NCBI RefSeq assembly: GCF_900129315.1
Contig: NZ_FQUS01000002.1
Span: forward strand, 62,001-126,000
DNA: 64,000 nucleotides
DNA from: Fodinibius roseus
Lineage (GTDB): Bacteria; Bacteroidota; Rhodothermia; Balneolales; Balneolaceae
Direction: 5' to 3'
A program made the translations under genes and the position numbers. Positions within the stretch are counted from its first letter, which is position 1. The number at the start of each line of letters is the position of its first letter. Of this stretch, positions 1-64,000 are shown piece by piece. The notes beneath the pieces are model-generated. The model was not told the DNA's origin and made no database searches. It saw only the letters and a list, made by a program, of their open reading frames with translations.

Positions 1-414
1 CACGGTTCCCAGCAGGGCCGCTTTCGTGTCAAGTGTCCGCAATACCTGGTATGCAAGGGTGGATACGGTGGTCTTGCCGTTGGTACCGGTAATGCCGATC
101 ACGTTCATCTCATCAGCGGGATTGTTCTCAAAGGCCTGGGCCAGCGGACCGGCCAAAGCCCGCGTATCCGCCACCCTGACTATGGCCACTTGGTTACCCA
201 GAGGGATCTTCTCTTCACAGATAACGACCGAAGCTCCCTTGTCGACGGCCTCTTCCATAAACAGGTGACCGTCTGCCTGCAGGCCCCGGATGGCCATAAA
301 GACATCCCCGCCCGTCACTTTGCGCGAGTCTTGGCGAAGCATACCGATCTCGCCCGGCTCCGGTCCGGAGACGTCCATCGGTTCGCAAAGTGCTATGAGT
401 TGTTTAAAGGTCAA
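1..414 (-). CDS. murE: UDP-N-acetylmuramyl-tripeptide synthetase MurE, N-terminal part (cut by window edge)
   Basis: Cytoplasmic ligase that adds the third amino acid to the UDP-MurNAc-dipeptide of peptidoglycan. About 138 codons are visible on the minus strand and the gene continues past position 1. The ATP-binding loop GITGTNGKTT of the Mur ligase family lies near residues 110-119, preceded by the MurE/MurF-type N-terminal substrate domain (DSRKVTGGDVFMAIRG near residues 31-46). No ATG is available in the expected place; TTG at 412-414 gives the normal MurE N-terminus (TFKQLIALCEP), while the first in-frame ATG (378) would remove part of the domain. It follows ftsI by 26 bp in the division and cell-wall cluster. 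The identity is firm; the TTG start is inferred. Confidence 0.93.
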   Translation of the reverse strand, partial: MTFKQLIALCEPMDVSGPEPGEIGMLRQDSRKVTGGDVFMAIRGLQADGHLFMEEAVDKGASVVICEEKIPLGNQVAIVRVADTRALAGPLAQAFENNPADEMNVIGITGTNGKTTVSTLAYQVLRTLDTKAALLGTV

Positions 415-440
415 GGTAGTTAATGTCCGGTTGGTTACCG

Positions 441-2594
441 TTACTTACTGACTAAGGTGTTGAGGGTTTTTGATTTGCCGCGGACGGTAATCGTTCGCCC
501 CTTCTTCATCTGGTCGCCGGGGCGCGGAAACTGGGAGTACACCGTCCCCGAGCCGATCATTTTTATGTTAAAGCCTCGTCCGGCAATCAGCCGGGTGGCT
601 TTGCGCATGCTCATGCCTCCCACATCCGGAATAACAGAATATCCCTCGGGCAGATCTGTTTTATCCGCGACTGTCATTTGTTCCGATAACTCGACCGTAA
701 CCTCATCGGCAGGGTTCAAAGCGGAGCCGGCGGCGGGATTCTGTGCTGTAATCCAGTCGCCGGCTCCCTCCGCGGTGTATGAAATGCCCTGTTTCTGCAG
801 GAGTAACTTTGCCTCTTCCAGGGTGAGGCCCTGCAGGTCCGGGGCATAGGCCCAGGCTTCGTTTTCAGTGCCCTGTTCTATAATATGTTTTTCAATTTCA
901 TTATCCAGTCCCGCAATACGTTTTGCCGTCTGCTGAAACACCGGTCCGGCAGTCCACCCGCCATAGGGAGGATAGGTCTCCGGTTCGTCCAAAATGACGA
1001 GAACCACGTATTTGGGGTCGTCTGCCGGAAAAAAGCCCACGAAGGAGGAGCGGTAGGAATTGCTGTATCGCCCGTTAACCAGCTTTTGGGCCGTCCCCGT
1101 CTTTCCGGCAATCGTCAATCCTGTAACCTGGGCCTTCTCGGCGGTACCGGAGTCAGAAACCACGCGCTGAAAAGAGGGGTACAATTTTTTTAACGTTTCT
1201 TCTTCAGCAATTTGACGGACCACGGTATGCTCCTGTTCCCAGACGAGATTGTCCTCGCTGTCTACAACTTTACGGACCATATAGGGACGCATCATTTGTC
1301 CCCCATTCGCAAAAGCGGCGTATGCTTGTGCCAGTTGAATAGGGGTGACCTGCACTTCGTAGCCGATGGACATCCAGGGAAGGCTTACTTTACTCCATTC
1401 GTAGGGTTTGGGCAAGCGGCCGGTTTCTTCATTGGGCAGGTCGATATTCGTGGGGGTGCCGAACCCCAGGTTCCGGGCATACTGGTAGAAGATATCGTCG
1501 GAAAGCCTCATTGCAATCTGTGAAGTGGCTACGTTGGATGACTGTTCGATCACTTCCGAGAAAGAAAGGGTCCCCAGCGGATCGTGATCCCGCATCCACT
1601 GCCCGTGGATCTGAACCTTCCCGTCTTCCGGGGTTTCGAACTCCTCCTCAAAAGATACTTTCCCCTGCTCAACAGCCGTAATGGCCGTAACCAACTTGAA
1701 CGTCGAGCCCGGTTCGATCATATCCGAAATAGCAAAATTCCGGCGATTGCTTGTATTCAGGGAAGCCGGGTTATTGGGATTGTAGGTGGGGTAGTTTGCC
1801 ATCGCCTTTACGGCCCCGGTCCCGGGATCCATGACAATGGCTGTCCCGTAGTTCGAATCCGTACGTTCGATCCCCGATTTCAGTTCCTCCTCCACAATGG
1901 CCTGGATGTGAGAATCGATGGTGGTATAGAGCGCGTGTCCCCGTTGGGGCTGTTTCCGGGGGGCGCCGACATAGGCGTAAATGCGTCCGTCCCGTCCCCG
2001 GCGTACCTGCTGGACCCCATCCTCGCCGTTCAATTCTTCATTGTACTGGTTTTCGAGTCCGGTCATGCCCGTAATCTCATGGTTCACATAACCCAGCGCG
2101 TGGGCGGCCAGGGATCCGAAGCTGTAGCGCCGCTCATACTCCTCTTCCAGGATAACGCCGCGTATATCCATCTGCCGAAGCGCCTCGTACGCCCGGGCTT
2201 TTATATTTTTGCCCAATACCACGTAGCGCGACCGCTGCGGCGCCGCATTAATTTTTTGCAGATACTGTCCCGACGACTCGTACTGGTATTTCCCGAGCGT
2301 ATCGCACACCTGCTGAATCTGATCACGGGTGAGCCCGCTTATCTTCGGGTCAATGGCCACTTTATAGGCTACCGTATTCGTAGCGAGCAAGCTGCCGTCA
2401 TCATCATAGATGTTACCGCGCTGGGCGGGAATAGGGATATAGTCGATTGCCTGTTCGCTCCAGAGCTCCCGAAGTTCCGTTCCCTCCCAAAAGTTAAGGC
2501 GAAAGAGCTGCATACCGATGGCACAGGGTACTAAAAGTACCAGCCCGAAAATCACAAACATGCGATTCAATATGCCCGATTGCTCTTTTTGCAT
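441..2594 (-). CDS. ftsI: Division transpeptidase, PBP3/SpoVD-like with C-terminal PASTA domains
   Basis: Class B penicillin-binding protein that cross-links septal peptidoglycan in the periplasm. 717 residues: short cytoplasmic N-terminus, one membrane anchor (about 13-30), PBP dimerisation domain (about 55-215), then the transpeptidase domain with catalytic S297-x-x-K300 (GSTFK), S352-S-N354 and K498-T-G500. Two PASTA repeats follow (about 575-640 and 648-710), ending about 7 residues before the stop. PASTA repeats are usual in Gram-positive SpoVD/PBP2x and in Bacteroidota division PBPs. Position between ftsL and murE supports FtsI rather than an elongation PBP. It abuts the upstream ftsL stop directly, so the two are probably co-translated. 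Confidence 0.95.
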   Translation of the reverse strand: MQKEQSGILNRMFVIFGLVLLVPCAIGMQLFRLNFWEGTELRELWSEQAIDYIPIPAQRGNIYDDDGSLLATNTVAYKVAIDPKISGLTRDQIQQVCDTLGKYQYESSGQYLQKINAAPQRSRYVVLGKNIKARAYEALRQMDIRGVILEEEYERRYSFGSLAAHALGYVNHEITGMTGLENQYNEELNGEDGVQQVRRGRDGRIYAYVGAPRKQPQRGHALYTTIDSHIQAIVEEELKSGIERTDSNYGTAIVMDPGTGAVKAMANYPTYNPNNPASLNTSNRRNFAISDMIEPGSTFKLVTAITAVEQGKVSFEEEFETPEDGKVQIHGQWMRDHDPLGTLSFSEVIEQSSNVATSQIAMRLSDDIFYQYARNLGFGTPTNIDLPNEETGRLPKPYEWSKVSLPWMSIGYEVQVTPIQLAQAYAAFANGGQMMRPYMVRKVVDSEDNLVWEQEHTVVRQIAEEETLKKLYPSFQRVVSDSGTAEKAQVTGLTIAGKTGTAQKLVNGRYSNSYRSSFVGFFPADDPKYVVLVILDEPETYPPYGGWTAGPVFQQTAKRIAGLDNEIEKHIIEQGTENEAWAYAPDLQGLTLEEAKLLLQKQGISYTAEGAGDWITAQNPAAGSALNPADEVTVELSEQMTVADKTDLPEGYSVIPDVGGMSMRKATRLIAGRGFNIKMIGSGTVYSQFPRPGDQMKKGRTITVRGKSKTLNTLVSK

Positions 2595-3026
2595 CTATTT
2601 CTCTACCTCTATCACCTTTTCGGCGGGACCGCCGTTCATGAAGCCCATCTCTTTGGCCTTGTTATAAATTTCGGCCGGACCGATCATCTGGTCGTAGGTA
2701 AGGCGGTAATTGCTGTGCAGGCGTTTTGCCTGGTTATATTCGCGCTCGGCCTGCTGTACTTCACGTAATAATTCCTGTGTGGCAAATACATGCTTCAGGT
2801 AAAGCATGCCCAGAAGTCCCAACACAACAGCCCCGGTAATAACCTTCCATGGCTTGACTTTTGGGAAAGGGATGCGGCTTCTTTTCCCTTTCCTTTTGTT
2901 GACTCTTTTGCCGTAAACCCTTTCGCCGGAACCGGATGTACGCTCAGAAGATTTTTTTTTGCTCTTTTTCTTTTTTCGTTTATTGGGACGCACGTCGTCC
3001 TTTTTCAAAGGGGATTTTACCAGCAT
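2595..3026 (-). CDS. ftsL: FtsL-like septum protein
   Basis: Small bitopic division protein of 143 residues. The N-terminal 55 residues are extremely basic (runs of Lys, Arg and Ser), followed by one transmembrane segment (about 62-82, VITGAVVLGLLGMLYL) and a periplasmic coiled coil (about 85-115) ending in the degenerate FtsL tail (IYNKAKEMGF). Sequence conservation in this family is low, so the call rests on topology and on location between rsmH and ftsI, where ftsL always sits. FtsL partners with FtsB/DivIC and activates FtsI/FtsW. The long Lys-rich cytoplasmic tail is longer than in E. coli FtsL. Confidence 0.82.
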   Translation of the reverse strand: MLVKSPLKKDDVRPNKRKKKKSKKKSSERTSGSGERVYGKRVNKRKGKRSRIPFPKVKPWKVITGAVVLGLLGMLYLKHVFATQELLREVQQAEREYNQAKRLHSNYRLTYDQMIGPAEIYNKAKEMGFMNGGPAEKVIEVEK

Positions 3027-3028
3027 AC

Positions 3029-3973
3029 TTATACCTCCGGAAGATTGATCTTTTCGGCAACACGCATTTTTGCACTCCGCGCAGCCCGATTCTTATTGAT
3101 TTCCTCTTCAGTGGGACGAATGATGCCGCCGGATATTTCTTCGATGGGGGTCATCGGGTTGCCGTAAAAATCTTTCTCGATCTTTCCCTCATGATTTCCC
3201 GCCTTAAAGAATTTCTTTACAATACGATCTTCAAGGGAGTGGTAGCTGATAGCCACAATACGTCCCCCCGTATGAAGGATCTCAAGAGATTGTTCCAGTC
3301 CCTCGCGCAGCATGTCAAGCTCGCGGTTGACTTCAATGCGGATCCCCTGGAATACCCGCGCTACACTTTTGATTTGATGTTTGCCGTACACAACGGCTTC
3401 CACAGCCTCGCGCAGTTCGGTAGTGGTTTCGAGGGGACGCCGGTCGATAATTTCGCGCGCTATTTTGCGGCTGAACCGCTCTTCCCCGTAGTGGTAGATC
3501 ACATCGCGAAGATCTTCGTAGGAGTATTCATTGACCACCTGGTACGCCGTGACTCCCCGGAGGTTACTCATCCGCATATCCAGCGGACCTTCCTCCTGGA
3601 AGGTAAATCCCCGCCCGGCGTCGCTGATCTGGTGGGTGGAAACGCCCAGGTCAAAAAGGACTCCGGATACCTCCCCCTGTAACTCCGGGGATAATAATCG
3701 TGTGAGGTATCCGAAATTGCCTTTTAAGGGAGAAAAACGGGCATCGTTGCCAATACGGTCATTGGCCGCCCTGAGCGCCTCGTCATCCTGGTCAATACCC
3801 ACAAGCCGGGCGTCACTATTTAGTTGAGACAACAATGCCAGGCTGTGTCCACCACCGCCAAGCGTAGCATCGACGTAGATACCGCCGGGATCCGTAATCA
3901 AGTACTCTACGGACTCTTGCAGCAATACCGGTTGATGCTCATGGTATGTTTCATTTTTGTTCATCGTTGTCAT
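3029..3973 (-). CDS. rsmH: 16S rRNA (cytosine-1402-N4)-methyltransferase RsmH
   Basis: SAM-dependent methyltransferase (MraW) acting on C1402 of 16S rRNA in the ribosomal P site. 314 residues, the usual family length. It has the N-terminal HQPVLLQESVEYL motif, the SAM loop DATLGGGGHS near 36-45, LFDLGVSTHQ near 106-115, and the C-terminal AISYHSLEDRIVKKFF block. Start is ATG at 3973 or 3964 (MNKNETYHEHQPV). The start overlaps the end of mraZ by 23 bp, implying translational coupling. Second gene of the mraZ-led cluster. Confidence 0.97.
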   Translation of the reverse strand: MTTMNKNETYHEHQPVLLQESVEYLITDPGGIYVDATLGGGGHSLALLSQLNSDARLVGIDQDDEALRAANDRIGNDARFSPLKGNFGYLTRLLSPELQGEVSGVLFDLGVSTHQISDAGRGFTFQEEGPLDMRMSNLRGVTAYQVVNEYSYEDLRDVIYHYGEERFSRKIAREIIDRRPLETTTELREAVEAVVYGKHQIKSVARVFQGIRIEVNRELDMLREGLEQSLEILHTGGRIVAISYHSLEDRIVKKFFKAGNHEGKIEKDFYGNPMTPIEEISGGIIRPTEEEINKNRAARSAKMRVAEKINLPEV

Positions 3974-4418
3974 TGTCGGTCATCACACGCTCAAAAAGTT
4001 CTTGATACGATTCAAAGTCCAGGCCCGAATCGACTTCATCCAGCTTGGCGGGCGACCATATCTCAATGCGCTCGCCGCTGCCGATAAAGATGGCTTTTCC
4101 GTCGATGCCGGCCCAGTCTGTAAGTTGTGAAGGAAGTGGAATGCGGTTCTGATTGTCCAGGGACAGGTCTTCGGCAAAACGCAGGAAATTGCGTTTTACG
4201 GTTCGACCCTCTTTGGTAAAGCTGTTAATCCGGGAGAGTTGGTCCTCAACCTTTTGCCATTCATCTTCTGGGTAGAGATAAAGGCAGGGTTCAAGACCTC
4301 TCAATATGGTAAAACGCTCCTGCGCCTGGGGATTGAGAGCTTTGCGCAGTTTAGCCGGGAAGCTGACGCGTCCTTTACTGTCTACACTATGTTTATATTG
4401 GCCCTTGAAACTAGGCAT
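3951..4418 (-). CDS. mraZ: Transcriptional regulator MraZ
   Basis: DNA-binding regulator of the division and cell-wall cluster, a ring-forming AbrB-like double-fold protein. 155 residues with two MraZ repeats: MPSFKGQYKHSVDSKGRVS at the N-terminus, and LSLDNQNRIPLPSQLTDWAG in the second half. The frame stays open a further 21 codons upstream, but that extension is unlike MraZ and overlaps the operator and leader, so I start at ATG 4418. It is the first gene of the operon and probably represses it by binding the 10-bp spaced repeats at 4477-4501. Confidence 0.95.
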   Translation of the reverse strand: MPSFKGQYKHSVDSKGRVSFPAKLRKALNPQAQERFTILRGLEPCLYLYPEDEWQKVEDQLSRINSFTKEGRTVKRNFLRFAEDLSLDNQNRIPLPSQLTDWAGIDGKAIFIGSGERIEIWSPAKLDEVDSGLDFESYQELFERVMTDNDNDEQK

Positions 4419-4476
4419 ATAAAAAGACCCCAGAATTACAGCGATTATGATCGAATTCGACGAGTGGATATGAACT

Positions 4477-4531
4477 CCCACATTCTACCACTTCACCCCA
4501 CAATGTACCCCGAAAGGGTGTAATATGTCAA
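4477..4531 (-). promoter_or_regulatory. mraZ promoter with three-repeat MraZ operator
   Basis: On the minus strand a -35 box TTGACA (4526-4531) is followed after 18 bp by a -10 like TACATT. Immediately downstream lie three direct repeats GTGGG, GTGGT, GTGGG beginning exactly 10 bp apart (forward strand 4497-4501, 4487-4491, 4477-4481). MraZ in enterobacteria is known to bind TGGGN repeats with 5-bp spacers, which is the same 10-bp period. The repeats start right after the -10, where bound MraZ would block initiation. The arrangement is seen in the sequence; the binding is inferred. Confidence 0.82.
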
Positions 4532-4635
4532 GAACTTATTACAAAAAATCAAATTAACCGTTAAACCGATAAGTGGGGGGATTGGAAACGGGACTTGAAA
4601 GAAGACGGCAAGACGCCGGAGAGGGGGATAAACCG

Positions 4636-4662
4636 AATTTCTTGGTGAGAAACCCGGGTTAA
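4636..4662 (+). repeat. 26-27 bp intergenic repeat, copy 1
   Basis: The segment AATTTCTTGGTGAGAAACCC followed by GGGTTAA recurs almost unchanged at 20721-20746 in another intergenic space. Both copies are in the same orientation and outside genes. The surrounding 4532-4727 holds no convincing gene; it has only a proline-rich open frame without homology signals. Confidence 0.5.
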
Positions 4663-4727
4663 GGAAAAGCAATGGGTTTAGCCCGGCAGGCAAACGGCCA
4701 AAAGGGAGAAAGGTGGTAGAGTGTGGG

Positions 4728-4762
4728 AGAAAAAAGTTTGGCGGGGGATCACCCCCGCCAAA
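4728..4762 (-). terminator. Rho-independent terminator of gltBD
   Basis: A perfect 11-bp stem TTTGGCGGGGG / CCCCCGCCAAA (4737-4747 and 4752-4762) with a 4-nt loop is followed on the minus strand by CTTTTTTCTC. It lies 38 bp beyond the gltD stop and separates the amino-acid operon from the mraZ cluster. Confidence 0.9.
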
Positions 4763-4799
4763 ATAACCGGTAACCGATAGCAAGTAACAATAACCCTAA

Positions 4800-6281
4800 T
4801 CAGGGCAATTCCGTGGTCCCCGTCAGGTACCGGTCGCATTCGCGTGCAGCCCCGCGTCCTTCATTGATGGCCCAGACAATCAGGCTTTGTCCCCGCCGCA
4901 TATCGCCGGCGGCAAAAACGCCATCTACGCTGGTGTGGTAATCGCCGTGTTTCGCTTTGGCATTGGAGCGCTGGTCCCGTTCTACTTCGAGCTGTTCCAG
5001 CACCGGGTTTTCCGGTCCGAGGAAACCCATGGCGAGCAGCACCAGATCCGCTTTCCACACTTTTTCCGTACCGGGAATTTCCTCGGGCACTTTGCGGCCG
5101 TCTTCATTGGTTTTCCATTCAATGCGAACCGTGTGTAATTCTTTAACGTTCCCGTCTCCGTCCCCCACAAATTTTTTGGTCATCACCTGGTATTCCCGGG
5201 GATCGTCTCCAAAGCGGGCCTTGGCCTCTTCCTGGCCGTAGTCCACTTTATATATGTGAGGCCATTCGGGCCACGGGTTGTCCTCCCCACGGCTTTCCGG
5301 GGGCTTCGGCAGGATTTCGAACTGGGTCAGCGTATTGCACCCGTGCCGCATGGAGGTGCTTACGCAGTCGGTGCCGGTGTCTCCGCCGCCAATGACAATC
5401 ACATCTTTATCCTCGGCAGAAATGAACTTCTTTTTGTGTTCATCGTCCAGCAATTTCTCCACATTGGCATGCAGGAAGTCCATCGCAAAATGAATCCCGT
5501 CAAGATCGCGCCCTTCGATTTCCAGGTCCCGAGGCTTCGTCGCTCCGCCGGCCAGGATGACGGCGTCATACTCCCTGGTCAGTTCAGGAGCGGGAATATC
5601 GGTTCCGATCTCCGTCCCGGTAACAAACGCGATGCCTTCTTCCCTCAGGAGGTCAACCCGGCGCTGCACGACGGATTTCTCCAGTTTCATATTGGGGATG
5701 CCATACATCAGCAGTCCGCCGATACGCTTGTCTCGCTCGTAGACGGTCACATGGTGTCCCGCTTTATTGGCCTGTGCCGCGGCGGCGAGTCCGGCCGGAC
5801 CGGATCCCACAACCGCCACTTTCTTGCCGGTGCGGTTTTCCGGCGGATTGGGCTGGACCCATCCCTCTTCAAAGCCCTTGTCGATGATCGCCTGCTCAAT
5901 ATTCTTGATAGCCACGGGAGGCTCGATGATCCCGAGGACACAGGAACCCTCGCAGGGGGCCGGGCACGCCCGGCCGGTAAACTCCGGAAAGTTATTGGTT
6001 TTGTGCAGGCGGTGCAGCGCTTCCTTCCATTTGCCTCTGTACACCAGGTCGTTCCACTCCGGGATCAGGTTATGGACGGGGCAGCCCATGGTACGGCCGT
6101 TCTTGTCCTCGCCGGTTTGGCAGAAAGGAATTCCGCAGTCCATACACCGCGCCCCCTGCTCCTGAAGTTCTTCTTCCGTTAAGTGTTCGTGCAGCTGATC
6201 CCAGTCCTTTATCCGCTTTTCGGGATCTCTGCCTGGAGCTTCTTTACGCTCAAACTCCATAAAGCCAGTTGGTTTACCCAT
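4800..6281 (-). CDS. gltD: Glutamate synthase (NADPH) small subunit
   Basis: FAD/Fe-S subunit that passes electrons from NADPH to the GltB large subunit for glutamate synthesis. 493 residues. The N-terminal Fe-S domain carries C46-x2-C49-x4-C54 with C67, and C106/C110/C114. An FAD Rossmann motif ([10 protein letters not shown], about 155-164) and an NADPH Rossmann motif ([13 protein letters not shown], about 294-306) follow, and the C-terminal FAD motif [13 protein letters not shown] is present. It follows gltB by 78 bp on the same strand, and a strong terminator closes the unit. Confidence 0.96.
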
Positions 6282-6359
6282 AGTATTCGATATACAATTT
6301 TGTTGAGTTTAATTTCTTTCGCTGATATGCCATCGGATCCAACAACCTGCCGGCTGCTT

Positions 6360-9300
6360 TTATTTATTCTGCAGGAAGGCCTCCATTTCGGCTTCATCCT
6401 TGTCCAGCCCCTCCTGTTGAGCCTTTTCAATCGATTGCTGCATCTTCTTAAAGTCTTTGGGAAGCACCTTGACAAACCGGTGAATCATTTCATCCCATTT
6501 CGCAAGGACTCTCCAGCCCCGGTGACTATCGGTATATTCGGCGTGACGGCGAATCATTTCATAGACCTGATCTATTTCTTCTTCATCCCGAAGCTGCTCC
6601 AGCACGACGCGGTTGGTATTGCATCGTTTATGGAACTGTTGATCGAGATCCAGAATATAAGCAATGCCTCCGGACATCCCCGCGGCAAAATTCCGTCCTG
6701 TTTCCCCGAGTACGACCACGCGTCCCCCGGTCATATATTCACAGGCGTGATCACCGACCGATTCGACCACGGCATGAAGTCCGCTGTTTCGCACGCAGAA
6801 GCGCTCCCCGGCTTTGCCACGGATGTAAGCCTGTCCGCTGGTCGCCCCGTAGAAGGAGACATTCCCGACAATAATATTTTCCGCCGGGTCGAAGCGGGCG
6901 TTTTTGGGAGGATACAATATCAGCTTGCCGCCGGAAAGTCCTTTTCCGAAGTAGTCATTGGCATCGCCCTCGAGTTCGAGCGTCATCCCGTTGGGGATAA
7001 AAGCCCCGAAACTCTGTCCCGCCGATCCTTCGAACTTGAGATGGATGGTATCTTCCGACAGGCCCTTGGACCCAAAACGGCGGGTCACTTCGCTGCCGAC
7101 AATGGTCCCGACTACGCGGTTGGTGTTTTTGATCGGCAGGGTGGCGCGGACGCTCTTTCCGTCGGACAGCGCCGGTTCGCAGATATCCATCAGTGTCTGG
7201 ATATCAAGGGCGTTTTCCAGCCCGTGATTCTGGCAGATCATGCAGCGCGTGCCCACATTATCCGCTATTTCCGGGCGATGCAGGATGGGCGAGAGATCCA
7301 GGTGTCGGGCCTTCCAGTGATCCGTTTCGGCCTGAACCAGCTTATCGGTACGTCCGATCATCTCGTCGATGGTGCGGAAACCGAGCTCAGCCATATGCTC
7401 GCGGAGCTCCTGGGCCACGAATTTCATAAAGTTGACCACGTAGGCCGGGTCGCCGGTGAACTTATGGCGCAGCTCCGGATTCTGGGTAGCGATGCCAACG
7501 GGACAGGTATCCAGGTGGCAGACCCGCATCATGATACAGCCGAGCGTAATGAGGGCGCTGGTCCCGAAGCCGAATTCCTCTCCGCCGAGCAGCGCCGCGA
7601 CGGCGATATCCCGCCCGGTTTTAATCTGCCCGTCAGTTTCAAGCGTCACGCGGCTTCGCAGGTCGTTGAGTACCAGCGTTTGATGGGTCTCGGAGAGCCC
7701 CAGCTCCCAGGGCAGCCCCGCATGCTTGATGCTGGTCTGCGGGGAGGCGCCCGTCCCGCCGTCGTGGCCGCTTATCAGGATGACATCCGCATGTCCCTTG
7801 GCAACGCCGGTGGCAATGGTACCGACCCCCACCGCAGAGACCAGCTTTACGTTGATGAGCGCATCTTTATTCGCATTCTTGAGATCATGAATAAGCTGCG
7901 CCAGGTCCTCGATGGAATAAATATCGTGGTGCGGCGGCGGTGAAATAAGTCCCACGCCCGGGGTCGAAAGCCGCACGTCGGCAATCCAGGGATAGACCTT
8001 GCGTCCAGGCAGCTCACCGCCCTCGCCGGGCTTGGCTCCCTGTGCCATCTTAATCTGAATTTCCTTGCCCTGCGTCAGGTATTCGCTGGTCACGCCAAAT
8101 CGCCCGGAGGCCACCTGCTTGACGGCACTGTTCTTGGAATCGCCGTTGGGTTCAGGCGTGTAGCGGGACGGGTCTTCGCCTCCTTCGCCGGTATTGCTTT
8201 TTCCGCCGATGCGGTTCATGGCAATAGCCAGCGCTTCGTGGGTCTCCTTGCTGATGGAGCCGTAGGACATCGCCCCGGTTTTAAATCGCTTGCAGATCTC
8301 TTCGACCGATTCCACTTCCTCGATGGAGACAGCCTCTGATTCGTCTGTCTTGAGCTTCAGCAGGCTCCGGAGCGCGGCCGGGGGATCCGACTGCTCGTCG
8401 ATCATCTTTGAATATTCTTTATAGAGCTCATAATCCCCATTTTTGGTGGCCAGCTGAAGCGTGTGGACGGTTTTGGGGTTATAGGCGTGGTATTCACTTC
8501 CTTTTCGCCATTTATACTGACCGCCCTCATCCAGGACCTGTCCGTTGGTGCGATAGTTCGGGTAGGCCTCCCGGTGTCGCATTTTGGCTTCCAGGGCAAT
8601 GGTGTCCAGCCCGATGCCGCCGATACGCGAATCGGTCCACGTAAAGTATTTGTCCACCAGCTCCTTGTCGAGGCCGAGCGCTTCAAAAATCTGGGCCCCG
8701 CGGTACGACTTGATAGTCGAAATACCCATCTTCGACATCACTTTGACAATGCCTTTGACGACCGCCTTGTTGTACCCTTTCCGGGCTCGCTTGAAGGAGA
8801 GGTCGAGATGGCCCTCGCGAATTAAGTCGTGAAGACTTTCGTAGGCCATATAGGGATTCACGGCCTCCACGCCGTATCCCAGCAGCGTACAGAAATGATG
8901 AGTCTCGCGCGGTTCGCCCGACTCCAGCACCAGTCCCACTTTGGTACGATTGCCCGAGCGGATCAGGTGATGATGAAGTCCGGCCACGGCCAGCAGCGCC
9001 GGTATCGGCGCCTTTTGCCGGTTAAAGTCCCGGTCGGAGAGAATCAGGATGTTGACTCCCTTCTCAACGGCCTTGTCGGCCGCCGCAAAAAGCTCTTCGA
9101 GCGCTTCTTCCAGTCCCTCGCCGCCCCTGTTGACGTCAAAGAGGATGGGCAGGGTCTTGCTTTTAAACCCCGAGAGGTTATTGATATTCTTGAGCTGTGC
9201 CAGCTCTTCGTTCTTCAGAACAGGCGTTTTCAGGCGTATCTGCCGACAGCTTTCAGGAGTCGTCTCCAGGATGTTGCCTTCCGAGCCCAGGATAGTTTCC

Positions 9301-10922
9301 GTGGAGGTAATCAGCTCTTCCCGGATGGGGTCGATCGGCGGGTTCGTGACCTGGGCGAACAGCTGCTTGAAATAGTTGTAGAGCAGCTGCGGTTCGTTCG
9401 AGAGCACGGCTATGGGGGCGTCGTTGCCCATGGCTCCCACCGGCTGCAGCATATCTTCGGCCATCGGCCCCACATTGACATTCAGATCTTCGTAGGTATA
9501 GCCGAATACCTTTTGGCGCTGCACGATGTCCTCGTGCTCTGCCTTCGGTTCTTCCTGAAAGCTATAGGGAAGGTCATGAAAATCGATCAGGTTTTCGTCC
9601 AGCCATTCCCGGTAGGGATGCTCGCGCGCTATCTGGTGCTTGATCTCTTCATCACTTTTGATACGCCCCTCTTCGGTGTCGATGAGGAGCATGCGCCCGG
9701 GCTGCAGCCGGTCTTTGTAAACGATATCCTCGGGGGGGATATCCAGCACACCCACTTCAGAGGAAAGGACGATCATATCGTCGCTGGTGACATAGTACCT
9801 GGAGGGACGAAGGCCGTTCCGGTCGAGCGTCGCGCCCACCATTTTACCGTCCGTAAATGCGATGGAAGCGGGGCCGTCCCAGGGTTCCATCAGGCAGCTG
9901 TGGTACTCGTAAAAGGCTTTCATTTCATCATCCATGCTCTCATGCTTTTCCCAGGGTTCGGGGATCATCATCATCATGGCATGGGGCAGGGATCGTCCGC
10001 TGAGCAGCAGGAACTCCAGGCAATTGTCAAATTTAGCCGAGTCACTGCCGTCTTCCTGGATGATGGGGGTGAGGGTATCCATATCCGTATCAAACAGATC
10101 GGTTGAGAGTTGCGCCTCGCGGGCACGCATCCAGTTTTGGTTGCCGCGCAGCGTATTGATCTCCCCGTTGTGAATAAGATAGCGAAACGGGTGCGCAAGC
10201 TTCCAGTTGGGAAAGGTGTTGGTGCTGAACCGGGAGTGGACCAGCGCCAGGGCCGATTCCATTTTCGGATCAGTGAGATCCGGGTAAAAATCCTTCAGCT
10301 GAGTCGACGTCAGCATCCCCTTGTAGATGATCGTGCGCGAAGAGAGACTGTTGATATACAGGTAATCCTTATCCGCAAGATCGCTGTTTTCAATTCTTTT
10401 GGTGATTTTGCGTCGGATGACATACAGCTTGCGCTCGAACTCGAGTTCGGTGCGGATGTCCCGGCTTCGACCGATAAACAACTGTCGGACCGAAGGCTCG
10501 GCATCTTTGGCCGACTGGCCAAGGTAGAAATTGTCGGTCGGCACCTTGCGCCATCCCAGTACTTCCTGTTCTTCTTCTTCGACTACTTCCCTGATGACTT
10601 TCTCGCAGGCCAGCCGTTCTTCCCGTCCCGGCGGTAAAAAGATCATGCCCACGCCATATTGTCCCCGTCCGGGCAGGTTTATGCCCAAACCCTGGCAGGA
10701 ATCGCTCAAAAATTTGTGGGGAATCTGAAGCAGAATGCCCGCGCCGTCGCCGGTATTCTTTTCACTGCCGGTGGCGCCCCGGTGATCGAGGTTGTGGAGC
10801 ACAGTGAGCGCCTGCTCCACAATTTTGTGGGATTGTTTTCCCTGAATGTTGACTACAAATCCAATTCCGCAAGCATCATGTTCATGGTGGGATTGGTATA
10901 AACCCTGATCAGAAGACATCAT
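6360..10922 (-). CDS. gltB: Glutamate synthase large subunit
   Basis: Ferredoxin- or NADPH-dependent glutamate synthase alpha chain, 1520 residues, full length. The type-II glutamine amidotransferase domain starts at C18 (HDACGIGF; the preceding 17 residues would be the cleaved propeptide). A central domain follows, then the FMN-binding synthase barrel with the loop [14 protein letters not shown], and a 3Fe-4S motif C-x5-C-x4-C ([12 protein letters not shown]). The C-terminal GXGXG beta-helix spans about 1250-1450. The adjacent gltD makes this the NADPH-dependent bacterial type. It begins only 47 bp after thrA ends with no terminator visible between, so it may be read through from the methionine/threonine operon. 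Confidence 0.97.
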
Positions 10923-10969
10923 TATTGGTTAGGTTTTCGTTATTGAAATTGCAAAAAGTATAAATTTAC

Positions 10970-13378
10970 TTACTTAAGTCGTTTAGCCGTTTTCATAATA
11001 TCACTCAGAACGCCTGCGGCTGTTACCTCCTTTCCCGCGCCCGGACCCTGAATGACCAACGGCGTCTGGCTATAGAATGTAGAAAAAATCTGGATAAGAT
11101 TGTCTGTTCCCTTTAGCTGTCCGATTGGTGAATTTACGGGAATGGATTCAATACCTATAGAAATTTTTCCCTCAACTAATTGTCCCGTGTATCGTAGCGT
11201 TTCATTGTTACTTTGAGCTTCCAGCATGCGCTGCTGCCACTGTTCATCGTATTTTTTCAAGCGTGTAAGAAAGGCTGATTTATCGACTTGTGCAAGTTCT
11301 TCCGGAATGAGTGATTCGACCTGTAATTCTTCGCGCTCTATTTTCAGGCCCAGGGTGCGGGCAAGGGTCAAAAATTTGCGGGCCACATCTTCTCCGGACA
11401 GGTCGTCGCGGGGATCCGGCTCCGCATAACCGAGTTCACGTGCCTTTATGATGGCCTCGCTAAACGGGATACCTTTTTCGAGCTGATTAAACAGGTAGGT
11501 CATAGTACCGGAGACAACTCCTGATATTTTCTGAATTTCGTCGTTGCTGTCCTGCAGGTCCTCGAGCGTAGCGATAACAGGCAGCCCTGCCCCAACGGTC
11601 GTTTCGTATCGAAAAGAGGCGTTATTTTGCTGTGCTTCTTTTTGGAGCCTGTCAAAGTATGATTGTTCAAGGGTATTCGCCAGCTTGCTGGGGGTGACAA
11701 TATGGATTCCGCTGGCAAAGAGCCGGGGATACAGGCGCGCTACTTCCTCGCTGCCGGTGGCATCCACAAAAATAATATTGTGCCGGAACGACTGGGTAAG
11801 CTTTTCCAGCAGAAGAGACCAGTCGGTTTCAACGGCATCGGACCAGTCCAGGGCTTCCCGGGACATATCCAGTCCCCGGTCGTCCCATAACGCGTGCCGG
11901 CTGTTGCACGTTCCCAGCAGCCGGAAATGGAGATCCTTAGTATCAGCGGCGGCAAGCTGATGAAGCAGCGTCTGTCCCACCGCACCCGTTCCCGCTACGA
12001 AAAGATCGATCGTCGTTTGCCTGTGCTGCAGGTAATCGTTGAGCAGGCGGGCTGCCCGGCGCGCCTCATCTTCTTCAAACAGGAAGGAGATAAACCGCTC
12101 GTCGCTGTTCCTGTTGATGTGGAGCGGCTGCAAATTTTTTGAAGCCAGCAGATCCCAGATCCGTTTGGTGAGCTGTTCGCCCTCCCTGAAGTGATTGCTG
12201 AATTTTTTAACTTTGTAAAGATGCTCCCGGGGATTGAGTGCGATATCCCGCTCCCGGGCCCAGCTTTTGATCAGCTCTCGCACCTCGTCATAGAACGGTT
12301 GGCGGATGAGAAAGCGCGCAGGTTCAAAAGAGGAGCTGCGGTGAAAGGAGATCGTTTCGTCGTCGGGCCGGTCCCTCAGTTGGTCCTTCAGCTTTTGCAG
12401 CAGGTCCCACCCATATTGGTCCTCCACCTGCAGCCGGGTAAAGGGGCCCGTAACCGTGATGGTTTTGAACGCCCCGTTGGATTGATGGTCGCTGTGGATG
12501 CGTGTGCCCGGATGCGAAGGATTGTAACTGTTTTTCACCAGCACCGTGGTATCCTTGTTCGAAATAGGTCGTATCGTTTTGGGATGAATCACTTTGGCCC
12601 CGTGTGCTGAAAGCTCCCCGATGTCTGCAAAGCTGAGCTCATCGATCGGCCGGGCGGTGGGCACCCACCGGGGGTCGGCCGAAAGGACGCCGTTGACATC
12701 CGTCCAGATTTCGAGGTGATCGGCCTCAAGCGCGTCGGCTATGATACCGGCGGTATAGTCGGATCCCGAGCGTCCCAGGGTGGTGATACGCTGGTGGGCG
12801 TCGGAACCGATAAAACCGGTAATTACGGGGATTGTAGCGGGATTCTGTAAAAACCTGCGAGCGAGTTTCCGCGTGGCCGCAGGCTGCACCCGTGCCTGCC
12901 CGAACGTTGAGTCCGTTTTAATAAACTGATGGGCTTCAAAAGCTTCCGCATCCAGATCTCGGTTGGAGAGGGTCGCGGCAAAAATAAGAGCGGAGGCCCG
13001 CTCTCCCACCGAGAGGATACGGTCTTTCCAGGCCTCGCGATCACTGTTTCGCAGCTGCTCATCCCGGGTGGTCCGGCCGAGTTCTTCAAACAGTTCGCGC
13101 AGCTGTTGCCTGCGCGGGTGGTCCGGCCCCGGCTCTGTCAGCTGGTCAAACAGCTCCAGATGTTTCTGCTCCAGGCGATGGATCCGTTGTTCCGCTCCCC
13201 CGGGGTTGTCCGCCAATGCGATCAGGGCGTCAGTCACATCTTTCAGGGCAGAAACGACCACAAAAGGACGGGCCGATTTCGACCGCTCTATGACCACCCG
13301 GGCAGCCTGCTCTATAAAAGCCGCATTCTGCAGCGAAGTGCCCCCAAATTTTAAAATATGTATCGGAAGTTGTTTCAT
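10970..13378 (-). CDS. thrA: Bifunctional aspartokinase / homoserine dehydrogenase
   Basis: Catalyses the first and third steps from aspartate to homoserine, supplying methionine and threonine synthesis. 802 residues. The aspartokinase domain (about 1-300) has the HILKFGGTS lysine/ATP motif and GRSGSDYTAG near 209-218. A regulatory linker with ACT folds follows (about 310-460). The homoserine dehydrogenase domain has the NAD(P) loop LFVAGTGAVGQTL near 472-484, and later GVVSGTMTYLFN and ELGYAEPDPRDDLSGEDV. The start lies 2 bp from the metX stop, so the two are tightly coupled. E. coli ThrA and MetL share this fusion; with a SAM riboswitch upstream the role here leans to methionine supply. Confidence 0.96.
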   Translation of the reverse strand: MKQLPIHILKFGGTSLQNAAFIEQAARVVIERSKSARPFVVVSALKDVTDALIALADNPGGAEQRIHRLEQKHLELFDQLTEPGPDHPRRQQLRELFEELGRTTRDEQLRNSDREAWKDRILSVGERASALIFAATLSNRDLDAEAFEAHQFIKTDSTFGQARVQPAATRKLARRFLQNPATIPVITGFIGSDAHQRITTLGRSGSDYTAGIIADALEADHLEIWTDVNGVLSADPRWVPTARPIDELSFADIGELSAHGAKVIHPKTIRPISNKDTTVLVKNSYNPSHPGTRIHSDHQSNGAFKTITVTGPFTRLQVEDQYGWDLLQKLKDQLRDRPDDETISFHRSSSFEPARFLIRQPFYDEVRELIKSWARERDIALNPREHLYKVKKFSNHFREGEQLTKRIWDLLASKNLQPLHINRNSDERFISFLFEEDEARRAARLLNDYLQHRQTTIDLFVAGTGAVGQTLLHQLAAADTKDLHFRLLGTCNSRHALWDDRGLDMSREALDWSDAVETDWSLLLEKLTQSFRHNIIFVDATGSEEVARLYPRLFASGIHIVTPSKLANTLEQSYFDRLQKEAQQNNASFRYETTVGAGLPVIATLEDLQDSNDEIQKISGVVSGTMTYLFNQLEKGIPFSEAIIKARELGYAEPDPRDDLSGEDVARKFLTLARTLGLKIEREELQVESLIPEELAQVDKSAFLTRLKKYDEQWQQRMLEAQSNNETLRYTGQLVEGKISIGIESIPVNSPIGQLKGTDNLIQIFSTFYSQTPLVIQGPGAGKEVTAAGVLSDIMKTAKRLK

Positions 13379-13380
13379 CG

Positions 13381-14433
13381 TCAGGACGAGAGCGTTGGTC
13401 TTGGTGTTTCAGTTATAAAGGACGTGATAAGATCGTTCATCTGTTCAAACTCCATCAGAAAAGCGTCATGTCCGTGTACGGAACGGATCTCACGGTACCG
13501 GGCGTCGGGCAACAGCTCAGCCAGCTCCTGCTGTTCCTGCACCGGGTAGAGCAGGTCGGTGTCGATACCGATCACCAGGGTGGGAATATCCAGCTGTCCC
13601 AGTACCCCTTGGTACGATGGCCGATTGCGGGCCACGTCATGGCTGTCCATTGCCTGGCTGAGCCGCACATAGGAAACCGCATCAAACCGATCCACCAGTT
13701 TTTGTCCCTGGTAGTTGAGGTACGATTCTACCTGGAACTGATCCCCGTCTTCCTGGGGCAGCCGGCCGAACTTATTTTCGTAGTCCGCATCGGACCGGTA
13801 GCTGATCATGGCGATCATGCGGGCCAGCGCTAATCCTTTCCTGGGGGGCTGGTCTGCGCTGTAGTAGCCCTCCTTCCAGTTCGGATCATTGTAGATGGCC
13901 TGCCGCTGGGTGTGGCTGATTCCGATCGCCCAGGGACTGTGGGCCTTGCCCATGCCGACAAAGACCGCGGAGCGGGGACGATCGTCCATAATGCACCACT
14001 CCAGGGCCTGCATACCGCCCATGGACCCGCCAATGACCAGTTCAATGCCGGTAATCCGGAGTTCATCGAGCAGTTTTTGTTGCAGTCGAACCATATCCCG
14101 AATCGTAATTTCCGGGAAATCAATGCGATACGGCCGACCGGTTTCCGGGTTTTGGCTCGTGGGTCCGCTGCTGCCGTAACAGCTGCCCAGCGAATTGATA
14201 CAGATAATAAACTGCTGTTCGGGGTCAAGCGTTTTGCCCGGCCCAAACAGCCCGCCAAACCATTCGTCCACGGCCGTATTGCCGGTAAGAGCGTGACAAA
14301 CAAGAAAGACATTATTCCGGGCATTATTCAGTTCGCCCCATGTCTGGTACGCCACGAGGGGTTCCGGGATGGCCTGCCCCGACTCGGTGACGAAAGGTTC
14401 TTTTAGCTTGTGTTGTTGTACGCCTTTGTTCAT
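13381..14433 (-). CDS. metX: Homoserine O-acetyltransferase
   Basis: Alpha/beta-hydrolase that acetylates homoserine, giving the substrate used by MetY. 350 residues. Nucleophile elbow GGSMGG with S137; the acid is probably in IGIDTDLLYP and the histidine in VHGHDAFL near the C-terminus. The order metY-osmC-metX-thrA places all steps from aspartate semialdehyde to homocysteine in one transcription unit. Some MetX-annotated enzymes use succinyl-CoA, which the sequence alone does not exclude. Confidence 0.95.
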   Translation of the reverse strand: MNKGVQQHKLKEPFVTESGQAIPEPLVAYQTWGELNNARNNVFLVCHALTGNTAVDEWFGGLFGPGKTLDPEQQFIICINSLGSCYGSSGPTSQNPETGRPYRIDFPEITIRDMVRLQQKLLDELRITGIELVIGGSMGGMQALEWCIMDDRPRSAVFVGMGKAHSPWAIGISHTQRQAIYNDPNWKEGYYSADQPPRKGLALARMIAMISYRSDADYENKFGRLPQEDGDQFQVESYLNYQGQKLVDRFDAVSYVRLSQAMDSHDVARNRPSYQGVLGQLDIPTLVIGIDTDLLYPVQEQQELAELLPDARYREIRSVHGHDAFLMEFEQMNDLITSFITETPRPTLSS

Positions 14434-14501
14434 AATAAGATATATCTGTCAGACAACAAGGTTGTCCGGCGGATTTAACACATTATATAATATATGGTTG
14501 C

Positions 14502-15044
14502 TCAGCTGACGAAATTGATGGTTCCTTCTACCGGCACGGGATTTTCAATGATGTCCAGGACCGGACAGTTTTTATAGGAAATTTCTTCCAGCTGCTTCAA
14601 CTTCTTCTCATCCGTTTCGTCCGTTTCAATTTCCGTAATGAGGTTCACGTCATTAAATCCGGGCCGGGCGTCATCCGATAGATTCAGGAAACCGCGCAGG
14701 TCAAGGTTACCGGTTGTTTTTATCGTAACTGACTTTACGTTGATGCCGAGGGCCAGTGCATGTGCTTTGATCACGATTTCCTGGCAGGCAGCCAATGCGG
14801 CCAATACGTACTCCACGGGTGATGCGCCCCGGTTAGTGCCGCCGAGGCTTTCCGGCTCGTCGGAGACAAACTGAAATTCCCGCACGTTGATTTCAGACTG
14901 AAGTCCTTTTTCGAGTTTGGACTCGGCCCTGAAAGAAACATCCGCTTTTTCGGGATTGCTGTTGATCTCCTTGGCGAGGGCCTGCACAGCCTGGATGACG
15001 TTTTGGTCAAGAGTTTGTTGTTCTTTAACAGTAGTAGTACTCAT
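14502..15044 (-). CDS. OsmC family peroxidase-like protein
   Basis: OsmC/Ohr-fold protein of 180 residues. The two conserved cysteines are in ALAACQEIVIKAHAL and in the C-terminal NCPVLDII motif. Known members reduce organic hydroperoxides through this cysteine pair. Many Bacteroidota have an OsmC gene beside sulfur-amino-acid genes, as here between metX and metY. It may handle thiol or sulfide stress, but that role is inference from neighbourhood. Confidence 0.85.
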   Translation of the reverse strand: MSTTTVKEQQTLDQNVIQAVQALAKEINSNPEKADVSFRAESKLEKGLQSEINVREFQFVSDEPESLGGTNRGASPVEYVLAALAACQEIVIKAHALALGINVKSVTIKTTGNLDLRGFLNLSDDARPGFNDVNLITEIETDETDEKKLKQLEEISYKNCPVLDIIENPVPVEGTINFVS

Positions 15045-15115
15045 ATGATGCTATTAATTCAATGGATGTATTGTAACAGGCCCTGCCGCTGGTGCTGCAG
15101 GGCGCTGTCTGTGAG

Positions 15116-16959
<1,844 letters not shown>

Positions 16960-17001
16960 TCCGTTGTTTGCTTTATATCAAATTAGCATGAATACCAGAG
17001 A

Positions 17002-17130
17002 ATTTTGCAAAAGCGTTTTTGTTTAATCTCCGTTTTTTCGCGCATTCAAATCATCGCATAGGCGTTATATGCTGTGGTTTGGAATTCGTTCAGGGGTTCA
17101 TATTGACCAAAATCGCTGGTTTTCCAAAAC
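17002..17130 (+). repeat. Palindromic intergenic repeat, copy A
   Basis: About 129 bp lying between the riboswitch terminator and the CoA-binding gene, so it would sit in that operon's 5' leader. It begins TTTTGCAAAAGCG, ends GCTGGTTTTCCAAAAC, and shares the core GCTGTGGTTT...GAAT..CG.TCAGGGGTT.ATATTGACCA with copies B and C. The two halves are imperfect reverse complements, and the centre contains GCATA/TATGC. All three copies have the same orientation. Confidence 0.75.
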
Positions 17131-17139
17131 CTCTGCCAA

Positions 17140-17193
17140 TAAAAAAGCCTCTCCCCGAATCTTGCTTCCGGAGCGAAGATTCGCAGAGAGGCT
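17140..17193 (-). terminator. Riboswitch expression-platform terminator
   Basis: On the minus strand AGCCTCTC and GAGAGGCT close a long hairpin that also pairs CGAATCTT with AAGATTCG. It is followed directly by TTTTTTATT. It lies 30 nt after the SAM-I aptamer and before the CoA-binding/metY operon, as expected for transcriptional attenuation when SAM is abundant. Confidence 0.9.
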
Positions 17194-17222
17194 ATTCAGT
17201 CACAGTCTGATGCTGAATGAAG

Positions 17223-17377
17223 TCTCTTTATTTATCTTCCTCCGGACTACTGGAGCAGGACGTAGCACCTTCCTCCCCGGCATATCAAATAAATTATTAC
17301 AGTATACTTTAACATGCGCCGGGCAGAGCGGTTGCTAAGGCGTCTTCGGGCCTGTTCCCTCAGCCTTTCTTGATAAC
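17223..17377 (-). ncRNA. SAM-I (S-box) riboswitch
   Basis: Read on the minus strand the S-box signature blocks occur in order: TTATCAAGAAAGGC, then TGAGGGAACAGGCCCGAAGA, then CGCCTTAGCAACC, a variable P3/P4 arm, then GGAAGGTGCTACGTCCTGC, and the closing GATAA that pairs with the opening TTATC. The aptamer precedes a terminator and then CoA-binding/metY/osmC/metX/thrA. This matches the known role of SAM-I riboswitches, which switch methionine genes off when SAM is plentiful. Recognised from sequence blocks, not from a covariance search. Confidence 0.93.
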
Positions 17378-17407
17378 AATGCTCAGTAATTAAAAAGAAC
17401 AGTGCAT

Positions 17408-17439
17408 AAAAAAAGCCCTCCGGGATTTTTCCGAAGGGC
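17408..17439 (-). terminator. Rho-independent terminator after the M1 peptidase / small-ORF unit
   Basis: A 9-bp stem (minus strand GCCCTTCGG and CCGGAGGGC, one U-G pair) with a 7-nt loop AAAAATC is followed by TTTTTTTAT. It insulates the riboswitch-controlled operon from transcription arriving from the era/peptidase side. Confidence 0.9.
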
Positions 17440-17455
17440 CTTCAATTTGGTTCAA

Positions 17456-17560
17456 TCAAATGAAACGAATCAGACCTTCGGATGTGTGCAAAGCATACAA
17501 AATCGAATCATGCACATCCGGCAGCAGGTAATATGGTTGACTATTCGTTTCATCGGACAT
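17456..17560 (-). other. 34-codon ORF or structured small RNA ahead of a terminator
   Basis: On the minus strand an ATG (17560) opens 34 codons ending in TGA; the translation begins MSDETNSQPYYLLPDVHDS. The same stretch is built of nested inverted repeats: ATGAAACGAAT (17460-17470) pairs perfectly with 17543-17553, and CGGATGTG (17479-17486) pairs with 17513-17520. The terminator follows 17 nt after the stop and a plausible promoter precedes it. It could be a small protein, a structured small RNA, or both. I recognise no family. Confidence 0.45.
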
Positions 17561-17580
17561 CTGTTTATAATTTCAAGGCT

Positions 17581-17609
17581 AACATAAATGTTTTTTGGAA
17601 ACCATACAA
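17581..17609 (-). promoter_or_regulatory. Candidate promoter for the small ORF/RNA
   Basis: On the minus strand TTGTAT (17604-17609) and TATGTT (17581-17586) are separated by 17 bp, about 20 bp upstream of the ATG of the small ORF. Only a consensus match supports it. Confidence 0.35.
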
Positions 17610-17710
17610 GTTTTAATAACAGTTTTACCCGTATTTTTCATTCCCGCCGGGCGGGATTTCCACTTCTGCTACAGACCAAAAGGTTGACCGGCTCCGCCGG
17701 TGTTAACCAA

Positions 17711-19402
17711 CTACGGCTTCGAAAGGGAATCGGTCCGAATATAGAAATTCGGGTCCACCTCCAGCGTATTAGTGTCCCGCAGCCGGATGGTCTTCCATCG
17801 TTCGGATACCGGATAGATAAAAGAGTATTCCCCGCCCGTCACCCGCACCTTCAGCGGCATGTCAAAATGGGGGAGGTCCGCCTGCCAGCGATAGTGGAGG
17901 CGGTTGAGATCATCTATATAATACCGGAGGACCGGCAGTCCGCCGTAGTGCAGGTACTGGTCAAAGAGGTCATCCAGCTCCCGGCCCGAGTGACGAATGA
18001 TATATCGCTCGACCTGGCCGGCGGTAACGGTTTGATGACGAAACGTTTTATTGAGCCCGCGCAGAATGTTTTTCCAGGTGGAGTCGTCGTCAATGATATG
18101 GCGAATCATATGCAGCATGTTATGGGCCTTGTAATACATGTCCCCGGATCCCTCGTCATTGAGTCCGTATCTCCCGGTCACCGGCTGCCTGTTTTGAATC
18201 CTGTCGCGCAGGCCCCTCGTATATTCCGCGGCGGCCTGTTTCCCGAACCGGCACTCGGTGTAGATGGACTCGGCATAGCTGGTAAAGCCCTCGTGGCCCC
18301 ACATATCCGCAATGTCTTTGGTCGTGATGTTATTGCCCCACCACTCGTGGGCCGACTCATGGACCAGGATAAAATCCCACTTGAGTCCCCACCCGGTGCC
18401 GGAAAGGTCCTCTCCCCGGTAACCGTTTTGAAAACGGTTGCCATAGGCGACGGCACTTTGATGCTCCATGCCCAGATAAGGCGTTTCCACCAGCTTATAG
18501 CTGTCCTCGTAAAAAGGGTAGGGGCCGAACCAGTCCTCAAAACAGCGCATCATCGGCTTTACCTGCCGGAACTGCTCCTTTGCCTTGTCCAGGTGTTGCT
18601 CCAGCACCCAGTAATCCAGGTCCAGTTTGCCGTCTTCGCCCTTGAAGGTATCGCTGAAATGCACGTAATGGCCGGCATTGACGGCGATATTATAATTATT
18701 GATGGGGTTGGAGACAAACCAGCTCCAGGTGGTCGTGCCGTTGGCGTGCCGGATCGTATCCCGGAGACGCCCGTTGGATACGTTTACCAGCGGGTCGGGC
18801 ACGGTGATGTGGATACTCATACTGTCGGGTTCGGCCGTTTGATGATCTTTGTTCGGCCACCAGGCGCTGGCCCCCAGTCCCTGGTTGGCGGTTGCGATCC
18901 AGGGGTTGCCCCTTGGGTCCTCCGCCCAGATAAATCCCCCGTCCCACGGAGGATTTTCCGCCACTTTGGGCTGCCCGTGGTAATGGACGGAAAGGGTATA
19001 AAGGGAATCACGGCTCAGGGTAGTAGGGACCTCCACAAAGTAGGCGCTGCTGTTGCCTGCCCGCTGCCAGGACAGCTCCCGCCCGTCCTGGGTCACGCGG
19101 TCGATCCGGAGGGGCGGCTGAAGATCTATCTGCAGCTTTCGGGGGGACCCGGTAACGCGGTAGGTGATGCTGTTGTACCCGCGGATGGAAGAGTCCTCCG
19201 GCTGGACGGCGACATGGAGATCGTAGTAGGTGACCTCCCACCAGGCCCGCTGGGGGGTGACGGACCCGCGAAGGGTGTCTGCCCGGGTGGCAGGAAGGGC
19301 GGCCTGCTCCTGCCCGTCCGCCGGCCGCGCAAAGGCAACAGACAGCAGCAGGAATAACCCGATTCGAAATAACAAGCAGGTCGTTGGACTGTTCATAAGC
19401 AA
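17711..19402 (-). CDS. M1 family metallopeptidase (exported)
   Basis: Zinc aminopeptidase-like protein of 563 residues. An N-terminal signal peptide (about 1-30, hydrophobic FRIGLFLLLSVAFA then ADGQ) predicts export. A beta-rich N-domain precedes the catalytic domain, with GMEHQ near 311-315 (the GAMEN-like exopeptidase motif) and zinc site HESAH (348-352) with the third ligand E371. It is short compared with full-length M1 enzymes (about 850-900 residues) and lacks the long C-terminal helical domain, as in other compact bacterial M1 proteins. It lies downstream of era and may trim peptides in the periplasm. Confidence 0.9.
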   Translation of the reverse strand: MLMNSPTTCLLFRIGLFLLLSVAFARPADGQEQAALPATRADTLRGSVTPQRAWWEVTYYDLHVAVQPEDSSIRGYNSITYRVTGSPRKLQIDLQPPLRIDRVTQDGRELSWQRAGNSSAYFVEVPTTLSRDSLYTLSVHYHGQPKVAENPPWDGGFIWAEDPRGNPWIATANQGLGASAWWPNKDHQTAEPDSMSIHITVPDPLVNVSNGRLRDTIRHANGTTTWSWFVSNPINNYNIAVNAGHYVHFSDTFKGEDGKLDLDYWVLEQHLDKAKEQFRQVKPMMRCFEDWFGPYPFYEDSYKLVETPYLGMEHQSAVAYGNRFQNGYRGEDLSGTGWGLKWDFILVHESAHEWWGNNITTKDIADMWGHEGFTSYAESIYTECRFGKQAAAEYTRGLRDRIQNRQPVTGRYGLNDEGSGDMYYKAHNMLHMIRHIIDDDSTWKNILRGLNKTFRHQTVTAGQVERYIIRHSGRELDDLFDQYLHYGGLPVLRYYIDDLNRLHYRWQADLPHFDMPLKVRVTGGEYSFIYPVSERWKTIRLRDTNTLEVDPNFYIRTDSLSKP

Positions 19403-19439
19403 GTCAGAGGATTCCGTGAATAGTAACCGTCATAGAAAG

Positions 19440-19568
19440 CTTTGCAAAACCGTTCTTCTGGCCCATTGCTGCATTATCGCGAACGAAACATCATCAAATA
19501 TTCTTTACACGCTGTGGTTTTGAATACGCTCGGGGTTGATATCGACCAGCATTCCCGGTTTTCCAAAG
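19440..19568 (+). repeat. Palindromic intergenic repeat, copy B
   Basis: Lies between the start of the M1 peptidase gene and the stop of era. It is bounded by near-perfect terminal inverted repeats CTTTGCAAAACCG and CGGTTTTCCAAAG (12 of 13 match). It shares ACACGCTGTGGTTTTGAAT, GCTCGGGGTTGATATCGACC and TCCCGGTTTTCCAAA with copies A and C. Confidence 0.75.
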
Positions 19569-19586
19569 GTCGCTCTGGTATTAATA

Positions 19587-20480
19587 TTAATATCCATACC
19601 CATAATGCCGCACGCGGTTGGGATCTTCCCGCCATTTGTCGCGCACCTTCACGTGCAGGTCCAGATACACTTTTTTCTCGACAAACTCCTCGATCACCTC
19701 GCGGGCGTTCCGGCCCAGTTGCTTGATGGCCTTGCCGCCCTTGCCGATGAGAATCCCTTTTTGGGAGTCGCGGTTCACAATAATATCCGCGCTGATATAA
19801 TCCAGGTCGTCGCGCTCGTCGTACTGCACGATCTCAATCGTCGAGGAGTAGGGGATCTCCTGGTGATAGCGTAAAAAGAGCTGCTCGCGAATCATCTCCG
19901 CCACAAAAAAGCGTACCGGCTGCTCGCTGAGCATATCCTTCGGATAGAAAGGCGGTCCCTCTTTGAGGTTGGTTTTGATGGTATCCATCAGCTCCTGGAG
20001 TCCCTCCCCGTTGAGGGCCGAAACCAGCAGGGTGTCGTCAAAGTCGAATTTCTCCCGGATGTTTTTGGCCACGACTTCCGTCTGCTGCCCGGAGGTTTTA
20101 TCAATTTTGTTGATCACCAGGAAGATCTTTTTTCCCTTCAGCGAGGAAAGCATCTCGAAAATGCGTCCCGGCACCTCATAGTCGGTGACATCCACAATGA
20201 GCAGGATGATATCCGCATCGGCGCGGGCGCGGTCGACGGTCTTCATCATGGCTTTCTGCAGCTCATACCGCGGGTTGATGACGCCGGGGGTATCCAAAAA
20301 AATAATCTGCAGGTCGTCTTCCGAATGGATGCCCAGGATCTGGTGCCGGGTGGTCTGCGGCTTGTGGGTGGTGATCGATACCTTGCTGCCCAGCAGCCGG
20401 TTCATGAGCGTCGATTTGCCCGCATTCGGCTTGCCGATAATAGCGACGTAGCCCGATTTATGTCCCGCTGTATGCTCCAT
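19587..20480 (-). CDS. era: GTPase Era
   Basis: Essential GTPase that binds the 3' end of 16S rRNA and helps assemble the 30S subunit. 297 residues. G1 GKPNAGKST (about 17-25), G3 DTPGV, G4 NKIDK, then a C-terminal KH domain with GKGGKAIKQLGRNAR. It ends in the family-typical basic and aromatic tail (HYGYGY). Followed on the same strand by the M1 peptidase. Flanked at both ends by the 13-bp palindromic AT sequence ATTAATATTAATA (19580-19592 and 20493-20505). Confidence 0.97.
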   Translation of the reverse strand: MEHTAGHKSGYVAIIGKPNAGKSTLMNRLLGSKVSITTHKPQTTRHQILGIHSEDDLQIIFLDTPGVINPRYELQKAMMKTVDRARADADIILLIVDVTDYEVPGRIFEMLSSLKGKKIFLVINKIDKTSGQQTEVVAKNIREKFDFDDTLLVSALNGEGLQELMDTIKTNLKEGPPFYPKDMLSEQPVRFFVAEMIREQLFLRYHQEIPYSSTIEIVQYDERDDLDYISADIIVNRDSQKGILIGKGGKAIKQLGRNAREVIEEFVEKKVYLDLHVKVRDKWREDPNRVRHYGYGY

Positions 20481-20720
20481 ACTACTTTTTACATTAATAT
20501 TAATACGTTGCTAACCTGTATTTCTCACAAAAATTTATGGTATATTGTTGTAACCTTTTGATATATATGAACATATATCGTTTTTAGAGGCCAGAAAATT
20601 ATAACAGTGTGTAACATACTGCGAAATTGGTCCATCAGCGGCGTTGAAGATAAAAAGAGTGTGCTCAACGTACCGTGGTAGGTCTCCGCTGCTATTTTTC
20701 CTTCGCCTTGCTGAAGTACA

Positions 20721-20746
20721 AATTTCTTGGTGAAAATCCGGGTTAA
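20721..20746 (+). repeat. 26-27 bp intergenic repeat, copy 2
   Basis: AATTTCTTGGTGAAAATCC followed by GGGTTAA matches 4636-4662 apart from one inserted base and two substitutions. It lies in the gene-free stretch 20481-20798, about 50 bp before repeat copy C. I see no gene in that stretch. Confidence 0.5.
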
Positions 20747-20798
20747 TGTTGAAATGAAGATAACAATACCGTGGGATCAATCCACAGATCACAGAGAC

Positions 20799-20950
20799 CT
20801 TTGCAAAGCCGTTGTTTTGCCCAACCTCTACATTTTCATTTTTGCGATTTCAAAAGCCTCATGTATCGCCTGTATATGTACTTAATATATACACTGCGGT
20901 TCAAAATCGCTCAGGAGTTTGTATTGAGCAAGATTCCTGGTTTTCAACCT
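20799..20950 (+). repeat. Palindromic intergenic repeat, copy C
   Basis: About 150 bp, beginning CTTTGCAAAGCCGTT and ending CCTGGTTTTCAACC. Its last bases overlap the pdxJ stop codon (20944-20946). It shares TGCGGTTCAAAATCGCTCAG and GTATTGAGCA..ATTCCTGGTTTTC with copies A and B. The longer centre forms its own hairpin, TGTATAT against ATATACA. GCGATTTCAAAAG in the left half pairs imperfectly with the right half. Confidence 0.7.
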
Positions 20951-21666
20951 CCTCTCATAATGTTCAAAAATTTCTTCACCGTTGTTTCCAGCCCGTCATA
21001 GAGCGCCGACGAAACGAGCGCGTGCCCGATGCTGATATCGTTGAGGTGCGGCACGGTTTCCACCAGCGGTCCCAGGTTATCCAGGTTCAGCCCGTGTCCG
21101 GCATTGACCTCCATGCCCAGCTCGTGCGCCAGCACGGCTCCCTCTTTCAGCCGGCGCAGCTCATGCCGGCGGGCTTCTTCGGTTTCCGCGTTGGCGTAGG
21201 TCCCGGTATGCAGCTCGATCATGTCGGTCCCCAGCTCGCCGGCCAGCTCGATATCTTCCCTGTTCGGATCGATAAAGAGGCTGATCCTGATATCGGTTTC
21301 CCGGAACCGGGGGAATACGCGCTGTTGAAAGTCGTCGAATACCTTTTCCATCCGCAAGCCGCCCTCGGTGGTCAGCTCCTCCCGGCTTTCGGGGACGAGG
21401 GTGACCAGGTGTGGGTTGATTTCCGTGGAAATATCCAGCATCTCTTCGCTGGCGGCCATCTCAAAATCCAGGGATCCCGTCACGCTCTCCTTTAACGCAT
21501 AGACATCGTCATCACGAATATGCCGGCGGTCGCCGCGCAGGTGGAAAACGATGCCTGCCGCCCCGGCTTTTTCACAAACGGCCGCCGCTTTTACCGGGTC
21601 CGGATACCCTTCGCCCCGGGCATTCCGGAGCGTGGCAACATGATCAATATTCACCAAAAGTTGCAT
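20944..21666 (-). CDS. pdxJ: Pyridoxine 5'-phosphate synthase
   Basis: TIM-barrel enzyme closing the pyridoxine ring in DXP-dependent vitamin B6 synthesis. 240 residues, normal length. Signature blocks are the N-terminal NIDHVATLRNARG, the phosphate/active-site region FHLRGDRRHI, EIHTG-type LHTGTYAN and the glycine-rich NAGHGLNLDN. The stop codon lies inside repeat copy C, so the repeat contributes the final codon. Divergent from the NlpC/P60 gene; the 92-bp space between holds both promoters. Confidence 0.96.
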   Translation of the reverse strand: MQLLVNIDHVATLRNARGEGYPDPVKAAAVCEKAGAAGIVFHLRGDRRHIRDDDVYALKESVTGSLDFEMAASEEMLDISTEINPHLVTLVPESREELTTEGGLRMEKVFDDFQQRVFPRFRETDIRISLFIDPNREDIELAGELGTDMIELHTGTYANAETEEARRHELRRLKEGAVLAHELGMEVNAGHGLNLDNLGPLVETVPHLNDISIGHALVSSALYDGLETTVKKFLNIMRGG

Positions 21667-21758
21667 AGTTCAATAGCTGCTTTCATTTTGTCATTGTAAT
21701 TATGCCTTTAAATATAGATTATTTAGGGGAGTAGTTTAAGTTCTAAATCATCCGTTTT

Positions 21759-22319
21759 ATGGTATCTGCGAAGAAAACAGTGATTTTGTTGTGTGTGGCA
21801 GCGCTCTCATCCGGGTGCGGAGCGGTCAAACAGTCCGCCCGCCCGCCGTCCGCTATAACGGCATCCGGCGGCGGCAATGCCCCCGATAGTGCTGCCGCGG
21901 GGGACAGAGAATCGTTCCGTCCGCCGTCCGCCATGAACGTGTCTGTGGTGAATAGCACCCGGGCTTCGCTGATGCAGGCCTACCGGGAATGGAAGGGAAC
22001 GCCCTACCGCCTCGGAGGCGCATCGGAAAGCGGGGTGGACTGCTCCATGTTCATCAATATCGTTTTCGCGGATTACTTCGATATGGACCTGCCCACCAAT
22101 ACCAGAACCCAGCTTAATGTCGGGGAGGGAGTTCGCAGAACCGCGGTGCGGACCGGCGATCTTATTTTCTTCCGGACCGGCCGGAACAGGCTGCATGTCG
22201 GTATTATGGTAGACCGGGAGGAATTTTTACACGCTTCCACCTCGCGGGGGGTCACCATCAGCGAGCTGTCCCGGGAATACTGGGCGAATCGATACCTGGC
22301 CGCACGCAGGGTTTTATAG
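21759..22319 (+). CDS. NlpC/P60 family lipoprotein (peptidoglycan endopeptidase)
   Basis: Predicted outer-membrane lipoprotein of 186 residues with signal peptide and lipobox LSSGC (Cys at about 20). A short Ser/Ala/Pro-rich linker precedes the NlpC/P60 cysteine peptidase domain: ACREWKGTPYRLGG-type start (AYREWKGTPYRLGG), catalytic Cys in SGVDCSMF, catalytic His in RLHVGIMV, and the downstream HASTSRGV block. Members cut D-Glu-mDAP links, like E. coli Spr/MepS. Single gene, divergent from pdxJ. Confidence 0.92.
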   Translation: MVSAKKTVILLCVAALSSGCGAVKQSARPPSAITASGGGNAPDSAAAGDRESFRPPSAMNVSVVNSTRASLMQAYREWKGTPYRLGGASESGVDCSMFINIVFADYFDMDLPTNTRTQLNVGEGVRRTAVRTGDLIFFRTGRNRLHVGIMVDREEFLHASTSRGVTISELSREYWANRYLAARRVL

Positions 22320-22524
22320 GAGAATATTATGGGGGTATCATGAGGGAGCGATAAATACCGGGATGCTCTTTCCAATAAGGCAATTTCTGTTATATTATAC
22401 CGGTAGTCGGACCCGGGAATGGTAGTGAAAGCCAGACGATTTGCGTCCGGTTTTGCTGAGTTCGACCGGCTGCCGGGATCGTTCACATTCAAATTATTCA
22501 GCTAACCCAATTTTATTCATATTT

Positions 22525-23664
22525 ATGTATTCATATCTTCGCCGGGCCGCCCTTTGTTTGATCATCATCAGCTTTATCTCGTGTGCGGAAGACTCCCCGG
22601 AGTACGTGCCCGTAGAACAGGCGGATTTTCAGGTGCAGCATGAGGGCAAGCAGATTGACCTGTACACCCTGGAAAACGAGCAGGGGATGAAGGTTCAGAT
22701 TACCAACTACGGGGGCAAGATCGTGTCGCTGCTGGTGCCCGACCGCGACGGAACGCTGGGGGATGTGGTGCTGGGATACGAAACCGCCCAGGAGTACCTC
22801 GACGGCATTGCTTCGCTCGGGGCTACGATGGGACGCTATGCCAACCGCATTGCCCAGGCACAGTTTATGCTCGACGACAGCACCTATCACCTGGACAAGA
22901 ACAATGGGGAGCACTCTATCCACGGGGGGACCGAAGGATTTCGGCACCAGGTGTGGGACGCCCGGCAGGTGGACGGGCAGACGCTGGAGCTGAGCTATTT
23001 TTCCGAAGACGGGGAGGGGGGCTATCCCGGAAACCTCGAAGTGACGGTCGTCTATACCGTGACGGATAACAATGAGCTCAAGCTGGAGTACTCAGCCAGC
23101 ACCGACAAGCCCACCATCTTGAATATGACCAATCACGCATTCTTTAACCTGGCCGGCGAAGGCAGCGGCGATATCCTGGATCACGAGCTTTATGTGGACG
23201 CCGACCGGTACACTCCCGTGGACTCAACGGCCATACCCACCGGAGAGCTGCGGGAGGTGGAGGGAACGCCTTTCGACTTTACCGAGATGACCCCCATCGG
23301 CGCGCGCATCGATGCGGACAACCGGCAGCTCGGGCATGTGGGAGGCTACGATCACAACTTTGTGTTGAACAAGGACGGCGGAGAACTGGCGCTGGCTGCG
23401 CGACTGTCGGAGCCGGCGACGGGACGCGTTATGGAGGTCTTTACCACCGAGCCCGGACTGCAGGTGTATACGGCCAACTCCCTGACCGGCGAAGGCAGCC
23501 AGGTGGGGAAAGGGGGACATCCCTACGGTCCCCGGTCCGCCGTCTGCCTGGAAACCCAGCACTTTCCCGACGCCCCGCACCACCCTAACTTCCCCTCCAC
23601 CCGTATCACCCCGGAAGAGGGATACGAGTCCACTACCATCTATAAATTCTCTACCGCCGAATAG
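22525..23664 (+). CDS. galM: Galactose mutarotase (aldose 1-epimerase), predicted lipoprotein
   Basis: Interconverts alpha and beta aldoses. 379 residues from ATG 22525; the frame is open further upstream but this start gives a lipoprotein signal peptide with ISFISC lipobox. Aldose-1-epimerase blocks: VQITNYGGKIVSLLVPDR, LGATMGRYANRIA, catalytic His in TNHAFFNLAG, GGYDHNFVL, and the catalytic Glu near VCLETQHFPDAPHHPNFP. Periplasmic GalM lipoproteins are common in Bacteroidota. The 205 bp upstream and 204 bp downstream hold no gene or terminator that I can recognise. Confidence 0.93.
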   Translation: MYSYLRRAALCLIIISFISCAEDSPEYVPVEQADFQVQHEGKQIDLYTLENEQGMKVQITNYGGKIVSLLVPDRDGTLGDVVLGYETAQEYLDGIASLGATMGRYANRIAQAQFMLDDSTYHLDKNNGEHSIHGGTEGFRHQVWDARQVDGQTLELSYFSEDGEGGYPGNLEVTVVYTVTDNNELKLEYSASTDKPTILNMTNHAFFNLAGEGSGDILDHELYVDADRYTPVDSTAIPTGELREVEGTPFDFTEMTPIGARIDADNRQLGHVGGYDHNFVLNKDGGELALAARLSEPATGRVMEVFTTEPGLQVYTANSLTGEGSQVGKGGHPYGPRSAVCLETQHFPDAPHHPNFPSTRITPEEGYESTTIYKFSTAE

Positions 23665-23868
23665 AGAGAGGGTGGCCGGAGCCCAGTGCCGCCGGGGAGC
23701 ATGAGGGGCCTGCAGCCGGGAGGACCTCCTCTTTTGTGTATAGTTGAGTAATAGTTTGGAGTTTGAATGGTATGTGAAGAATGAGTTTGTGGAAAGAACG
23801 TTTGCTGAGGCGGCCGTGTTTAGCCATATTCAATACCTGTCAGTATTATTCATTAATCAGCGGATGTT

Positions 23869-25506
23869 ATGAGTGACAACCCAGCACCTACCGGTCTTAC
23901 TGATGAACTGCTGCATTTTCTAAAGCGTCCCGGTTCCTATCCCCATGCCCCCCGGGAAGTCCGCCATATTCAAACCCATATTTCCCACGTGTTTATCGTC
24001 CCCCCGTATGTCTACAAGCTGAAGAAACCGGTTGATTTCGGGTTTCTGGACTACAGCAGCCTCGCAAAACGGCGGACATACTGCCACCGCGAGGTGCAGC
24101 TCAACCGGCGGCTTACCGAGGATATCTATCTCGGGGTGGTGGGTATCGCCCGGCGGGAGGGGGAAAGAGGCTATCTGATCGGGTCCGTGGACCAGGGTAT
24201 GGATATGGATCCGGATTCCGGTTCCGTGGTCGAGTATGCCGTCAAGATGCGGAAGCTTTCCGAGGAATATTTTTTGCATTCCTATATTGAAGAGGGACGT
24301 CTGACCAACCGGCACCTCGACCGTGTGGCCGGGAGGCTGGCCCGCTTTTATACCGGCCAGCAGCAGAGCGACGAGCTCTCCGAGTGGGGGGCGATGGAGC
24401 AGGTGAAGGTCAATACCGACGAGAATTTTAGCCAGACGAAACGATTTATCGGCGAGACCATTGAAGGAGATACCTTCCGGGCGATTCGGCAGTATACCGG
24501 GGACTATTACCGGGGGCACGGGGACCTGTTCCAAAAACGCCGGGAAGAGGGGCGCATCGTCGACGGTCACGGGGACCTTCATCTCGAGCATATCTATATT
24601 ACCCCGGAGAAGGTGATGGTCTATGACTGTATTGAATTCAACGACCGCTTCCGGTACGGCGATCTGGCGGCCGACCTGGCCTTTCTGGCGATGGACCTGG
24701 ATTTTAACGGCTGCTGGCGGGAACAGCGCTATTTTGTGTCCCGCATGGCCGGGAAACTGGGTGACAGCGATTTGGAGCGGATCATCACTTTTTATAAATG
24801 CTACCGGGCGTATGTCAAAGGCAAGGTCAAAAGCCTGCAGAGCACCGAGGAGGAAGTGCCCCCGGAGGAGCGCGAAAAAGCGGCCGGTCTTGCTTCCCGC
24901 TACTTCAGCCTGTCGCTGCGCTATGCCCTGCTGGGTTCTGATGCGGTGGTGGTGATTTTCATGGGGCGGGTAGGGACCGGCAAGAGCACCCTGTCCGGGT
25001 GGTTGTCGGACCGGCTGAAGGTCAGCCGCTACTCCTCGGATCACATTCGCAAGCGGTCGATGGGCCTGCCGCTCACCGATCGCACGCCCGAGGACCAGCG
25101 TCCGAAGCTCTATTCAAGGGAAATGTCAGAGCACACCTACGGGGTGCTGGGGGAACAAGCCGCAGGCAGCGATGAGAACACCGTGATTCTGGATGCGACC
25201 TACAGCAAAAGGGAAGACCGGGAACGACTGGTGGAGAAGCTGGAATCCAGCGGACGCGATTACCTGTTTGTGGAGGCGCGGTGCCCCGACGAGACCATTA
25301 AGGAACGCCTGCGGAGGCGAGAGGAGCAGAGCGGGGTGGTCTCCGACGCGCGATTGGAGGATTTTGACAAGCTCAGCAAGGCCTATGAACCACCCGCCGA
25401 ACTGGATGATTCCCATCTGATTCCGGTCGACACCAACCAGTCCATCGAAGACAGTATCCGGGAGTTGGCTAATCGACTCGCCGGGCGAAACATAAAAGCT
25501 AATTAA
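23869..25506 (+). CDS. Phosphotransferase-like / P-loop kinase fusion (COG2187 + COG0645 type)
   Basis: Two-domain cytoplasmic protein of 545 residues. The N-terminal half resembles aminoglycoside/choline-kinase-type phosphotransferases: Brenner-type motif VDGHGDLHLEH near 230-240 and DCIEFNDRFRYGDLAADLA near 250-268. The C-terminal half is a P-loop kinase with GRVGTGKST at 366-374 and a later ILDATYSKREDRER. This fusion is known as a conserved uncharacterised family; the substrate is unknown. The stop is 22 bp before the next gene, suggesting co-transcription. Confidence 0.85.
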   Translation: MSDNPAPTGLTDELLHFLKRPGSYPHAPREVRHIQTHISHVFIVPPYVYKLKKPVDFGFLDYSSLAKRRTYCHREVQLNRRLTEDIYLGVVGIARREGERGYLIGSVDQGMDMDPDSGSVVEYAVKMRKLSEEYFLHSYIEEGRLTNRHLDRVAGRLARFYTGQQQSDELSEWGAMEQVKVNTDENFSQTKRFIGETIEGDTFRAIRQYTGDYYRGHGDLFQKRREEGRIVDGHGDLHLEHIYITPEKVMVYDCIEFNDRFRYGDLAADLAFLAMDLDFNGCWREQRYFVSRMAGKLGDSDLERIITFYKCYRAYVKGKVKSLQSTEEEVPPEEREKAAGLASRYFSLSLRYALLGSDAVVVIFMGRVGTGKSTLSGWLSDRLKVSRYSSDHIRKRSMGLPLTDRTPEDQRPKLYSREMSEHTYGVLGEQAAGSDENTVILDATYSKREDRERLVEKLESSGRDYLFVEARCPDETIKERLRRREEQSGVVSDARLEDFDKLSKAYEPPAELDDSHLIPVDTNQSIEDSIRELANRLAGRNIKAN

Positions 25507-25527
25507 CATAACGGATTATTGATATTT

Positions 25528-26817
25528 ATGGGTTCACATTTTAACTACACCACGGCCGAAGAAGCGGTAACACTCATCAATTCCGGCGACCGCGTTTTTG
25601 TTCACAGCGTCGCGGCCGCCCCGCAGACCCTGGTTAACGCCATGACAGAGCGGGCGCCGGAGCTGGAAGATATCGAAGTCATTCACCTGCATACCGAAGG
25701 CGACGCGCCCTACGTCCGACCGGAATACAGCGACACCTTCAGCACGAACGCCCTCTTTGTCGGCGCCAATGTCCGCAAAGCCGTAAACGAGGGCAGTGCC
25801 GACTACCTGCCGATATTCCTCAGCGAGGTGCCCGGCCTGTTTCGCAGGGACATTCTGCCGATCGACATGGCCCTGGTGCAGGTTTCCCCGCCCGACCGGC
25901 ACGGGTACTGCTCGCTGGGGGTCTCGGTGGATGCTTCGCGCGCAGCCCTGCAGTGTGCCAGGAAGGCGATTGCGCTGGTCAACCCGAATATGCCCCGCAC
26001 CCACGGGGACGGCATCTTTCACGCCAGCCGCTTCAATGCGCTGGTAAAAACCGATGAGCCGCTTCACGAGCTCACCATTCCCGTCCCCAACGAAGTGGAG
26101 CAGCAGATCGGCAACAACTGCGCCGAACTGGTTGAAGACGGGGCCACCCTCCAGATGGGCATAGGGGCCATACCCAACGCCGTGCTGAAGTCCCTCGAGA
26201 ACCACCGGGATCTCGGCATCCACACCGAGATGTTCAGCGACGGGGTGATCGACCTGGTGGAAAAGGGCGTTATAAACGGCAAGAAGAAGGCCAAGCATCC
26301 CGAAAAGATCGTCGCCAGCTTTGTGATGGGAAGCCGCCGGCTCTACGACTTTGTGGATGACAATCCCATGCTGGCCATGCTGGATGTGGCCTACGTGAAT
26401 GATACCGCGGTGATCCGGGAGAACCCGAAAGTGACGGCCATCAACAGCGCCGTGGAAGTCGATATCACGGGACAGGTGTGTGCGGACTCGATCGGCACGT
26501 ATCACTACTCGGGGGTGGGGGGACAAATGGACTTTATCCGCGGGGCTTCGCTCAGCGAGGGCGGGAAGCCCATTATTGCGCTGCCATCCACCACCAGCCG
26601 GGGAGAGAGCAAGATCGTATCGCAGCTGAAACCGGGAGCGGGCGTGGTCACCACCCGGGCGCACGTGCATTTTGTGGTCACCGAGTACGGCATCGCCAAC
26701 CTCTACGGCAAGAACCTGCACCAGCGGGCCCAGGCGCTTATCCGGATCGCCCATCCCGACCACCGGGAAGAGCTGTCCAAAGCCGCCCGCGAGCGGTTCA
26801 ACCAGTTTGAGGGGTGA
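25528..26817 (+). CDS. Acetyl-CoA hydrolase / 4-hydroxybutyrate CoA-transferase family protein
   Basis: Class I CoA-transferase of the Cat1/acetyl-CoA hydrolase family, 429 residues from ATG 25528. Family motifs: VQVSPPDRHGYCSLGVSVD, QMGIGAIPNAVL, the catalytic glutamate in GIHTEMFSDGVID, and GGQMDFIRGASLSEGGKPI followed by a C-terminal VVTEYGIANLYGK. It probably moves CoA between acetate and short acyl groups in the cytoplasm, or hydrolyses acyl-CoA. An upstream TTG (25519) is possible but less likely than the ATG. Confidence 0.9.
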   Translation: MGSHFNYTTAEEAVTLINSGDRVFVHSVAAAPQTLVNAMTERAPELEDIEVIHLHTEGDAPYVRPEYSDTFSTNALFVGANVRKAVNEGSADYLPIFLSEVPGLFRRDILPIDMALVQVSPPDRHGYCSLGVSVDASRAALQCARKAIALVNPNMPRTHGDGIFHASRFNALVKTDEPLHELTIPVPNEVEQQIGNNCAELVEDGATLQMGIGAIPNAVLKSLENHRDLGIHTEMFSDGVIDLVEKGVINGKKKAKHPEKIVASFVMGSRRLYDFVDDNPMLAMLDVAYVNDTAVIRENPKVTAINSAVEVDITGQVCADSIGTYHYSGVGGQMDFIRGASLSEGGKPIIALPSTTSRGESKIVSQLKPGAGVVTTRAHVHFVVTEYGIANLYGKNLHQRAQALIRIAHPDHREELSKAARERFNQFEG

Positions 26818-26963
26818 AGAAAAAGTCTCTGCAGGGGAATCCTTTCGTAGTACAAGACGTCAAGACGGAACGTTGGATTTCAAGCATTCAAGGCATCAAA
26901 AAAAAAGACATTTGATACACTTGTAGTGTAAGGCGCTTGATGTTCCGAATGGTGAAGTCGAAG

Positions 26964-29039
26964 CTAATTCTCCATCTTGAGAAATCGGGCATTGACAGCT
27001 ACAATGACGGTACTCAGCGACATCAGGATAGCACCCAGTGCTGGACTCAGGATGACGCCCCAGGCATACATCACGCCGGCAGCCAAAGGAATGGCCCCGA
27101 TATTGTACCCGGAGGCCCACCACAGGTTCTGCACCATTTTCCGGTAGGTGGATTTGGAGAGTTTGATCAGCGCGGTAACGTCCTCGGGATTGTTCTTCAC
27201 AAGCACGATATCCCCGGTTTCCACGGCGACATCCGAACCTGCACCGATCGCAATACCGACATCGGCCTGCGCCAGTGCAGGGGCATCATTGACCCCGTCC
27301 CCGGTCATGGCAACGTTCTTGCCCTGCTGCTGGACCTCTTTTACCTTGTCGGCCTTTTCATCGGGCAACACTTCAGCAAACACCTGATCGATACCGAGCT
27401 CCCGGGCCACATAATCAGCAGTCTGCCGGTTGTCCCCGGTAAGCATGATACACTCGATGCCCATATCGTGCAGCGCATCGATCGCATTCCTGGATGAGGC
27501 GCGGATTTCATCTCCCAGGGCCACCGCTCCTGCCAGGGCCTCTTCGATGATCACAAACACCACCGTTTTTCCCTGGCTTGAAATCTCTTCGACGTCTGCT
27601 TCCGGGTAGTTCATTTTCTGTTCCCGGATGTAGCCCGGGCTCACCACCTTCACCGCTTTGCCGTTCACCTTCCCCTCAATCCCTTTCCCGGTGATGGAGT
27701 TGAATTCCTCCGGCTCCCAGGTTTCATCCGCTTTCTCCAGGATGCCTTTGGCCAGCGGGTGTTCGGAGTTTTTCTCCAGGGACGCCGCGTATTTCAGGAT
27801 CTCCGCGTCGGAATGATCACTCCCGAAATTCAGGATGTCGGTGACGGTAAAGGTACCCTCGGTAAGCGTGCCGGTTTTATCGAAAATAACGGCATCCAGG
27901 TTGCGGGCCTGCTCGAAAGCGGCCCGGTCGCGAATCAGAAAGCCGTTGGTGGCGGCGATGCTCGTAGATCGTGAGACCACCAGCGGAATCGCCAGTCCGA
28001 GGGCGTGGGGACAGGTAATGACCATCACGGCAACGGTGCGGTTCATGGCAAAATCAAAACTCTGCCCGGTAAAGAATATCCACGCCCCGAAGGTCAGGAG
28101 TCCGGCGGTAATCGCTACGATCGTCAGCCAGAAAGCGGCGCGGTTGGCCAGGTCCTGGGTGCGGGATTTGCTTTCCTGCGCCTCTCGCACCAGGCTGATC
28201 ACCTGGGATAAAAAGGAGTCGTCCCCGGTCTTGGATATTTGTACGGTGACCGAGCCTTTTTCATTGACCGAGCCCCCGATGACCTCGTCGTCTTTTTGCT
28301 TGCTTACCGGCTTGGATTCCCCGGTGAGCATCGCTTCATTGACGCTCGTTTCCCCTTTCACCACAATACCGTCTGCCGGAATCTTCTCCCCCGGCTTAAT
28401 CAGAACCTTGTCCCCTTCCTGCAGCTCCTCAACAGGAACATCTTCGGTGGATCCGTCCTCGTTCACCTTATGGGCCTCTCCGGGAATCAAGGCAGCCAAT
28501 TCTTCCAGCGCCGAGGAAGCGCTCATCACCGATTTCATTTCTATCCAGTGGCCCAGCAGCATGATGCCCACCAGTGTGGAAAGCTCCCAGTACAGCAGGT
28601 CCCCCTCAAAGCCGAATACCACAGCCGTGCTGTAGAGATACGCAATGGAGATCGCCAACCCGATCAGCGTCATCATCCCCGGCTGTCTCTTTTTGAGCTC
28701 ATCGGCCAAACCGGTTAGAAAGGGCCAGCCGCCGAAGAAATACACCACCGTTGAGAGCGCAGCGAGAATCCAGGTGTCCCCGGCAAACCGCCAGTCGACC
28801 CCCAGAAACTGTTGAATCATGGGGGAGAGCGCCATGATGGGGATCGTTAAGGCGAGCACCCACCAAAAGCGGAATTTAAAATCCTCCACCATCATTTTGT
28901 GATGTTCGTGATGGGAATGCCCTCCATCACCGTGATCATGATCATGGTGGCTCTCCTGTTCGTCATGCCCGGTGTGATTGTGATCATGAGCATCCTCATG
29001 ATCGTTATGCTCGTGGTTTTTATGCTGATCGTGATTCAT
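26964..29039 (-). CDS. copB: Copper/heavy-metal P-type ATPase, CopB type
   Basis: Integral membrane metal exporter, 691 residues. The N-terminus (1-48) is a His/Asp-rich metal-binding tail with no CxxC domain. The transmembrane metal site is CPH (343-345), the P1B-3/CopB class, not the CPC of CopA. TGES (239-242), phosphorylation site DKTGT (387-391), and GDGVND in the hinge are present. Eight membrane helices fit. The gene stands alone; two palindromes upstream (29088-29132) may be its operator. CopB-class pumps are reported to export copper or silver; the exact metal is not set by sequence. Confidence 0.93.
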
Positions 29040-29089
29040 GGAATATCCCTCAGTCGTAGTTGAATTATCGTGTGGCCATGATGCTCTAT

Positions 29090-29132
29090 GTTACGGGGTA
29101 ACGCAACTTCACTCCCAATGTAACGCGTTACA
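29090..29132. promoter_or_regulatory. Twin palindromes upstream of copB, candidate metal-responsive operator
   Basis: Upstream of the ATPase start lie GTTACGGGGTAAC (5-bp arms, 3-nt centre, 29090-29102) and the perfect 14-bp palindrome TGTAACGCGTTACA (29119-29132). Both carry the GTTAC/GTAAC half-site, with centres about 30 bp (three helical turns) apart. This spacing suits a dimeric repressor or activator. No regulator gene is adjacent. The rest of 29133-29470 holds no recognisable gene, apart from a 21-codon frame at 29408-29473. Confidence 0.5.
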
Positions 29133-29470
29133 AGCGGGGATGCATTACGGTATTATGGATCATTGTTATAAAATTTTTGGGGGGTTTGGCACCAGATCCA
29201 GCGAATCAACAAATCCGGGGACATGCTGGGTATTACCCTGGAGGATCATATTATACTGACGGCTGATTATTATGTTTTACGGCTGGCAAAGGGGGATACT
29301 ATAATTCGGTTTATACCAGCAAAGGGAAAGGAATACCTTCTCTTTTAGGTTAGGATTTCTTTTTTTGCTTGTTCCCTTTTCAGTCCTTAGAATGGGATAA
29401 ACAAAATGTTGGATGTCTATTCCCCCTACAAAGAAGTGCTTGCTTTACTTAAAGATGAGATAAGATTTTG

Positions 29471-29818
29471 ATGAATCGGCTAGACGATCTTAAAGAAAAA
29501 CTACAGGAATTTAATAGGGAACGGGATTGGGATCAGTTTCATTCTCCCAAAAATATAGCCATGGCATTGTCAGTAGAAGCCAGTGAAATTGTCGAGATAT
29601 TCCAGTGGATGCAGGAAGAACAGAGCTATGATCTAGAACGTGATGAGAAAGAAAAACTGGAAGAAGAGTTGGGTGATGTGTTTCTATACCTGCAACTGCT
29701 GGCCTCAAAATATGATATTGATTTACTGGAAGTAGCAAGAAAGAAATTGGCTAAAAACAAAAAAAAGTATCCTGTTAATAAAGCAAAGGGTTCATCAAAG
29801 AAATATGCAGAGCTTTAA
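29471..29818 (+). CDS. MazG-like nucleotide pyrophosphohydrolase
   Basis: All-alpha NTP pyrophosphatase of the MazG/RS21-C6 type, 115 residues. The metal-binding pattern is visible as EASEIVEIFQW and EEELGDVFLYLQLLA (the ExxE...ExxD signature), with an N-terminal FNRERDWDQFHSPKN block typical of the dCTPase-like branch. Such enzymes hydrolyse (d)NTPs to monophosphates. The stop is 3 bp before the next gene, so the two are one operon. AT content is higher than in the core genes, consistent with acquired DNA. Confidence 0.88.
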   Translation: MNRLDDLKEKLQEFNRERDWDQFHSPKNIAMALSVEASEIVEIFQWMQEEQSYDLERDEKEKLEEELGDVFLYLQLLASKYDIDLLEVARKKLAKNKKKYPVNKAKGSSKKYAEL

Positions 29819-29821
29819 CAG

Positions 29822-31675
29822 ATGATTGTTTACCAGGCAGATAAGGAGTCGTTTACAGAAGATATTGAGTCCGGTGGGGTTGAGGAATCTATTTCCTATA
29901 TGTATGAGGCTCGACTCAACAGGAGAGTTTCTGATTCTGAAAAGCGCTCGTGGAAGAATTCCCTGCAATACATGTATATGGTATTGAATGATGAGGAGAT
30001 CCCCGAGGATTCCGGAATTAGTATCGAGTTACAGATTCCCCAGACATCCAAGCGGATTGACTTTATCATTGCCGGGCAGGATGAAAATAAAGAAGATCAT
30101 GCCGTGATCGTTGAGCTCAAGCAGTGGGAAACAGCGCAGCGAACCAATATGGACGGGATCGTAAAAACCTATTTCCAGGGAGGGTTGCATAACACGAGCC
30201 ACCCATCCTACCAGGCATGGTCATATGCTGAATTGCTAAAAGATTTCAACAAGTCCGTGTACGAAGATGGGATAAACTTAAAACCGTGTGCATACCTGCA
30301 TAACTTTATGGGTGATAATGTGTTGGATCACTCATTCTACGAAGAGTATGTAAACAAGGCCCCTGTATTTAAAAATCGGGACCATAGAAAGCTGCGCTCC
30401 TTCATAAAAAAGTATGTCAAATACGGAGACCGTTCCGGTATTCTTTACCGTATTGATAATGGGGAGATACGCCCATCCAAAATGCTGGCCGACAGCCTTA
30501 AGTTGATGCTGGAAGGCAACGAAGAGTTTATCATGATTGATGAGCAGAAAGTTGCCTTTGAGTATGTAATGGACGCCGTTGAAAGTGCCGAAGAGGGGAA
30601 GAAGAAAGTAATCCTTGTAGAAGGAGGACCCGGAACCGGTAAATCTGTTATTGCAGTAAACTTACTGGTAAAATTAATAGGCAAGGGACATGTTGCCAGT
30701 TATGTCACGAAAAATTCGGCTCCGCGACAGGTATATACTTCCTATCTAACGGGCAGTATGAAAAGGTCAAGTGTAGAGAACCTATTTCGTAGTTCAGGAC
30801 AGTTTATAGATGCTCAACCCAATGATTTTGATGCCCTGATTGTAGATGAAGCGCACCGTCTAAAAGAAAAGTCCGGTCTTTACAGCAATCAGGGAGATAA
30901 CCAAATCAAAGAGATAATTAATGCCTCCAACGTTTCGGTCTTTTTTATTGACGAAGACCAACGCATACATATAAAGGACATAGGGAAGAAAGAGGAGATA
31001 AGGAAATGGGCCGATCAGTTCGATGCGGAAGTTATTGAAACCGAGCTTTCCTCACAGTTTCGATGCAATGGGTCTGACGGATACCTCGCTTGGGTAGATC
31101 ACATCCTGCAGATAAGAGATACGGCCAATACAGATCTCTCGGATATCGATTATGATTTTCAGGTGTTTTCGTCTCCTAACGACCTATTTGAGGAAATAAA
31201 GGAGAAGAATAAAGTAAATGACAAATCTCGGGTTGTAGCAGGCTATTGCTGGCCGTGGAAAAGTAAAAAGGACAGCCGGGCGATGGATATTGTCATTCCA
31301 GAGCATGGATTTAGCAAGCAATGGAATCTGGAGGATCACGGGCAGAAATGGTTGGTACAGGAAGGCTCGATTAATCAGATCGGCTGCATACATACCTGCC
31401 AGGGATTAGAGCTGGATTATGTAGGTGTCATTATCGGTCCGGATTTCAAAATTCGGGATGGAAAAGTAGTCACCGATTTGGATGAGCGATATACCTATGA
31501 TTCCTCAATTCGAGGGCTTAAAAAGATGCGAAAGAAAGATCCGGAAAAAGCTGCAGCTAAGGCTGGCCGCATTATCAAGAATACCTACCGTACGCTTATG
31601 ACCAGGGGTATGAGGGGATGTTATATCTTTTGCACAGATAAGGAGACGGAGGTGTACTTTCGAAGGATGATATAA
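29822..31675 (+). CDS. DUF2075 protein: PD-(D/E)XK nuclease-like domain plus P-loop helicase
   Basis: 617 residues. The N-terminal part contains a nuclease-like pattern: D80 in KRIDFIIAG followed by E98-x-K100 in AVIVELKQW. The C-terminal part is the DUF2075 helicase domain with Walker A GGPGTGKS (268-275), DEAH Walker B (342-345), SSQFRCNGSDGYL, a motif V-like HTCQGLELDYVGVI, and the terminal RTLMTRGMRGCYIF block. This predicts a nucleic-acid-dependent ATPase coupled to a nuclease. Tight coupling to a MazG-type enzyme suggests a genome-defence or DNA-maintenance pair, which is inference. The nuclease fold needs structural confirmation. Confidence 0.85.
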   Translation: MIVYQADKESFTEDIESGGVEESISYMYEARLNRRVSDSEKRSWKNSLQYMYMVLNDEEIPEDSGISIELQIPQTSKRIDFIIAGQDENKEDHAVIVELKQWETAQRTNMDGIVKTYFQGGLHNTSHPSYQAWSYAELLKDFNKSVYEDGINLKPCAYLHNFMGDNVLDHSFYEEYVNKAPVFKNRDHRKLRSFIKKYVKYGDRSGILYRIDNGEIRPSKMLADSLKLMLEGNEEFIMIDEQKVAFEYVMDAVESAEEGKKKVILVEGGPGTGKSVIAVNLLVKLIGKGHVASYVTKNSAPRQVYTSYLTGSMKRSSVENLFRSSGQFIDAQPNDFDALIVDEAHRLKEKSGLYSNQGDNQIKEIINASNVSVFFIDEDQRIHIKDIGKKEEIRKWADQFDAEVIETELSSQFRCNGSDGYLAWVDHILQIRDTANTDLSDIDYDFQVFSSPNDLFEEIKEKNKVNDKSRVVAGYCWPWKSKKDSRAMDIVIPEHGFSKQWNLEDHGQKWLVQEGSINQIGCIHTCQGLELDYVGVIIGPDFKIRDGKVVTDLDERYTYDSSIRGLKKMRKKDPEKAAAKAGRIIKNTYRTLMTRGMRGCYIFCTDKETEVYFRRMI

Positions 31676-31920
31676 TGAGCGAGCTACACGACCGCATGCC
31701 AGTGATGCTCTTATAAGAAGAATGGGATAAGTGGCTGGATCATAATACCAAGTCACTCAAAGAGCTACTTAATCCGTTTCCTGATGATGCGATTGATTTT
31801 CACTAAATGGATAAAAAGGTTGGTAAGGTCAGCAATAATTCGCCTGATCTGATAGACGCCACAGAGTATATTTCCCATACCGGTTTTTCTCCAAAATCGT
31901 CTTTTTCAACAATTTTATAG
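31675..31920 (+). pseudogene. C-terminal remnant of an SRAP (YedK/HMCES-type) gene
   Basis: One frame reads MSELHDRMPVML, a stop (31714), EEWDKWLDHNTKSLKELLN..FPDDAIDFH, a stop (31804), then KVGKVSNNSPDLID. These match the last third of SRAP proteins in order: the (NEL)M..IHDRMPV block, the aspartate/tryptophan-rich middle, and the terminal V..V.NN..ELI motif. The N-terminal two thirds, including the Cys2 active site, is missing. The remnant begins exactly at the TAATG overlap with the DUF2075 stop, as if a deletion or insertion joined the two genes. SRAP proteins crosslink to abasic sites in single-stranded DNA. It is not functional here. Confidence 0.8.
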
Positions 31921-32058
31921 TGTATAAGATGCTTCACTAAGGGTGTATAATATTAGGTAACAAATCATAGCTTATTATCTGTTAATTCATTATATATCAA
32001 GCGCGACATTATATTACAGGGTTGATAACCGAAACAATAGATACTAAAGGAGAAAAAC

Positions 32059-32256
32059 ATGTCAGACAAAAAAAAGGTTGCAAAAGCTCTTTTACAGGCT
32101 GAAAAAGAAAGTAAAAATTCCCCAAACGAAACAACTGGCTGTTGTACTATAAGTGCTGGTGGTTGGTCCGAGCAAAAACCAGGAATAACTAAGGCTGCAT
32201 GTGACAAACAAAAAGGACCGGGTGTAACGGTGACTTGGAAAGAAGGGGCTTGCTAG
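32059..32256 (+). CDS. Small Cys-containing peptide, unknown (possible peptide-product precursor)
   Basis: 65 residues: a charged N-terminal half (MSDKKKVAKALLQAEKES) and a distinct C-terminal half with four cysteines (TTGCC, KAACDK and terminal EGAC) rich in Gly, Thr, Ser and Trp. A strong AGGAG lies 7 nt before the ATG, unusual in this window and good evidence of translation. The leader-plus-Cys-rich-core layout resembles ribosomally made peptide precursors, but no modification or export gene is adjacent. I do not recognise the family. A hairpin (32377-32396) follows 120 bp downstream without a clear U-tract. Confidence 0.65.
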   Translation: MSDKKKVAKALLQAEKESKNSPNETTGCCTISAGGWSEQKPGITKAACDKQKGPGVTVTWKEGAC

Positions 32257-32543
32257 TATTGAAAGCAGTCTGGATTGGGGAGCCAATGCGTAAAAAAATA
32301 GCATGTTGAGTATCAGTCGACAAACCATCATTTATCAGAGAGAGACACGCCAAGCGTATCAGCTCACTCGTTTTGCGAGGGTATGGCGCTACCCTCACAA
32401 TAGGTAGTAAGTGTCCTTTTGGTGGGTATCTTCACAAATTTTTTTGAAGAAAGTTATTGAGCGTGGGGACACATATCGCCATTTACTGCTATGAGGCCAC
32501 CTGAATAGTATTTAAAACATTAATTTTCGTGCTCGTTTATGGT

Positions 32544-33506
32544 TTATTGGTCTTCAACTTTGATAGCCTTAGTACCGCTTAGACTTACAATTGAGGTACC
32601 GAAGTTAGGGCTTTCCTCAGTTCGAAGACAGAAAATAAACTGGATATATCCAAGGTTCCCGGAAGGGATAATTCTTACTTCCATTAATCTCCTGTCATCC
32701 AGGAAACCACCAATGTTTAGGAAACTTTGTACCTGCTGTAGAACAGCTCGTTCTGCATCGCGTGTTACGTAGCCCATGATGACGGGCAGCAATTTTTCTA
32801 TAGTTTTTGCAACCGTTGCACTATGACCCAGGGAAATTATGTCTTCGAGCCAATGAAAGTTGGCGTTTTCATCGGACGTTATGCTTACCTCTAACGAGGT
32901 TTCATTATCCTCATCCAGTTCAGCTCTTATATAAAGCTTTAGAGTTATATCAAGATCGCCATTAAAAAAGTTATTTATGACGATTTCCAGCGGCAATTTG
33001 TATTCTATACGGTTATTAAACCATGTCGATTCGATTTCCGATCTAAATCTCAAGTATTGGATACCATCTATTTGATCGTTTATTTGATTGAAGGCCAGAT
33101 TATCAAGTAATGATTGTGGGATTTCCCTAATCTTATTTTCTCCTTCCGTAGTAATCTGGAGAGGTTCACCAATGGGGGACCATATATTCCCACTATTCAC
33201 ATGTTTGGCCATGAGTGACAAAAAGGTATCCTTGTAGACCGAAAAATTCTCTGATCCCCTCGCAGGTATATCGTTATTAATATCCGCGTAATGTACACGA
33301 AGCCTGAACTGATAATCACTTAAAGTGACGTTATTTTGCTTCGCTTGTATCCCCCAGTTTGCCTGAATTTCTTCACACGGGGCTACCGTTGATTTAGAAA
33401 TTTGAAATTCGGCTACTTCAAGTTTATCTCGAAGGTCAGGTATGGTCGGTGGAGAAATAACGATACCGTCATCCTGATTCAGATTTGGATTAAGTTTTAT
33501 TTTCAT
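32544..33506 (-). CDS. Hypothetical protein, 320 residues
   Basis: I do not recognise this gene. The frame is long, with ordinary amino-acid use. The N-terminal half looks beta-rich (ISKSTVAPCEEIQANWGI, QFRLRVHYADIN, as in Ig-like sandwiches). The middle has IEYKLPLEIVINNFFNGDLDITLKLYIRA, and the C-terminal part has mixed helix with a hydrophobic GYIQFIFCL strand. No signal peptide or membrane segment is evident, so it is probably cytoplasmic. It stands alone, convergent with the small Cys peptide, in AT-rich accessory DNA. Confidence 0.7.
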   Translation of the reverse strand: MKIKLNPNLNQDDGIVISPPTIPDLRDKLEVAEFQISKSTVAPCEEIQANWGIQAKQNNVTLSDYQFRLRVHYADINNDIPARGSENFSVYKDTFLSLMAKHVNSGNIWSPIGEPLQITTEGENKIREIPQSLLDNLAFNQINDQIDGIQYLRFRSEIESTWFNNRIEYKLPLEIVINNFFNGDLDITLKLYIRAELDEDNETSLEVSITSDENANFHWLEDIISLGHSATVAKTIEKLLPVIMGYVTRDAERAVLQQVQSFLNIGGFLDDRRLMEVRIIPSGNLGYIQFIFCLRTEESPNFGTSIVSLSGTKAIKVEDQ

Positions 33507-33916
33507 TTTGTCCTCTTTTTTGCCCGATTTATTATTGATGGTTTATTGAAATGACCTCTCATGGCTACATCATTATTTTATCAGTGAGAAGGGTAAGAGG
33601 TTGCAGATCAATTAGATACGATTTGAAATCAGTTTTTTTAAATCCCTTTTTAAAGATTTTTAGGTTAAACTACTAACTATTATGAGTTTAATACAGTTAG
33701 AGGTAGTAACCTATTAAATAAATAAAATATTATTTTACATGTCATTGACTATTATCAAGCAAACCTGGTTGAAATAAAATCCTTAAACCACTCCGCCCTT
33801 ATAACCATTATGTAATCCCTTCCCGGCAAGCAATTATTATCCTCACGTAATCGATTTTAGTTACTGACCGTACGTTAACGTTTGAGTTATGAAGGTATTA
33901 ATAGAACTCCGGGATG

Positions 33917-34052
33917 ATCCTGTAAACTTTATTTGCCATTGACCGTCGGCATCAATAACCTTTTGAAAGACTGCTGAAGGGATTTTGGCAAGTTTTTTCT
34001 TATGCCATATCTATAGTTACTTGTGTGTTAGGTTGTTGATAGTTTACAGGAT
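33917..34052. repeat. 136-bp element bounded by 12-bp perfect inverted repeats
   Basis: ATCCTGTAAACT at 33917-33928 is the exact reverse complement of AGTTTACAGGAT at 34041-34052. The interior has no ORF. The size and terminal repeats resemble a miniature inverted-repeat element, although no target duplication is visible. The rest of the 900-bp gap 33507-34411 is AT-rich; I see no gene in it beyond a doubtful 69-codon frame at 34136. Confidence 0.45.
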
Positions 34053-34411
34053 GGGCTTTTTCGGGCTATTACTTCATAAATATGATGTGGATTTTTTTCA
34101 AGGAAGAGTAAGCATCTCTGAGTAAGCAAAATAGGGTGATCAATAGAAAATATGTTCCAAAGGGTCTTTTGGGGAATCTTTTAGAAAAGACTCAGAATAT
34201 TTTTATAAATAATTTTAAAAAAAATTACGGGGTGTATTCGAGTTTAGTCGTTTTAATTATAGAGAGGGTAAATTATAGAGGGGATATGTCAGGTTACCGT
34301 TGGTTCTTTCGAGATGAAATGTTAGGAGCCGTTTTTATTATATAGTTAGCTGCTATCTGGGATTAGCCAAGCTGATTGTTTTTATCAAATTGTTGAATAG
34401 GGTAAGTGTCT

Positions 34412-35014
34412 ATGGGTAACGAAAAAGGGTATGTACAAGGAATTATAAACGGGGAAAGGTGGGCATTTAAGGCAATATTTCTGGAACACTACGAGCCTCT
34501 CTGTAATTTTTGCTGGAGGTACACCCGGTCGAGGGCTGTTTCGGAAGATTTGGTCCAAGAGGTTTTTGCGGACCTGTGGGACCTGAAAGAGACGCTGGAT
34601 CCTGATAAAAGTTTAAAAGTCTATTTATATCAGGCCGTTAAAAATAAGGGGTATGACTACGTAGCCCATCAAAAAGTGGTCAGGAAGTATCAGGCCGATC
34701 AACGTCATGACCAAAAAGAGGAAGTACATCAAAAGATGATCACCCAGGAAGATAAAGCATTCATTAAGGCGGCACGTCAGGCTATCGATGCCCTCCCCCC
34801 GCGAGCACAGCAAACATACGTATTACACCGGCAAGACGGTCTCACCTACCGGGAAATTGCCGAAGTGATGGATGTTACCGTTAAGACCGTTGAGTCTCAG
34901 ATGAGCCGTGCACTGGATATGCTGCGCAGCCGGCTGCGCAATAATTCGCCCGACCAGGTGACCGAACGAACCATTGCGAAGATATTTTCTATACGAGATA
35001 CGGGTACGGAGTAG
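34412..35014 (+). CDS. ECF sigma factor, FecI-like (module 1)
   Basis: RNA polymerase sigma-70 family ECF factor of about 200 residues, of the Bacteroidota PUL-associated type. Region 2 is visible as AVSEDLVQEVFADLWDL and the following basic SLKVYLYQAVKNKGYDY. Region 4 is ALPPRAQQTYVLHRQDGLTYREIAEVMDVTVKTVESQ, an HTH for -35 recognition. A GTG at 34406 is also possible; I prefer ATG 34412. With FecR, SusC (STN-bearing) and SusD downstream it forms a trans-envelope signalling unit in which substrate binding at the outer membrane releases the sigma factor. Confidence 0.92.
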   Translation: MGNEKGYVQGIINGERWAFKAIFLEHYEPLCNFCWRYTRSRAVSEDLVQEVFADLWDLKETLDPDKSLKVYLYQAVKNKGYDYVAHQKVVRKYQADQRHDQKEEVHQKMITQEDKAFIKAARQAIDALPPRAQQTYVLHRQDGLTYREIAEVMDVTVKTVESQMSRALDMLRSRLRNNSPDQVTERTIAKIFSIRDTGTE

Positions 35015-35423
35015 TGTACTGACTATACAATGCATAGGGCACTTTAAGGTTGTCTTGCATTTCCAGCCGCCTTTTATAAGCAACATTTCCGTTATTGGTT
35101 AATTGTACTTGGTTAATTGGGGTTCAGCATCCGGATATTAGGGTTAGCCCGCCCCCCCCGAAAACCCAACACAGTTTTCAACTTTATCAGCTTGACAACC
35201 GTAGCTGTTGGGTGATACTAATAACCACTGTACCGATTAGCAAATAGCAACACCAGCCCTTTTTAGATACTGGATAGTAGAATATTTGTAGTTAGAGACT
35301 ATAATTGCTTACCAGTCTGATACTATTTTTGAGAAATACCGGGAAATAATAAAAAAGTTGCAGGGTGGCCTGTGCTACGGCCGTTTTATTAATAGAGAAA
35401 ATGGTAAAAGCCAAAGATATCTA
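35015..35423 (+). other. 409-bp non-coding gap between sigma and anti-sigma genes, module 1
   Basis: No gene is seen. It contains a run of eight C (about 35152-35159) and an inverted repeat ACCCAACA / TGTTGGGT (35164-35171, 35206-35213). It may hold the promoter recognised by the sigma factor for fecR-susC-susD, since the sigma gene itself is separated from that operon. Module 2 has a gap of almost the same length. Confidence 0.4.
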
Positions 35424-36482
35424 ATGAACAAAGAAGTACTGCATAACTATGTATTTGGGAATTGTAGCCCTAAAGAAAAGGAAATGGTGAAGCATTGGCT
35501 CGACGAGTCCACCCAAAACAAAAATATTATGGAAGAACTGACCCGTATTTGGGAAGTATCCCCCGGGAAAAGAATTGAGGTAGATACCTACAAAGCCTGG
35601 GATGCTTTCAGCGAGCAATATTTTTCATATAAAGATTCCAAAACCAGTAAGATCTCCAAAGGGCATGCTCTTAATACAGGTAAAGGTCATCAGGGGCCAA
35701 GGCATCGAAGGTTACGAAAATCAAAATTTGTTGCGTATGCGATCGCTGCGGCAGCGGTTATTCTGCTGACCGTCATGTTTTATCACTTTGTTGGATTTTC
35801 CACTACAGATGTTTCACCGGAGCTGGTGAAGCAGGAAATTACCACCGAAAAAGGTCAACGGACAACGATCCGGCTCTCTGACGGGACGCGTATCCACCTG
35901 AATGCTGAAAGCCATTTGAGTGTAGCCGCTGATTACAACAGGGATAAAAATCGGATCGTCTATCTTGAGGGAGAAGCCTTCTTTGAGGTGGCTTCCGATA
36001 AGCAGAGATCTTTTGAGGTTCATACGCCTCGGTCGGTGACTCGCGTCCTGGGAACCGAGTTCAATGTGAATGCCTATCCCGAAGATTACAAAGTACAAGT
36101 AGTGGTTTCTGAGGGGAAGGTGATGTTAGGTTCTGGTGAGAGCGGGGAGTCCCCGGAGGTTCGGTTAATCCGGAATCAAAAGGGAACAATTTTTTCTGAT
36201 GGAGAGGTTACTGCATCGAAGGTATCGGACCTGGGAATATATCTGGATTGGAGCAGGGGGAGACTAACCTTCCGGGACAGCCCGGTTAAAGAAATAGAGC
36301 AACGATTGGAGCGCTGGTTTAACATCGAGGTCACTATAGCCGAGGAGATTACCAGTGAAAACCGACTGCTGACTGGTTCCTTTAAGGATGTACCGTTATC
36401 GAATGTGTTACATTCGATTGCCCTGTCGCTCGATATGGATTACCGGCGGGAGGGGCGGACCGTCATTTTTGAGGACAGTTGA
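35424..36482 (+). CDS. FecR-like anti-sigma factor (module 1)
   Basis: Inner-membrane sigma regulator, 352 residues from ATG 35424 (MNKEVLHNYVFGNCSPKEKE). A cytoplasmic N-terminal sigma-binding domain with the WLDES motif is followed by a single membrane helix (FVAYAIAAAAVILLTVMFYHF, about 106-126). The periplasmic FecR domain follows (EKGQRTTIRLSDGTRIHLNA, VYLEGEAFFEV, RVLGTEFNVNAYP), then a C-terminal DUF4974/STN-like domain that contacts the SusC signalling domain (GRLTFRDSPVKEI). An upstream ATG at 35358 is possible but gives an atypical N-terminus. Confidence 0.92.
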   Translation: MNKEVLHNYVFGNCSPKEKEMVKHWLDESTQNKNIMEELTRIWEVSPGKRIEVDTYKAWDAFSEQYFSYKDSKTSKISKGHALNTGKGHQGPRHRRLRKSKFVAYAIAAAAVILLTVMFYHFVGFSTTDVSPELVKQEITTEKGQRTTIRLSDGTRIHLNAESHLSVAADYNRDKNRIVYLEGEAFFEVASDKQRSFEVHTPRSVTRVLGTEFNVNAYPEDYKVQVVVSEGKVMLGSGESGESPEVRLIRNQKGTIFSDGEVTASKVSDLGIYLDWSRGRLTFRDSPVKEIEQRLERWFNIEVTIAEEITSENRLLTGSFKDVPLSNVLHSIALSLDMDYRREGRTVIFEDS

Positions 36483-36555
36483 TAGTGAAATTCACCATAG
36501 ATGCAAATAATCATTTTAAACTAATTGACAATCAATAACGATTAAAGTAACAGTT

Positions 36556-39500
36556 ATGGACAATAAAATACGGCATTCGATTTTGAAGGGGATGGGCAAG
36601 ATAGTGCAAATAGGGATGGTATTGTTCGTGTGTTCAGCCGTTGCTGTGGGTCAGGACAGGATGGCCACGCTTGAGAAGAACAGGGTGGTATATAACGGGA
36701 TACCCATAACTCAGGAAGTTGATGAGTCTACGGTACTCAATAAAATTATTTCTATATCCGTACATGAGGTCCCTCTGCTGGAGACGATTAAAAAAATAGC
36801 CGTAAAGGCTAATCTGGAAATGGTATACAACAGCAAGCTGCTGGCAGAAAAAGATCATTCTATAACCACGAGTTTAGAGCAGATTACCGTTGCGGAGGCG
36901 CTTTGGGCGGTGCTGGCAGAAACCAGCCTGCGATTTGCTGTTTCTGCCGACAAGCAGCTGGTACTATTGGAGCAAAAAGACGCTAATAATTCTCACCAAC
37001 AAATTCCTGCCGCCACCCAAGAGACCGTTACCGGTACTGTTACGGACGGGCAATCCCGCGAAACCCTGCCCGGGGTGAATATATTGGTAAAAGGAACAAC
37101 AACTGGGGCATCAACTGATACTGAAGGGAGTTTTGAGCTGTCCGTCCCGTCCTTGCAGGATACACTCGTGGTTTCATTTGTGGGATATCAAACACAGGAA
37201 GTGCCAATAAGCGGAAGAACAGAAATTGATGTTGTATTGCAGCCCCAAGCTATTGCAGGAGAAGAGTTGGTAGTGGTTGGGTATGGAACACAAGATAGAC
37301 GGGAGGTAACCGGATCTATTAGCAGCATCTCAGGTGAAGATGTTGCCGCAAGGACCTCTTCAGTCAATGTGACGACAGCTCTGCAGGGTTTGACGTCGGG
37401 CGTGACAGTATCAGATTTGGGCGGTGCTCCGGGAAGATCACAAGCCCAAATTAGAATTAGGGGAGTAACGTCACTTGATGATAATAACCCATTATTTATT
37501 GTAGATGGGGTTGAACAATCATATGAAGATATCAATCAAAATGATATCGAGTCAATTACCGTCCTGAAAGATGCCTCCTCTACGGCTATTTACGGATCAA
37601 GAGCCGCTAATGGAGTTGTGTTAATTACAACGAAGAGGGGACAAGGAGAATCGATTCAGGTCGATTTGAACTCGAGTATTGATTTTCAAAATTTGACGTT
37701 CAAACCGGAGCATATGGCTACCGAAGAATATTTGCGCCAACAAAATATTGCATATCAAAACGCTGGCGACCCACCCATATATTCTGAGGAAGACATACAG
37801 AAATATGTTTCGCAAAGTGATCCCCTGAATTATCCTCTTCCGAATGACTGGTACAATATAGTTCCTCGGGATAATGCACCCATGATCAAAAATTCAATTT
37901 CTATATCTGGAGGGGGAGAGCATCTGAGCACATATGCAAGCGCCAGTCATTTTGACCAGCAAGGACTTATGCCCAACACAAATGCACAGCGATACCAGCT
38001 GCGATTAAACAATGATATTTATGTAACAGACTACTTAAGTTTTACGGCCGACTTGAGAATAGGGAGAAATGATCTGTTTGGGACACCTCGAAGCACTCCC
38101 GGTGCAAGTGGTCCAATGCGCCTATTCGATCATGCAACCCAGTTTGCCGTCCCCCGGTATCCTGATGGCACGTATGGTTTAAGTCCCCAAAACCAAAATG
38201 TATTAGCTGAATTTGATCCCGATATAAGCGGAGGTATTGCAGAAAGAGATTACTATACCATAGGCAATATTTCGGGTACTTGGGATATTACAAATGGTTT
38301 GGCTTTTACTTCTCGGGTTGCTGTAGAAGCAGAGCGGTTTATACGAGAAGAAAATTATCCAACCTATCAGATCAGGGATTATTTCAATCCGGATCAGGTA
38401 CTCAGGGAGAGACAAATCAATTCGTTGACTGAACGCAGGGATGAGACTCTTAAAACTACTTTATATAACACACTTGATTACAGTTTTGGGATAGATGTGC
38501 ATCAATTTGATTTTTTAGCGGGATACTCTCAAGAAACATTTGATTACAAACGTGTTGATGCCAGTGGCAGAAACTTATACAACAATGATTTAAGAGATCT
38601 CTCACTAACAGAATCCGAAACGAGAGACATTGGGAGTACAATAAACGATTGGGGATTGAGGTCATTTTTTAGTCGTCTTAATTATAATTATGACCAGAAA
38701 TATATATTTGAAGTTAATTTAAGGTATGACGGATCTTCTCGGTTTCCTGAAGGTAGTAGATATTCTTTCTTTCCTTCGGGCTCTCTTGCTTGGGTATTGT
38801 CCGAAGAATCTTTTTGGGAGCCTTGGGAGACTACCGTTGATGAATTTAAGATTCGGGCATCGTGGGGAGAAACAGGGAATCAAAATGTAGGGTTATATAC
38901 CTATTTTGATGATTTAAATATCCTTTCTAATACGTATGTATTTAATAATAACCCGGTAACTGGTGTGGCTAAAAATAGTGTGGCAAGTACAGACTTGAGA
39001 TGGGAGACCACGAAGCAGTTAAACTTCGGATTGGATGTATCATTTTTAGAGGGTAAATACTCTGTCGTAATTGACTGGTATAGAAAGAATACGGAAGGTA
39101 TCCTTTTGGAATTACCTATTTCGGGAGCCGTTGGTCTTAATCCTGCCGCTACAAATGCCGGAGAAGTACAAAATACGGGCTGGGAGTTTCAGATTGAACA
39201 TCGCAATCAGCTAAGCGAGGTTTTTTATTCTGTATCTTTCAATTTGTCTGACGTCCGAAATAAAGTTTTGGATTTGGCGGGAACCGGACCTTATTATAGT
39301 GCTGAAAAAAATACTCTCGTACGCCAGGTGGGTACTCCGATTGATGCACTATGGGGATATAAAACAGATGGTCTTTTAACACAAGAGGATATTGATCAGG
39401 GGTACCCTACCTTCTCGGCTGATGGAACCGCTGGCGATATCAAATATGTCGATACCAACAATGATGGACAGATTACCGCTAATGACAGGGAAGTGATAGG

Positions 39501-39984
39501 TAATACGATCCCCCGTTTTAATTTTGGAGTCAACCTTAACTTAACTTGGAAAAACTTTGATTTTAATTCCCAGATTCAGGGGGTAGGAAAACGGGACATG
39601 ATGATATTCGGAGCTTATGCAGAAGCAGGAAGCTGGGCGGGATTTACTCCGGCTGCGGCAACGGATTACTGGACACCTGAAAATACAGATGCACGTTTTC
39701 CTCGTCCACAGAAGTTTGCCCTTAAAAATACAGAACCTTCCGAATGGTGGATAATAGATGGATCTTATATTAGGGTGAAGAATCTTCAGATAGGATATAA
39801 TTTACCTGAAAATATAACAGATAAAATTGGTATCAGAAATGTTCGAGCCTTCATAGGAGGGACCAATTTTTTTACTATCACCGAAATGGAAGACTGGGGT
39901 AAAGATGCTGAAACCCCAACCGGAAGAGCAGACCGCTATCCGCCCGCTAAAACATATACAGTAGGAGTAAACGTGAAATTTTAA
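36556..39984 (+). CDS. SusC-like TonB-dependent transporter with STN signalling domain (module 1)
   Basis: Outer-membrane importer of 1142 residues. A signal peptide (about 1-33) is followed by an STN/secretin-like domain (about 60-130, HEVPLLETIKKIAVKANLEMV), a CarboxypepD_reg domain (about 158-235, LPGVNILVKGTTTGASTD), a plug domain with VVGYGTQDRREVTGSIS and SSTAIYGSRAANGVVLITT, then the 22-strand barrel to the final aromatic residue (KF). The STN domain is what FecR-type anti-sigma factors read, so this porter probably both imports glycan fragments and signals. Paired with the SusD 43 bp downstream. Confidence 0.95.
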   Translation: MDNKIRHSILKGMGKIVQIGMVLFVCSAVAVGQDRMATLEKNRVVYNGIPITQEVDESTVLNKIISISVHEVPLLETIKKIAVKANLEMVYNSKLLAEKDHSITTSLEQITVAEALWAVLAETSLRFAVSADKQLVLLEQKDANNSHQQIPAATQETVTGTVTDGQSRETLPGVNILVKGTTTGASTDTEGSFELSVPSLQDTLVVSFVGYQTQEVPISGRTEIDVVLQPQAIAGEELVVVGYGTQDRREVTGSISSISGEDVAARTSSVNVTTALQGLTSGVTVSDLGGAPGRSQAQIRIRGVTSLDDNNPLFIVDGVEQSYEDINQNDIESITVLKDASSTAIYGSRAANGVVLITTKRGQGESIQVDLNSSIDFQNLTFKPEHMATEEYLRQQNIAYQNAGDPPIYSEEDIQKYVSQSDPLNYPLPNDWYNIVPRDNAPMIKNSISISGGGEHLSTYASASHFDQQGLMPNTNAQRYQLRLNNDIYVTDYLSFTADLRIGRNDLFGTPRSTPGASGPMRLFDHATQFAVPRYPDGTYGLSPQNQNVLAEFDPDISGGIAERDYYTIGNISGTWDITNGLAFTSRVAVEAERFIREENYPTYQIRDYFNPDQVLRERQINSLTERRDETLKTTLYNTLDYSFGIDVHQFDFLAGYSQETFDYKRVDASGRNLYNNDLRDLSLTESETRDIGSTINDWGLRSFFSRLNYNYDQKYIFEVNLRYDGSSRFPEGSRYSFFPSGSLAWVLSEESFWEPWETTVDEFKIRASWGETGNQNVGLYTYFDDLNILSNTYVFNNNPVTGVAKNSVASTDLRWETTKQLNFGLDVSFLEGKYSVVIDWYRKNTEGILLELPISGAVGLNPAATNAGEVQNTGWEFQIEHRNQLSEVFYSVSFNLSDVRNKVLDLAGTGPYYSAEKNTLVRQVGTPIDALWGYKTDGLLTQEDIDQGYPTFSADGTAGDIKYVDTNNDGQITANDREVIGNTIPRFNFGVNLNLTWKNFDFNSQIQGVGKRDMMIFGAYAEAGSWAGFTPAAATDYWTPENTDARFPRPQKFALKNTEPSEWWIIDGSYIRVKNLQIGYNLPENITDKIGIRNVRAFIGGTNFFTITEMEDWGKDAETPTGRADRYPPAKTYTVGVNVKF

Positions 39985-40027
39985 AGAAATAAAACTGTAT
40001 CTCTAAAAATTTAAAACAGGCTATCTT

Positions 40028-41659
40028 ATGAATACTTACCGTTGGTCATCATCTTGCTTACTCTTGTTAGTTGGTATCTCTATCCTTTTTTTAGGGTGTG
40101 AGGGGGGCATTTTGGATACAACCCCTCAGAATACTCTGAATAGCGAAATCTACTGGCAATCCGAGGAAGATGCTTTTAGTGCCGTTAATGCGATCTATAA
40201 TGAATTGCCGGGAGTCGGTGAAATGGCCTGGGATAGATATTCGGACATCGGTAATCTAATGTCTCCGTCAGGTGACTGGGCTTCTATTCAGCGAGGTGAG
40301 CATGGAGCCAGTACAGGGTTATTTCAAAATTACTGGGATTCCAATTATCAAACGATAGGCAGGGTTAATTACTTTCTTGAAAACGTTGATAAAGTCCAGG
40401 AGAATGATCCAGCCGCTTCTGAAAGCTTGCTGACCCGCCTGCAGGCCGAAGCCCGGGTAATCCGTGCCATGACGTATATGCGCATGAGTTTTTGGTTTGG
40501 TGATATTCCTCTTGTCACATCTTCAATTTCAGTGGAAGAGGGACGTGGCCTGGTGCCAGCTACTCGGGAAGAGATCGTTGATTTTATTGATAATGAATTA
40601 ACTCAGGCAGCCGGGAACCTTCCGGTTGAATATGCCTCATCGGATGATATAGGCCGGATTACAAAAGGAGCAGCCTTGGGGTTAAAGGCCCGGGCAATGA
40701 TATATAATAATAGATGGTCCGATGCCAGAGATGCTGCGCTTGAGGTTATGAACCTGGGCGTATACGATCTGTATGACAGTTATGAAAATTTGTTCGGATA
40801 CGCCGCCCAGAATAATGATGAGGTGATCCTGGATCGCCAATATACCCGAGATGATCATTCCCATAGTTTTTTTGAAGCATATGCTCCCCGTATGATGAAT
40901 GGGAGTGTGGGAATAAGTCCCACCCGAATATTAGTCGATGCCTATGAAACAGAAAACGGATTGTCTATAGAAGAGGATCCATCGTATGATCCACTTGATC
41001 CCTATTCAAATAGAGATCCGAGACTGGAATATACTTTATTTCTTCCGACTTTTTCTGATGATGTGCCGGGAAGCGAACTATATAATGGTGAGATATACGA
41101 AAACAGACCCGGAACCGGGACAGCTGACGAGATTATTATTCAGCAAAATAGGACCAATACCGGATTTAACACGAGAAAATATGTGAATCCGGAAGATATG
41201 AGCGATCGATCAAATAACGGAACCAATTTTATTTTATTGAGGTACGCTGATATATTGCTGATGTATGCTGAAGCAAAGATTGAATTGAACGAAATAGATG
41301 CCAGTGTATACGATGCCATTAATGAAGTGCGGCAACGACCTGATGTAAATATGCCTGAAATAGCGAATACCGGTCAATCCCAGGAAGAGATGAGAGAGAT
41401 TGTTCGAAATGAACGGATGGTTGAGTTGGCAATGGAAGGTCTGAGATACTGGGATGTGATCAGATGGCGTATAGCTGAAGATGTACTGCAGGGAAATGTT
41501 CCTGGCATGGATTATATACCGGTGGGCGAAACGGAACCCGTTCAGTTTGTATCGGGAATTATTAACCGTCATTTTGATCCTGACCGTCATTATCTTTGGC
41601 CAATTCCTGAACAGGAATTGACGATCAATTCTAATCTGACGCAGAATCCCGGCTACTAA
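40028..41659 (+). CDS. SusD/RagB-like glycan-binding lipoprotein (module 1)
   Basis: Surface lipoprotein that lids the SusC barrel and binds oligosaccharide. 543 residues with signal peptide and lipobox (ILFLGC, Cys about 24). TPR-like helices follow, with the family start LDTTPQNTLNSEIYWQSEEDAFSAVNA and RVIRAMTYMRMSFWFGDIPLV. The C-terminal SusD domain has LLRYADILLMYAEAKIELN, VRNERMVELAMEGLRYWDVIRW and the terminal LWPIPEQELTINSNLTQNPGY. Typical of a SusCD pair. Confidence 0.95.
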   Translation: MNTYRWSSSCLLLLVGISILFLGCEGGILDTTPQNTLNSEIYWQSEEDAFSAVNAIYNELPGVGEMAWDRYSDIGNLMSPSGDWASIQRGEHGASTGLFQNYWDSNYQTIGRVNYFLENVDKVQENDPAASESLLTRLQAEARVIRAMTYMRMSFWFGDIPLVTSSISVEEGRGLVPATREEIVDFIDNELTQAAGNLPVEYASSDDIGRITKGAALGLKARAMIYNNRWSDARDAALEVMNLGVYDLYDSYENLFGYAAQNNDEVILDRQYTRDDHSHSFFEAYAPRMMNGSVGISPTRILVDAYETENGLSIEEDPSYDPLDPYSNRDPRLEYTLFLPTFSDDVPGSELYNGEIYENRPGTGTADEIIIQQNRTNTGFNTRKYVNPEDMSDRSNNGTNFILLRYADILLMYAEAKIELNEIDASVYDAINEVRQRPDVNMPEIANTGQSQEEMREIVRNERMVELAMEGLRYWDVIRWRIAEDVLQGNVPGMDYIPVGETEPVQFVSGIINRHFDPDRHYLWPIPEQELTINSNLTQNPGY

Positions 41660-41761
41660 TCAGTTGATAATAGCCAGATTGATAACATCAAAGTTATAGG
41701 AATAAGTGAAGCTATTACATTAGCCGCTACTTTATCTTTTTGATCTAATACAAAAAATAAT

Positions 41762-43333
41762 ATGAAAAATATTAATGCGATTTTACTTTGTTTACTTGTC
41801 CTGAGTGCAGGCTGTCAATCAGCCGATACACAGGACAAAAATGACTTGCCTAATATTGTCTATATTTTAGCGGATGATTTGGGCTATGGAGAGTTAGGGG
41901 TTTATGGTCAGGAGAAGATTGAGACGCCCCATATCGATGCCCTGGCCCGCAATGGCATGACCTTCACCCAGCACTATTCGGGATCTCCGGTCTGTGCTCC
42001 CTCACGGTATATGTTGTTGACAGGCAAGCATCCTGGCCATGCCTATATTCGTTCCAATGGTGACCGGGATCTGCCGGAGGGCGTTAGTCTGGATGATTAT
42101 GAGAATCGTTTTGAAGCGATGTTTGAACATCCGGAAATAGAAGGGCAGATTGCACTGCCGTCTTCCACGGTAACGATTGCCGAGGTACTTAAACAAGCGG
42201 GTTACCGGACAGGAGCCGCCGGAGGGAAATGGGGGAATGGCGGACCAAATTCCGAAGGACATCCCAACAATCAGGGTTTTGATTTTTTTTATGGTTATCT
42301 TTGCCAACGGCAGGCGCACACGTATTATCCAACTCATTTGTGGAGAAATGACGAGCGTATTCTGCTCGATAATGAGCTGGTAAACCCGCATCAGGACCTT
42401 CCTGAAGATCTGGATCCGTATGATCCGGAAAGTTACTCGCGATTTCATGATCAACCGGATTATTCGGCGGAAGTTATGTTGGATGAAATCCTTGGCTTTA
42501 TCGATGGCAAGCGTAGTGATCCCTTCTTTCTTTTTGTACCCTCAACCATTCCGCACGTCTCTCTACAGGCTCCTAAGCGATGGATCGATTACTATCTTGA
42601 GAAGTTTGGGAATGAAGAACCGTATACGGAGGGAAGTTACGTTCCGGTCCGATATCCCAATGCCACATACGCGGCTATGATCTCTTATCTGGACGAGCAG
42701 GTCGGTGCAATTGTTGATAAACTTAAGGAACAGGGAGTATATGAGAACACTTTGATCATGTTTAGCAGTGACAATGGGCCTACCACCGGAGGCGGAGTCA
42801 ATCCCGAGTATTTTAAAAGTGCTGGACCCTTTTTAAATTTCAAAAATAATCAATCAAGAGTAAAAGGCCATCTTTATGAAGGTGGAATAAGGGTACCGAT
42901 GATTGCCACATGGGAAGGCGTTATACCATCTGGTAGTACTACCGACCATATGTCTGCTTTCTGGGATGTATTACCTACACTCAGTGAGATTGCCGGCGTG
43001 AATCCACCCCGGGAGGTTGACGGCATTAGCTTTTTGCCCACCCTCAAAGGAGAGGAAAGTGAGCAGAAGAAACACGACTATCTATACTGGGAGTTTCCGT
43101 CCTATGGGGGACAACAGGCCGTACGCATGAACCAGTGGAAAGGCATCCGGAAAGATATTATGACGGAAGGAAATCTGGAGATCGAGCTCTACAACCTAGA
43201 AAAGGATATTCGTGAAGAGAGCGATTTAGCTGACCAGCATCCCGAAGTAGTCGACAGCATACGGACCATCATGGAGCGCGAGCATACGGTCCCCGAGCTG
43301 GAACGGTTTCGCATGGAAGCGCTGGGGGATTAA
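41762..43333 (+). CDS. Type I sulfatase (formylglycine-dependent), lipoprotein
   Basis: Removes sulfate esters from glycans at the cell surface or in the periplasm. 523 residues with lipobox LSAGC (Cys18). The calcium-site motif is ILADDLGYG (D38, D39). The formylglycine site is C78 in PVCAPSRYMLLTGKHPGH, which fits C-x-P-S-R. Later blocks are GGKWGNGGPN, STIPHVSLQAP, MFSSDNGPTTGG and the GIRVPMIATW strand. Activity needs a formylglycine-generating enzyme or anSME, not in this window. It resembles the family-S1 arylsulfatases of algal-glycan loci. Tandem paralogue of the next gene. Confidence 0.95.
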   Translation: MKNINAILLCLLVLSAGCQSADTQDKNDLPNIVYILADDLGYGELGVYGQEKIETPHIDALARNGMTFTQHYSGSPVCAPSRYMLLTGKHPGHAYIRSNGDRDLPEGVSLDDYENRFEAMFEHPEIEGQIALPSSTVTIAEVLKQAGYRTGAAGGKWGNGGPNSEGHPNNQGFDFFYGYLCQRQAHTYYPTHLWRNDERILLDNELVNPHQDLPEDLDPYDPESYSRFHDQPDYSAEVMLDEILGFIDGKRSDPFFLFVPSTIPHVSLQAPKRWIDYYLEKFGNEEPYTEGSYVPVRYPNATYAAMISYLDEQVGAIVDKLKEQGVYENTLIMFSSDNGPTTGGGVNPEYFKSAGPFLNFKNNQSRVKGHLYEGGIRVPMIATWEGVIPSGSTTDHMSAFWDVLPTLSEIAGVNPPREVDGISFLPTLKGEESEQKKHDYLYWEFPSYGGQQAVRMNQWKGIRKDIMTEGNLEIELYNLEKDIREESDLADQHPEVVDSIRTIMEREHTVPELERFRMEALGD

Positions 43334-43409
43334 TAAAAAATGAGAACTGAATATTACCCGGCACATCAGGGAAATAGTTTGCAACCAATGAATTATATAT
43401 CATAGATAT

Positions 43410-44966
43410 ATGATCAATATCCGTATCGCGTTATCCATTTTACTATGCGTGCTTGCCGGGTGTGCAGCGACTGAGCCCGAGGAGGCTGAGCAGCCGAATA
43501 TTATTTATATTCTGGCCGATGACCTGGGGTATGGTGATATAGGAGCGTACGGACAGGAAAAAATCGAGACCCCCAACATCGATGCGCTGGCCCAAAATGG
43601 GATGACCTTTATCCGGCACTATTCGGGGGCGCCGGTCTGCGCCCCGGCTCGCTATATGCTAATGACCGGCAGGCATCCCGGGCATGCCTATATTCGGGGT
43701 AATGACGAGTGGGTAGCCCGGGGCGATGTGTGGAATTATGAAAAGATGGCGGCCAATCCGGCTCTGGAGGGACAGCGTCCGATTCCGGACTCAACCATTA
43801 CAATAGCAGAAGTGCTGCAGCAAGCGGGTTATAAAACCGCGGCCATCGGCAAATGGGGACTGGGCGCACCGTTTACGGAAGGAGTCCCCAACAATCAGGG
43901 CTTTGATTTCTTCTTTGGATACAACGGCCAGCGGCAGGCTCATTCCTACTATCCCATTTATCTTTGGCGGAACAACCAGCGTGTAGCCTTGAGCAACGAG
44001 CTGGTGCCCCCACACCAGGGACTACCGGAAGGTGCCGACCCCTATGATTCCGAAAGTTACGCGCGGTTTCACGAACAGCCCGACTATGCCCCGGAGCTAA
44101 TGGGCAGGGAGGCCCTGAGATTTATAGAGGCAAACAGGGACACTTCCTTCTTTCTGTATTTTGCCACCAACATCCCCCACGTTTCTCTCCAGGCGCCCCG
44201 GCGATGGATCGAGCATTATCGGGAGAAGTTCGGCGATGAAGAACCCTATGTATCAGAAGACCGGGGAGGCAGGGTGCAGTACACGCCCGCGCGCTACCCG
44301 AATGCCACCTATGCGGCAATGATTTCGTACCTGGACGAGCAGGTGGGCCAGCTGGTGGCCAAACTCAAGGAACTGGGAGAGTATGAGAACACGCTGATTA
44401 TCTTTACCAGCGACAACGGTCCGCTTAACGGTCTTGGAGTTAGCCCCGAGTATTTTGACAGCGCGGGGCCCTTCTCCAACCAAAACGGCCGGGTCAAGGG
44501 CTCGGTGCACGAGGGCGGGATCCGGGTGCCGATGATCGCCAGCTGGCCGGCACAAATTGAAGCGGGCAGCACGAGCGACCACCTGTCGGCCTTCTGGGAT
44601 ATCATGCCGACGCTAAGCGAGGTAGCGGGGACGGAGCCGCCCGGGCATATCGACGGCATCAGCTTCCTGCCCGTGCTGCAGGGGAACGAAGAGGATCAGC
44701 CCCGCCACGACTACCTGTACTGGGAATTCCCGGCAAGCAGCGGCCAGCAGGCGGTGCGGATGGGCCGGTGGAAAGGGATCCGCCAGAACATTATGTCCGA
44801 GGACAACCTGGATATTGAACTGTACGACCTGGAGGAGGATACCCGGGAGGAGCGCAACGTAGCCGGACAGCACCCGGAGGTGGTCGACAGCATCCGGACC
44901 ATTATGGAACGGGAGCACACAGTTCCCGACATAGAGCATTTTAGAATGGAAGCGTTAGCAGACTAA
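43410..44966 (+). CDS. Type I sulfatase, second tandem copy
   Basis: 518 residues, close paralogue of the preceding sulfatase along its whole length, including the C-terminal SIRTIMEREHTVP block. Lipobox LAGC (Cys18), metal motif ILADDLGYG (D37, D38), formylglycine site C77 in PVCAPARYMLMTGRHPGH. The serine of C-x-P-S-R is alanine here, which still fits the broader C-x-P-x-R consensus. GC content is visibly higher than in its sister, so the two copies have different base histories. The two enzymes may act on different sulfate positions of the same substrate. Confidence 0.94.
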   Translation: MINIRIALSILLCVLAGCAATEPEEAEQPNIIYILADDLGYGDIGAYGQEKIETPNIDALAQNGMTFIRHYSGAPVCAPARYMLMTGRHPGHAYIRGNDEWVARGDVWNYEKMAANPALEGQRPIPDSTITIAEVLQQAGYKTAAIGKWGLGAPFTEGVPNNQGFDFFFGYNGQRQAHSYYPIYLWRNNQRVALSNELVPPHQGLPEGADPYDSESYARFHEQPDYAPELMGREALRFIEANRDTSFFLYFATNIPHVSLQAPRRWIEHYREKFGDEEPYVSEDRGGRVQYTPARYPNATYAAMISYLDEQVGQLVAKLKELGEYENTLIIFTSDNGPLNGLGVSPEYFDSAGPFSNQNGRVKGSVHEGGIRVPMIASWPAQIEAGSTSDHLSAFWDIMPTLSEVAGTEPPGHIDGISFLPVLQGNEEDQPRHDYLYWEFPASSGQQAVRMGRWKGIRQNIMSEDNLDIELYDLEEDTREERNVAGQHPEVVDSIRTIMEREHTVPDIEHFRMEALAD

Positions 44967-45840
44967 ATAATTACCTGAATCCGGAGTTGGGGTTTTAAGT
45001 ATGTTCTTCTTCTAAGAATCTGTTCGATTTTGTGTTGCAGGACGAAAAGTTTCAGGCATGAGTCCTGCATCAAAGTGTGATTGTACGGGTTCCACTTATA
45101 AATTGTCTTTTCTGATTTACGTTTCATCAATTTAATGCTGTCAGAGACGAAGGAGAATATGTGGTTTATATCTGCCGGATGAGGTACTGGAATAAATATA
45201 TAACAAAATTGTTTCAAAAAAATTTTGAGCAATTAAAGGATAAGTAGGGTCATACAGTTAATACAAATAGGATTTTCTTAAGAGTGATAAATATAATAGG
45301 AAGGATTTTTAAAACTGTCTTTGGCCGGTTAAAGTACGTTGTTCTTAACGTCTTAAGCTTATCGAAGCCGGTAGAGGCCAAAAAACGAACACAACAACTT
45401 CTTCATCTTGGTTTTGTTGGTATCAATAGGCGGGGACAATGGCATCTGATTAGGCATTAAGAATTATGGGTGTAGAAAATCCCGCTATATATGAAATTAA
45501 ACAGAGCCGTGTTAATACTGAAAAATGATGGGTGGAACAGATAGGTTAGTTAATACATGAAATCCAGTTTATTCATTTGAATGTATTATAATTACGCGCT
45601 AATGGTCGATCCTGAATTCCAAAATCATATAAAGTGAGTATATAATACCTATCTTAAAAATTATAAACCATGGACATCTATAAATAAATCCGGCTTTTAA
45701 ATCTACAGAATTTAGGAAGTTAGCCCACAAAATTGCTCAGAAATATCTGTCAGAAATAGAAATTTCATTGATTCTAAAAGGGAACGGTCTTCCTATTTAC
45801 ATTAGCAATAAATGGATGTATCCAGATGGTAATTTCCCTT
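44967..45840. other. Gene-poor decayed stretch between the PUL modules
   Basis: About 870 bp of AT-rich sequence without a supportable intact gene. There is an inverted repeat TGCAGGAC / GTCCTGCA near 45037-45071. Two forward fragments end in stop codons with protein-like composition but no start (before about 45461, ending GQWHLIRH; and before about 45863, containing KSTEFRKLAHKIAQKYLSE). They may be gene remnants; I cannot assign them. Confidence 0.35.
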
Positions 45841-46129
45841 CTAGCCGTACCCTGTATGCTTGAATATTTTTACTCTGCTATTCTGATAATCAAAATTCGG
45901 GTTATACCAAATAATATCTCCGTCCTCTTCTTCAAAGCCATCGAAATAATTTATGTCTAAATCTGCAAAGTATTTCTCGAATAAAGTATCATGGTTCAAA
46001 GAAAATATATTTAAAGTATCTAAATTTTGATGATCAGCTAATTGTGAGAGGAGATCTAATCCTTCAGGTTCATATCCAAGAAGGTTAAATCTTAAGACGG
46101 GATCTATGAAGTTTAATGTATTATGTGTA
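45841..46129 (-). pseudogene. SIR2-like domain gene remnant cut by the IS3 element
   Basis: About 96 codons on the minus strand read LNIFSLNHDTLFEKYF, INYFDGFEEEDGDIIWYNP and VKIFKHTGYG, then a stop. The order matches the SIR2-like family (TxNYD-type LNHDTL, YFDGF, then the K-LHGS site), with the final motif broken to KHTG. The N-terminal part is missing because the IS3 left end begins at 46130, and nothing like it reappears beyond the right end. SIR2 NADase domains are widespread in anti-phage systems, so this is probably a dead defence gene. Confidence 0.65.
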
Positions 46130-46168
46130 TGGAATTGCAACAAAAAAGTAGACAGTGAGTTAAGCTCG

Positions 46169-47032
46169 TCATGCGGTTTCCGGTTGTTGTGTTAAATTCT
46201 GTTCGGTTTGGGCCGGGGTTTGGTAGTCCAGGGAAGAATGCAGGCGCTTGTGATTATACCAAATTTCAATATAGTTAAACAGCACCCGCCGCACCTGGGA
46301 GTAGCTACAGCCGCTGGTGTCGGCCGGGAGCTCGGCTTTCAGGGTTTTAAAGAAACTCTCAGCCGGAGCAATATCCCAACAATTTCCCTTGCGGGACATG
46401 GATTGGGTGACCTTGTAGGTCTGCAGGGCGCCGGTAAAGTCCGCGGCGGCATATTGGATGCCGCGATCCGAGTGAAACAGGAGTCCCTCGGCGGGCCGCC
46501 GCCGGGAACAGGCTTGGTTCCAGGCGGGGACTGTAGTCGCCTCGGTGGCCATGCTCTCGGCCAGCGACCAACCGATGATCTGCCGGTAGGCCAAGTCCAT
46601 GATGGTGGTCAGATACAGCCAGCCGCCGGAGCTCGGCAGGTAGGTAATATCGCTGACCCAGGCCTTGGCCAATTGCTCGGCCTCAAAGTTTCGCTCCAGC
46701 AGGTTGGGCGCCACCGGCAGGGCATGGCCCGAATCGGTGGTCGCAGCCCATTTCGGGCGGATTTGGGAAGCAATGCCCGCTTTTTTCATCAGACGCGCTA
46801 CACGCGGGCGACTGAGGGTCTCCCCGTCGGCCAGTAGCTGGTGGTGGATACGTGGGCTGCCATATGTTTTTGCGGATGCTTCCCAGATCCGGCGTATTTG
46901 TTGGGTAAACTCCTTGTTTTCCAGCGCGCGCTTTGAGGGCCCGCGACCGCGCCACCGGTAGTATCCGCTATGGGATACGCCCAGGGTCTGGGACATCTTT
47001 ACTATGGAAAATTGACCGTTGTACTCGTCCAT
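46169..47032 (-). CDS. IS3-family transposase OrfB (DDE integrase core)
   Basis: 287 residues with an HTH_21 N-terminal block (YYRWRGRGPSKRALENKE, GSPRIHHQLLADG) and the rve integrase core. The DDE triad is visible as D in AWVSDITYLPS, D in LLFHSDRGIQYAA and E in CWDIAPAESFFKTLK; the C-terminal NHKRLHSSLDYQTPAQ block is present. It is intact. In this family OrfB is normally made as an OrfAB fusion by a -1 frameshift; the upstream frame is open back through the A6G site at 47077-47083, so fusion would be possible if orfA were repaired. Confidence 0.93.
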   Translation of the reverse strand: MDEYNGQFSIVKMSQTLGVSHSGYYRWRGRGPSKRALENKEFTQQIRRIWEASAKTYGSPRIHHQLLADGETLSRPRVARLMKKAGIASQIRPKWAATTDSGHALPVAPNLLERNFEAEQLAKAWVSDITYLPSSGGWLYLTTIMDLAYRQIIGWSLAESMATEATTVPAWNQACSRRRPAEGLLFHSDRGIQYAAADFTGALQTYKVTQSMSRKGNCWDIAPAESFFKTLKAELPADTSGCSYSQVRRVLFNYIEIWYNHKRLHSSLDYQTPAQTEQNLTQQPETA

Positions 47033-47043
47033 AAATTGATACC

Positions 47044-47348
47044 TTACTTGGGGTGGTTGGCAAAGATGCCCATGGCCTTTTTTAAAATATCACGCTGGGT
47101 TTTAACGTCAGTTAGCTCGCGGCGTAGTTGAGCTATCTCTTTTTCTTGCGGGGTTTGTTTTTCCACCCCATTGCCCGGGAAACTGCGCTCGGGGTCGGAT
47201 TTAAATTCCCTGTGCCAGCGATAAACGAGCTGCGGATGAAGCCCTAAATTGGTGGCAAGTTTCGAAATGTTATCACAGTGTTCACTTTGATTGACAACGT
47301 CTAATTTAAATTCAGCAGTATAGGTTGTTCGTGTTTGTTTTTACTCAT
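47044..47348 (-). pseudogene. IS3-family OrfA, frameshifted near its start
   Basis: The HTH protein reads EFKLDVVNQSEHCDNISKLA, LHPQLVYRWHREFK and a leucine-zipper tail QLRRELTDVKTQRDILKKA, but no ATG is in frame. The only suitable ATG (47346-47348) is one base out of frame: a run of five A (forward 47338-47342) would restore it as six, giving MSKKQTRTTYTAEFK. This is either a single-base deletion that silences the IS or a homopolymer sequencing error. The -1 slippery site A6G (forward 47077-47083) lies near the 3' end. Confidence 0.8.
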
Positions 47349-47420
47349 GGTATGGTTTGGTTAATGCGATAACCGTAAGGTATACCTTAACCGAGTGTCT
47401 ACCAAAATGTAGCAAGTTCA

Positions 47421-48080
47421 CTTCTTTCCTAAATAGTTAAGTTTCTTTAACTAATGTTTGATTATAGTTTTATATAAATAAGTTATTAATAGAACCGTTT
47501 TCCTCTTTTTTTAATTTGTTCTAGTAAAAAATACAGATAGATTTAGACTCTATCCCGAGATTTTTATTTGATAAACATCGATCATTCAACTCTTTAATTA
47601 GCACAAACTCGATGGGTAAGGACCGAATATAACTCCTTCCGGCCTCACAGCTCACTATGAGATGTAACGCCGAATGAGTACATTCAGAAACATCACATAA
47701 CGCCCGATTCTCTACTTCTGACCGGGTGAATTACGGGGAGGGGCTCAATTTTGAGCCCTGCTCAAAGTACAATAGGATTGGATTACGGGTTGTCGGGACC
47801 TGAAGATGGACGGGTTCAAAGACTTTCAACAAGAACAAAAAAATCTTCAGAGGAAGACTACTAAACAAACAGCCATAGCTGCGTAATTTTTACAGAAAAA
47901 ATTGCCCAAGCCATAATTTTTTTAATATGTAATTCAAATAACTTGATTTTGATTTAAAGATTACTACTTTAAAAAGGAACTATCCTTAATAAATATAGCT
48001 AAGGGATTAGTGGTGAAAGTTTGGATAAGGTCTATCCAGACAGTTTTTAAGAAATCAAAAGAAGCAACGGGTGGGGTAAT
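47421..48080. other. Gene-free stretch between the IS element and ECF sigma module 2
   Basis: About 660 bp, AT-rich. I see no gene. A short perfect palindrome GGGCTCAATTTTGAGCCC lies at 47741-47758. The promoter of the downstream sigma gene is presumably near the end. Confidence 0.4.
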
Positions 48081-48671
48081 ATGGCTGATGTTCCGTTCAA
48101 TAATAATACTGCACAAAAATACGGGGAGAACACGGGGCAGAAAAAAAGAGAATTCGAAGCTTTTTTCCGGCTCACCTATGAGCGTTTGTGCAGCTTTGCA
48201 TTTGGCTATGTTAACAGCAGGGAGGAAGCTGAAGGTATTGTACAATCGACCTTTCTGAATGTATGGGAACAGAAGGATCTTTGGGACGATTTTGAGAGTG
48301 CAAAAGCCTATATGTTCAAATCAGTTCGTAATAGAGCACTCAACTATAAAAAGCATGAGAGAGTAAAACAGGAATCTGAGCCGGAAATTCAGCTCCGCAT
48401 GAAGGAGTGGAAAGGGTACCAAGATTCCGATACTTTAATAGCAAGAAAAGTAGAAGTTATTCGCAATGGGATCCGGGAGCTTCCGGAACGGCGTCGGGAA
48501 ATTTTTAAAATGAGCCGTGAGCACGGATTGACTTACAGGGAGATTGCCGATGCACTGGATATATCTATTAAAACGGTAGAAACGCAAATCGGCCGTTCGC
48601 TTAAATACCTGCGTTCTTATGTAGCTGATCATAATTTTATTATGATACTGGTCATGCTTATCTCGATTTAA
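48081..48671 (+). CDS. ECF sigma factor, FecI-like (module 2)
   Basis: 196 residues. Region 2: REFEAFFRLTYERLCSFAFGYV, EEAEGIVQSTFLNVWEQ and AKAYMFKSVRNRALNY. Region 4: ELPERRREIFKMSREHGLTY and DALDISIKTVETQIGRSLKYL. The short hydrophobic tail MILVMLISI is typical of this Bacteroidota family. Second copy of the module at 34.4 kb, followed by its own FecR, SusC and SusD. Confidence 0.93.
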   Translation: MADVPFNNNTAQKYGENTGQKKREFEAFFRLTYERLCSFAFGYVNSREEAEGIVQSTFLNVWEQKDLWDDFESAKAYMFKSVRNRALNYKKHERVKQESEPEIQLRMKEWKGYQDSDTLIARKVEVIRNGIRELPERRREIFKMSREHGLTYREIADALDISIKTVETQIGRSLKYLRSYVADHNFIMILVMLISI

Positions 48672-49097
48672 TGGCGCGACAATGCACCTGAAGTTAAGAG
48701 TATTGTGTGCTTGGTTACGTTCTATTAGTATATTCGATATTTCGTTCATGGTACTCTCTCCAGGATCTAGTTCTGTTGATAGTTCTCATTTACTTCCTCT
48801 TCCTGAACCTTACATTATATAATTTATTGGGGCATCAATGCCGATATTATGTCGAAATGCCCGGCTTTGTGTAGTCCTAACTTGGCACTTTAGCTATTTC
48901 CTATCAGGCTAAAAAAAGATAGACAGCGTTTTAAGAGATTTTAGCAATACTGTCCCGTATCCGTTCGCTTACGTTGAGATCAGATGTCTCAAGTGATATT
49001 TCACCCAAAAATCTTAAAAAAAAATTCATAGCTGTAGGGGTATCAGGATGTTCAGTTGTTTTATAGATGAAAATCGTAAGGCAAGATGCACTATCCA
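48672..49097 (+). other. 426-bp non-coding gap between sigma and anti-sigma genes, module 2
   Basis: No gene is seen. It includes an AGCTATTTCCTATCAGGCT hairpin-like segment near 48892 and A/T-rich promoter-like DNA before fecR. Its length is close to the 409-bp gap at the same place in module 1, although the sequences do not obviously align. Confidence 0.4.
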
Positions 49098-50162
49098 ATG
49101 AAAAAAGAAATACCCTGGGATAAAGTAGGTAAATATATTTCCGGCGAAGCTTCATCAAAGCAACGCAAAGAAGTTGAGGCATGGATTGAAGCTGATCCGG
49201 ACCATGCAGAACTATTCGAGGAACTAAAAGATATTTGGGAATCCAAACAAGAGGAAGAATGGGATGTTGATTTAGCATGGGAAAATATTTCTGGGAAATT
49301 AATTGGTGATAGAGAAACATCACTGCGACTGGTGAATCTATCTGGAGACCAGGTCAAGAAGACAGGCTATTCGTCAAAGACAAACCGCAATAAGATTTGG
49401 GGATACCGTGTAGCTGTTTCTCTTATTCTGATAGTTGGAGTGCTGCTCACCCTAATTTTATCACTGGAACAGCCAACATCCGAAGAACCACCTGCTATGC
49501 AGGAGTTAATCGTTGAAAGGGGACAACGAAGTCAGTTTAAATTAAGTGATGGCACACAGGTTTGGCTAAATAGTGACAGCCGTCTGGAAGTTCCCGCACG
49601 ATTTAGTGGAGATTTCAGGGAAGTACATCTTGAAGGAGAAGCCTTTTTTGATGTTGCCGAGAATCCCGATAAACCGTTTTTAATCCATGCCCGGGAATCC
49701 TTTACTAAAGTCCTGGGTACCCAGTTCAACTTACAGGCTTATCCGGGTGAACAGGTACAAATTGTTGTGAAGGAAGGTAGAGTGGCTTTTGGAGGAAGTC
49801 ACCAGATGGAAGATGAATCATCGGAATTAGTAAAAAATCAGAGGGCGGTGCTATCGGATACGAATCACCTGACAATTAATGAGGTTAATGATTTGGAGCG
49901 CTATATAGGATGGACAGAGGGGCGACTTGTGTTTAGGGATACCCCCCTGAAAGAAGTTGCAAAAAAACTGGAGCGCAGGTACGACATCGAATGTACGATT
50001 GAAGAGCTGGCCCTGGAAGATCGTACGGTTACGGCTACATTTAAAAAGGAATCGATAATCGAAGTTCTCGAGATTATTACGCTTTCGGTTGGCATAAGCT
50101 ATGAAAAAGACAAGCAATATGTCAGATTTTTGAACAAAGAATCAAAGCAGGTTTTTAATTAA
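49098..50162 (+). CDS. FecR-like anti-sigma factor (module 2)
   Basis: 354 residues from ATG 49098 (MKKEIPWDKVGKYISGEAS); an ATG 12 bp earlier is possible. The N-terminal sigma-binding domain ends near VEAWIEADPDHAELFEEL. A membrane helix (about 105-125, YRVAVSLILIVGVLLTLIL) is followed by the FecR domain (ERGQRSQFKLSDGTQVWLNS, LEGEAFFDV, KVLGTQFNLQAYPG) and the C-terminal DUF4974 domain (GRLVFRDTPLKEV). It ends 16 bp before susC of the same module. Confidence 0.93.
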   Translation: MKKEIPWDKVGKYISGEASSKQRKEVEAWIEADPDHAELFEELKDIWESKQEEEWDVDLAWENISGKLIGDRETSLRLVNLSGDQVKKTGYSSKTNRNKIWGYRVAVSLILIVGVLLTLILSLEQPTSEEPPAMQELIVERGQRSQFKLSDGTQVWLNSDSRLEVPARFSGDFREVHLEGEAFFDVAENPDKPFLIHARESFTKVLGTQFNLQAYPGEQVQIVVKEGRVAFGGSHQMEDESSELVKNQRAVLSDTNHLTINEVNDLERYIGWTEGRLVFRDTPLKEVAKKLERRYDIECTIEELALEDRTVTATFKKESIIEVLEIITLSVGISYEKDKQYVRFLNKESKQVFN

Positions 50163-50178
50163 TAAATAAGGATCGATT

Positions 50179-53100
50179 ATGATAAAAAGGTATAAAGTCA
50201 TGACTTTAACATTACGAATATTTAGTATCACTTGGGTGCTCATTTTCTGTACATTCGCGCTTGGATGGAGCCAGTCAATATCAGACATTGAGAATACTAA
50301 GCTGGCTCCTTCGGAGGGAATATCTGATATTTTAGTTAGTCGCTCCAGCCAAGAAATGTCTGTTTCTTCTATAAACCAGATTATATCTATTGACTTTCAA
50401 GATGTGCCACTACTGGAAGCAATGAAGCAGGTAACAAATGATCTCGGAATGAGACTTTCCTACAGTAAAGAAGTCCTGCCTATTGATAAAGAAGTGACGG
50501 TATATTTTGAAAATACTACAGCGAATGAAGTTATTTATACCTTGTTGGAGGGAACCGGATTGCGTTATGCCGTATCCGAAAAGGGAAGTCTAATCATATT
50601 TGAACACTCGAAAGAGCTACGCAGAGTGCAGACCTATGAACAGTCACAGCAGTCGGTTACCGGAACCCTCATAGATGGTAACTCTGGGGAAACTCTGCCA
50701 GGAGTTAATGTACTGGTAAAAGGAACAACAACCGGGACCTCCACAGATAGTGAAGGCAACTTTGAGTTGACTGTGGAGTCGCTTCAGGATACGCTGGTCG
50801 TTTCGTTTGTGGGCTATCAGACCCAGGAAGTACCCATTGATGGACGGACCCAAATTGATATCCAACTTTCCCCCGAAGCTATAATGGGTGATGAAATGGT
50901 TGTAATAGGTTATGGTAGCGTGAGAAGAAATGACCTGACCGGGGCGGTTTCTCAGGTTAGCTCTGAAGATATTGAACGCGTACCAGCTGTCAATCCACTC
51001 ATGGCCTTACAGGGACATGTACCTGGCATGAAAATAACACCAAATTCGGGGGAGCCTGGAGCCAGCGCCAGTATTCGAATACGAGGTGATCAGTCTATAA
51101 GTGGGTCAAATTCTCCAATTTTTGTGGTTGATGGCAGTATAACAACGGATATTGATAATATTAACAGTGATGATATCGAATCTGTGACAGTTCTGAAGGA
51201 TGCCTCTACTGTGGCTATATATGGATCAAGAGCAGCAAATGGAGTTATACAAATTACAACTAAGCGAGGTTCAAGTGGCCGGGACCCTGTATTCAACTTA
51301 CATACGTATTCAGGAATTCAGCAGTCGAGTAATCTCGATGTAGAGTTATTAAATGCAGATGAATGGCTTCGCCTGTATACCGAAGCCCACGAAAATGCTG
51401 AAGTCACGCCTAACTGGACGGATGACGATTTGGCCAAGTATGAGGGAATTGATACGGACTGGCTTGACGTGATCAGGCGAACAGGCTACCAATACAATAC
51501 TGACTTGTCCGTTGCCGGAGGTTCAGAAAAATCAAATTATTATATATCTACAGGCATCGCTAATAACAAAGGGATGGTAGAAGGGCTCGATTATAGCAGA
51601 TATAATCTAAGGTTAAATACCGACCATGAGATAAACAATTGGATAAGCTTCGGAAATTCGCTAAATATTTTCACCTCAAATACATCTGGGAGTGTCGGAC
51701 AATATCAAAGAGCACTTATGAAAGTACCGCTTACCAGGAATTTTGAGGATGACGGAGGTTGGGGTATAATTAGGAATACAAATTTGGAACACCAGTATTC
51801 AAATCCCCTTTGGATGGCACAAAATACGGCCTCAGAACGTAATCAGAAAGGATTAATTGGTAATCTTTACTTAACACTTACTTTCCTTGATAACTTTGAA
51901 TTTACTGCAAGAGGAAATATGGAGTGGACCAATGATTATAGAAGTAATTTTACGCCCGGAGCAAATCCTGTTTGGCAGTGGGAAGATCCAACGACAAATG
52001 CGCTTTCAAAAGATAATCGTGAAACGCTGCACTGGGTGACTGATTTTTTATTAGAGTATGACAAATCCTTTGGTGAAGATCACCAACTTTCAGGAATGTT
52101 GGGATATTCTGTTGAAGAACAAACTTATGAAAGATTGTATTCAAGCGGACAGGGAACTCCCACCAATGAAATCCGTTATTTAAATGCAGCAGATCCTACC
52201 TCAATTACGAGTAATAATAGTTTTTCAGATTGGGCTTTTAAATCTCAATTTGGTCGTATAGGATATACATATAAGGATAAATATACACTGGGTGCAACAG
52301 TAAGACGCGATGGTACATCCCGACTGGATGAAGCTAATCGTTATGGTATTTTCCCTTCTGTATCAGCTGCATGGAGAATGGGAGAAGAGCAATTTTTGGA
52401 ATCTGTAGACTGGCTTAATGAATTTAAATTACGTGTAAGCTGGGGTACTGTGGGTAATGTGTTAAGTATTGGTACATATGGGACCCAAGCCAGTCTTACT
52501 AACTGGAATTATGCCCGGAATAATGAAGCTTTTCAGGGTTATACACTTGCATCGGCCGTTAATACCGATCTGGTCTGGGAAAGTACTGAAAAAAAGAATT
52601 TCGGTTTTGACCTGGAAATATTTGATAACAGGATTTATGCCATTGCCGATTTTTATGTTGAAGATACACGCGACTTACTTTTTGCCCAACCGATACCTAA
52701 TTCAACTGGTTTAAGTGGTAACCCTTATATTAATGCCGGGCATATAAAAAACACGGGCATTGAACTTGAATTTGGTTATCGTTATCAAGCACAAAACTGG
52801 AATTATAGTCTCGGAGCCAATGTAACAACCGCTTCTAATGAAGTTATAGATCTTGAAGGACGTGATCTGAAAACCTCAGGTATTGTGGAGGGGAAATCCC
52901 TGCGTTCATTTTACGGTTATAAAACCAATGGTATAATAAGATCCGAAGAGCAACTGAATAATAATCCTCATCGTGCTGGAAAAGAGGTGGGCGATATTTG
53001 GTTCGTGGATGAAAATGGTGATGGGGTTGTTGATGCCGATGATCGTACTATTCTGGCCAGCAGATATCCGGATCTAACTTATGGTTTAACAGGGACGGTT

Positions 53101-53559
53101 GGTTATAAAAAAATCACTGTAAATGTACAACTGCAAGGTATTCAGGGAATAACCAGAAACCTGTTGGTGGGAGGGAATTTGGGGACCTTGCATTACTTTA
53201 CCCAGTTTCCTAAAAATCATGATCGGCTTATTCTCGACAGATTTCACGAAACTCGTAATCCGGATGGGGAATTTCCTAAGATTGATTTAGCTGATACAGG
53301 CGATAACATTAGCACAGCATCAGATTTCTGGTTACGGGATGCTTCGTACCTGCGCATTAGTAACTTGAATGTTAATTATGATTTTTCTACTTCCTTTACT
53401 CAGACGATAGGAATCAGAAAACTTGGTGTCTATACGAGTGTACATAACCTTTATACTTTTACCAGTTGGTATGGTCCGGAAGTTGATACAAATGCAGATG
53501 AGTTAACAGGTGTGCCTCAGCCAAGAACATGGACACTTGGACTTAAGGTAAGTTTCTAA
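50179..53559 (+). CDS. SusC-like TonB-dependent transporter with STN signalling domain (module 2)
   Basis: 1126 residues. Signal peptide (about 1-34), STN domain (about 70-130, QDVPLLEAMKQVTNDLGMRLS), CarboxypepD_reg domain (LPGVNVLVKGTTTGTSTD), plug (VIGYGSVRRNDLTGAVSQV, STVAIYGSRAANGVIQITT) and barrel to the C-terminal phenylalanine. Its CarboxypepD_reg segment is almost identical to that of module 1, while the barrels differ, as expected for paralogues importing different ligands. Its SusD is 32 bp downstream. Confidence 0.95.
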   Translation: MIKRYKVMTLTLRIFSITWVLIFCTFALGWSQSISDIENTKLAPSEGISDILVSRSSQEMSVSSINQIISIDFQDVPLLEAMKQVTNDLGMRLSYSKEVLPIDKEVTVYFENTTANEVIYTLLEGTGLRYAVSEKGSLIIFEHSKELRRVQTYEQSQQSVTGTLIDGNSGETLPGVNVLVKGTTTGTSTDSEGNFELTVESLQDTLVVSFVGYQTQEVPIDGRTQIDIQLSPEAIMGDEMVVIGYGSVRRNDLTGAVSQVSSEDIERVPAVNPLMALQGHVPGMKITPNSGEPGASASIRIRGDQSISGSNSPIFVVDGSITTDIDNINSDDIESVTVLKDASTVAIYGSRAANGVIQITTKRGSSGRDPVFNLHTYSGIQQSSNLDVELLNADEWLRLYTEAHENAEVTPNWTDDDLAKYEGIDTDWLDVIRRTGYQYNTDLSVAGGSEKSNYYISTGIANNKGMVEGLDYSRYNLRLNTDHEINNWISFGNSLNIFTSNTSGSVGQYQRALMKVPLTRNFEDDGGWGIIRNTNLEHQYSNPLWMAQNTASERNQKGLIGNLYLTLTFLDNFEFTARGNMEWTNDYRSNFTPGANPVWQWEDPTTNALSKDNRETLHWVTDFLLEYDKSFGEDHQLSGMLGYSVEEQTYERLYSSGQGTPTNEIRYLNAADPTSITSNNSFSDWAFKSQFGRIGYTYKDKYTLGATVRRDGTSRLDEANRYGIFPSVSAAWRMGEEQFLESVDWLNEFKLRVSWGTVGNVLSIGTYGTQASLTNWNYARNNEAFQGYTLASAVNTDLVWESTEKKNFGFDLEIFDNRIYAIADFYVEDTRDLLFAQPIPNSTGLSGNPYINAGHIKNTGIELEFGYRYQAQNWNYSLGANVTTASNEVIDLEGRDLKTSGIVEGKSLRSFYGYKTNGIIRSEEQLNNNPHRAGKEVGDIWFVDENGDGVVDADDRTILASRYPDLTYGLTGTVGYKKITVNVQLQGIQGITRNLLVGGNLGTLHYFTQFPKNHDRLILDRFHETRNPDGEFPKIDLADTGDNISTASDFWLRDASYLRISNLNVNYDFSTSFTQTIGIRKLGVYTSVHNLYTFTSWYGPEVDTNADELTGVPQPRTWTLGLKVSF

Positions 53560-53591
53560 TAAAAGAGCATTAAATATAAGAATATAGAAAA

Positions 53592-55256
53592 ATGGAAAAA
53601 TTGAGATGTTATTTAGTAATCGTTGTTATTGCAATGGGATTTTTATCTTTTTCTTCATGTGATCATATAACCGGGGATGAATTCTTGGACCGGCATGAAA
53701 AAGATACTCCTAGCCCCGAAGTATTCTTTGTAAATGAAGAATCAGCACAACAGGCTGTGGCAGCTGCCTATCGCCCGATTGTGCGTGGATCGTTTACGAT
53801 GTATCGGAGAGATCTTTCCAATATGCTTGATGCCATGAGCGATGATTCTGGCTGGAGACCATATATCGCCTCATATATTTCTCAGGAGCAGTGGATTATA
53901 GATGAGGATCAACTCTATATGAGTTCGTACTGGCCTAATTTTTATCGGACTATTAATGCGGCAAACTATGCGATCGAAGAAATACCCGCTTTGATAGATC
54001 ACGGAGTATCCCAGGAGAAAATTAATAATTATGTTGGGGAAGCTCATTTTATTCGAGGATTTGCTTACCTTTTTTTGGTCAACTTTTATGGTGATGTCCC
54101 TTTAATTACCGAAACACTTAGTAGTTTCGATGAATTTGAACAACCAAGGGCTTCATCTGAAGAAGTTTTTAGTCAAGTTATCGAAGACCTTAAATTTGCT
54201 AAAGAAAATCTTCCTTTTTCATGGCCATCTTCTCTGCAAGGTAGTGCTACTAAAGCCGCAGCTGCAGCATATTTGGCCAAAGCGTATCTGTACAGAGAAG
54301 ATTACAGTTCGGCTGAAACCGCTGCTCGAGATGCGATTAATATTGCGGAGGAATCAGGACATTATCTGGTTGATGATTATGAATCTATATTTGATATAAA
54401 TAATGAGGGAAATCCGGAGTTGTTGTTTTACTTCACTTTTGTTGAGGAGCCGAGCGGACAGCACACCGGTGCAACAATAAATCGGATACCTTCTAATAAT
54501 CCGCCGGAATTTGATATATTTGGTGTGTCAGGGAGAGCTTATAATTTACCCCAACGGGATCTTTATGATGCATATGAGGAGGAAGATCCCCGCCGTGATT
54601 ATACCTTATGGACTCCCGGTGACGATTTTGGAGTTTACCAAGGAGATGAGCCTTATACCTATACGCATCAAACGTATAATGAGAATGGGGAGCAAATCTC
54701 TTACGATAAAACGTATACTGCCGGAGATACTATCGAATATGATTACAGATGGTCAGAAACCGGTATGAATTATAAAAAATTAATATATAATATTGGTCAT
54801 CTGGCGGATGTTCGAAGAGCTGGAATGGATGAGCCACAAATGCGTATGGCGGATCTTTATCTTATTCTTGCCGAGGCTCTCGCCGAACAAGGTAATAACG
54901 AAGCAATGGAGTGGGTTAACGCCGTGCGTTCCCGAGCCTCAGTCAATATGCCTCCCAAGGATCCAGCCAAATATGGGGGACTTGTTGGAGCCGTAAGACA
55001 TGAAAGGCGAGTCGAACTGGCGGGTGAAGGTCAACGTCTCTGGGATCTTATAAGGTGGAATGAACTTAAAAATATATTTCACAGTGATACAGCAGTGAAA
55101 TGTCATTTCTTTTCCGACTATTTACCTGAGGATGAAAGTTGGAAATATGATGATCCTGAACTTGAGAATTATCCTTCTGAAGAGATATTGTTCCCGATTC
55201 CTTTAGATGAGATTGATCAAAATTCTGCCATTGATAGCCAAAATCCTGGTTATTAA
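53592..55256 (+). CDS. SusD/RagB-like glycan-binding lipoprotein (module 2)
   Basis: 554 residues with a lipoprotein signal (GFLSFSSC, Cys about 23). N-terminal FLDRHEKDTPSPEVFFVNEE and the helix block AHFIRGFAYLFLVNFYGDVPLI match SusD. The C-terminal part has QMRMADLYLILAEALAEQGN, VRHERRVELAGEGQRLWDLIRW and a terminal LFPIPLDEIDQNSAIDSQNPGY-type ending. It pairs with the SusC of module 2. Confidence 0.94.
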   Translation: MEKLRCYLVIVVIAMGFLSFSSCDHITGDEFLDRHEKDTPSPEVFFVNEESAQQAVAAAYRPIVRGSFTMYRRDLSNMLDAMSDDSGWRPYIASYISQEQWIIDEDQLYMSSYWPNFYRTINAANYAIEEIPALIDHGVSQEKINNYVGEAHFIRGFAYLFLVNFYGDVPLITETLSSFDEFEQPRASSEEVFSQVIEDLKFAKENLPFSWPSSLQGSATKAAAAAYLAKAYLYREDYSSAETAARDAINIAEESGHYLVDDYESIFDINNEGNPELLFYFTFVEEPSGQHTGATINRIPSNNPPEFDIFGVSGRAYNLPQRDLYDAYEEEDPRRDYTLWTPGDDFGVYQGDEPYTYTHQTYNENGEQISYDKTYTAGDTIEYDYRWSETGMNYKKLIYNIGHLADVRRAGMDEPQMRMADLYLILAEALAEQGNNEAMEWVNAVRSRASVNMPPKDPAKYGGLVGAVRHERRVELAGEGQRLWDLIRWNELKNIFHSDTAVKCHFFSDYLPEDESWKYDDPELENYPSEEILFPIPLDEIDQNSAIDSQNPGY

Positions 55257-55314
55257 GATGAAATTTAATATGGAAACCAAAAAATATTACAAACAATAAG
55301 ATGACAAGAGGTGA

Positions 55315-56670
55315 ATGATGGGATCTATGAACCGCCGAACGTTTTTAAAAAAAGGAACGGCTGCAGCAGGAGGAATGATAGCTGCTCCCGCCTTTATCAG
55401 AAATTTAGTCAGTGATAGTCCCAATGAGCGAATCAACGTAGCCGTAGTGGGGATAAGCGGGGAGCGCCCACGTGTTCGGGGTATTCCCAGGGGCAGGGGG
55501 ATGCGTCATATTCTGGGCTATGCCCAATGTCCGAATGTGCGGGTGACAGCGGTATGTGATGTAGATGAGCGATTGTTCCCTGCAGCTGTGAAGGAAACTG
55601 AAAAATTATATGGCACATCTCCTAAGACAGTGATTGATTATCGCGAATTATTAGATGACAGTGACATAGATGTGGTTTCCCTGGCTACACCCAACCACTG
55701 GCACGCGCTTCAGACGATCTGGGCCTGTCAGGCCGGAAAAGATGTGTATTGCGAGAAACCGGTAAGCCATAATATTTCCGAGGGACGAAAGATGGTGCAG
55801 GCAGCGAACAAGTATGAACGCGTGGTGCTGGCAGGCATGACACGCAGATTTGACCGGGCGGTCCATAAGGGTGTACAACTTCTTCACAAGGGAAAGTTGG
55901 GCACCCCCTATATGGCTAAATCGATAATTTATGCCTACCGCGAGAGTATAGGGAAAACTCCGGACAGCTCCATCCCGGAGGGCGTACACTGGGATAAATT
56001 TTTGGGTCCTGCCCCTTACCGGCCTTTCAATAAAAATCGGTTTCTCTATAATTGGCACTGGATGTGGGATACCGGCAATGGAGATATTGCCAATTTGGGA
56101 ATTTATGAACTTGATGTGGCCCGATGGGCCTTAGAGAAAGAGACTCATCCGGTGAGCGTGCACAGTTCGGGAGGGGTGTATGGACGAGACAGCGACCGGG
56201 AGACCCCTAATGTTCTTACTACGCATTATGAGTACGAGGACGGTATGCTACTGCAATCGGAAGTACGAAGTTTGTATACCAATTATGAAGGTGGTTCTCC
56301 GCGAACTACCATTATTTATACCGATGAAGGATGGATGGAGATTAACGGAGGGGGGTATCGGGCCTACGTCGGCCGGGAAGAGAAGCCGGCCTTCAGCTTG
56401 TCTGCCGATGATGTTCCTGAGGATGAGACTATTAATGGATGGCAAGAGTTTATCGATTGCATCAGATACAGGAATATTGATTCTTTTCGTAATAATATTA
56501 TCGAGGGGCATCGTTCGGCAGCGCTTTGCCATTTGGCCAATATTTCCCACCGCACGGGTCGAAAGCTACAGTTTGACCCGGACACCGAAAAATTTGTAAA
56601 TGATCCCGAAGCCAATGGCTATCTGTACCGGGAATATCGGGCTCCGTATCTGATGCCTGAAACAATATAA
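55315..56670 (+). CDS. Gfo/Idh/MocA family oxidoreductase, Tat-exported
   Basis: NAD(P)-dependent sugar oxidoreductase family, 451 residues. A twin-arginine signal (NRRTFLKKGTAAAGG) predicts folded export with bound cofactor. The Rossmann start VAVVGISGER is followed by an insertion rich in Arg and Gly before GYAQCPNVRVTAVCDVDE; the family EKP motif appears as YCEKPVSHNISEG. Exported members are abundant in polysaccharide loci; some act on glycosides by oxidising C3. The 58-bp spacing after SusD suggests membership of the module-2 operon. An internal ATG at 55327 (MNRRTF) is an equally good start. Confidence 0.92.
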   Translation: MMGSMNRRTFLKKGTAAAGGMIAAPAFIRNLVSDSPNERINVAVVGISGERPRVRGIPRGRGMRHILGYAQCPNVRVTAVCDVDERLFPAAVKETEKLYGTSPKTVIDYRELLDDSDIDVVSLATPNHWHALQTIWACQAGKDVYCEKPVSHNISEGRKMVQAANKYERVVLAGMTRRFDRAVHKGVQLLHKGKLGTPYMAKSIIYAYRESIGKTPDSSIPEGVHWDKFLGPAPYRPFNKNRFLYNWHWMWDTGNGDIANLGIYELDVARWALEKETHPVSVHSSGGVYGRDSDRETPNVLTTHYEYEDGMLLQSEVRSLYTNYEGGSPRTTIIYTDEGWMEINGGGYRAYVGREEKPAFSLSADDVPEDETINGWQEFIDCIRYRNIDSFRNNIIEGHRSAALCHLANISHRTGRKLQFDPDTEKFVNDPEANGYLYREYRAPYLMPETI

Positions 56671-56692
56671 TCAACTGCGAACCGCACCAGTT

Positions 56693-57346
56693 ATGATATT
56701 GAGCACATACAACGGCGTACATGTCTTGTCCATATTTCTGTTGGGTATCCTCACGATGCTACCCCTCACGGTAGTGCACGGGCAAACCCAGTCGGAGGTG
56801 TTTTTCCGAGAGGATTGGACAGAGACTCCCCCGGCAACGCCGATTAACCAGAACCATGTAGCCAATGAAGATCTGGTGTTACGCTTGTATGGTCCCGGAG
56901 CGGATCAGATCAAGAAAAGTCATCACGAAGTTCCGGCCGATGATCCCTTCTATATGTGGTCGGGCCAGTGCGAGGGAAACTGGGCTGTGACCCTTCAGAA
57001 AAAAGATGCTAACGTCGACCTCAGTGAACGCGCCTATGTTACCTGGAGAGCTAAGCAGAGCGGTATGCGCTGCCTGTATCTTATCGTAAAACTTGCAGGC
57101 GGACAATGGTTGGTGAGCGATCAGTGCGACGGATGGTCCACGGACTGGCGGGTCAAGCAAATAAATATTGATGATATCACGTGGCGATCGCTGGATATTG
57201 AAAAAGTAATAGAAGGAAGGGTGGTCGAAGAGCCGGATCTTTCCGATGTAATGGAGATCGGGGTTACGGATCTGATGAGAGGGGGAGGGTCGGCGGCCTC
57301 TTCGCGATTGGACTGGATAGAAGTGCATGGGAAGAGCGTTGATTGA
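56693..57346 (+). CDS. Secreted protein of unknown function in the module-2 operon
   Basis: 217 residues. A signal peptide or anchor (about 10-30, LSIFLLGILTMLPLTVVHGQ) predicts export. The mature part is beta-rich with aromatic residues (VFFREDWTETPPATP, PFYMWSGQCEGNWAVTL, YVTWRAKQSGMRCLYLIVKL, RLDWIEVHG), reminiscent of carbohydrate-binding or concanavalin-like sandwiches, and contains three cysteines after the signal. I do not recognise a family. It follows the oxidoreductase by 22 bp and is probably co-expressed. Confidence 0.75.
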   Translation: MILSTYNGVHVLSIFLLGILTMLPLTVVHGQTQSEVFFREDWTETPPATPINQNHVANEDLVLRLYGPGADQIKKSHHEVPADDPFYMWSGQCEGNWAVTLQKKDANVDLSERAYVTWRAKQSGMRCLYLIVKLAGGQWLVSDQCDGWSTDWRVKQINIDDITWRSLDIEKVIEGRVVEEPDLSDVMEIGVTDLMRGGGSAASSRLDWIEVHGKSVD

Positions 57347-57506
57347 TTGGAAATCTGACAGGTATTTAGTGGGAAGTACGTTGATATTATCCCTGACAAC
57401 AATGATACTCCATAAGACCTATAATGTATTTGAATGGTCGGATAAGTAGCTGCCTGTTATTTTCAGGTCTTGATGCGTGCACATCCTTATCTGAAACCTA
57501 AATAGG

Positions 57507-58793
57507 TTACTGGATGTATCTATCACAATAGTCAAGCCATATTTCCCAATCTTTATCAATAACAGAATGGTTTCCCGGCCGGACAAAATAACCAAGTGGA
57601 GAGTCAACCAATGTATTCACTTCAGGATATATATCTGTTTTAATTCCCTCTGCACCAAATAACTCATATACCGGAGTAGCAGCTACAAGCATATCAAACT
57701 GGCCATGGGGATCAGCATGAATATCTTCCGTAGCATTGGTAAGCAAAAGGTTTCGTGGAGCTACTAGTGAAAAGAGATGGTGTTGGTCGAAGGGCAAGCG
57801 CTCTACTTTATTATTAAATTTTTTAAAATTGTCATTAAACCAGTGAGGGAAGTTTCTGTTTATTGCTTTAACACTTTCCCCTATATAGGAACGACTGGGT
57901 GCAGTCCCACCTGTTCCTGCCTGATGTGGTATTACTATATCAATGCGCTCATCTAAAGCCCCTGCAAGTAATGCTGCTTTACCCCGTCGGGAATGCCCCA
58001 TAACAATGATCCCACTGTTATCTACCTCTTTATCTTCCACCAGATAATCCACACCTCGCTCAAGGCCCCATGCCCAGGCAGCTAAAACGGCCCATTCATC
58101 AGGTTCAGGATGTGTTTGCCCTTTCTTAAAATACCCTTTATGAACTCCTTCCATCCATCCTCCATCATAATCAGGGCTAATTTCTCCGGCATACATCGTT
58201 GCCACTCCATATCCGCGATTTACAATTTTTTCGAATGGCCAGTTATCGCTACGCGTACCTCTCTGCTTGTCATGGGCCTGATTATCATCTGTATTTTCAT
58301 AGTAACTGTTTTTAATCCATGCCTTGGTAAGTGGTATAGCCGGATCATCCATCAGAGAATGATTGCCTGCAGCGTTTAAGCCAAAAAATACCGGGACAGG
58401 TCCCTCACGGTTGTTTGGAATAATCAATAAAAGTGAAACGGGTGGAGTCCCATCAGGACCAAAACGCAATGTTATAAGCTTACGTGTAGCTTTACCATCC
58501 AGGGCCTCTCTGTCAATATTATCGACGGTATAACGGAAGTTTTCAGGTGATGGGGGGGCTTGCCCATACATATAATATTCAAAAAGAGAGATAATCTCCG
58601 GGCGGCGTTCCTCGCGCCACTGTTCAATAGTGTTAACAGGCGTGCCATCAAACATTTCTAATGGATCAGGAAACTGCTGTAAAGCAGGAAGTTCTGTGAC
58701 AGCCGGCCAGGATTTTTGCTGTGCATTCGTTATGTGAAGCGAAACGAATGTTATAATTAAAGTCAGTATACAATACTTCAGGAGTTTTAGCAT
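57507..58793 (-). CDS. Carbohydrate esterase family 15-like (glucuronoyl methylesterase)
   Basis: Exported alpha/beta-hydrolase of 428 residues from ATG 58793, with signal peptide (LLKYCILTLIITFVSLHITNAQ). The CE15 nucleophile motif is GHSRRGKAALLAGALDERI, and the catalytic His is probably in the C-terminal RPGNHSVIDKDWEIWLDY. The preceding VPVFFGLNAAGNHSL and GYGVATMYAGEISPDY blocks fit. CE15 enzymes hydrolyse esters of (4-O-methyl)glucuronic acid in plant or algal glycans, so the locus may target uronate-containing polymers. Convergent with module 2. Confidence 0.9.
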   Translation of the reverse strand: MLKLLKYCILTLIITFVSLHITNAQQKSWPAVTELPALQQFPDPLEMFDGTPVNTIEQWREERRPEIISLFEYYMYGQAPPSPENFRYTVDNIDREALDGKATRKLITLRFGPDGTPPVSLLLIIPNNREGPVPVFFGLNAAGNHSLMDDPAIPLTKAWIKNSYYENTDDNQAHDKQRGTRSDNWPFEKIVNRGYGVATMYAGEISPDYDGGWMEGVHKGYFKKGQTHPEPDEWAVLAAWAWGLERGVDYLVEDKEVDNSGIIVMGHSRRGKAALLAGALDERIDIVIPHQAGTGGTAPSRSYIGESVKAINRNFPHWFNDNFKKFNNKVERLPFDQHHLFSLVAPRNLLLTNATEDIHADPHGQFDMLVAATPVYELFGAEGIKTDIYPEVNTLVDSPLGYFVRPGNHSVIDKDWEIWLDYCDRYIQ

Positions 58794-58835
58794 AATATTA
58801 TGTGAAGTTGCAATTATCAATAAATGGGATTCTGA

Positions 58836-58874
58836 TAGCCTGTCGACTGATAATCGACAGGCTATATTTTTATT
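58836..58874 (+). terminator. Strong hairpin with U-tract, plus strand
   Basis: TAGCCTGTCGA (58836-58846) and TCGACAGGCTA (58854-58864) form a perfect 11-bp stem with a 7-nt loop, followed by TATTTTTATT. It lies upstream of the CE15 gene (minus strand) with no plus-strand gene directly before it. It would insulate the DNA to the right. The interval 58875-59280 holds no gene that I recognise. Confidence 0.7.
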
Positions 58875-59282
58875 CCTTCTCCACTATTAAAGTAGATGAA
58901 TTATTCTGTCTTCGCTAACCTTCCGGTCGACCTGGTGGAAATCAATTACATCATCCGGAAACGAATTAAGCAGTCCTTTGAGTGAGCTGGTGTTGTGATT
59001 ATCCGCTCCCGGCTTTTGTTTTCGACAACAACCGGCATGGTAAGGCTGGGAGCACTATAGGAACTGGTTCGCACAATTTAAGTGTTATTTTTTGAAAATA
59101 ATTATGCCTGCCTAAAAAGAAATGAGCTGTCCTACAGTTGTCCCCAGGTATAATTGCAAGGCTGTAACACCTTCACAAAAACCATAAAAAGAAATGATTA
59201 TTCAATAAAACAGTACGAACTGTAACTTTAATCAATAAAATCACTCAGGGTATGTAAAAGTACCCAAGAGAGGACTTATTTA

Positions 59283-59417
59283 TTGTGGTGCCTATCATAC
59301 CACAAAATAATAAAACTGCATCTATTTGCTTTAAACGTATATTTTGGTAGCTTGTGCAATAGAGACTTGCACAAGATTATAAACATTGTTTGTACCTATG
59401 TTTGTACCACCAAAATA
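59283..59417 (+). promoter_or_regulatory. Inverted-repeat cluster upstream of the integrase (attachment or promoter region)
   Basis: Three perfect inverted repeats: TTGTGGT / ACCACAA (59283-59289, 59299-59305), TATTTTGGT / ACCAAAATA (59340-59348, 59409-59417), and CTTGTGCAA / TTGCACAAG (59351-59359, 59367-59375). GTTTGTACC is repeated directly with 12-bp period (59388-59396, 59400-59408). Such clusters sit next to attP sites and integrase promoters in integrative elements. The actual crossover site and left end are not identified. Confidence 0.45.
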
Positions 59418-59427
59418 AACGTCTGCT

Positions 59428-60627
59428 ATGGGACTAACTATTAACCTCACCCAGTGGAAGCGGAAAAAGCGTAACGATGGTACCATTCCGATCTATATTC
59501 GGCTGACTGAAAACAGAAAATCACGTTACCTGTCCACCGGCGTTTCCATTTTACCAAAATATTGGAACTCCACCAAACAAAAGGTTCGCGGGACCCATCC
59601 CCGAAGCAACGTATTGAATTATAGGCTCCGGGAATTGCGATATAATGCAGAGGATAAAAGGAATGAGCTTCAGCGCAAAGGTAAATTAGATATAAATACC
59701 CTCAAAGCCGAGATTAAGGAGAATGATTATAACTCACTCATAAAGGTGGCCAGGCGGTATCATGACAGCCTGGAAGGGACAGAGCGGCATCATGAATGGA
59801 AGAAAGTGGGGGTGTTGATTAATAACCTGGAAGCCTTCCTGGGGGATACCCGTATGGATGTAAACCAAGTGGATGCTGCCTTCATTGAGGACTTCCAACA
59901 ATACCTATTGGAAGAGGTTGGAAATAATCCGAATACTACGCGCCGCAAATTAACCAGCTTTAAAGGGTTGTTTAACCACCTGCTTAAAGCGGGAACTATT
60001 AACCATGATCCTTTCCTGCAGGTAGAAAAGGTGGAACGTAACGAAGTTGAAAAAACGCGCCTGTCTATCAAGCAAATAAAAGCCATTAAGGATGTAGATT
60101 TAGAGCCGGGATCCAACCAATGGCATACCCGGAATTATTTCCTTTTCAGCTTTTACAATGCCGGTATCCGTTTTGGTGATCTTTGCTGCCTTCAGTGGAA
60201 AAACCTGAAAGATGGAAGGCTGAAATACAAGATGATGAAAACCGGTGGGCTCAAAAATATTAAACAGCAAGAGCCCATGCTCGAGATACTGGAATATTAC
60301 CGGCGCGATGATGCAACCGATAAGGACCTGATATTTCCAATCCTGGATAAACTCTATGCGGATCCGGCCGAACTGCGGCGGAAAATTGGTAGTAAAAATG
60401 TATTGGTTAATAAATGGCTGGGTAAGATCCGGAAGAAAGCAGAGATCGAAACTAAAATCAGCTTTCATGTTTCCCGGCATTCGTTCGCTCACCACGCGCT
60501 TACCAAAGGGATGAGTCTATATTCTATCAGTAAGGCTTTAGGCCATAAAGATTTGGAAACTACCCAGGAGTATTTGGAGACTTTTGATGAGGATAAGCTG
60601 GACAGCGATATGAGTACACTTTTTTAA
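59428..60627 (+). CDS. Tyrosine recombinase / phage-type integrase
   Basis: 399 residues. The N-terminal arm-binding domain (INLTQWKRKKRNDGTIPIYI) is followed by a SAM-like core-binding domain (about 105-200) and the catalytic domain with R248 (NAGIRFGDLCCLQW), H347-x-x-R350 (HVSRHSFAHH), H373 (LGHKDLETTQ) and nucleophile Y382. This is the family found in Bacteroidota conjugative and mobilisable elements. It catalyses integration and excision. A hairpin follows the stop (60637-60679). Confidence 0.95.
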   Translation: MGLTINLTQWKRKKRNDGTIPIYIRLTENRKSRYLSTGVSILPKYWNSTKQKVRGTHPRSNVLNYRLRELRYNAEDKRNELQRKGKLDINTLKAEIKENDYNSLIKVARRYHDSLEGTERHHEWKKVGVLINNLEAFLGDTRMDVNQVDAAFIEDFQQYLLEEVGNNPNTTRRKLTSFKGLFNHLLKAGTINHDPFLQVEKVERNEVEKTRLSIKQIKAIKDVDLEPGSNQWHTRNYFLFSFYNAGIRFGDLCCLQWKNLKDGRLKYKMMKTGGLKNIKQQEPMLEILEYYRRDDATDKDLIFPILDKLYADPAELRRKIGSKNVLVNKWLGKIRKKAEIETKISFHVSRHSFAHHALTKGMSLYSISKALGHKDLETTQEYLETFDEDKLDSDMSTLF

Positions 60628-60636
60628 CTAAAACAC

Positions 60637-60679
60637 GAAAGCCCCCGGCATATCCGCAAAGATGAGGTCGGAGGCTTTC
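60637..60679. other. Hairpin after the integrase gene
   Basis: GAAAGCCCCCG (60637-60647) pairs with CGGAGGCTTTC (60669-60679) in 10 of 11 positions, loop 21 nt. No U-tract follows, so termination is uncertain; it may be a regulatory RNA fold or recombinase-related site. Confidence 0.4.
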
Positions 60680-60704
60680 ACTAACTCCAAAAATGGAGCC
60701 TGTT

Positions 60705-60971
60705 ATGAAAAATACGAATAATCAGAGTTTAAAGGAAATGTCAAATGATGAGCTTTTAAAAAGCTTTCTTGACGAATTAGAAAAAATACGGGAAACCGAA
60801 CCGGAGCGCTACAAAAGAAATCTATTAAAAGTTGCCAAGGCATTCGAAGCAAATAACAATGAAACTCTTGGGATCCTTTGCAGGATGCTCATTACGATGG
60901 GAGGGATATCCCGTAGTCTAAAGCAAAGGGTTCAAATGTTGAAAAACGAATCTAATAATATAGAATCCTAA
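60705..60971 (+). CDS. Hypothetical protein of the integrative element, 88 residues
   Basis: Charged, mostly helical small protein (MKNTNNQSLKEMSNDELLKS, then EKIRETEPERYKRNLLKVAK). ATG 60705 is chosen over 60693 because a GGAG lies 6 nt before it (60695-60698). No family is recognised. Between the integrase and further small element genes, so probably an accessory or regulatory protein. Confidence 0.6.
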   Translation: MKNTNNQSLKEMSNDELLKSFLDELEKIRETEPERYKRNLLKVAKAFEANNNETLGILCRMLITMGGISRSLKQRVQMLKNESNNIES

Positions 60972-60982
60972 AAATTCGAATT

Positions 60983-61180
60983 ATGAGTTATTTAAAAAAG
61001 TTCGTCAACAATCAGCTTAAAGACACACATAACCTTTTAGATAAAATTGAGGAAGAGGATCCGGAACTTGCCGAAAGGGTTGGTATGGAAATGATGTTAA
61101 ACATTTCTAAAAAATGGCAAGCGGTAAAGCATAGGAATCGGAAACAGGATAAGCTGAAGGATATTCCAAACCTGAATTAA
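60983..61180 (+). CDS. Hypothetical protein of the integrative element, 65 residues
   Basis: Lysine-rich helical small protein (MSYLKKFVNNQLKDTHNLLD). Its stop immediately precedes the next ATG at 61181, so the genes are translationally coupled. No family recognised. Confidence 0.55.
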   Translation: MSYLKKFVNNQLKDTHNLLDKIEEEDPELAERVGMEMMLNISKKWQAVKHRNRKQDKLKDIPNLN

Positions 61181-61438
61181 ATGTGTAATAAGATGAGCCA
61201 TACAAAACTAAGTGAGGCAAAATACCATTTAGATAAAGCCAGCCAGGTCATCCAGGCCCAGCGGGAGGAAATAGAGCACCTGAAGGCCGAGCGCCAGCGC
61301 CTGGACGTGAGAATGCGCGTGTGTGATATCGCAGAGTTCCTGGGATGCAGCACAACGACCGTTTGGCGTATGCTGAATGACGGCCGCCTCAAAAGCAAAA
61401 AGATGATTGATGTTCTTGATCGTCAAAAACGCAGATAA
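61181..61438 (+). CDS. HTH / excisionase-like DNA-binding protein
   Basis: 85 residues. An N-terminal coiled coil (HLDKASQVIQAQREEIEHLK) is followed by a winged-HTH of the MerR/excisionase type: MRVCDIAEFLGCSTTTVWRM then LNDGRLKSKKMIDVLDR. Such domains help integrases bend DNA or regulate the element. Start may also be ATG 61193. The stop is followed by a terminator at 61453-61480. Confidence 0.75.
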   Translation: MCNKMSHTKLSEAKYHLDKASQVIQAQREEIEHLKAERQRLDVRMRVCDIAEFLGCSTTTVWRMLNDGRLKSKKMIDVLDRQKRR

Positions 61439-61452
61439 TCGTTAATTAAGCG

Positions 61453-61480
61453 CCCCGGCCCCAGTGCCGGGGTATCTTTA
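61453..61480 (+). terminator. Rho-independent terminator
   Basis: CCCCGGC / GCCGGGG (61453-61459, 61466-61472) with a 6-nt loop is followed by TATCTTTATT. It ends the first small-gene group; the next gene starts 3 bp later. Confidence 0.75.
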
Positions 61481-61482
61481 TT

Positions 61483-62100
61483 ATGGATACTTACAACGAG
61501 AATTATTCAAAGGTAAAAAAGCGGTTTGTCTACATCGTAAAACTGGATATCACTGAAATTCAAGAGTTGTACGATCATGCCGATGAAATTATATCCAATC
61601 TCAGACAAAATGTACGAGATAGGATCGTGGAGCTTGAACAAGCCGATGGGCATCATATAAAAAACTCAATGCCTGATTGGTATGATGAATCAATGCTTAA
61701 TGAAATCATAGAGGATATCCCCTGGGCTAAAAATGGGATCGAGAGTGCAAAAGACATCCAGGCCCGAATAAAAGAATATGTTGAGCAAACTGATCGATTT
61801 CCAGCCTATGATAAATCACAACTTACTTTTATTGAGGGGGAGAGTTTAGGATTAACTCCAGAGGAAAAAATCAAAAAATTTGTATCGAGTAAAGACTCCG
61901 GGATCAAAAAAGAGAATCATCACAAAGGGGAAATAGTGCTGAATAAAGCATATTCAGAGGGGCTTCATTCAGCAAACTCTAACACTACTAATGCGGATTT
62001 CATTAAGGAACACTTGGAGGAAATTTCCGACCTACCGAGTAAAACCACTCTTTATAGGTGGTTAAACAATTTCAAAAACAATTCAGAAAGGATTTTTTAA
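61483..62100 (+). CDS. Hypothetical protein of the integrative element, 205 residues
   Basis: Not recognised. Highly charged and helical, with stretches such as DHADEIISNLRQNVRDRIVE and TLYRWLNNFKNNSERIF at the C-terminus, which looks like a short HTH (PSKTTLYRWLNN). Possibly a regulator of the element. It begins right after a terminator and ends inside a 12-bp inverted repeat. Confidence 0.6.
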   Translation: MDTYNENYSKVKKRFVYIVKLDITEIQELYDHADEIISNLRQNVRDRIVELEQADGHHIKNSMPDWYDESMLNEIIEDIPWAKNGIESAKDIQARIKEYVEQTDRFPAYDKSQLTFIEGESLGLTPEEKIKKFVSSKDSGIKKENHHKGEIVLNKAYSEGLHSANSNTTNADFIKEHLEEISDLPSKTTLYRWLNNFKNNSERIF

Positions 62101-62198
62101 ACTCTTTAAACCGATAATTAAACTTGAAGTTTAAAGAGTTGCCATGATTATGGAGTAACTTATGCAAGAATTATAATACGAAACAAAAATTCTTGCAT
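62100..62198 (+). promoter_or_regulatory. Two perfect inverted repeats upstream of an HTH gene, candidate operators
   Basis: AACTCTTTAAAC (62100-62111) pairs perfectly with GTTTAAAGAGTT (62129-62140), and ATGCAAGAATT (62162-62172) pairs perfectly with AATTCTTGCAT (62188-62198). The second ends one base before the HTH gene start codon (62200). The position suits autoregulation by the HTH protein; the first overlaps the previous stop codon and could be a terminator stem but lacks a U-tract. Confidence 0.55.
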
Positions 62199-62199
62199 C

Positions 62200-62490
62200 A
62201 TGCCCAAAGCATATATCACGTCAAAAGAAGAACTGGAGCAGACTGTTAAAGAGTCGGTTGCTTCCCTATTTGAACAGCAGCTGCCTAAAATACTCCGGAA
62301 AGCCCAGCGCAAAGAGTGGTTAACCGTTTCGGAGCTGGCAGAGCTTACCGGCTGGTCTAAAAGGACAATATATTACCTGAAGTCCCAGGACCGGATCCCA
62401 TATTCCCAGGAGAATCACCGAATCTTATTTCCCACCGATGGGATCGAAGATTATTTACATGAGAACATGGTAAATCCTGCGGGGGAATGA
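62200..62490 (+). CDS. HTH domain protein (excisionase/MerR-like)
   Basis: 96 residues. A charged N-terminal helix (EELEQTVKESVASLFEQQLP) precedes an excisionase-type HTH: WLTVSELAELTGWSKRTIYY, then LKSQDRIPYSQENHRILFPT with the family YSxxNxRILF-type ending. It may be the excisionase or a repressor of the element, and two inverted repeats lie directly upstream. It ends 1 bp before the next gene. Confidence 0.8.
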   Translation: MPKAYITSKEELEQTVKESVASLFEQQLPKILRKAQRKEWLTVSELAELTGWSKRTIYYLKSQDRIPYSQENHRILFPTDGIEDYLHENMVNPAGE

Positions 62491-62491
62491 T

Positions 62492-62698
62492 ATGCTATAC
62501 CAGGTTAGAGATACAACATCGGCGCGCAAAATATTTGAAACTGACATTAAGGATGAAGTTTATCGCTTCCTGGCATCCAGGAACTCTTCGTTATATGAGG
62601 TCTTCTTTTTGGCTCCTATGACATTGGAGATCCGGCATGTATGCCCGGGACGGGTTTTCCTTGACGGTAATACCAAAACGGCGCGGCCGAGGTGTTGA
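62492..62698 (+). CDS. Hypothetical protein of the integrative element, 68 residues
   Basis: Small soluble protein (MLYQVRDTTSARKIFETDIK..). No family recognised. It is spaced 1 bp from the previous stop and 1 bp from the next start, so it is probably part of the same operon. A short conserved-looking CPGRVFLDG segment lies near the C-terminus. Confidence 0.55.
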   Translation: MLYQVRDTTSARKIFETDIKDEVYRFLASRNSSLYEVFFLAPMTLEIRHVCPGRVFLDGNTKTARPRC

Positions 62699-62699
62699 G

Positions 62700-63410
62700 A
62701 TGGGGAAACACAACAATTTTGCAGATCAATTAAGCCCGGACCAGGTCCATAAAATATTTAGTGAGCTGGGTATACGCTGGAGGGATAAACCCAAAAACGG
62801 CGACTGGGTGAATAATGTAGAAAATCCGAACATTGCCCGTTCGCTATCAGTGAATATTCGTACCGGCGGGTACGTTCCGCACTTTGATGTGGGATCGAAT
62901 AAATACGATGAGGATATCGACTATAATCCCAAAGGCGATATTGTGAAACTCGTTCGTATTGCGAAAGGTTTTAAAAATAGGACGGAGGCTATTAAGTGGA
63001 TCAACCAAATTATTGGCCATCCGGCGCGCTCGAGGATGCACTTCTTTTCTGTTGCCGATGCTGAATTATATGGCATCAAAGCAGCAGTAATTTTGCAGAA
63101 TCTTAGAACGTACTTGGATCTTAATTTGGCGGCGGAAAGGAATATCAGAGACGGCCGGGTGTGGACCTACAATTCCCGGGAGGCCTTATCCCGTTACCAT
63201 CCCTATTTGAGTACCCGACAGATCCGATATCGGCTTGAAAAACTTATTGAACAGGGTGTCTTAATCGCAAAGAAGTACTACAAAAAAGGACCCACTGACC
63301 ATAGGTTGTGGTACAGCATAAATGAACCGCGATACCAGGTTAAAAATCCGATTCGCGCAAATGAGCAAATCGCCTGCTCAAATGGGCAAATCATGGATAT
63401 GACAAAATGA
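62700..63410 (+). CDS. Replication/primase-like protein with C-terminal HTH
   Basis: 236 residues from ATG 62700; the frame is open for a further 21 codons upstream, where it overlaps the previous gene. The N-terminal half (LGIRWRDKPKNGDWVNNVEN, SLSVNIRTGGYVPHFDVGS, GDIVKLVRIAKGFKNRTEAI) resembles the truncated DNA-primase or zinc-ribbon modules of mobile elements, but no clear cysteine cluster is present. The C-terminal half (YLSTRQIRYRLEKLIEQGVL) is a winged HTH like those of phage replication initiators. Function inferred only. Confidence 0.6.
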   Translation: MGKHNNFADQLSPDQVHKIFSELGIRWRDKPKNGDWVNNVENPNIARSLSVNIRTGGYVPHFDVGSNKYDEDIDYNPKGDIVKLVRIAKGFKNRTEAIKWINQIIGHPARSRMHFFSVADAELYGIKAAVILQNLRTYLDLNLAAERNIRDGRVWTYNSREALSRYHPYLSTRQIRYRLEKLIEQGVLIAKKYYKKGPTDHRLWYSINEPRYQVKNPIRANEQIACSNGQIMDMTK

Positions 63411-63427
63411 GCGAATCTATATAATGA

Positions 63428-63449
63428 ACATATAGAACACATATAGAAC
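63428..63449 (+). repeat. Tandem 11-bp repeats, iteron-like
   Basis: ACATATAGAAC occurs twice in immediate succession (63428-63438 and 63439-63449), followed by a related ATTACATATAT. It lies just after the replication-like gene, in a 200-bp space without a gene, where an origin or operator could sit. Confidence 0.5.
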
Positions 63450-63614
63450 ATTACATATATACAAACGAGTATTCGAGGCTTCCGGCCTCTCATACCCGCG
63501 CTTTCTTTTTAACTTCCAATTGATTGTAGACCAACAGTCCGGTACCAGCCAGCCCCGCAGGGAGTGAAGAGCAGCCGCCGGTCAAAATTTAATGATTAAT
63601 TAATTTCAAAAGCT

Positions 63615-63830
63615 ATGGCAGATATAAGTGAGTACCAGCAGTACATTGAGATGCTGGGAGACAAGATTCAGACCGAAGAAATAAAGATGTATCCGGAGCA
63701 AAAGAATGTAATTAAACTGTGGCAGCAGCGCACCGGACTATCATTTGAGGAGGCTGCGATGAACATACTGGATTATGGTATTGCTTCGATCGGTGATGCA
63801 TTAACGGACCGCAGCACAAGAATGAATTAA
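63615..63830 (+). CDS. Hypothetical protein of the integrative element, 71 residues
   Basis: Helical small protein (MADISEYQQYIEMLGDKIQT.., LSFEEAAMNILDYGIASIGD). No family recognised. A modest purine-rich stretch precedes the ATG. It may belong to a mobilisation or maintenance operon that continues off the window. Confidence 0.55.
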   Translation: MADISEYQQYIEMLGDKIQTEEIKMYPEQKNVIKLWQQRTGLSFEEAAMNILDYGIASIGDALTDRSTRMN

Positions 63831-63954
63831 CATAAAGTGCCCTCATTTCCTTTAAAGGGGGGGGCAGTCGAGGTTTTGGGCTGATCCGTCTAAACCGTTC
63901 GCCTAATATATTTTTTTTCTCAGAAGCGATAACTCAAACCAAAAAGCACATTTT

Positions 63955-64000
63955 ATGGCACGTAAGAACAAACCATTATCATTATACGATCCAGGCTCTG
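63955..64000 (+). CDS. Start of a further gene, cut by window edge
   Basis: ATG 63955 opens MARKNKPLSLYDPGS and runs off the right edge. Too short to identify. The preceding 124 bp contains a run of eight G and no gene. Confidence 0.4.
   Translation, partial: MARKNKPLSLYDPGS

Follow-up and report, generated by a model that had tools for sequence, protein, structure and literature searches.

The window, meaning the whole 64,000-nt stretch of DNA analysed here, comes from Fodinibius roseus (NZ_FQUS01000002.1, positions 62,001 to 126,000 of the forward strand), and all coordinates are positions within it. Two intact genes lie on its forward strand: a small gene for a MazG-like pyrophosphohydrolase and, beginning 3 nt after the MazG stop codon, a longer gene for a predicted nuclease-helicase. 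This pair, termed the cassette below, is bordered by remnants of two other genes, RadC and SRAP (YedK/HMCES). The MazG reading frame is intact from an ATG at 29471 to the stop codon at 29816-29818; a TTG codon at 29468 lies in the same frame.

Features at the locus, with window coordinates and the basis of each assignment
Feature	Position	Strand	Basis
MazG-like pyrophosphohydrolase, dCTPase/DCTPP1/RS21-C6 type, 115 aa	29471..29818	+	PF12643 and DCTPP1 profile match, kept residues
PD-(D/E)XK-like nuclease plus SLFN-g3 (DUF2075) SF1 helicase, 617 aa	29822..31675	+	PF09848, kept motifs, structure models
N-terminal nuclease-like domain, about residues 1-230	29822..30511	+	predicted structure, candidate active site
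SLFN-g3 helicase domain, residues 261-606	30602..31639	+	PF09848, invariant residues
SRAP (YedK/HMCES) 3' remnant with two stop codons, bystander	31674..31868	+	PF02586, DNA identity
RadC 3'-end remnant upstream of MazG, bystander	29199..29267	+	61% identity over 23 aa, E 6e-6 (17-kb search)

The MazG protein matches the Pfam profile PF12643 at 54 bits (cut-off 27) and PF03819 at 31 bits. Its best relative in the PDB is dCTP pyrophosphatase 1 (DCTPP1, E 6e-23); comparison of profiles with DCTPP1 gives 5.5e-28, and among solved structures the closest relatives are dCTP pyrophosphatase 1 proteins of mammals. The metal-site motif ExxE...ExxD is formed by E36, E39, E66, and D69, which are kept in 65-66 of 66 aligned homologues; H24, W46, and N96 are likewise kept, so that all seven residues are found in 63-66 of the 66. 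By these matches the window MazG belongs to the dCTPase (DCTPP1/RS21-C6) subgroup of the MazG superfamily, and this placement makes dCTP or a modified form of it the more probable substrate, as judged from kept residues only. General NTP depletion, as the original prediction had it, is thus too broad. The cassette MazG shares its family with DCTPP1/RS21-C6, including the metal and base-contact positions; however, DCTPP1/RS21-C6 is a housekeeping gene, whereas the cassette MazG is the mobile operon partner of a nuclease-helicase.

The helicase part of the second protein matches the SLFN-g3_helicase profile (PF09848) at 366 bits over the full length of the model (positions 1-354 of 354). Its Walker A motif is GGPGTGKS, with K274 encoded at 30641-30643, and its DEAHR box comprises residues 342-346. 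The first 230 residues match no Pfam family. A structure model of the first 235 residues (pLDDT 87.6) has the order helix-strand-strand-strand...helix-strand, as in PD-(D/E)XK nucleases, and its structural neighbours are mainly such nucleases (Can2, Card1, EndoMS, Kpn2I, NucC, and Cap4) at modest Z scores of 4.5-6.8; Foldseek with the same model gave no match at E<0.001 (E 0.1). The candidate active site comprises E40, D80 (30059-30061), E98 (30113-30115), K100 (30119-30121), and Q131. Together with K274 and D342-E343 of the Walker A and B motifs, these residues are invariant or nearly so across 66 aligned homologues; D80, E98, K100, and Q131 are invariant. Because the structural matches are modest, the assignment draws on the order of the fold elements and on the residues jointly, which support the earlier proposal of a predicted PD-(D/E)XK-like domain at the N-terminus. 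In a model of a 795-aa homologue (L068, pLDDT 84.6), the helicase part matches UvrD, SLFN11, SLFN14, and RecD2.

Coupling of MazG to the nuclease-helicase is a consistent trait of these loci, contrary to the outcome that would have counted against the original prediction. The helicase is patchily distributed among 98 relatives, being found in 17 genomes, and MazG adjoins it in all 13 of the same-order loci that have enough upstream sequence, the window included; in three of these 13 the aligned helicases share only about 35% of their residues. Among the closest homologues with upstream room, which come from many phyla, MazG is paired in 67 of 79 loci: directly upstream in 60, directly downstream in five, and separated only by a GIY-YIG-DUF2075 gene in two. 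Junctions between MazG and helicase genes in the top homologues are tight or overlapping, often by -3 nt, and over a set of 66 loci the protein distances of one partner follow those of the other (Mantel r 0.55, 0 of 5000 permutations). The whole-gene alignments and the recurrence in dozens of loci rule out chance and confirm that the pairing, as originally predicted, is real. The remaining 12 of the 79 loci (about 15%) have no nearby MazG, and in all but one of these the helicase is full-length; MazG may therefore be helpful rather than essential. Two Algoriphagus operons (L082:52-3944 and L089:5668-9857) hold one MazG gene, then a GIY-YIG-DUF2075 gene, then a PD-type-DUF2075 gene.

The partnership is not a general trait of DUF2075 helicases. 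Among strong DUF2075 loci surveyed across the phylum, MazG was found with five of seven PD-type and three of three GIY-YIG-type genes, compared with none of 19 loci of another type, two of which were tested and proved to be full-length PDC-S41. Since MazG occurs only with certain DUF2075 clades, the partnership is specific and does not simply come with the helicase family. A large Bacteroidota group of SLFN-g3 helicases of about 660 aa (L152-L170) lacks MazG, and the two members tested are the PADLOC candidate system PDC-S41.

Many homologues extend beyond the helicase into a LexA/UmuD-like S24 domain, which was detected by profile at the C-terminus in 49 of 83 scored homologue loci (about 60%). 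Peptidase_S24 matched all eight of the long C-termini tested. Among 48 long homologues the S24 nucleophile serine is kept in 100% and the lysine in 96%, and a cleavage-like A-x-G-x-F site is present in 90-98%; in the L068 structure model, the last 140 residues match UmuD', UmuD with RecA, and LexA (Z 14.6). The C-termini of many homologues thus share the Ser-Lys dyad, the A-x-G cleavage site, and the fold of the LexA/UmuD autopeptidases. In contrast to LexA and UmuD, in which the domain is part of a repressor or polymerase subunit, the homologue domain is fused to a nuclease-helicase. The 617-residue window protein ends after the helicase and lacks S24. Presence of the domain changes at least nine times on the tree, and the window copy sits in an S24-less branch, so S24 was not lost just here; no separate S24 gene was found near the S24-less homologues. 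Lacking S24, the window copy must be regulated in another way. A sister clade has a GIY-YIG nuclease in place of PD-(D/E)XK, together with MazG and an S24 domain that shows the same serine, lysine, and cleavage-like site. The S24 domain and the nuclease swap occur in homologues only and were thus out of sight of the original prediction. An S24 domain of this kind ends one neighbouring protein of the order methyltransferase-HNH-S24 (L093:4279-6567) and is part of another, methyltransferase-PLD-helicase-S24-DUF3427 (L084:10523-14374); its occurrence on these other defence-like architectures suggests a shared switch module.

Helicase relatives are widespread: a scan of species genomes returned at least 515, from many phyla, and archaeal copies lie on plasmids. 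In genomes of the same genus, DNA homology (81% identity) runs from the MazG start to the helicase end and includes nothing else, and these copies lie at different sites with different neighbours. Such restriction to the two genes marks MazG and the nuclease-helicase as a mobile unit. Decayed copies of the cassette are present in two relatives (G024 and G008). At about 42% GC, the cassette lies below the roughly 50% of most stretches sampled from its host genome, in agreement with the AT-rich character noticed earlier. An origin in phage genomes was considered and rejected: only three viral contigs and four phage records matched, so the cassette is not typically phage-borne. A 22-kb record deposited as a phage, Microcystis phage Mwe-JY31 (L139), encodes a PD-type helicase with 55% identity and a MazG-sized gene directly upstream. 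A blastn search of 20,395 E. coli records with a Pseudomonas cassette found no copy, which is weak evidence because this search sees DNA similarity only.

Defence genes abound around the homologues. The 146 genes immediately adjacent to homologues match 152 PADLOC models at E<1e-15, compared with 14 for 146 control genes from nine arbitrary genome stretches; the ratio is rough, because models are counted and some proteins match many of them. Matched neighbours include HNH, AbiEi, SoFic, DISARM DrmD, and Zorya-like ZacC. Directly beside the cassette in its closest relatives lie SIR2 and HerA (G011), NACHT/STAND (G056), and GmrSD (G027), and plasmid copies of the helicase lie among restriction-modification genes. 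The anti-phage setting that had been proposed is supported for the family, although the window copy itself lies in no evident defence island: around it are genes for a P-type ATPase, an unknown gene, and an ECF-sigma/SusCD-like run. Beside the cassette, at 32544-33506 on the minus strand, is an intact gene for a 320-aa protein with no match in Pfam, NCBIfam, or PHROG. The survey of DUF2075 neighbourhoods that the original prediction called for yields MazG partners and defence-gene neighbours, but no SRAP partners.

Several described systems have parts in common with the cassette. Nhi (nuclease-helicase immunity, SERP2475) likewise joins a nuclease and a helicase in a single polypeptide, and its helicase core is weakly related to cassette residues 237-442 (44 bits). 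Within the 470-aa PADLOC model of Nhi, the cassette protein matches only positions 182-355, the helicase core, and leaves the N-terminus unmatched. In the available portions of two reports, Nhi is a non-abortive, DNA-targeting defence that acts by restricting phage DNA and has a link to the phage SSB (PMC12904381, PMC11811056); unlike the cassette family, it is described in those portions with neither a MazG partner nor an S24 domain (PMC12904381, PMC11811056). PDC-S41 also consists of an SLFN-g3 helicase with an N-terminal domain, measures about 660 aa, and occurs in Bacteroidota, yet its model PDLC05014 gives the cassette 59 bits (best stretch 424-623 of 657), compared with 947-963 bits for true PDC-S41 proteins, and MazG is missing from all 19 of the other-type DUF2075 loci to which the two tested PDC-S41 proteins belong. 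The helicase core of AbiO is related to that of the cassette at 47 bits; nothing else in AbiO matches, and it has no MazG. Membership in Nhi, AbiO, or PDC-S41 was ruled out, the matches being partial and weak. The C-terminal helicases of human SLFN11 and SLFN14 belong to the same fold family as the cassette homologue helicase (Z 18-20). The N-terminus of SLFN11 and SLFN14 is a Schlafen RNase core, whereas that of the cassette protein is a predicted DNase-like PD-(D/E)XK domain. No description joining a DUF2075 or Schlafen helicase with MazG was found in the papers searched, and the cassette is not described among the PADLOC models of 2023; a more recent description is possible.

Taken as a whole, the sequence evidence probably describes a compact, horizontally moving, two-gene anti-phage system that combines a nuclease-helicase with a dCTPase and, in many hosts, has a switch of the RecA/SOS type. 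MazG and the nuclease-helicase would be co-expressed as one mobile unit. The SF1 helicase would travel along phage DNA at intermediates of replication or damage, where the PD-(D/E)XK domain (GIY-YIG in the sister systems) would cut it, and the dCTPase-type MazG would hydrolyse dCTP or a modified dCTP, so that the phage replisome is starved or unmodified DNA is exposed. In S24-bearing versions, RecA filaments would trigger self-cleavage at the A-x-G-x-F site between the helicase and S24, turning the enzyme either on or off. A wider generalisation, which we offer tentatively, is that the homologues form a widespread, so far undescribed immune family with a swappable nuclease (PD-(D/E)XK or GIY-YIG), a Schlafen-type helicase, often a LexA-like self-cleaving switch, and nearly always a dCTPase MazG; its members might read phage-induced damage through RecA, as in the SOS response, and apply dCTP removal and DNA cutting jointly at the phage fork. 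If the anti-phage reading is right, three well-understood enzyme classes (a dCTPase, a Schlafen-type nuclease-helicase, and a LexA/UmuD autopeptidase) are joined in one immune system. That would point to a bacterial strategy in which depletion of nucleotides goes hand in hand with cutting of DNA, and to an anti-phage nuclease under direct control of the SOS RecA signal. It would also offer a bacterial counterpart, with at least 500 natural variants, for the study of Schlafen-type helicases such as SLFN11.

The same enzymes could instead serve the host as a module for DNA repair or replication stress, with the nuclease-helicase acting on damaged forks, MazG clearing away damaged dCTP, and S24 providing the link to SOS. 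DCTPP1-type MazG proteins are a housecleaning family, and both S24/UmuD and SLFN11-like helicases form part of DNA-damage responses; however, the patchy spread across phyla, the plasmid copies, the decay seen in G024 and G008, and the defence-rich neighbourhood are untypical of core repair, and this explanation is unlikely. Rather improbable, too, is a role directed against hypermodified phage DNA, in which MazG would destroy the modified dCTP of a phage (e.g., 5-hydroxymethyl-dCTP), leaving unmodified cytosine that the nuclease can cut. The human member of the dCTPase subgroup accepts modified dCTPs, which fits the subgroup of the cassette MazG, and restriction systems lie near the cassette in some hosts, but the nuclease bears no sign of sensitivity to modification. 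A toxin-antitoxin pair, with a toxic nuclease-helicase restrained by the small upstream MazG as it destroys an activating nucleotide, would account for the gene order (small gene first, large nuclease gene next) and for the tight or overlapping junction. We consider it quite improbable: the full-length helicases at the loci without a nearby MazG indicate that MazG is not obligatory for viability, and in many loci the helicase has its own candidate switch, S24.

The SRAP remnant is best seen apart from this anti-phage reading. It covers positions 158-214 of PF02586 (43 bits), the last third of the gene, with two internal TAA codons, and its DNA is 81% identical to an intact SRAP gene of the same genome. 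As had been noted from the sequence, it starts exactly at the stop overlap: its first nucleotide lies within the helicase stop codon, and the joint is therefore sharp. That start is what would favour a three-gene unit whose functional SRAP partner was lost at the window locus, an idea that is very hard to sustain, since tblastn found no SRAP beside the cassette in any related locus, same-genus copies have other genes at that place, and the window holds another SRAP remnant that has nothing to do with the cassette. A part for SRAP in the unit, which the original prediction had allowed, was rejected on these grounds. The remnant is a scar or former neighbour, which marks where the cassette joined older DNA and says nothing of cassette function. 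The second decayed SRAP fragment lies at 58867-59054 on the minus strand; its DNA is 80-83% identical to that of the genome's intact SRAP gene. At the other end of the cassette, the RadC remnant adjoins a step in composition from about 55% to 40% GC.
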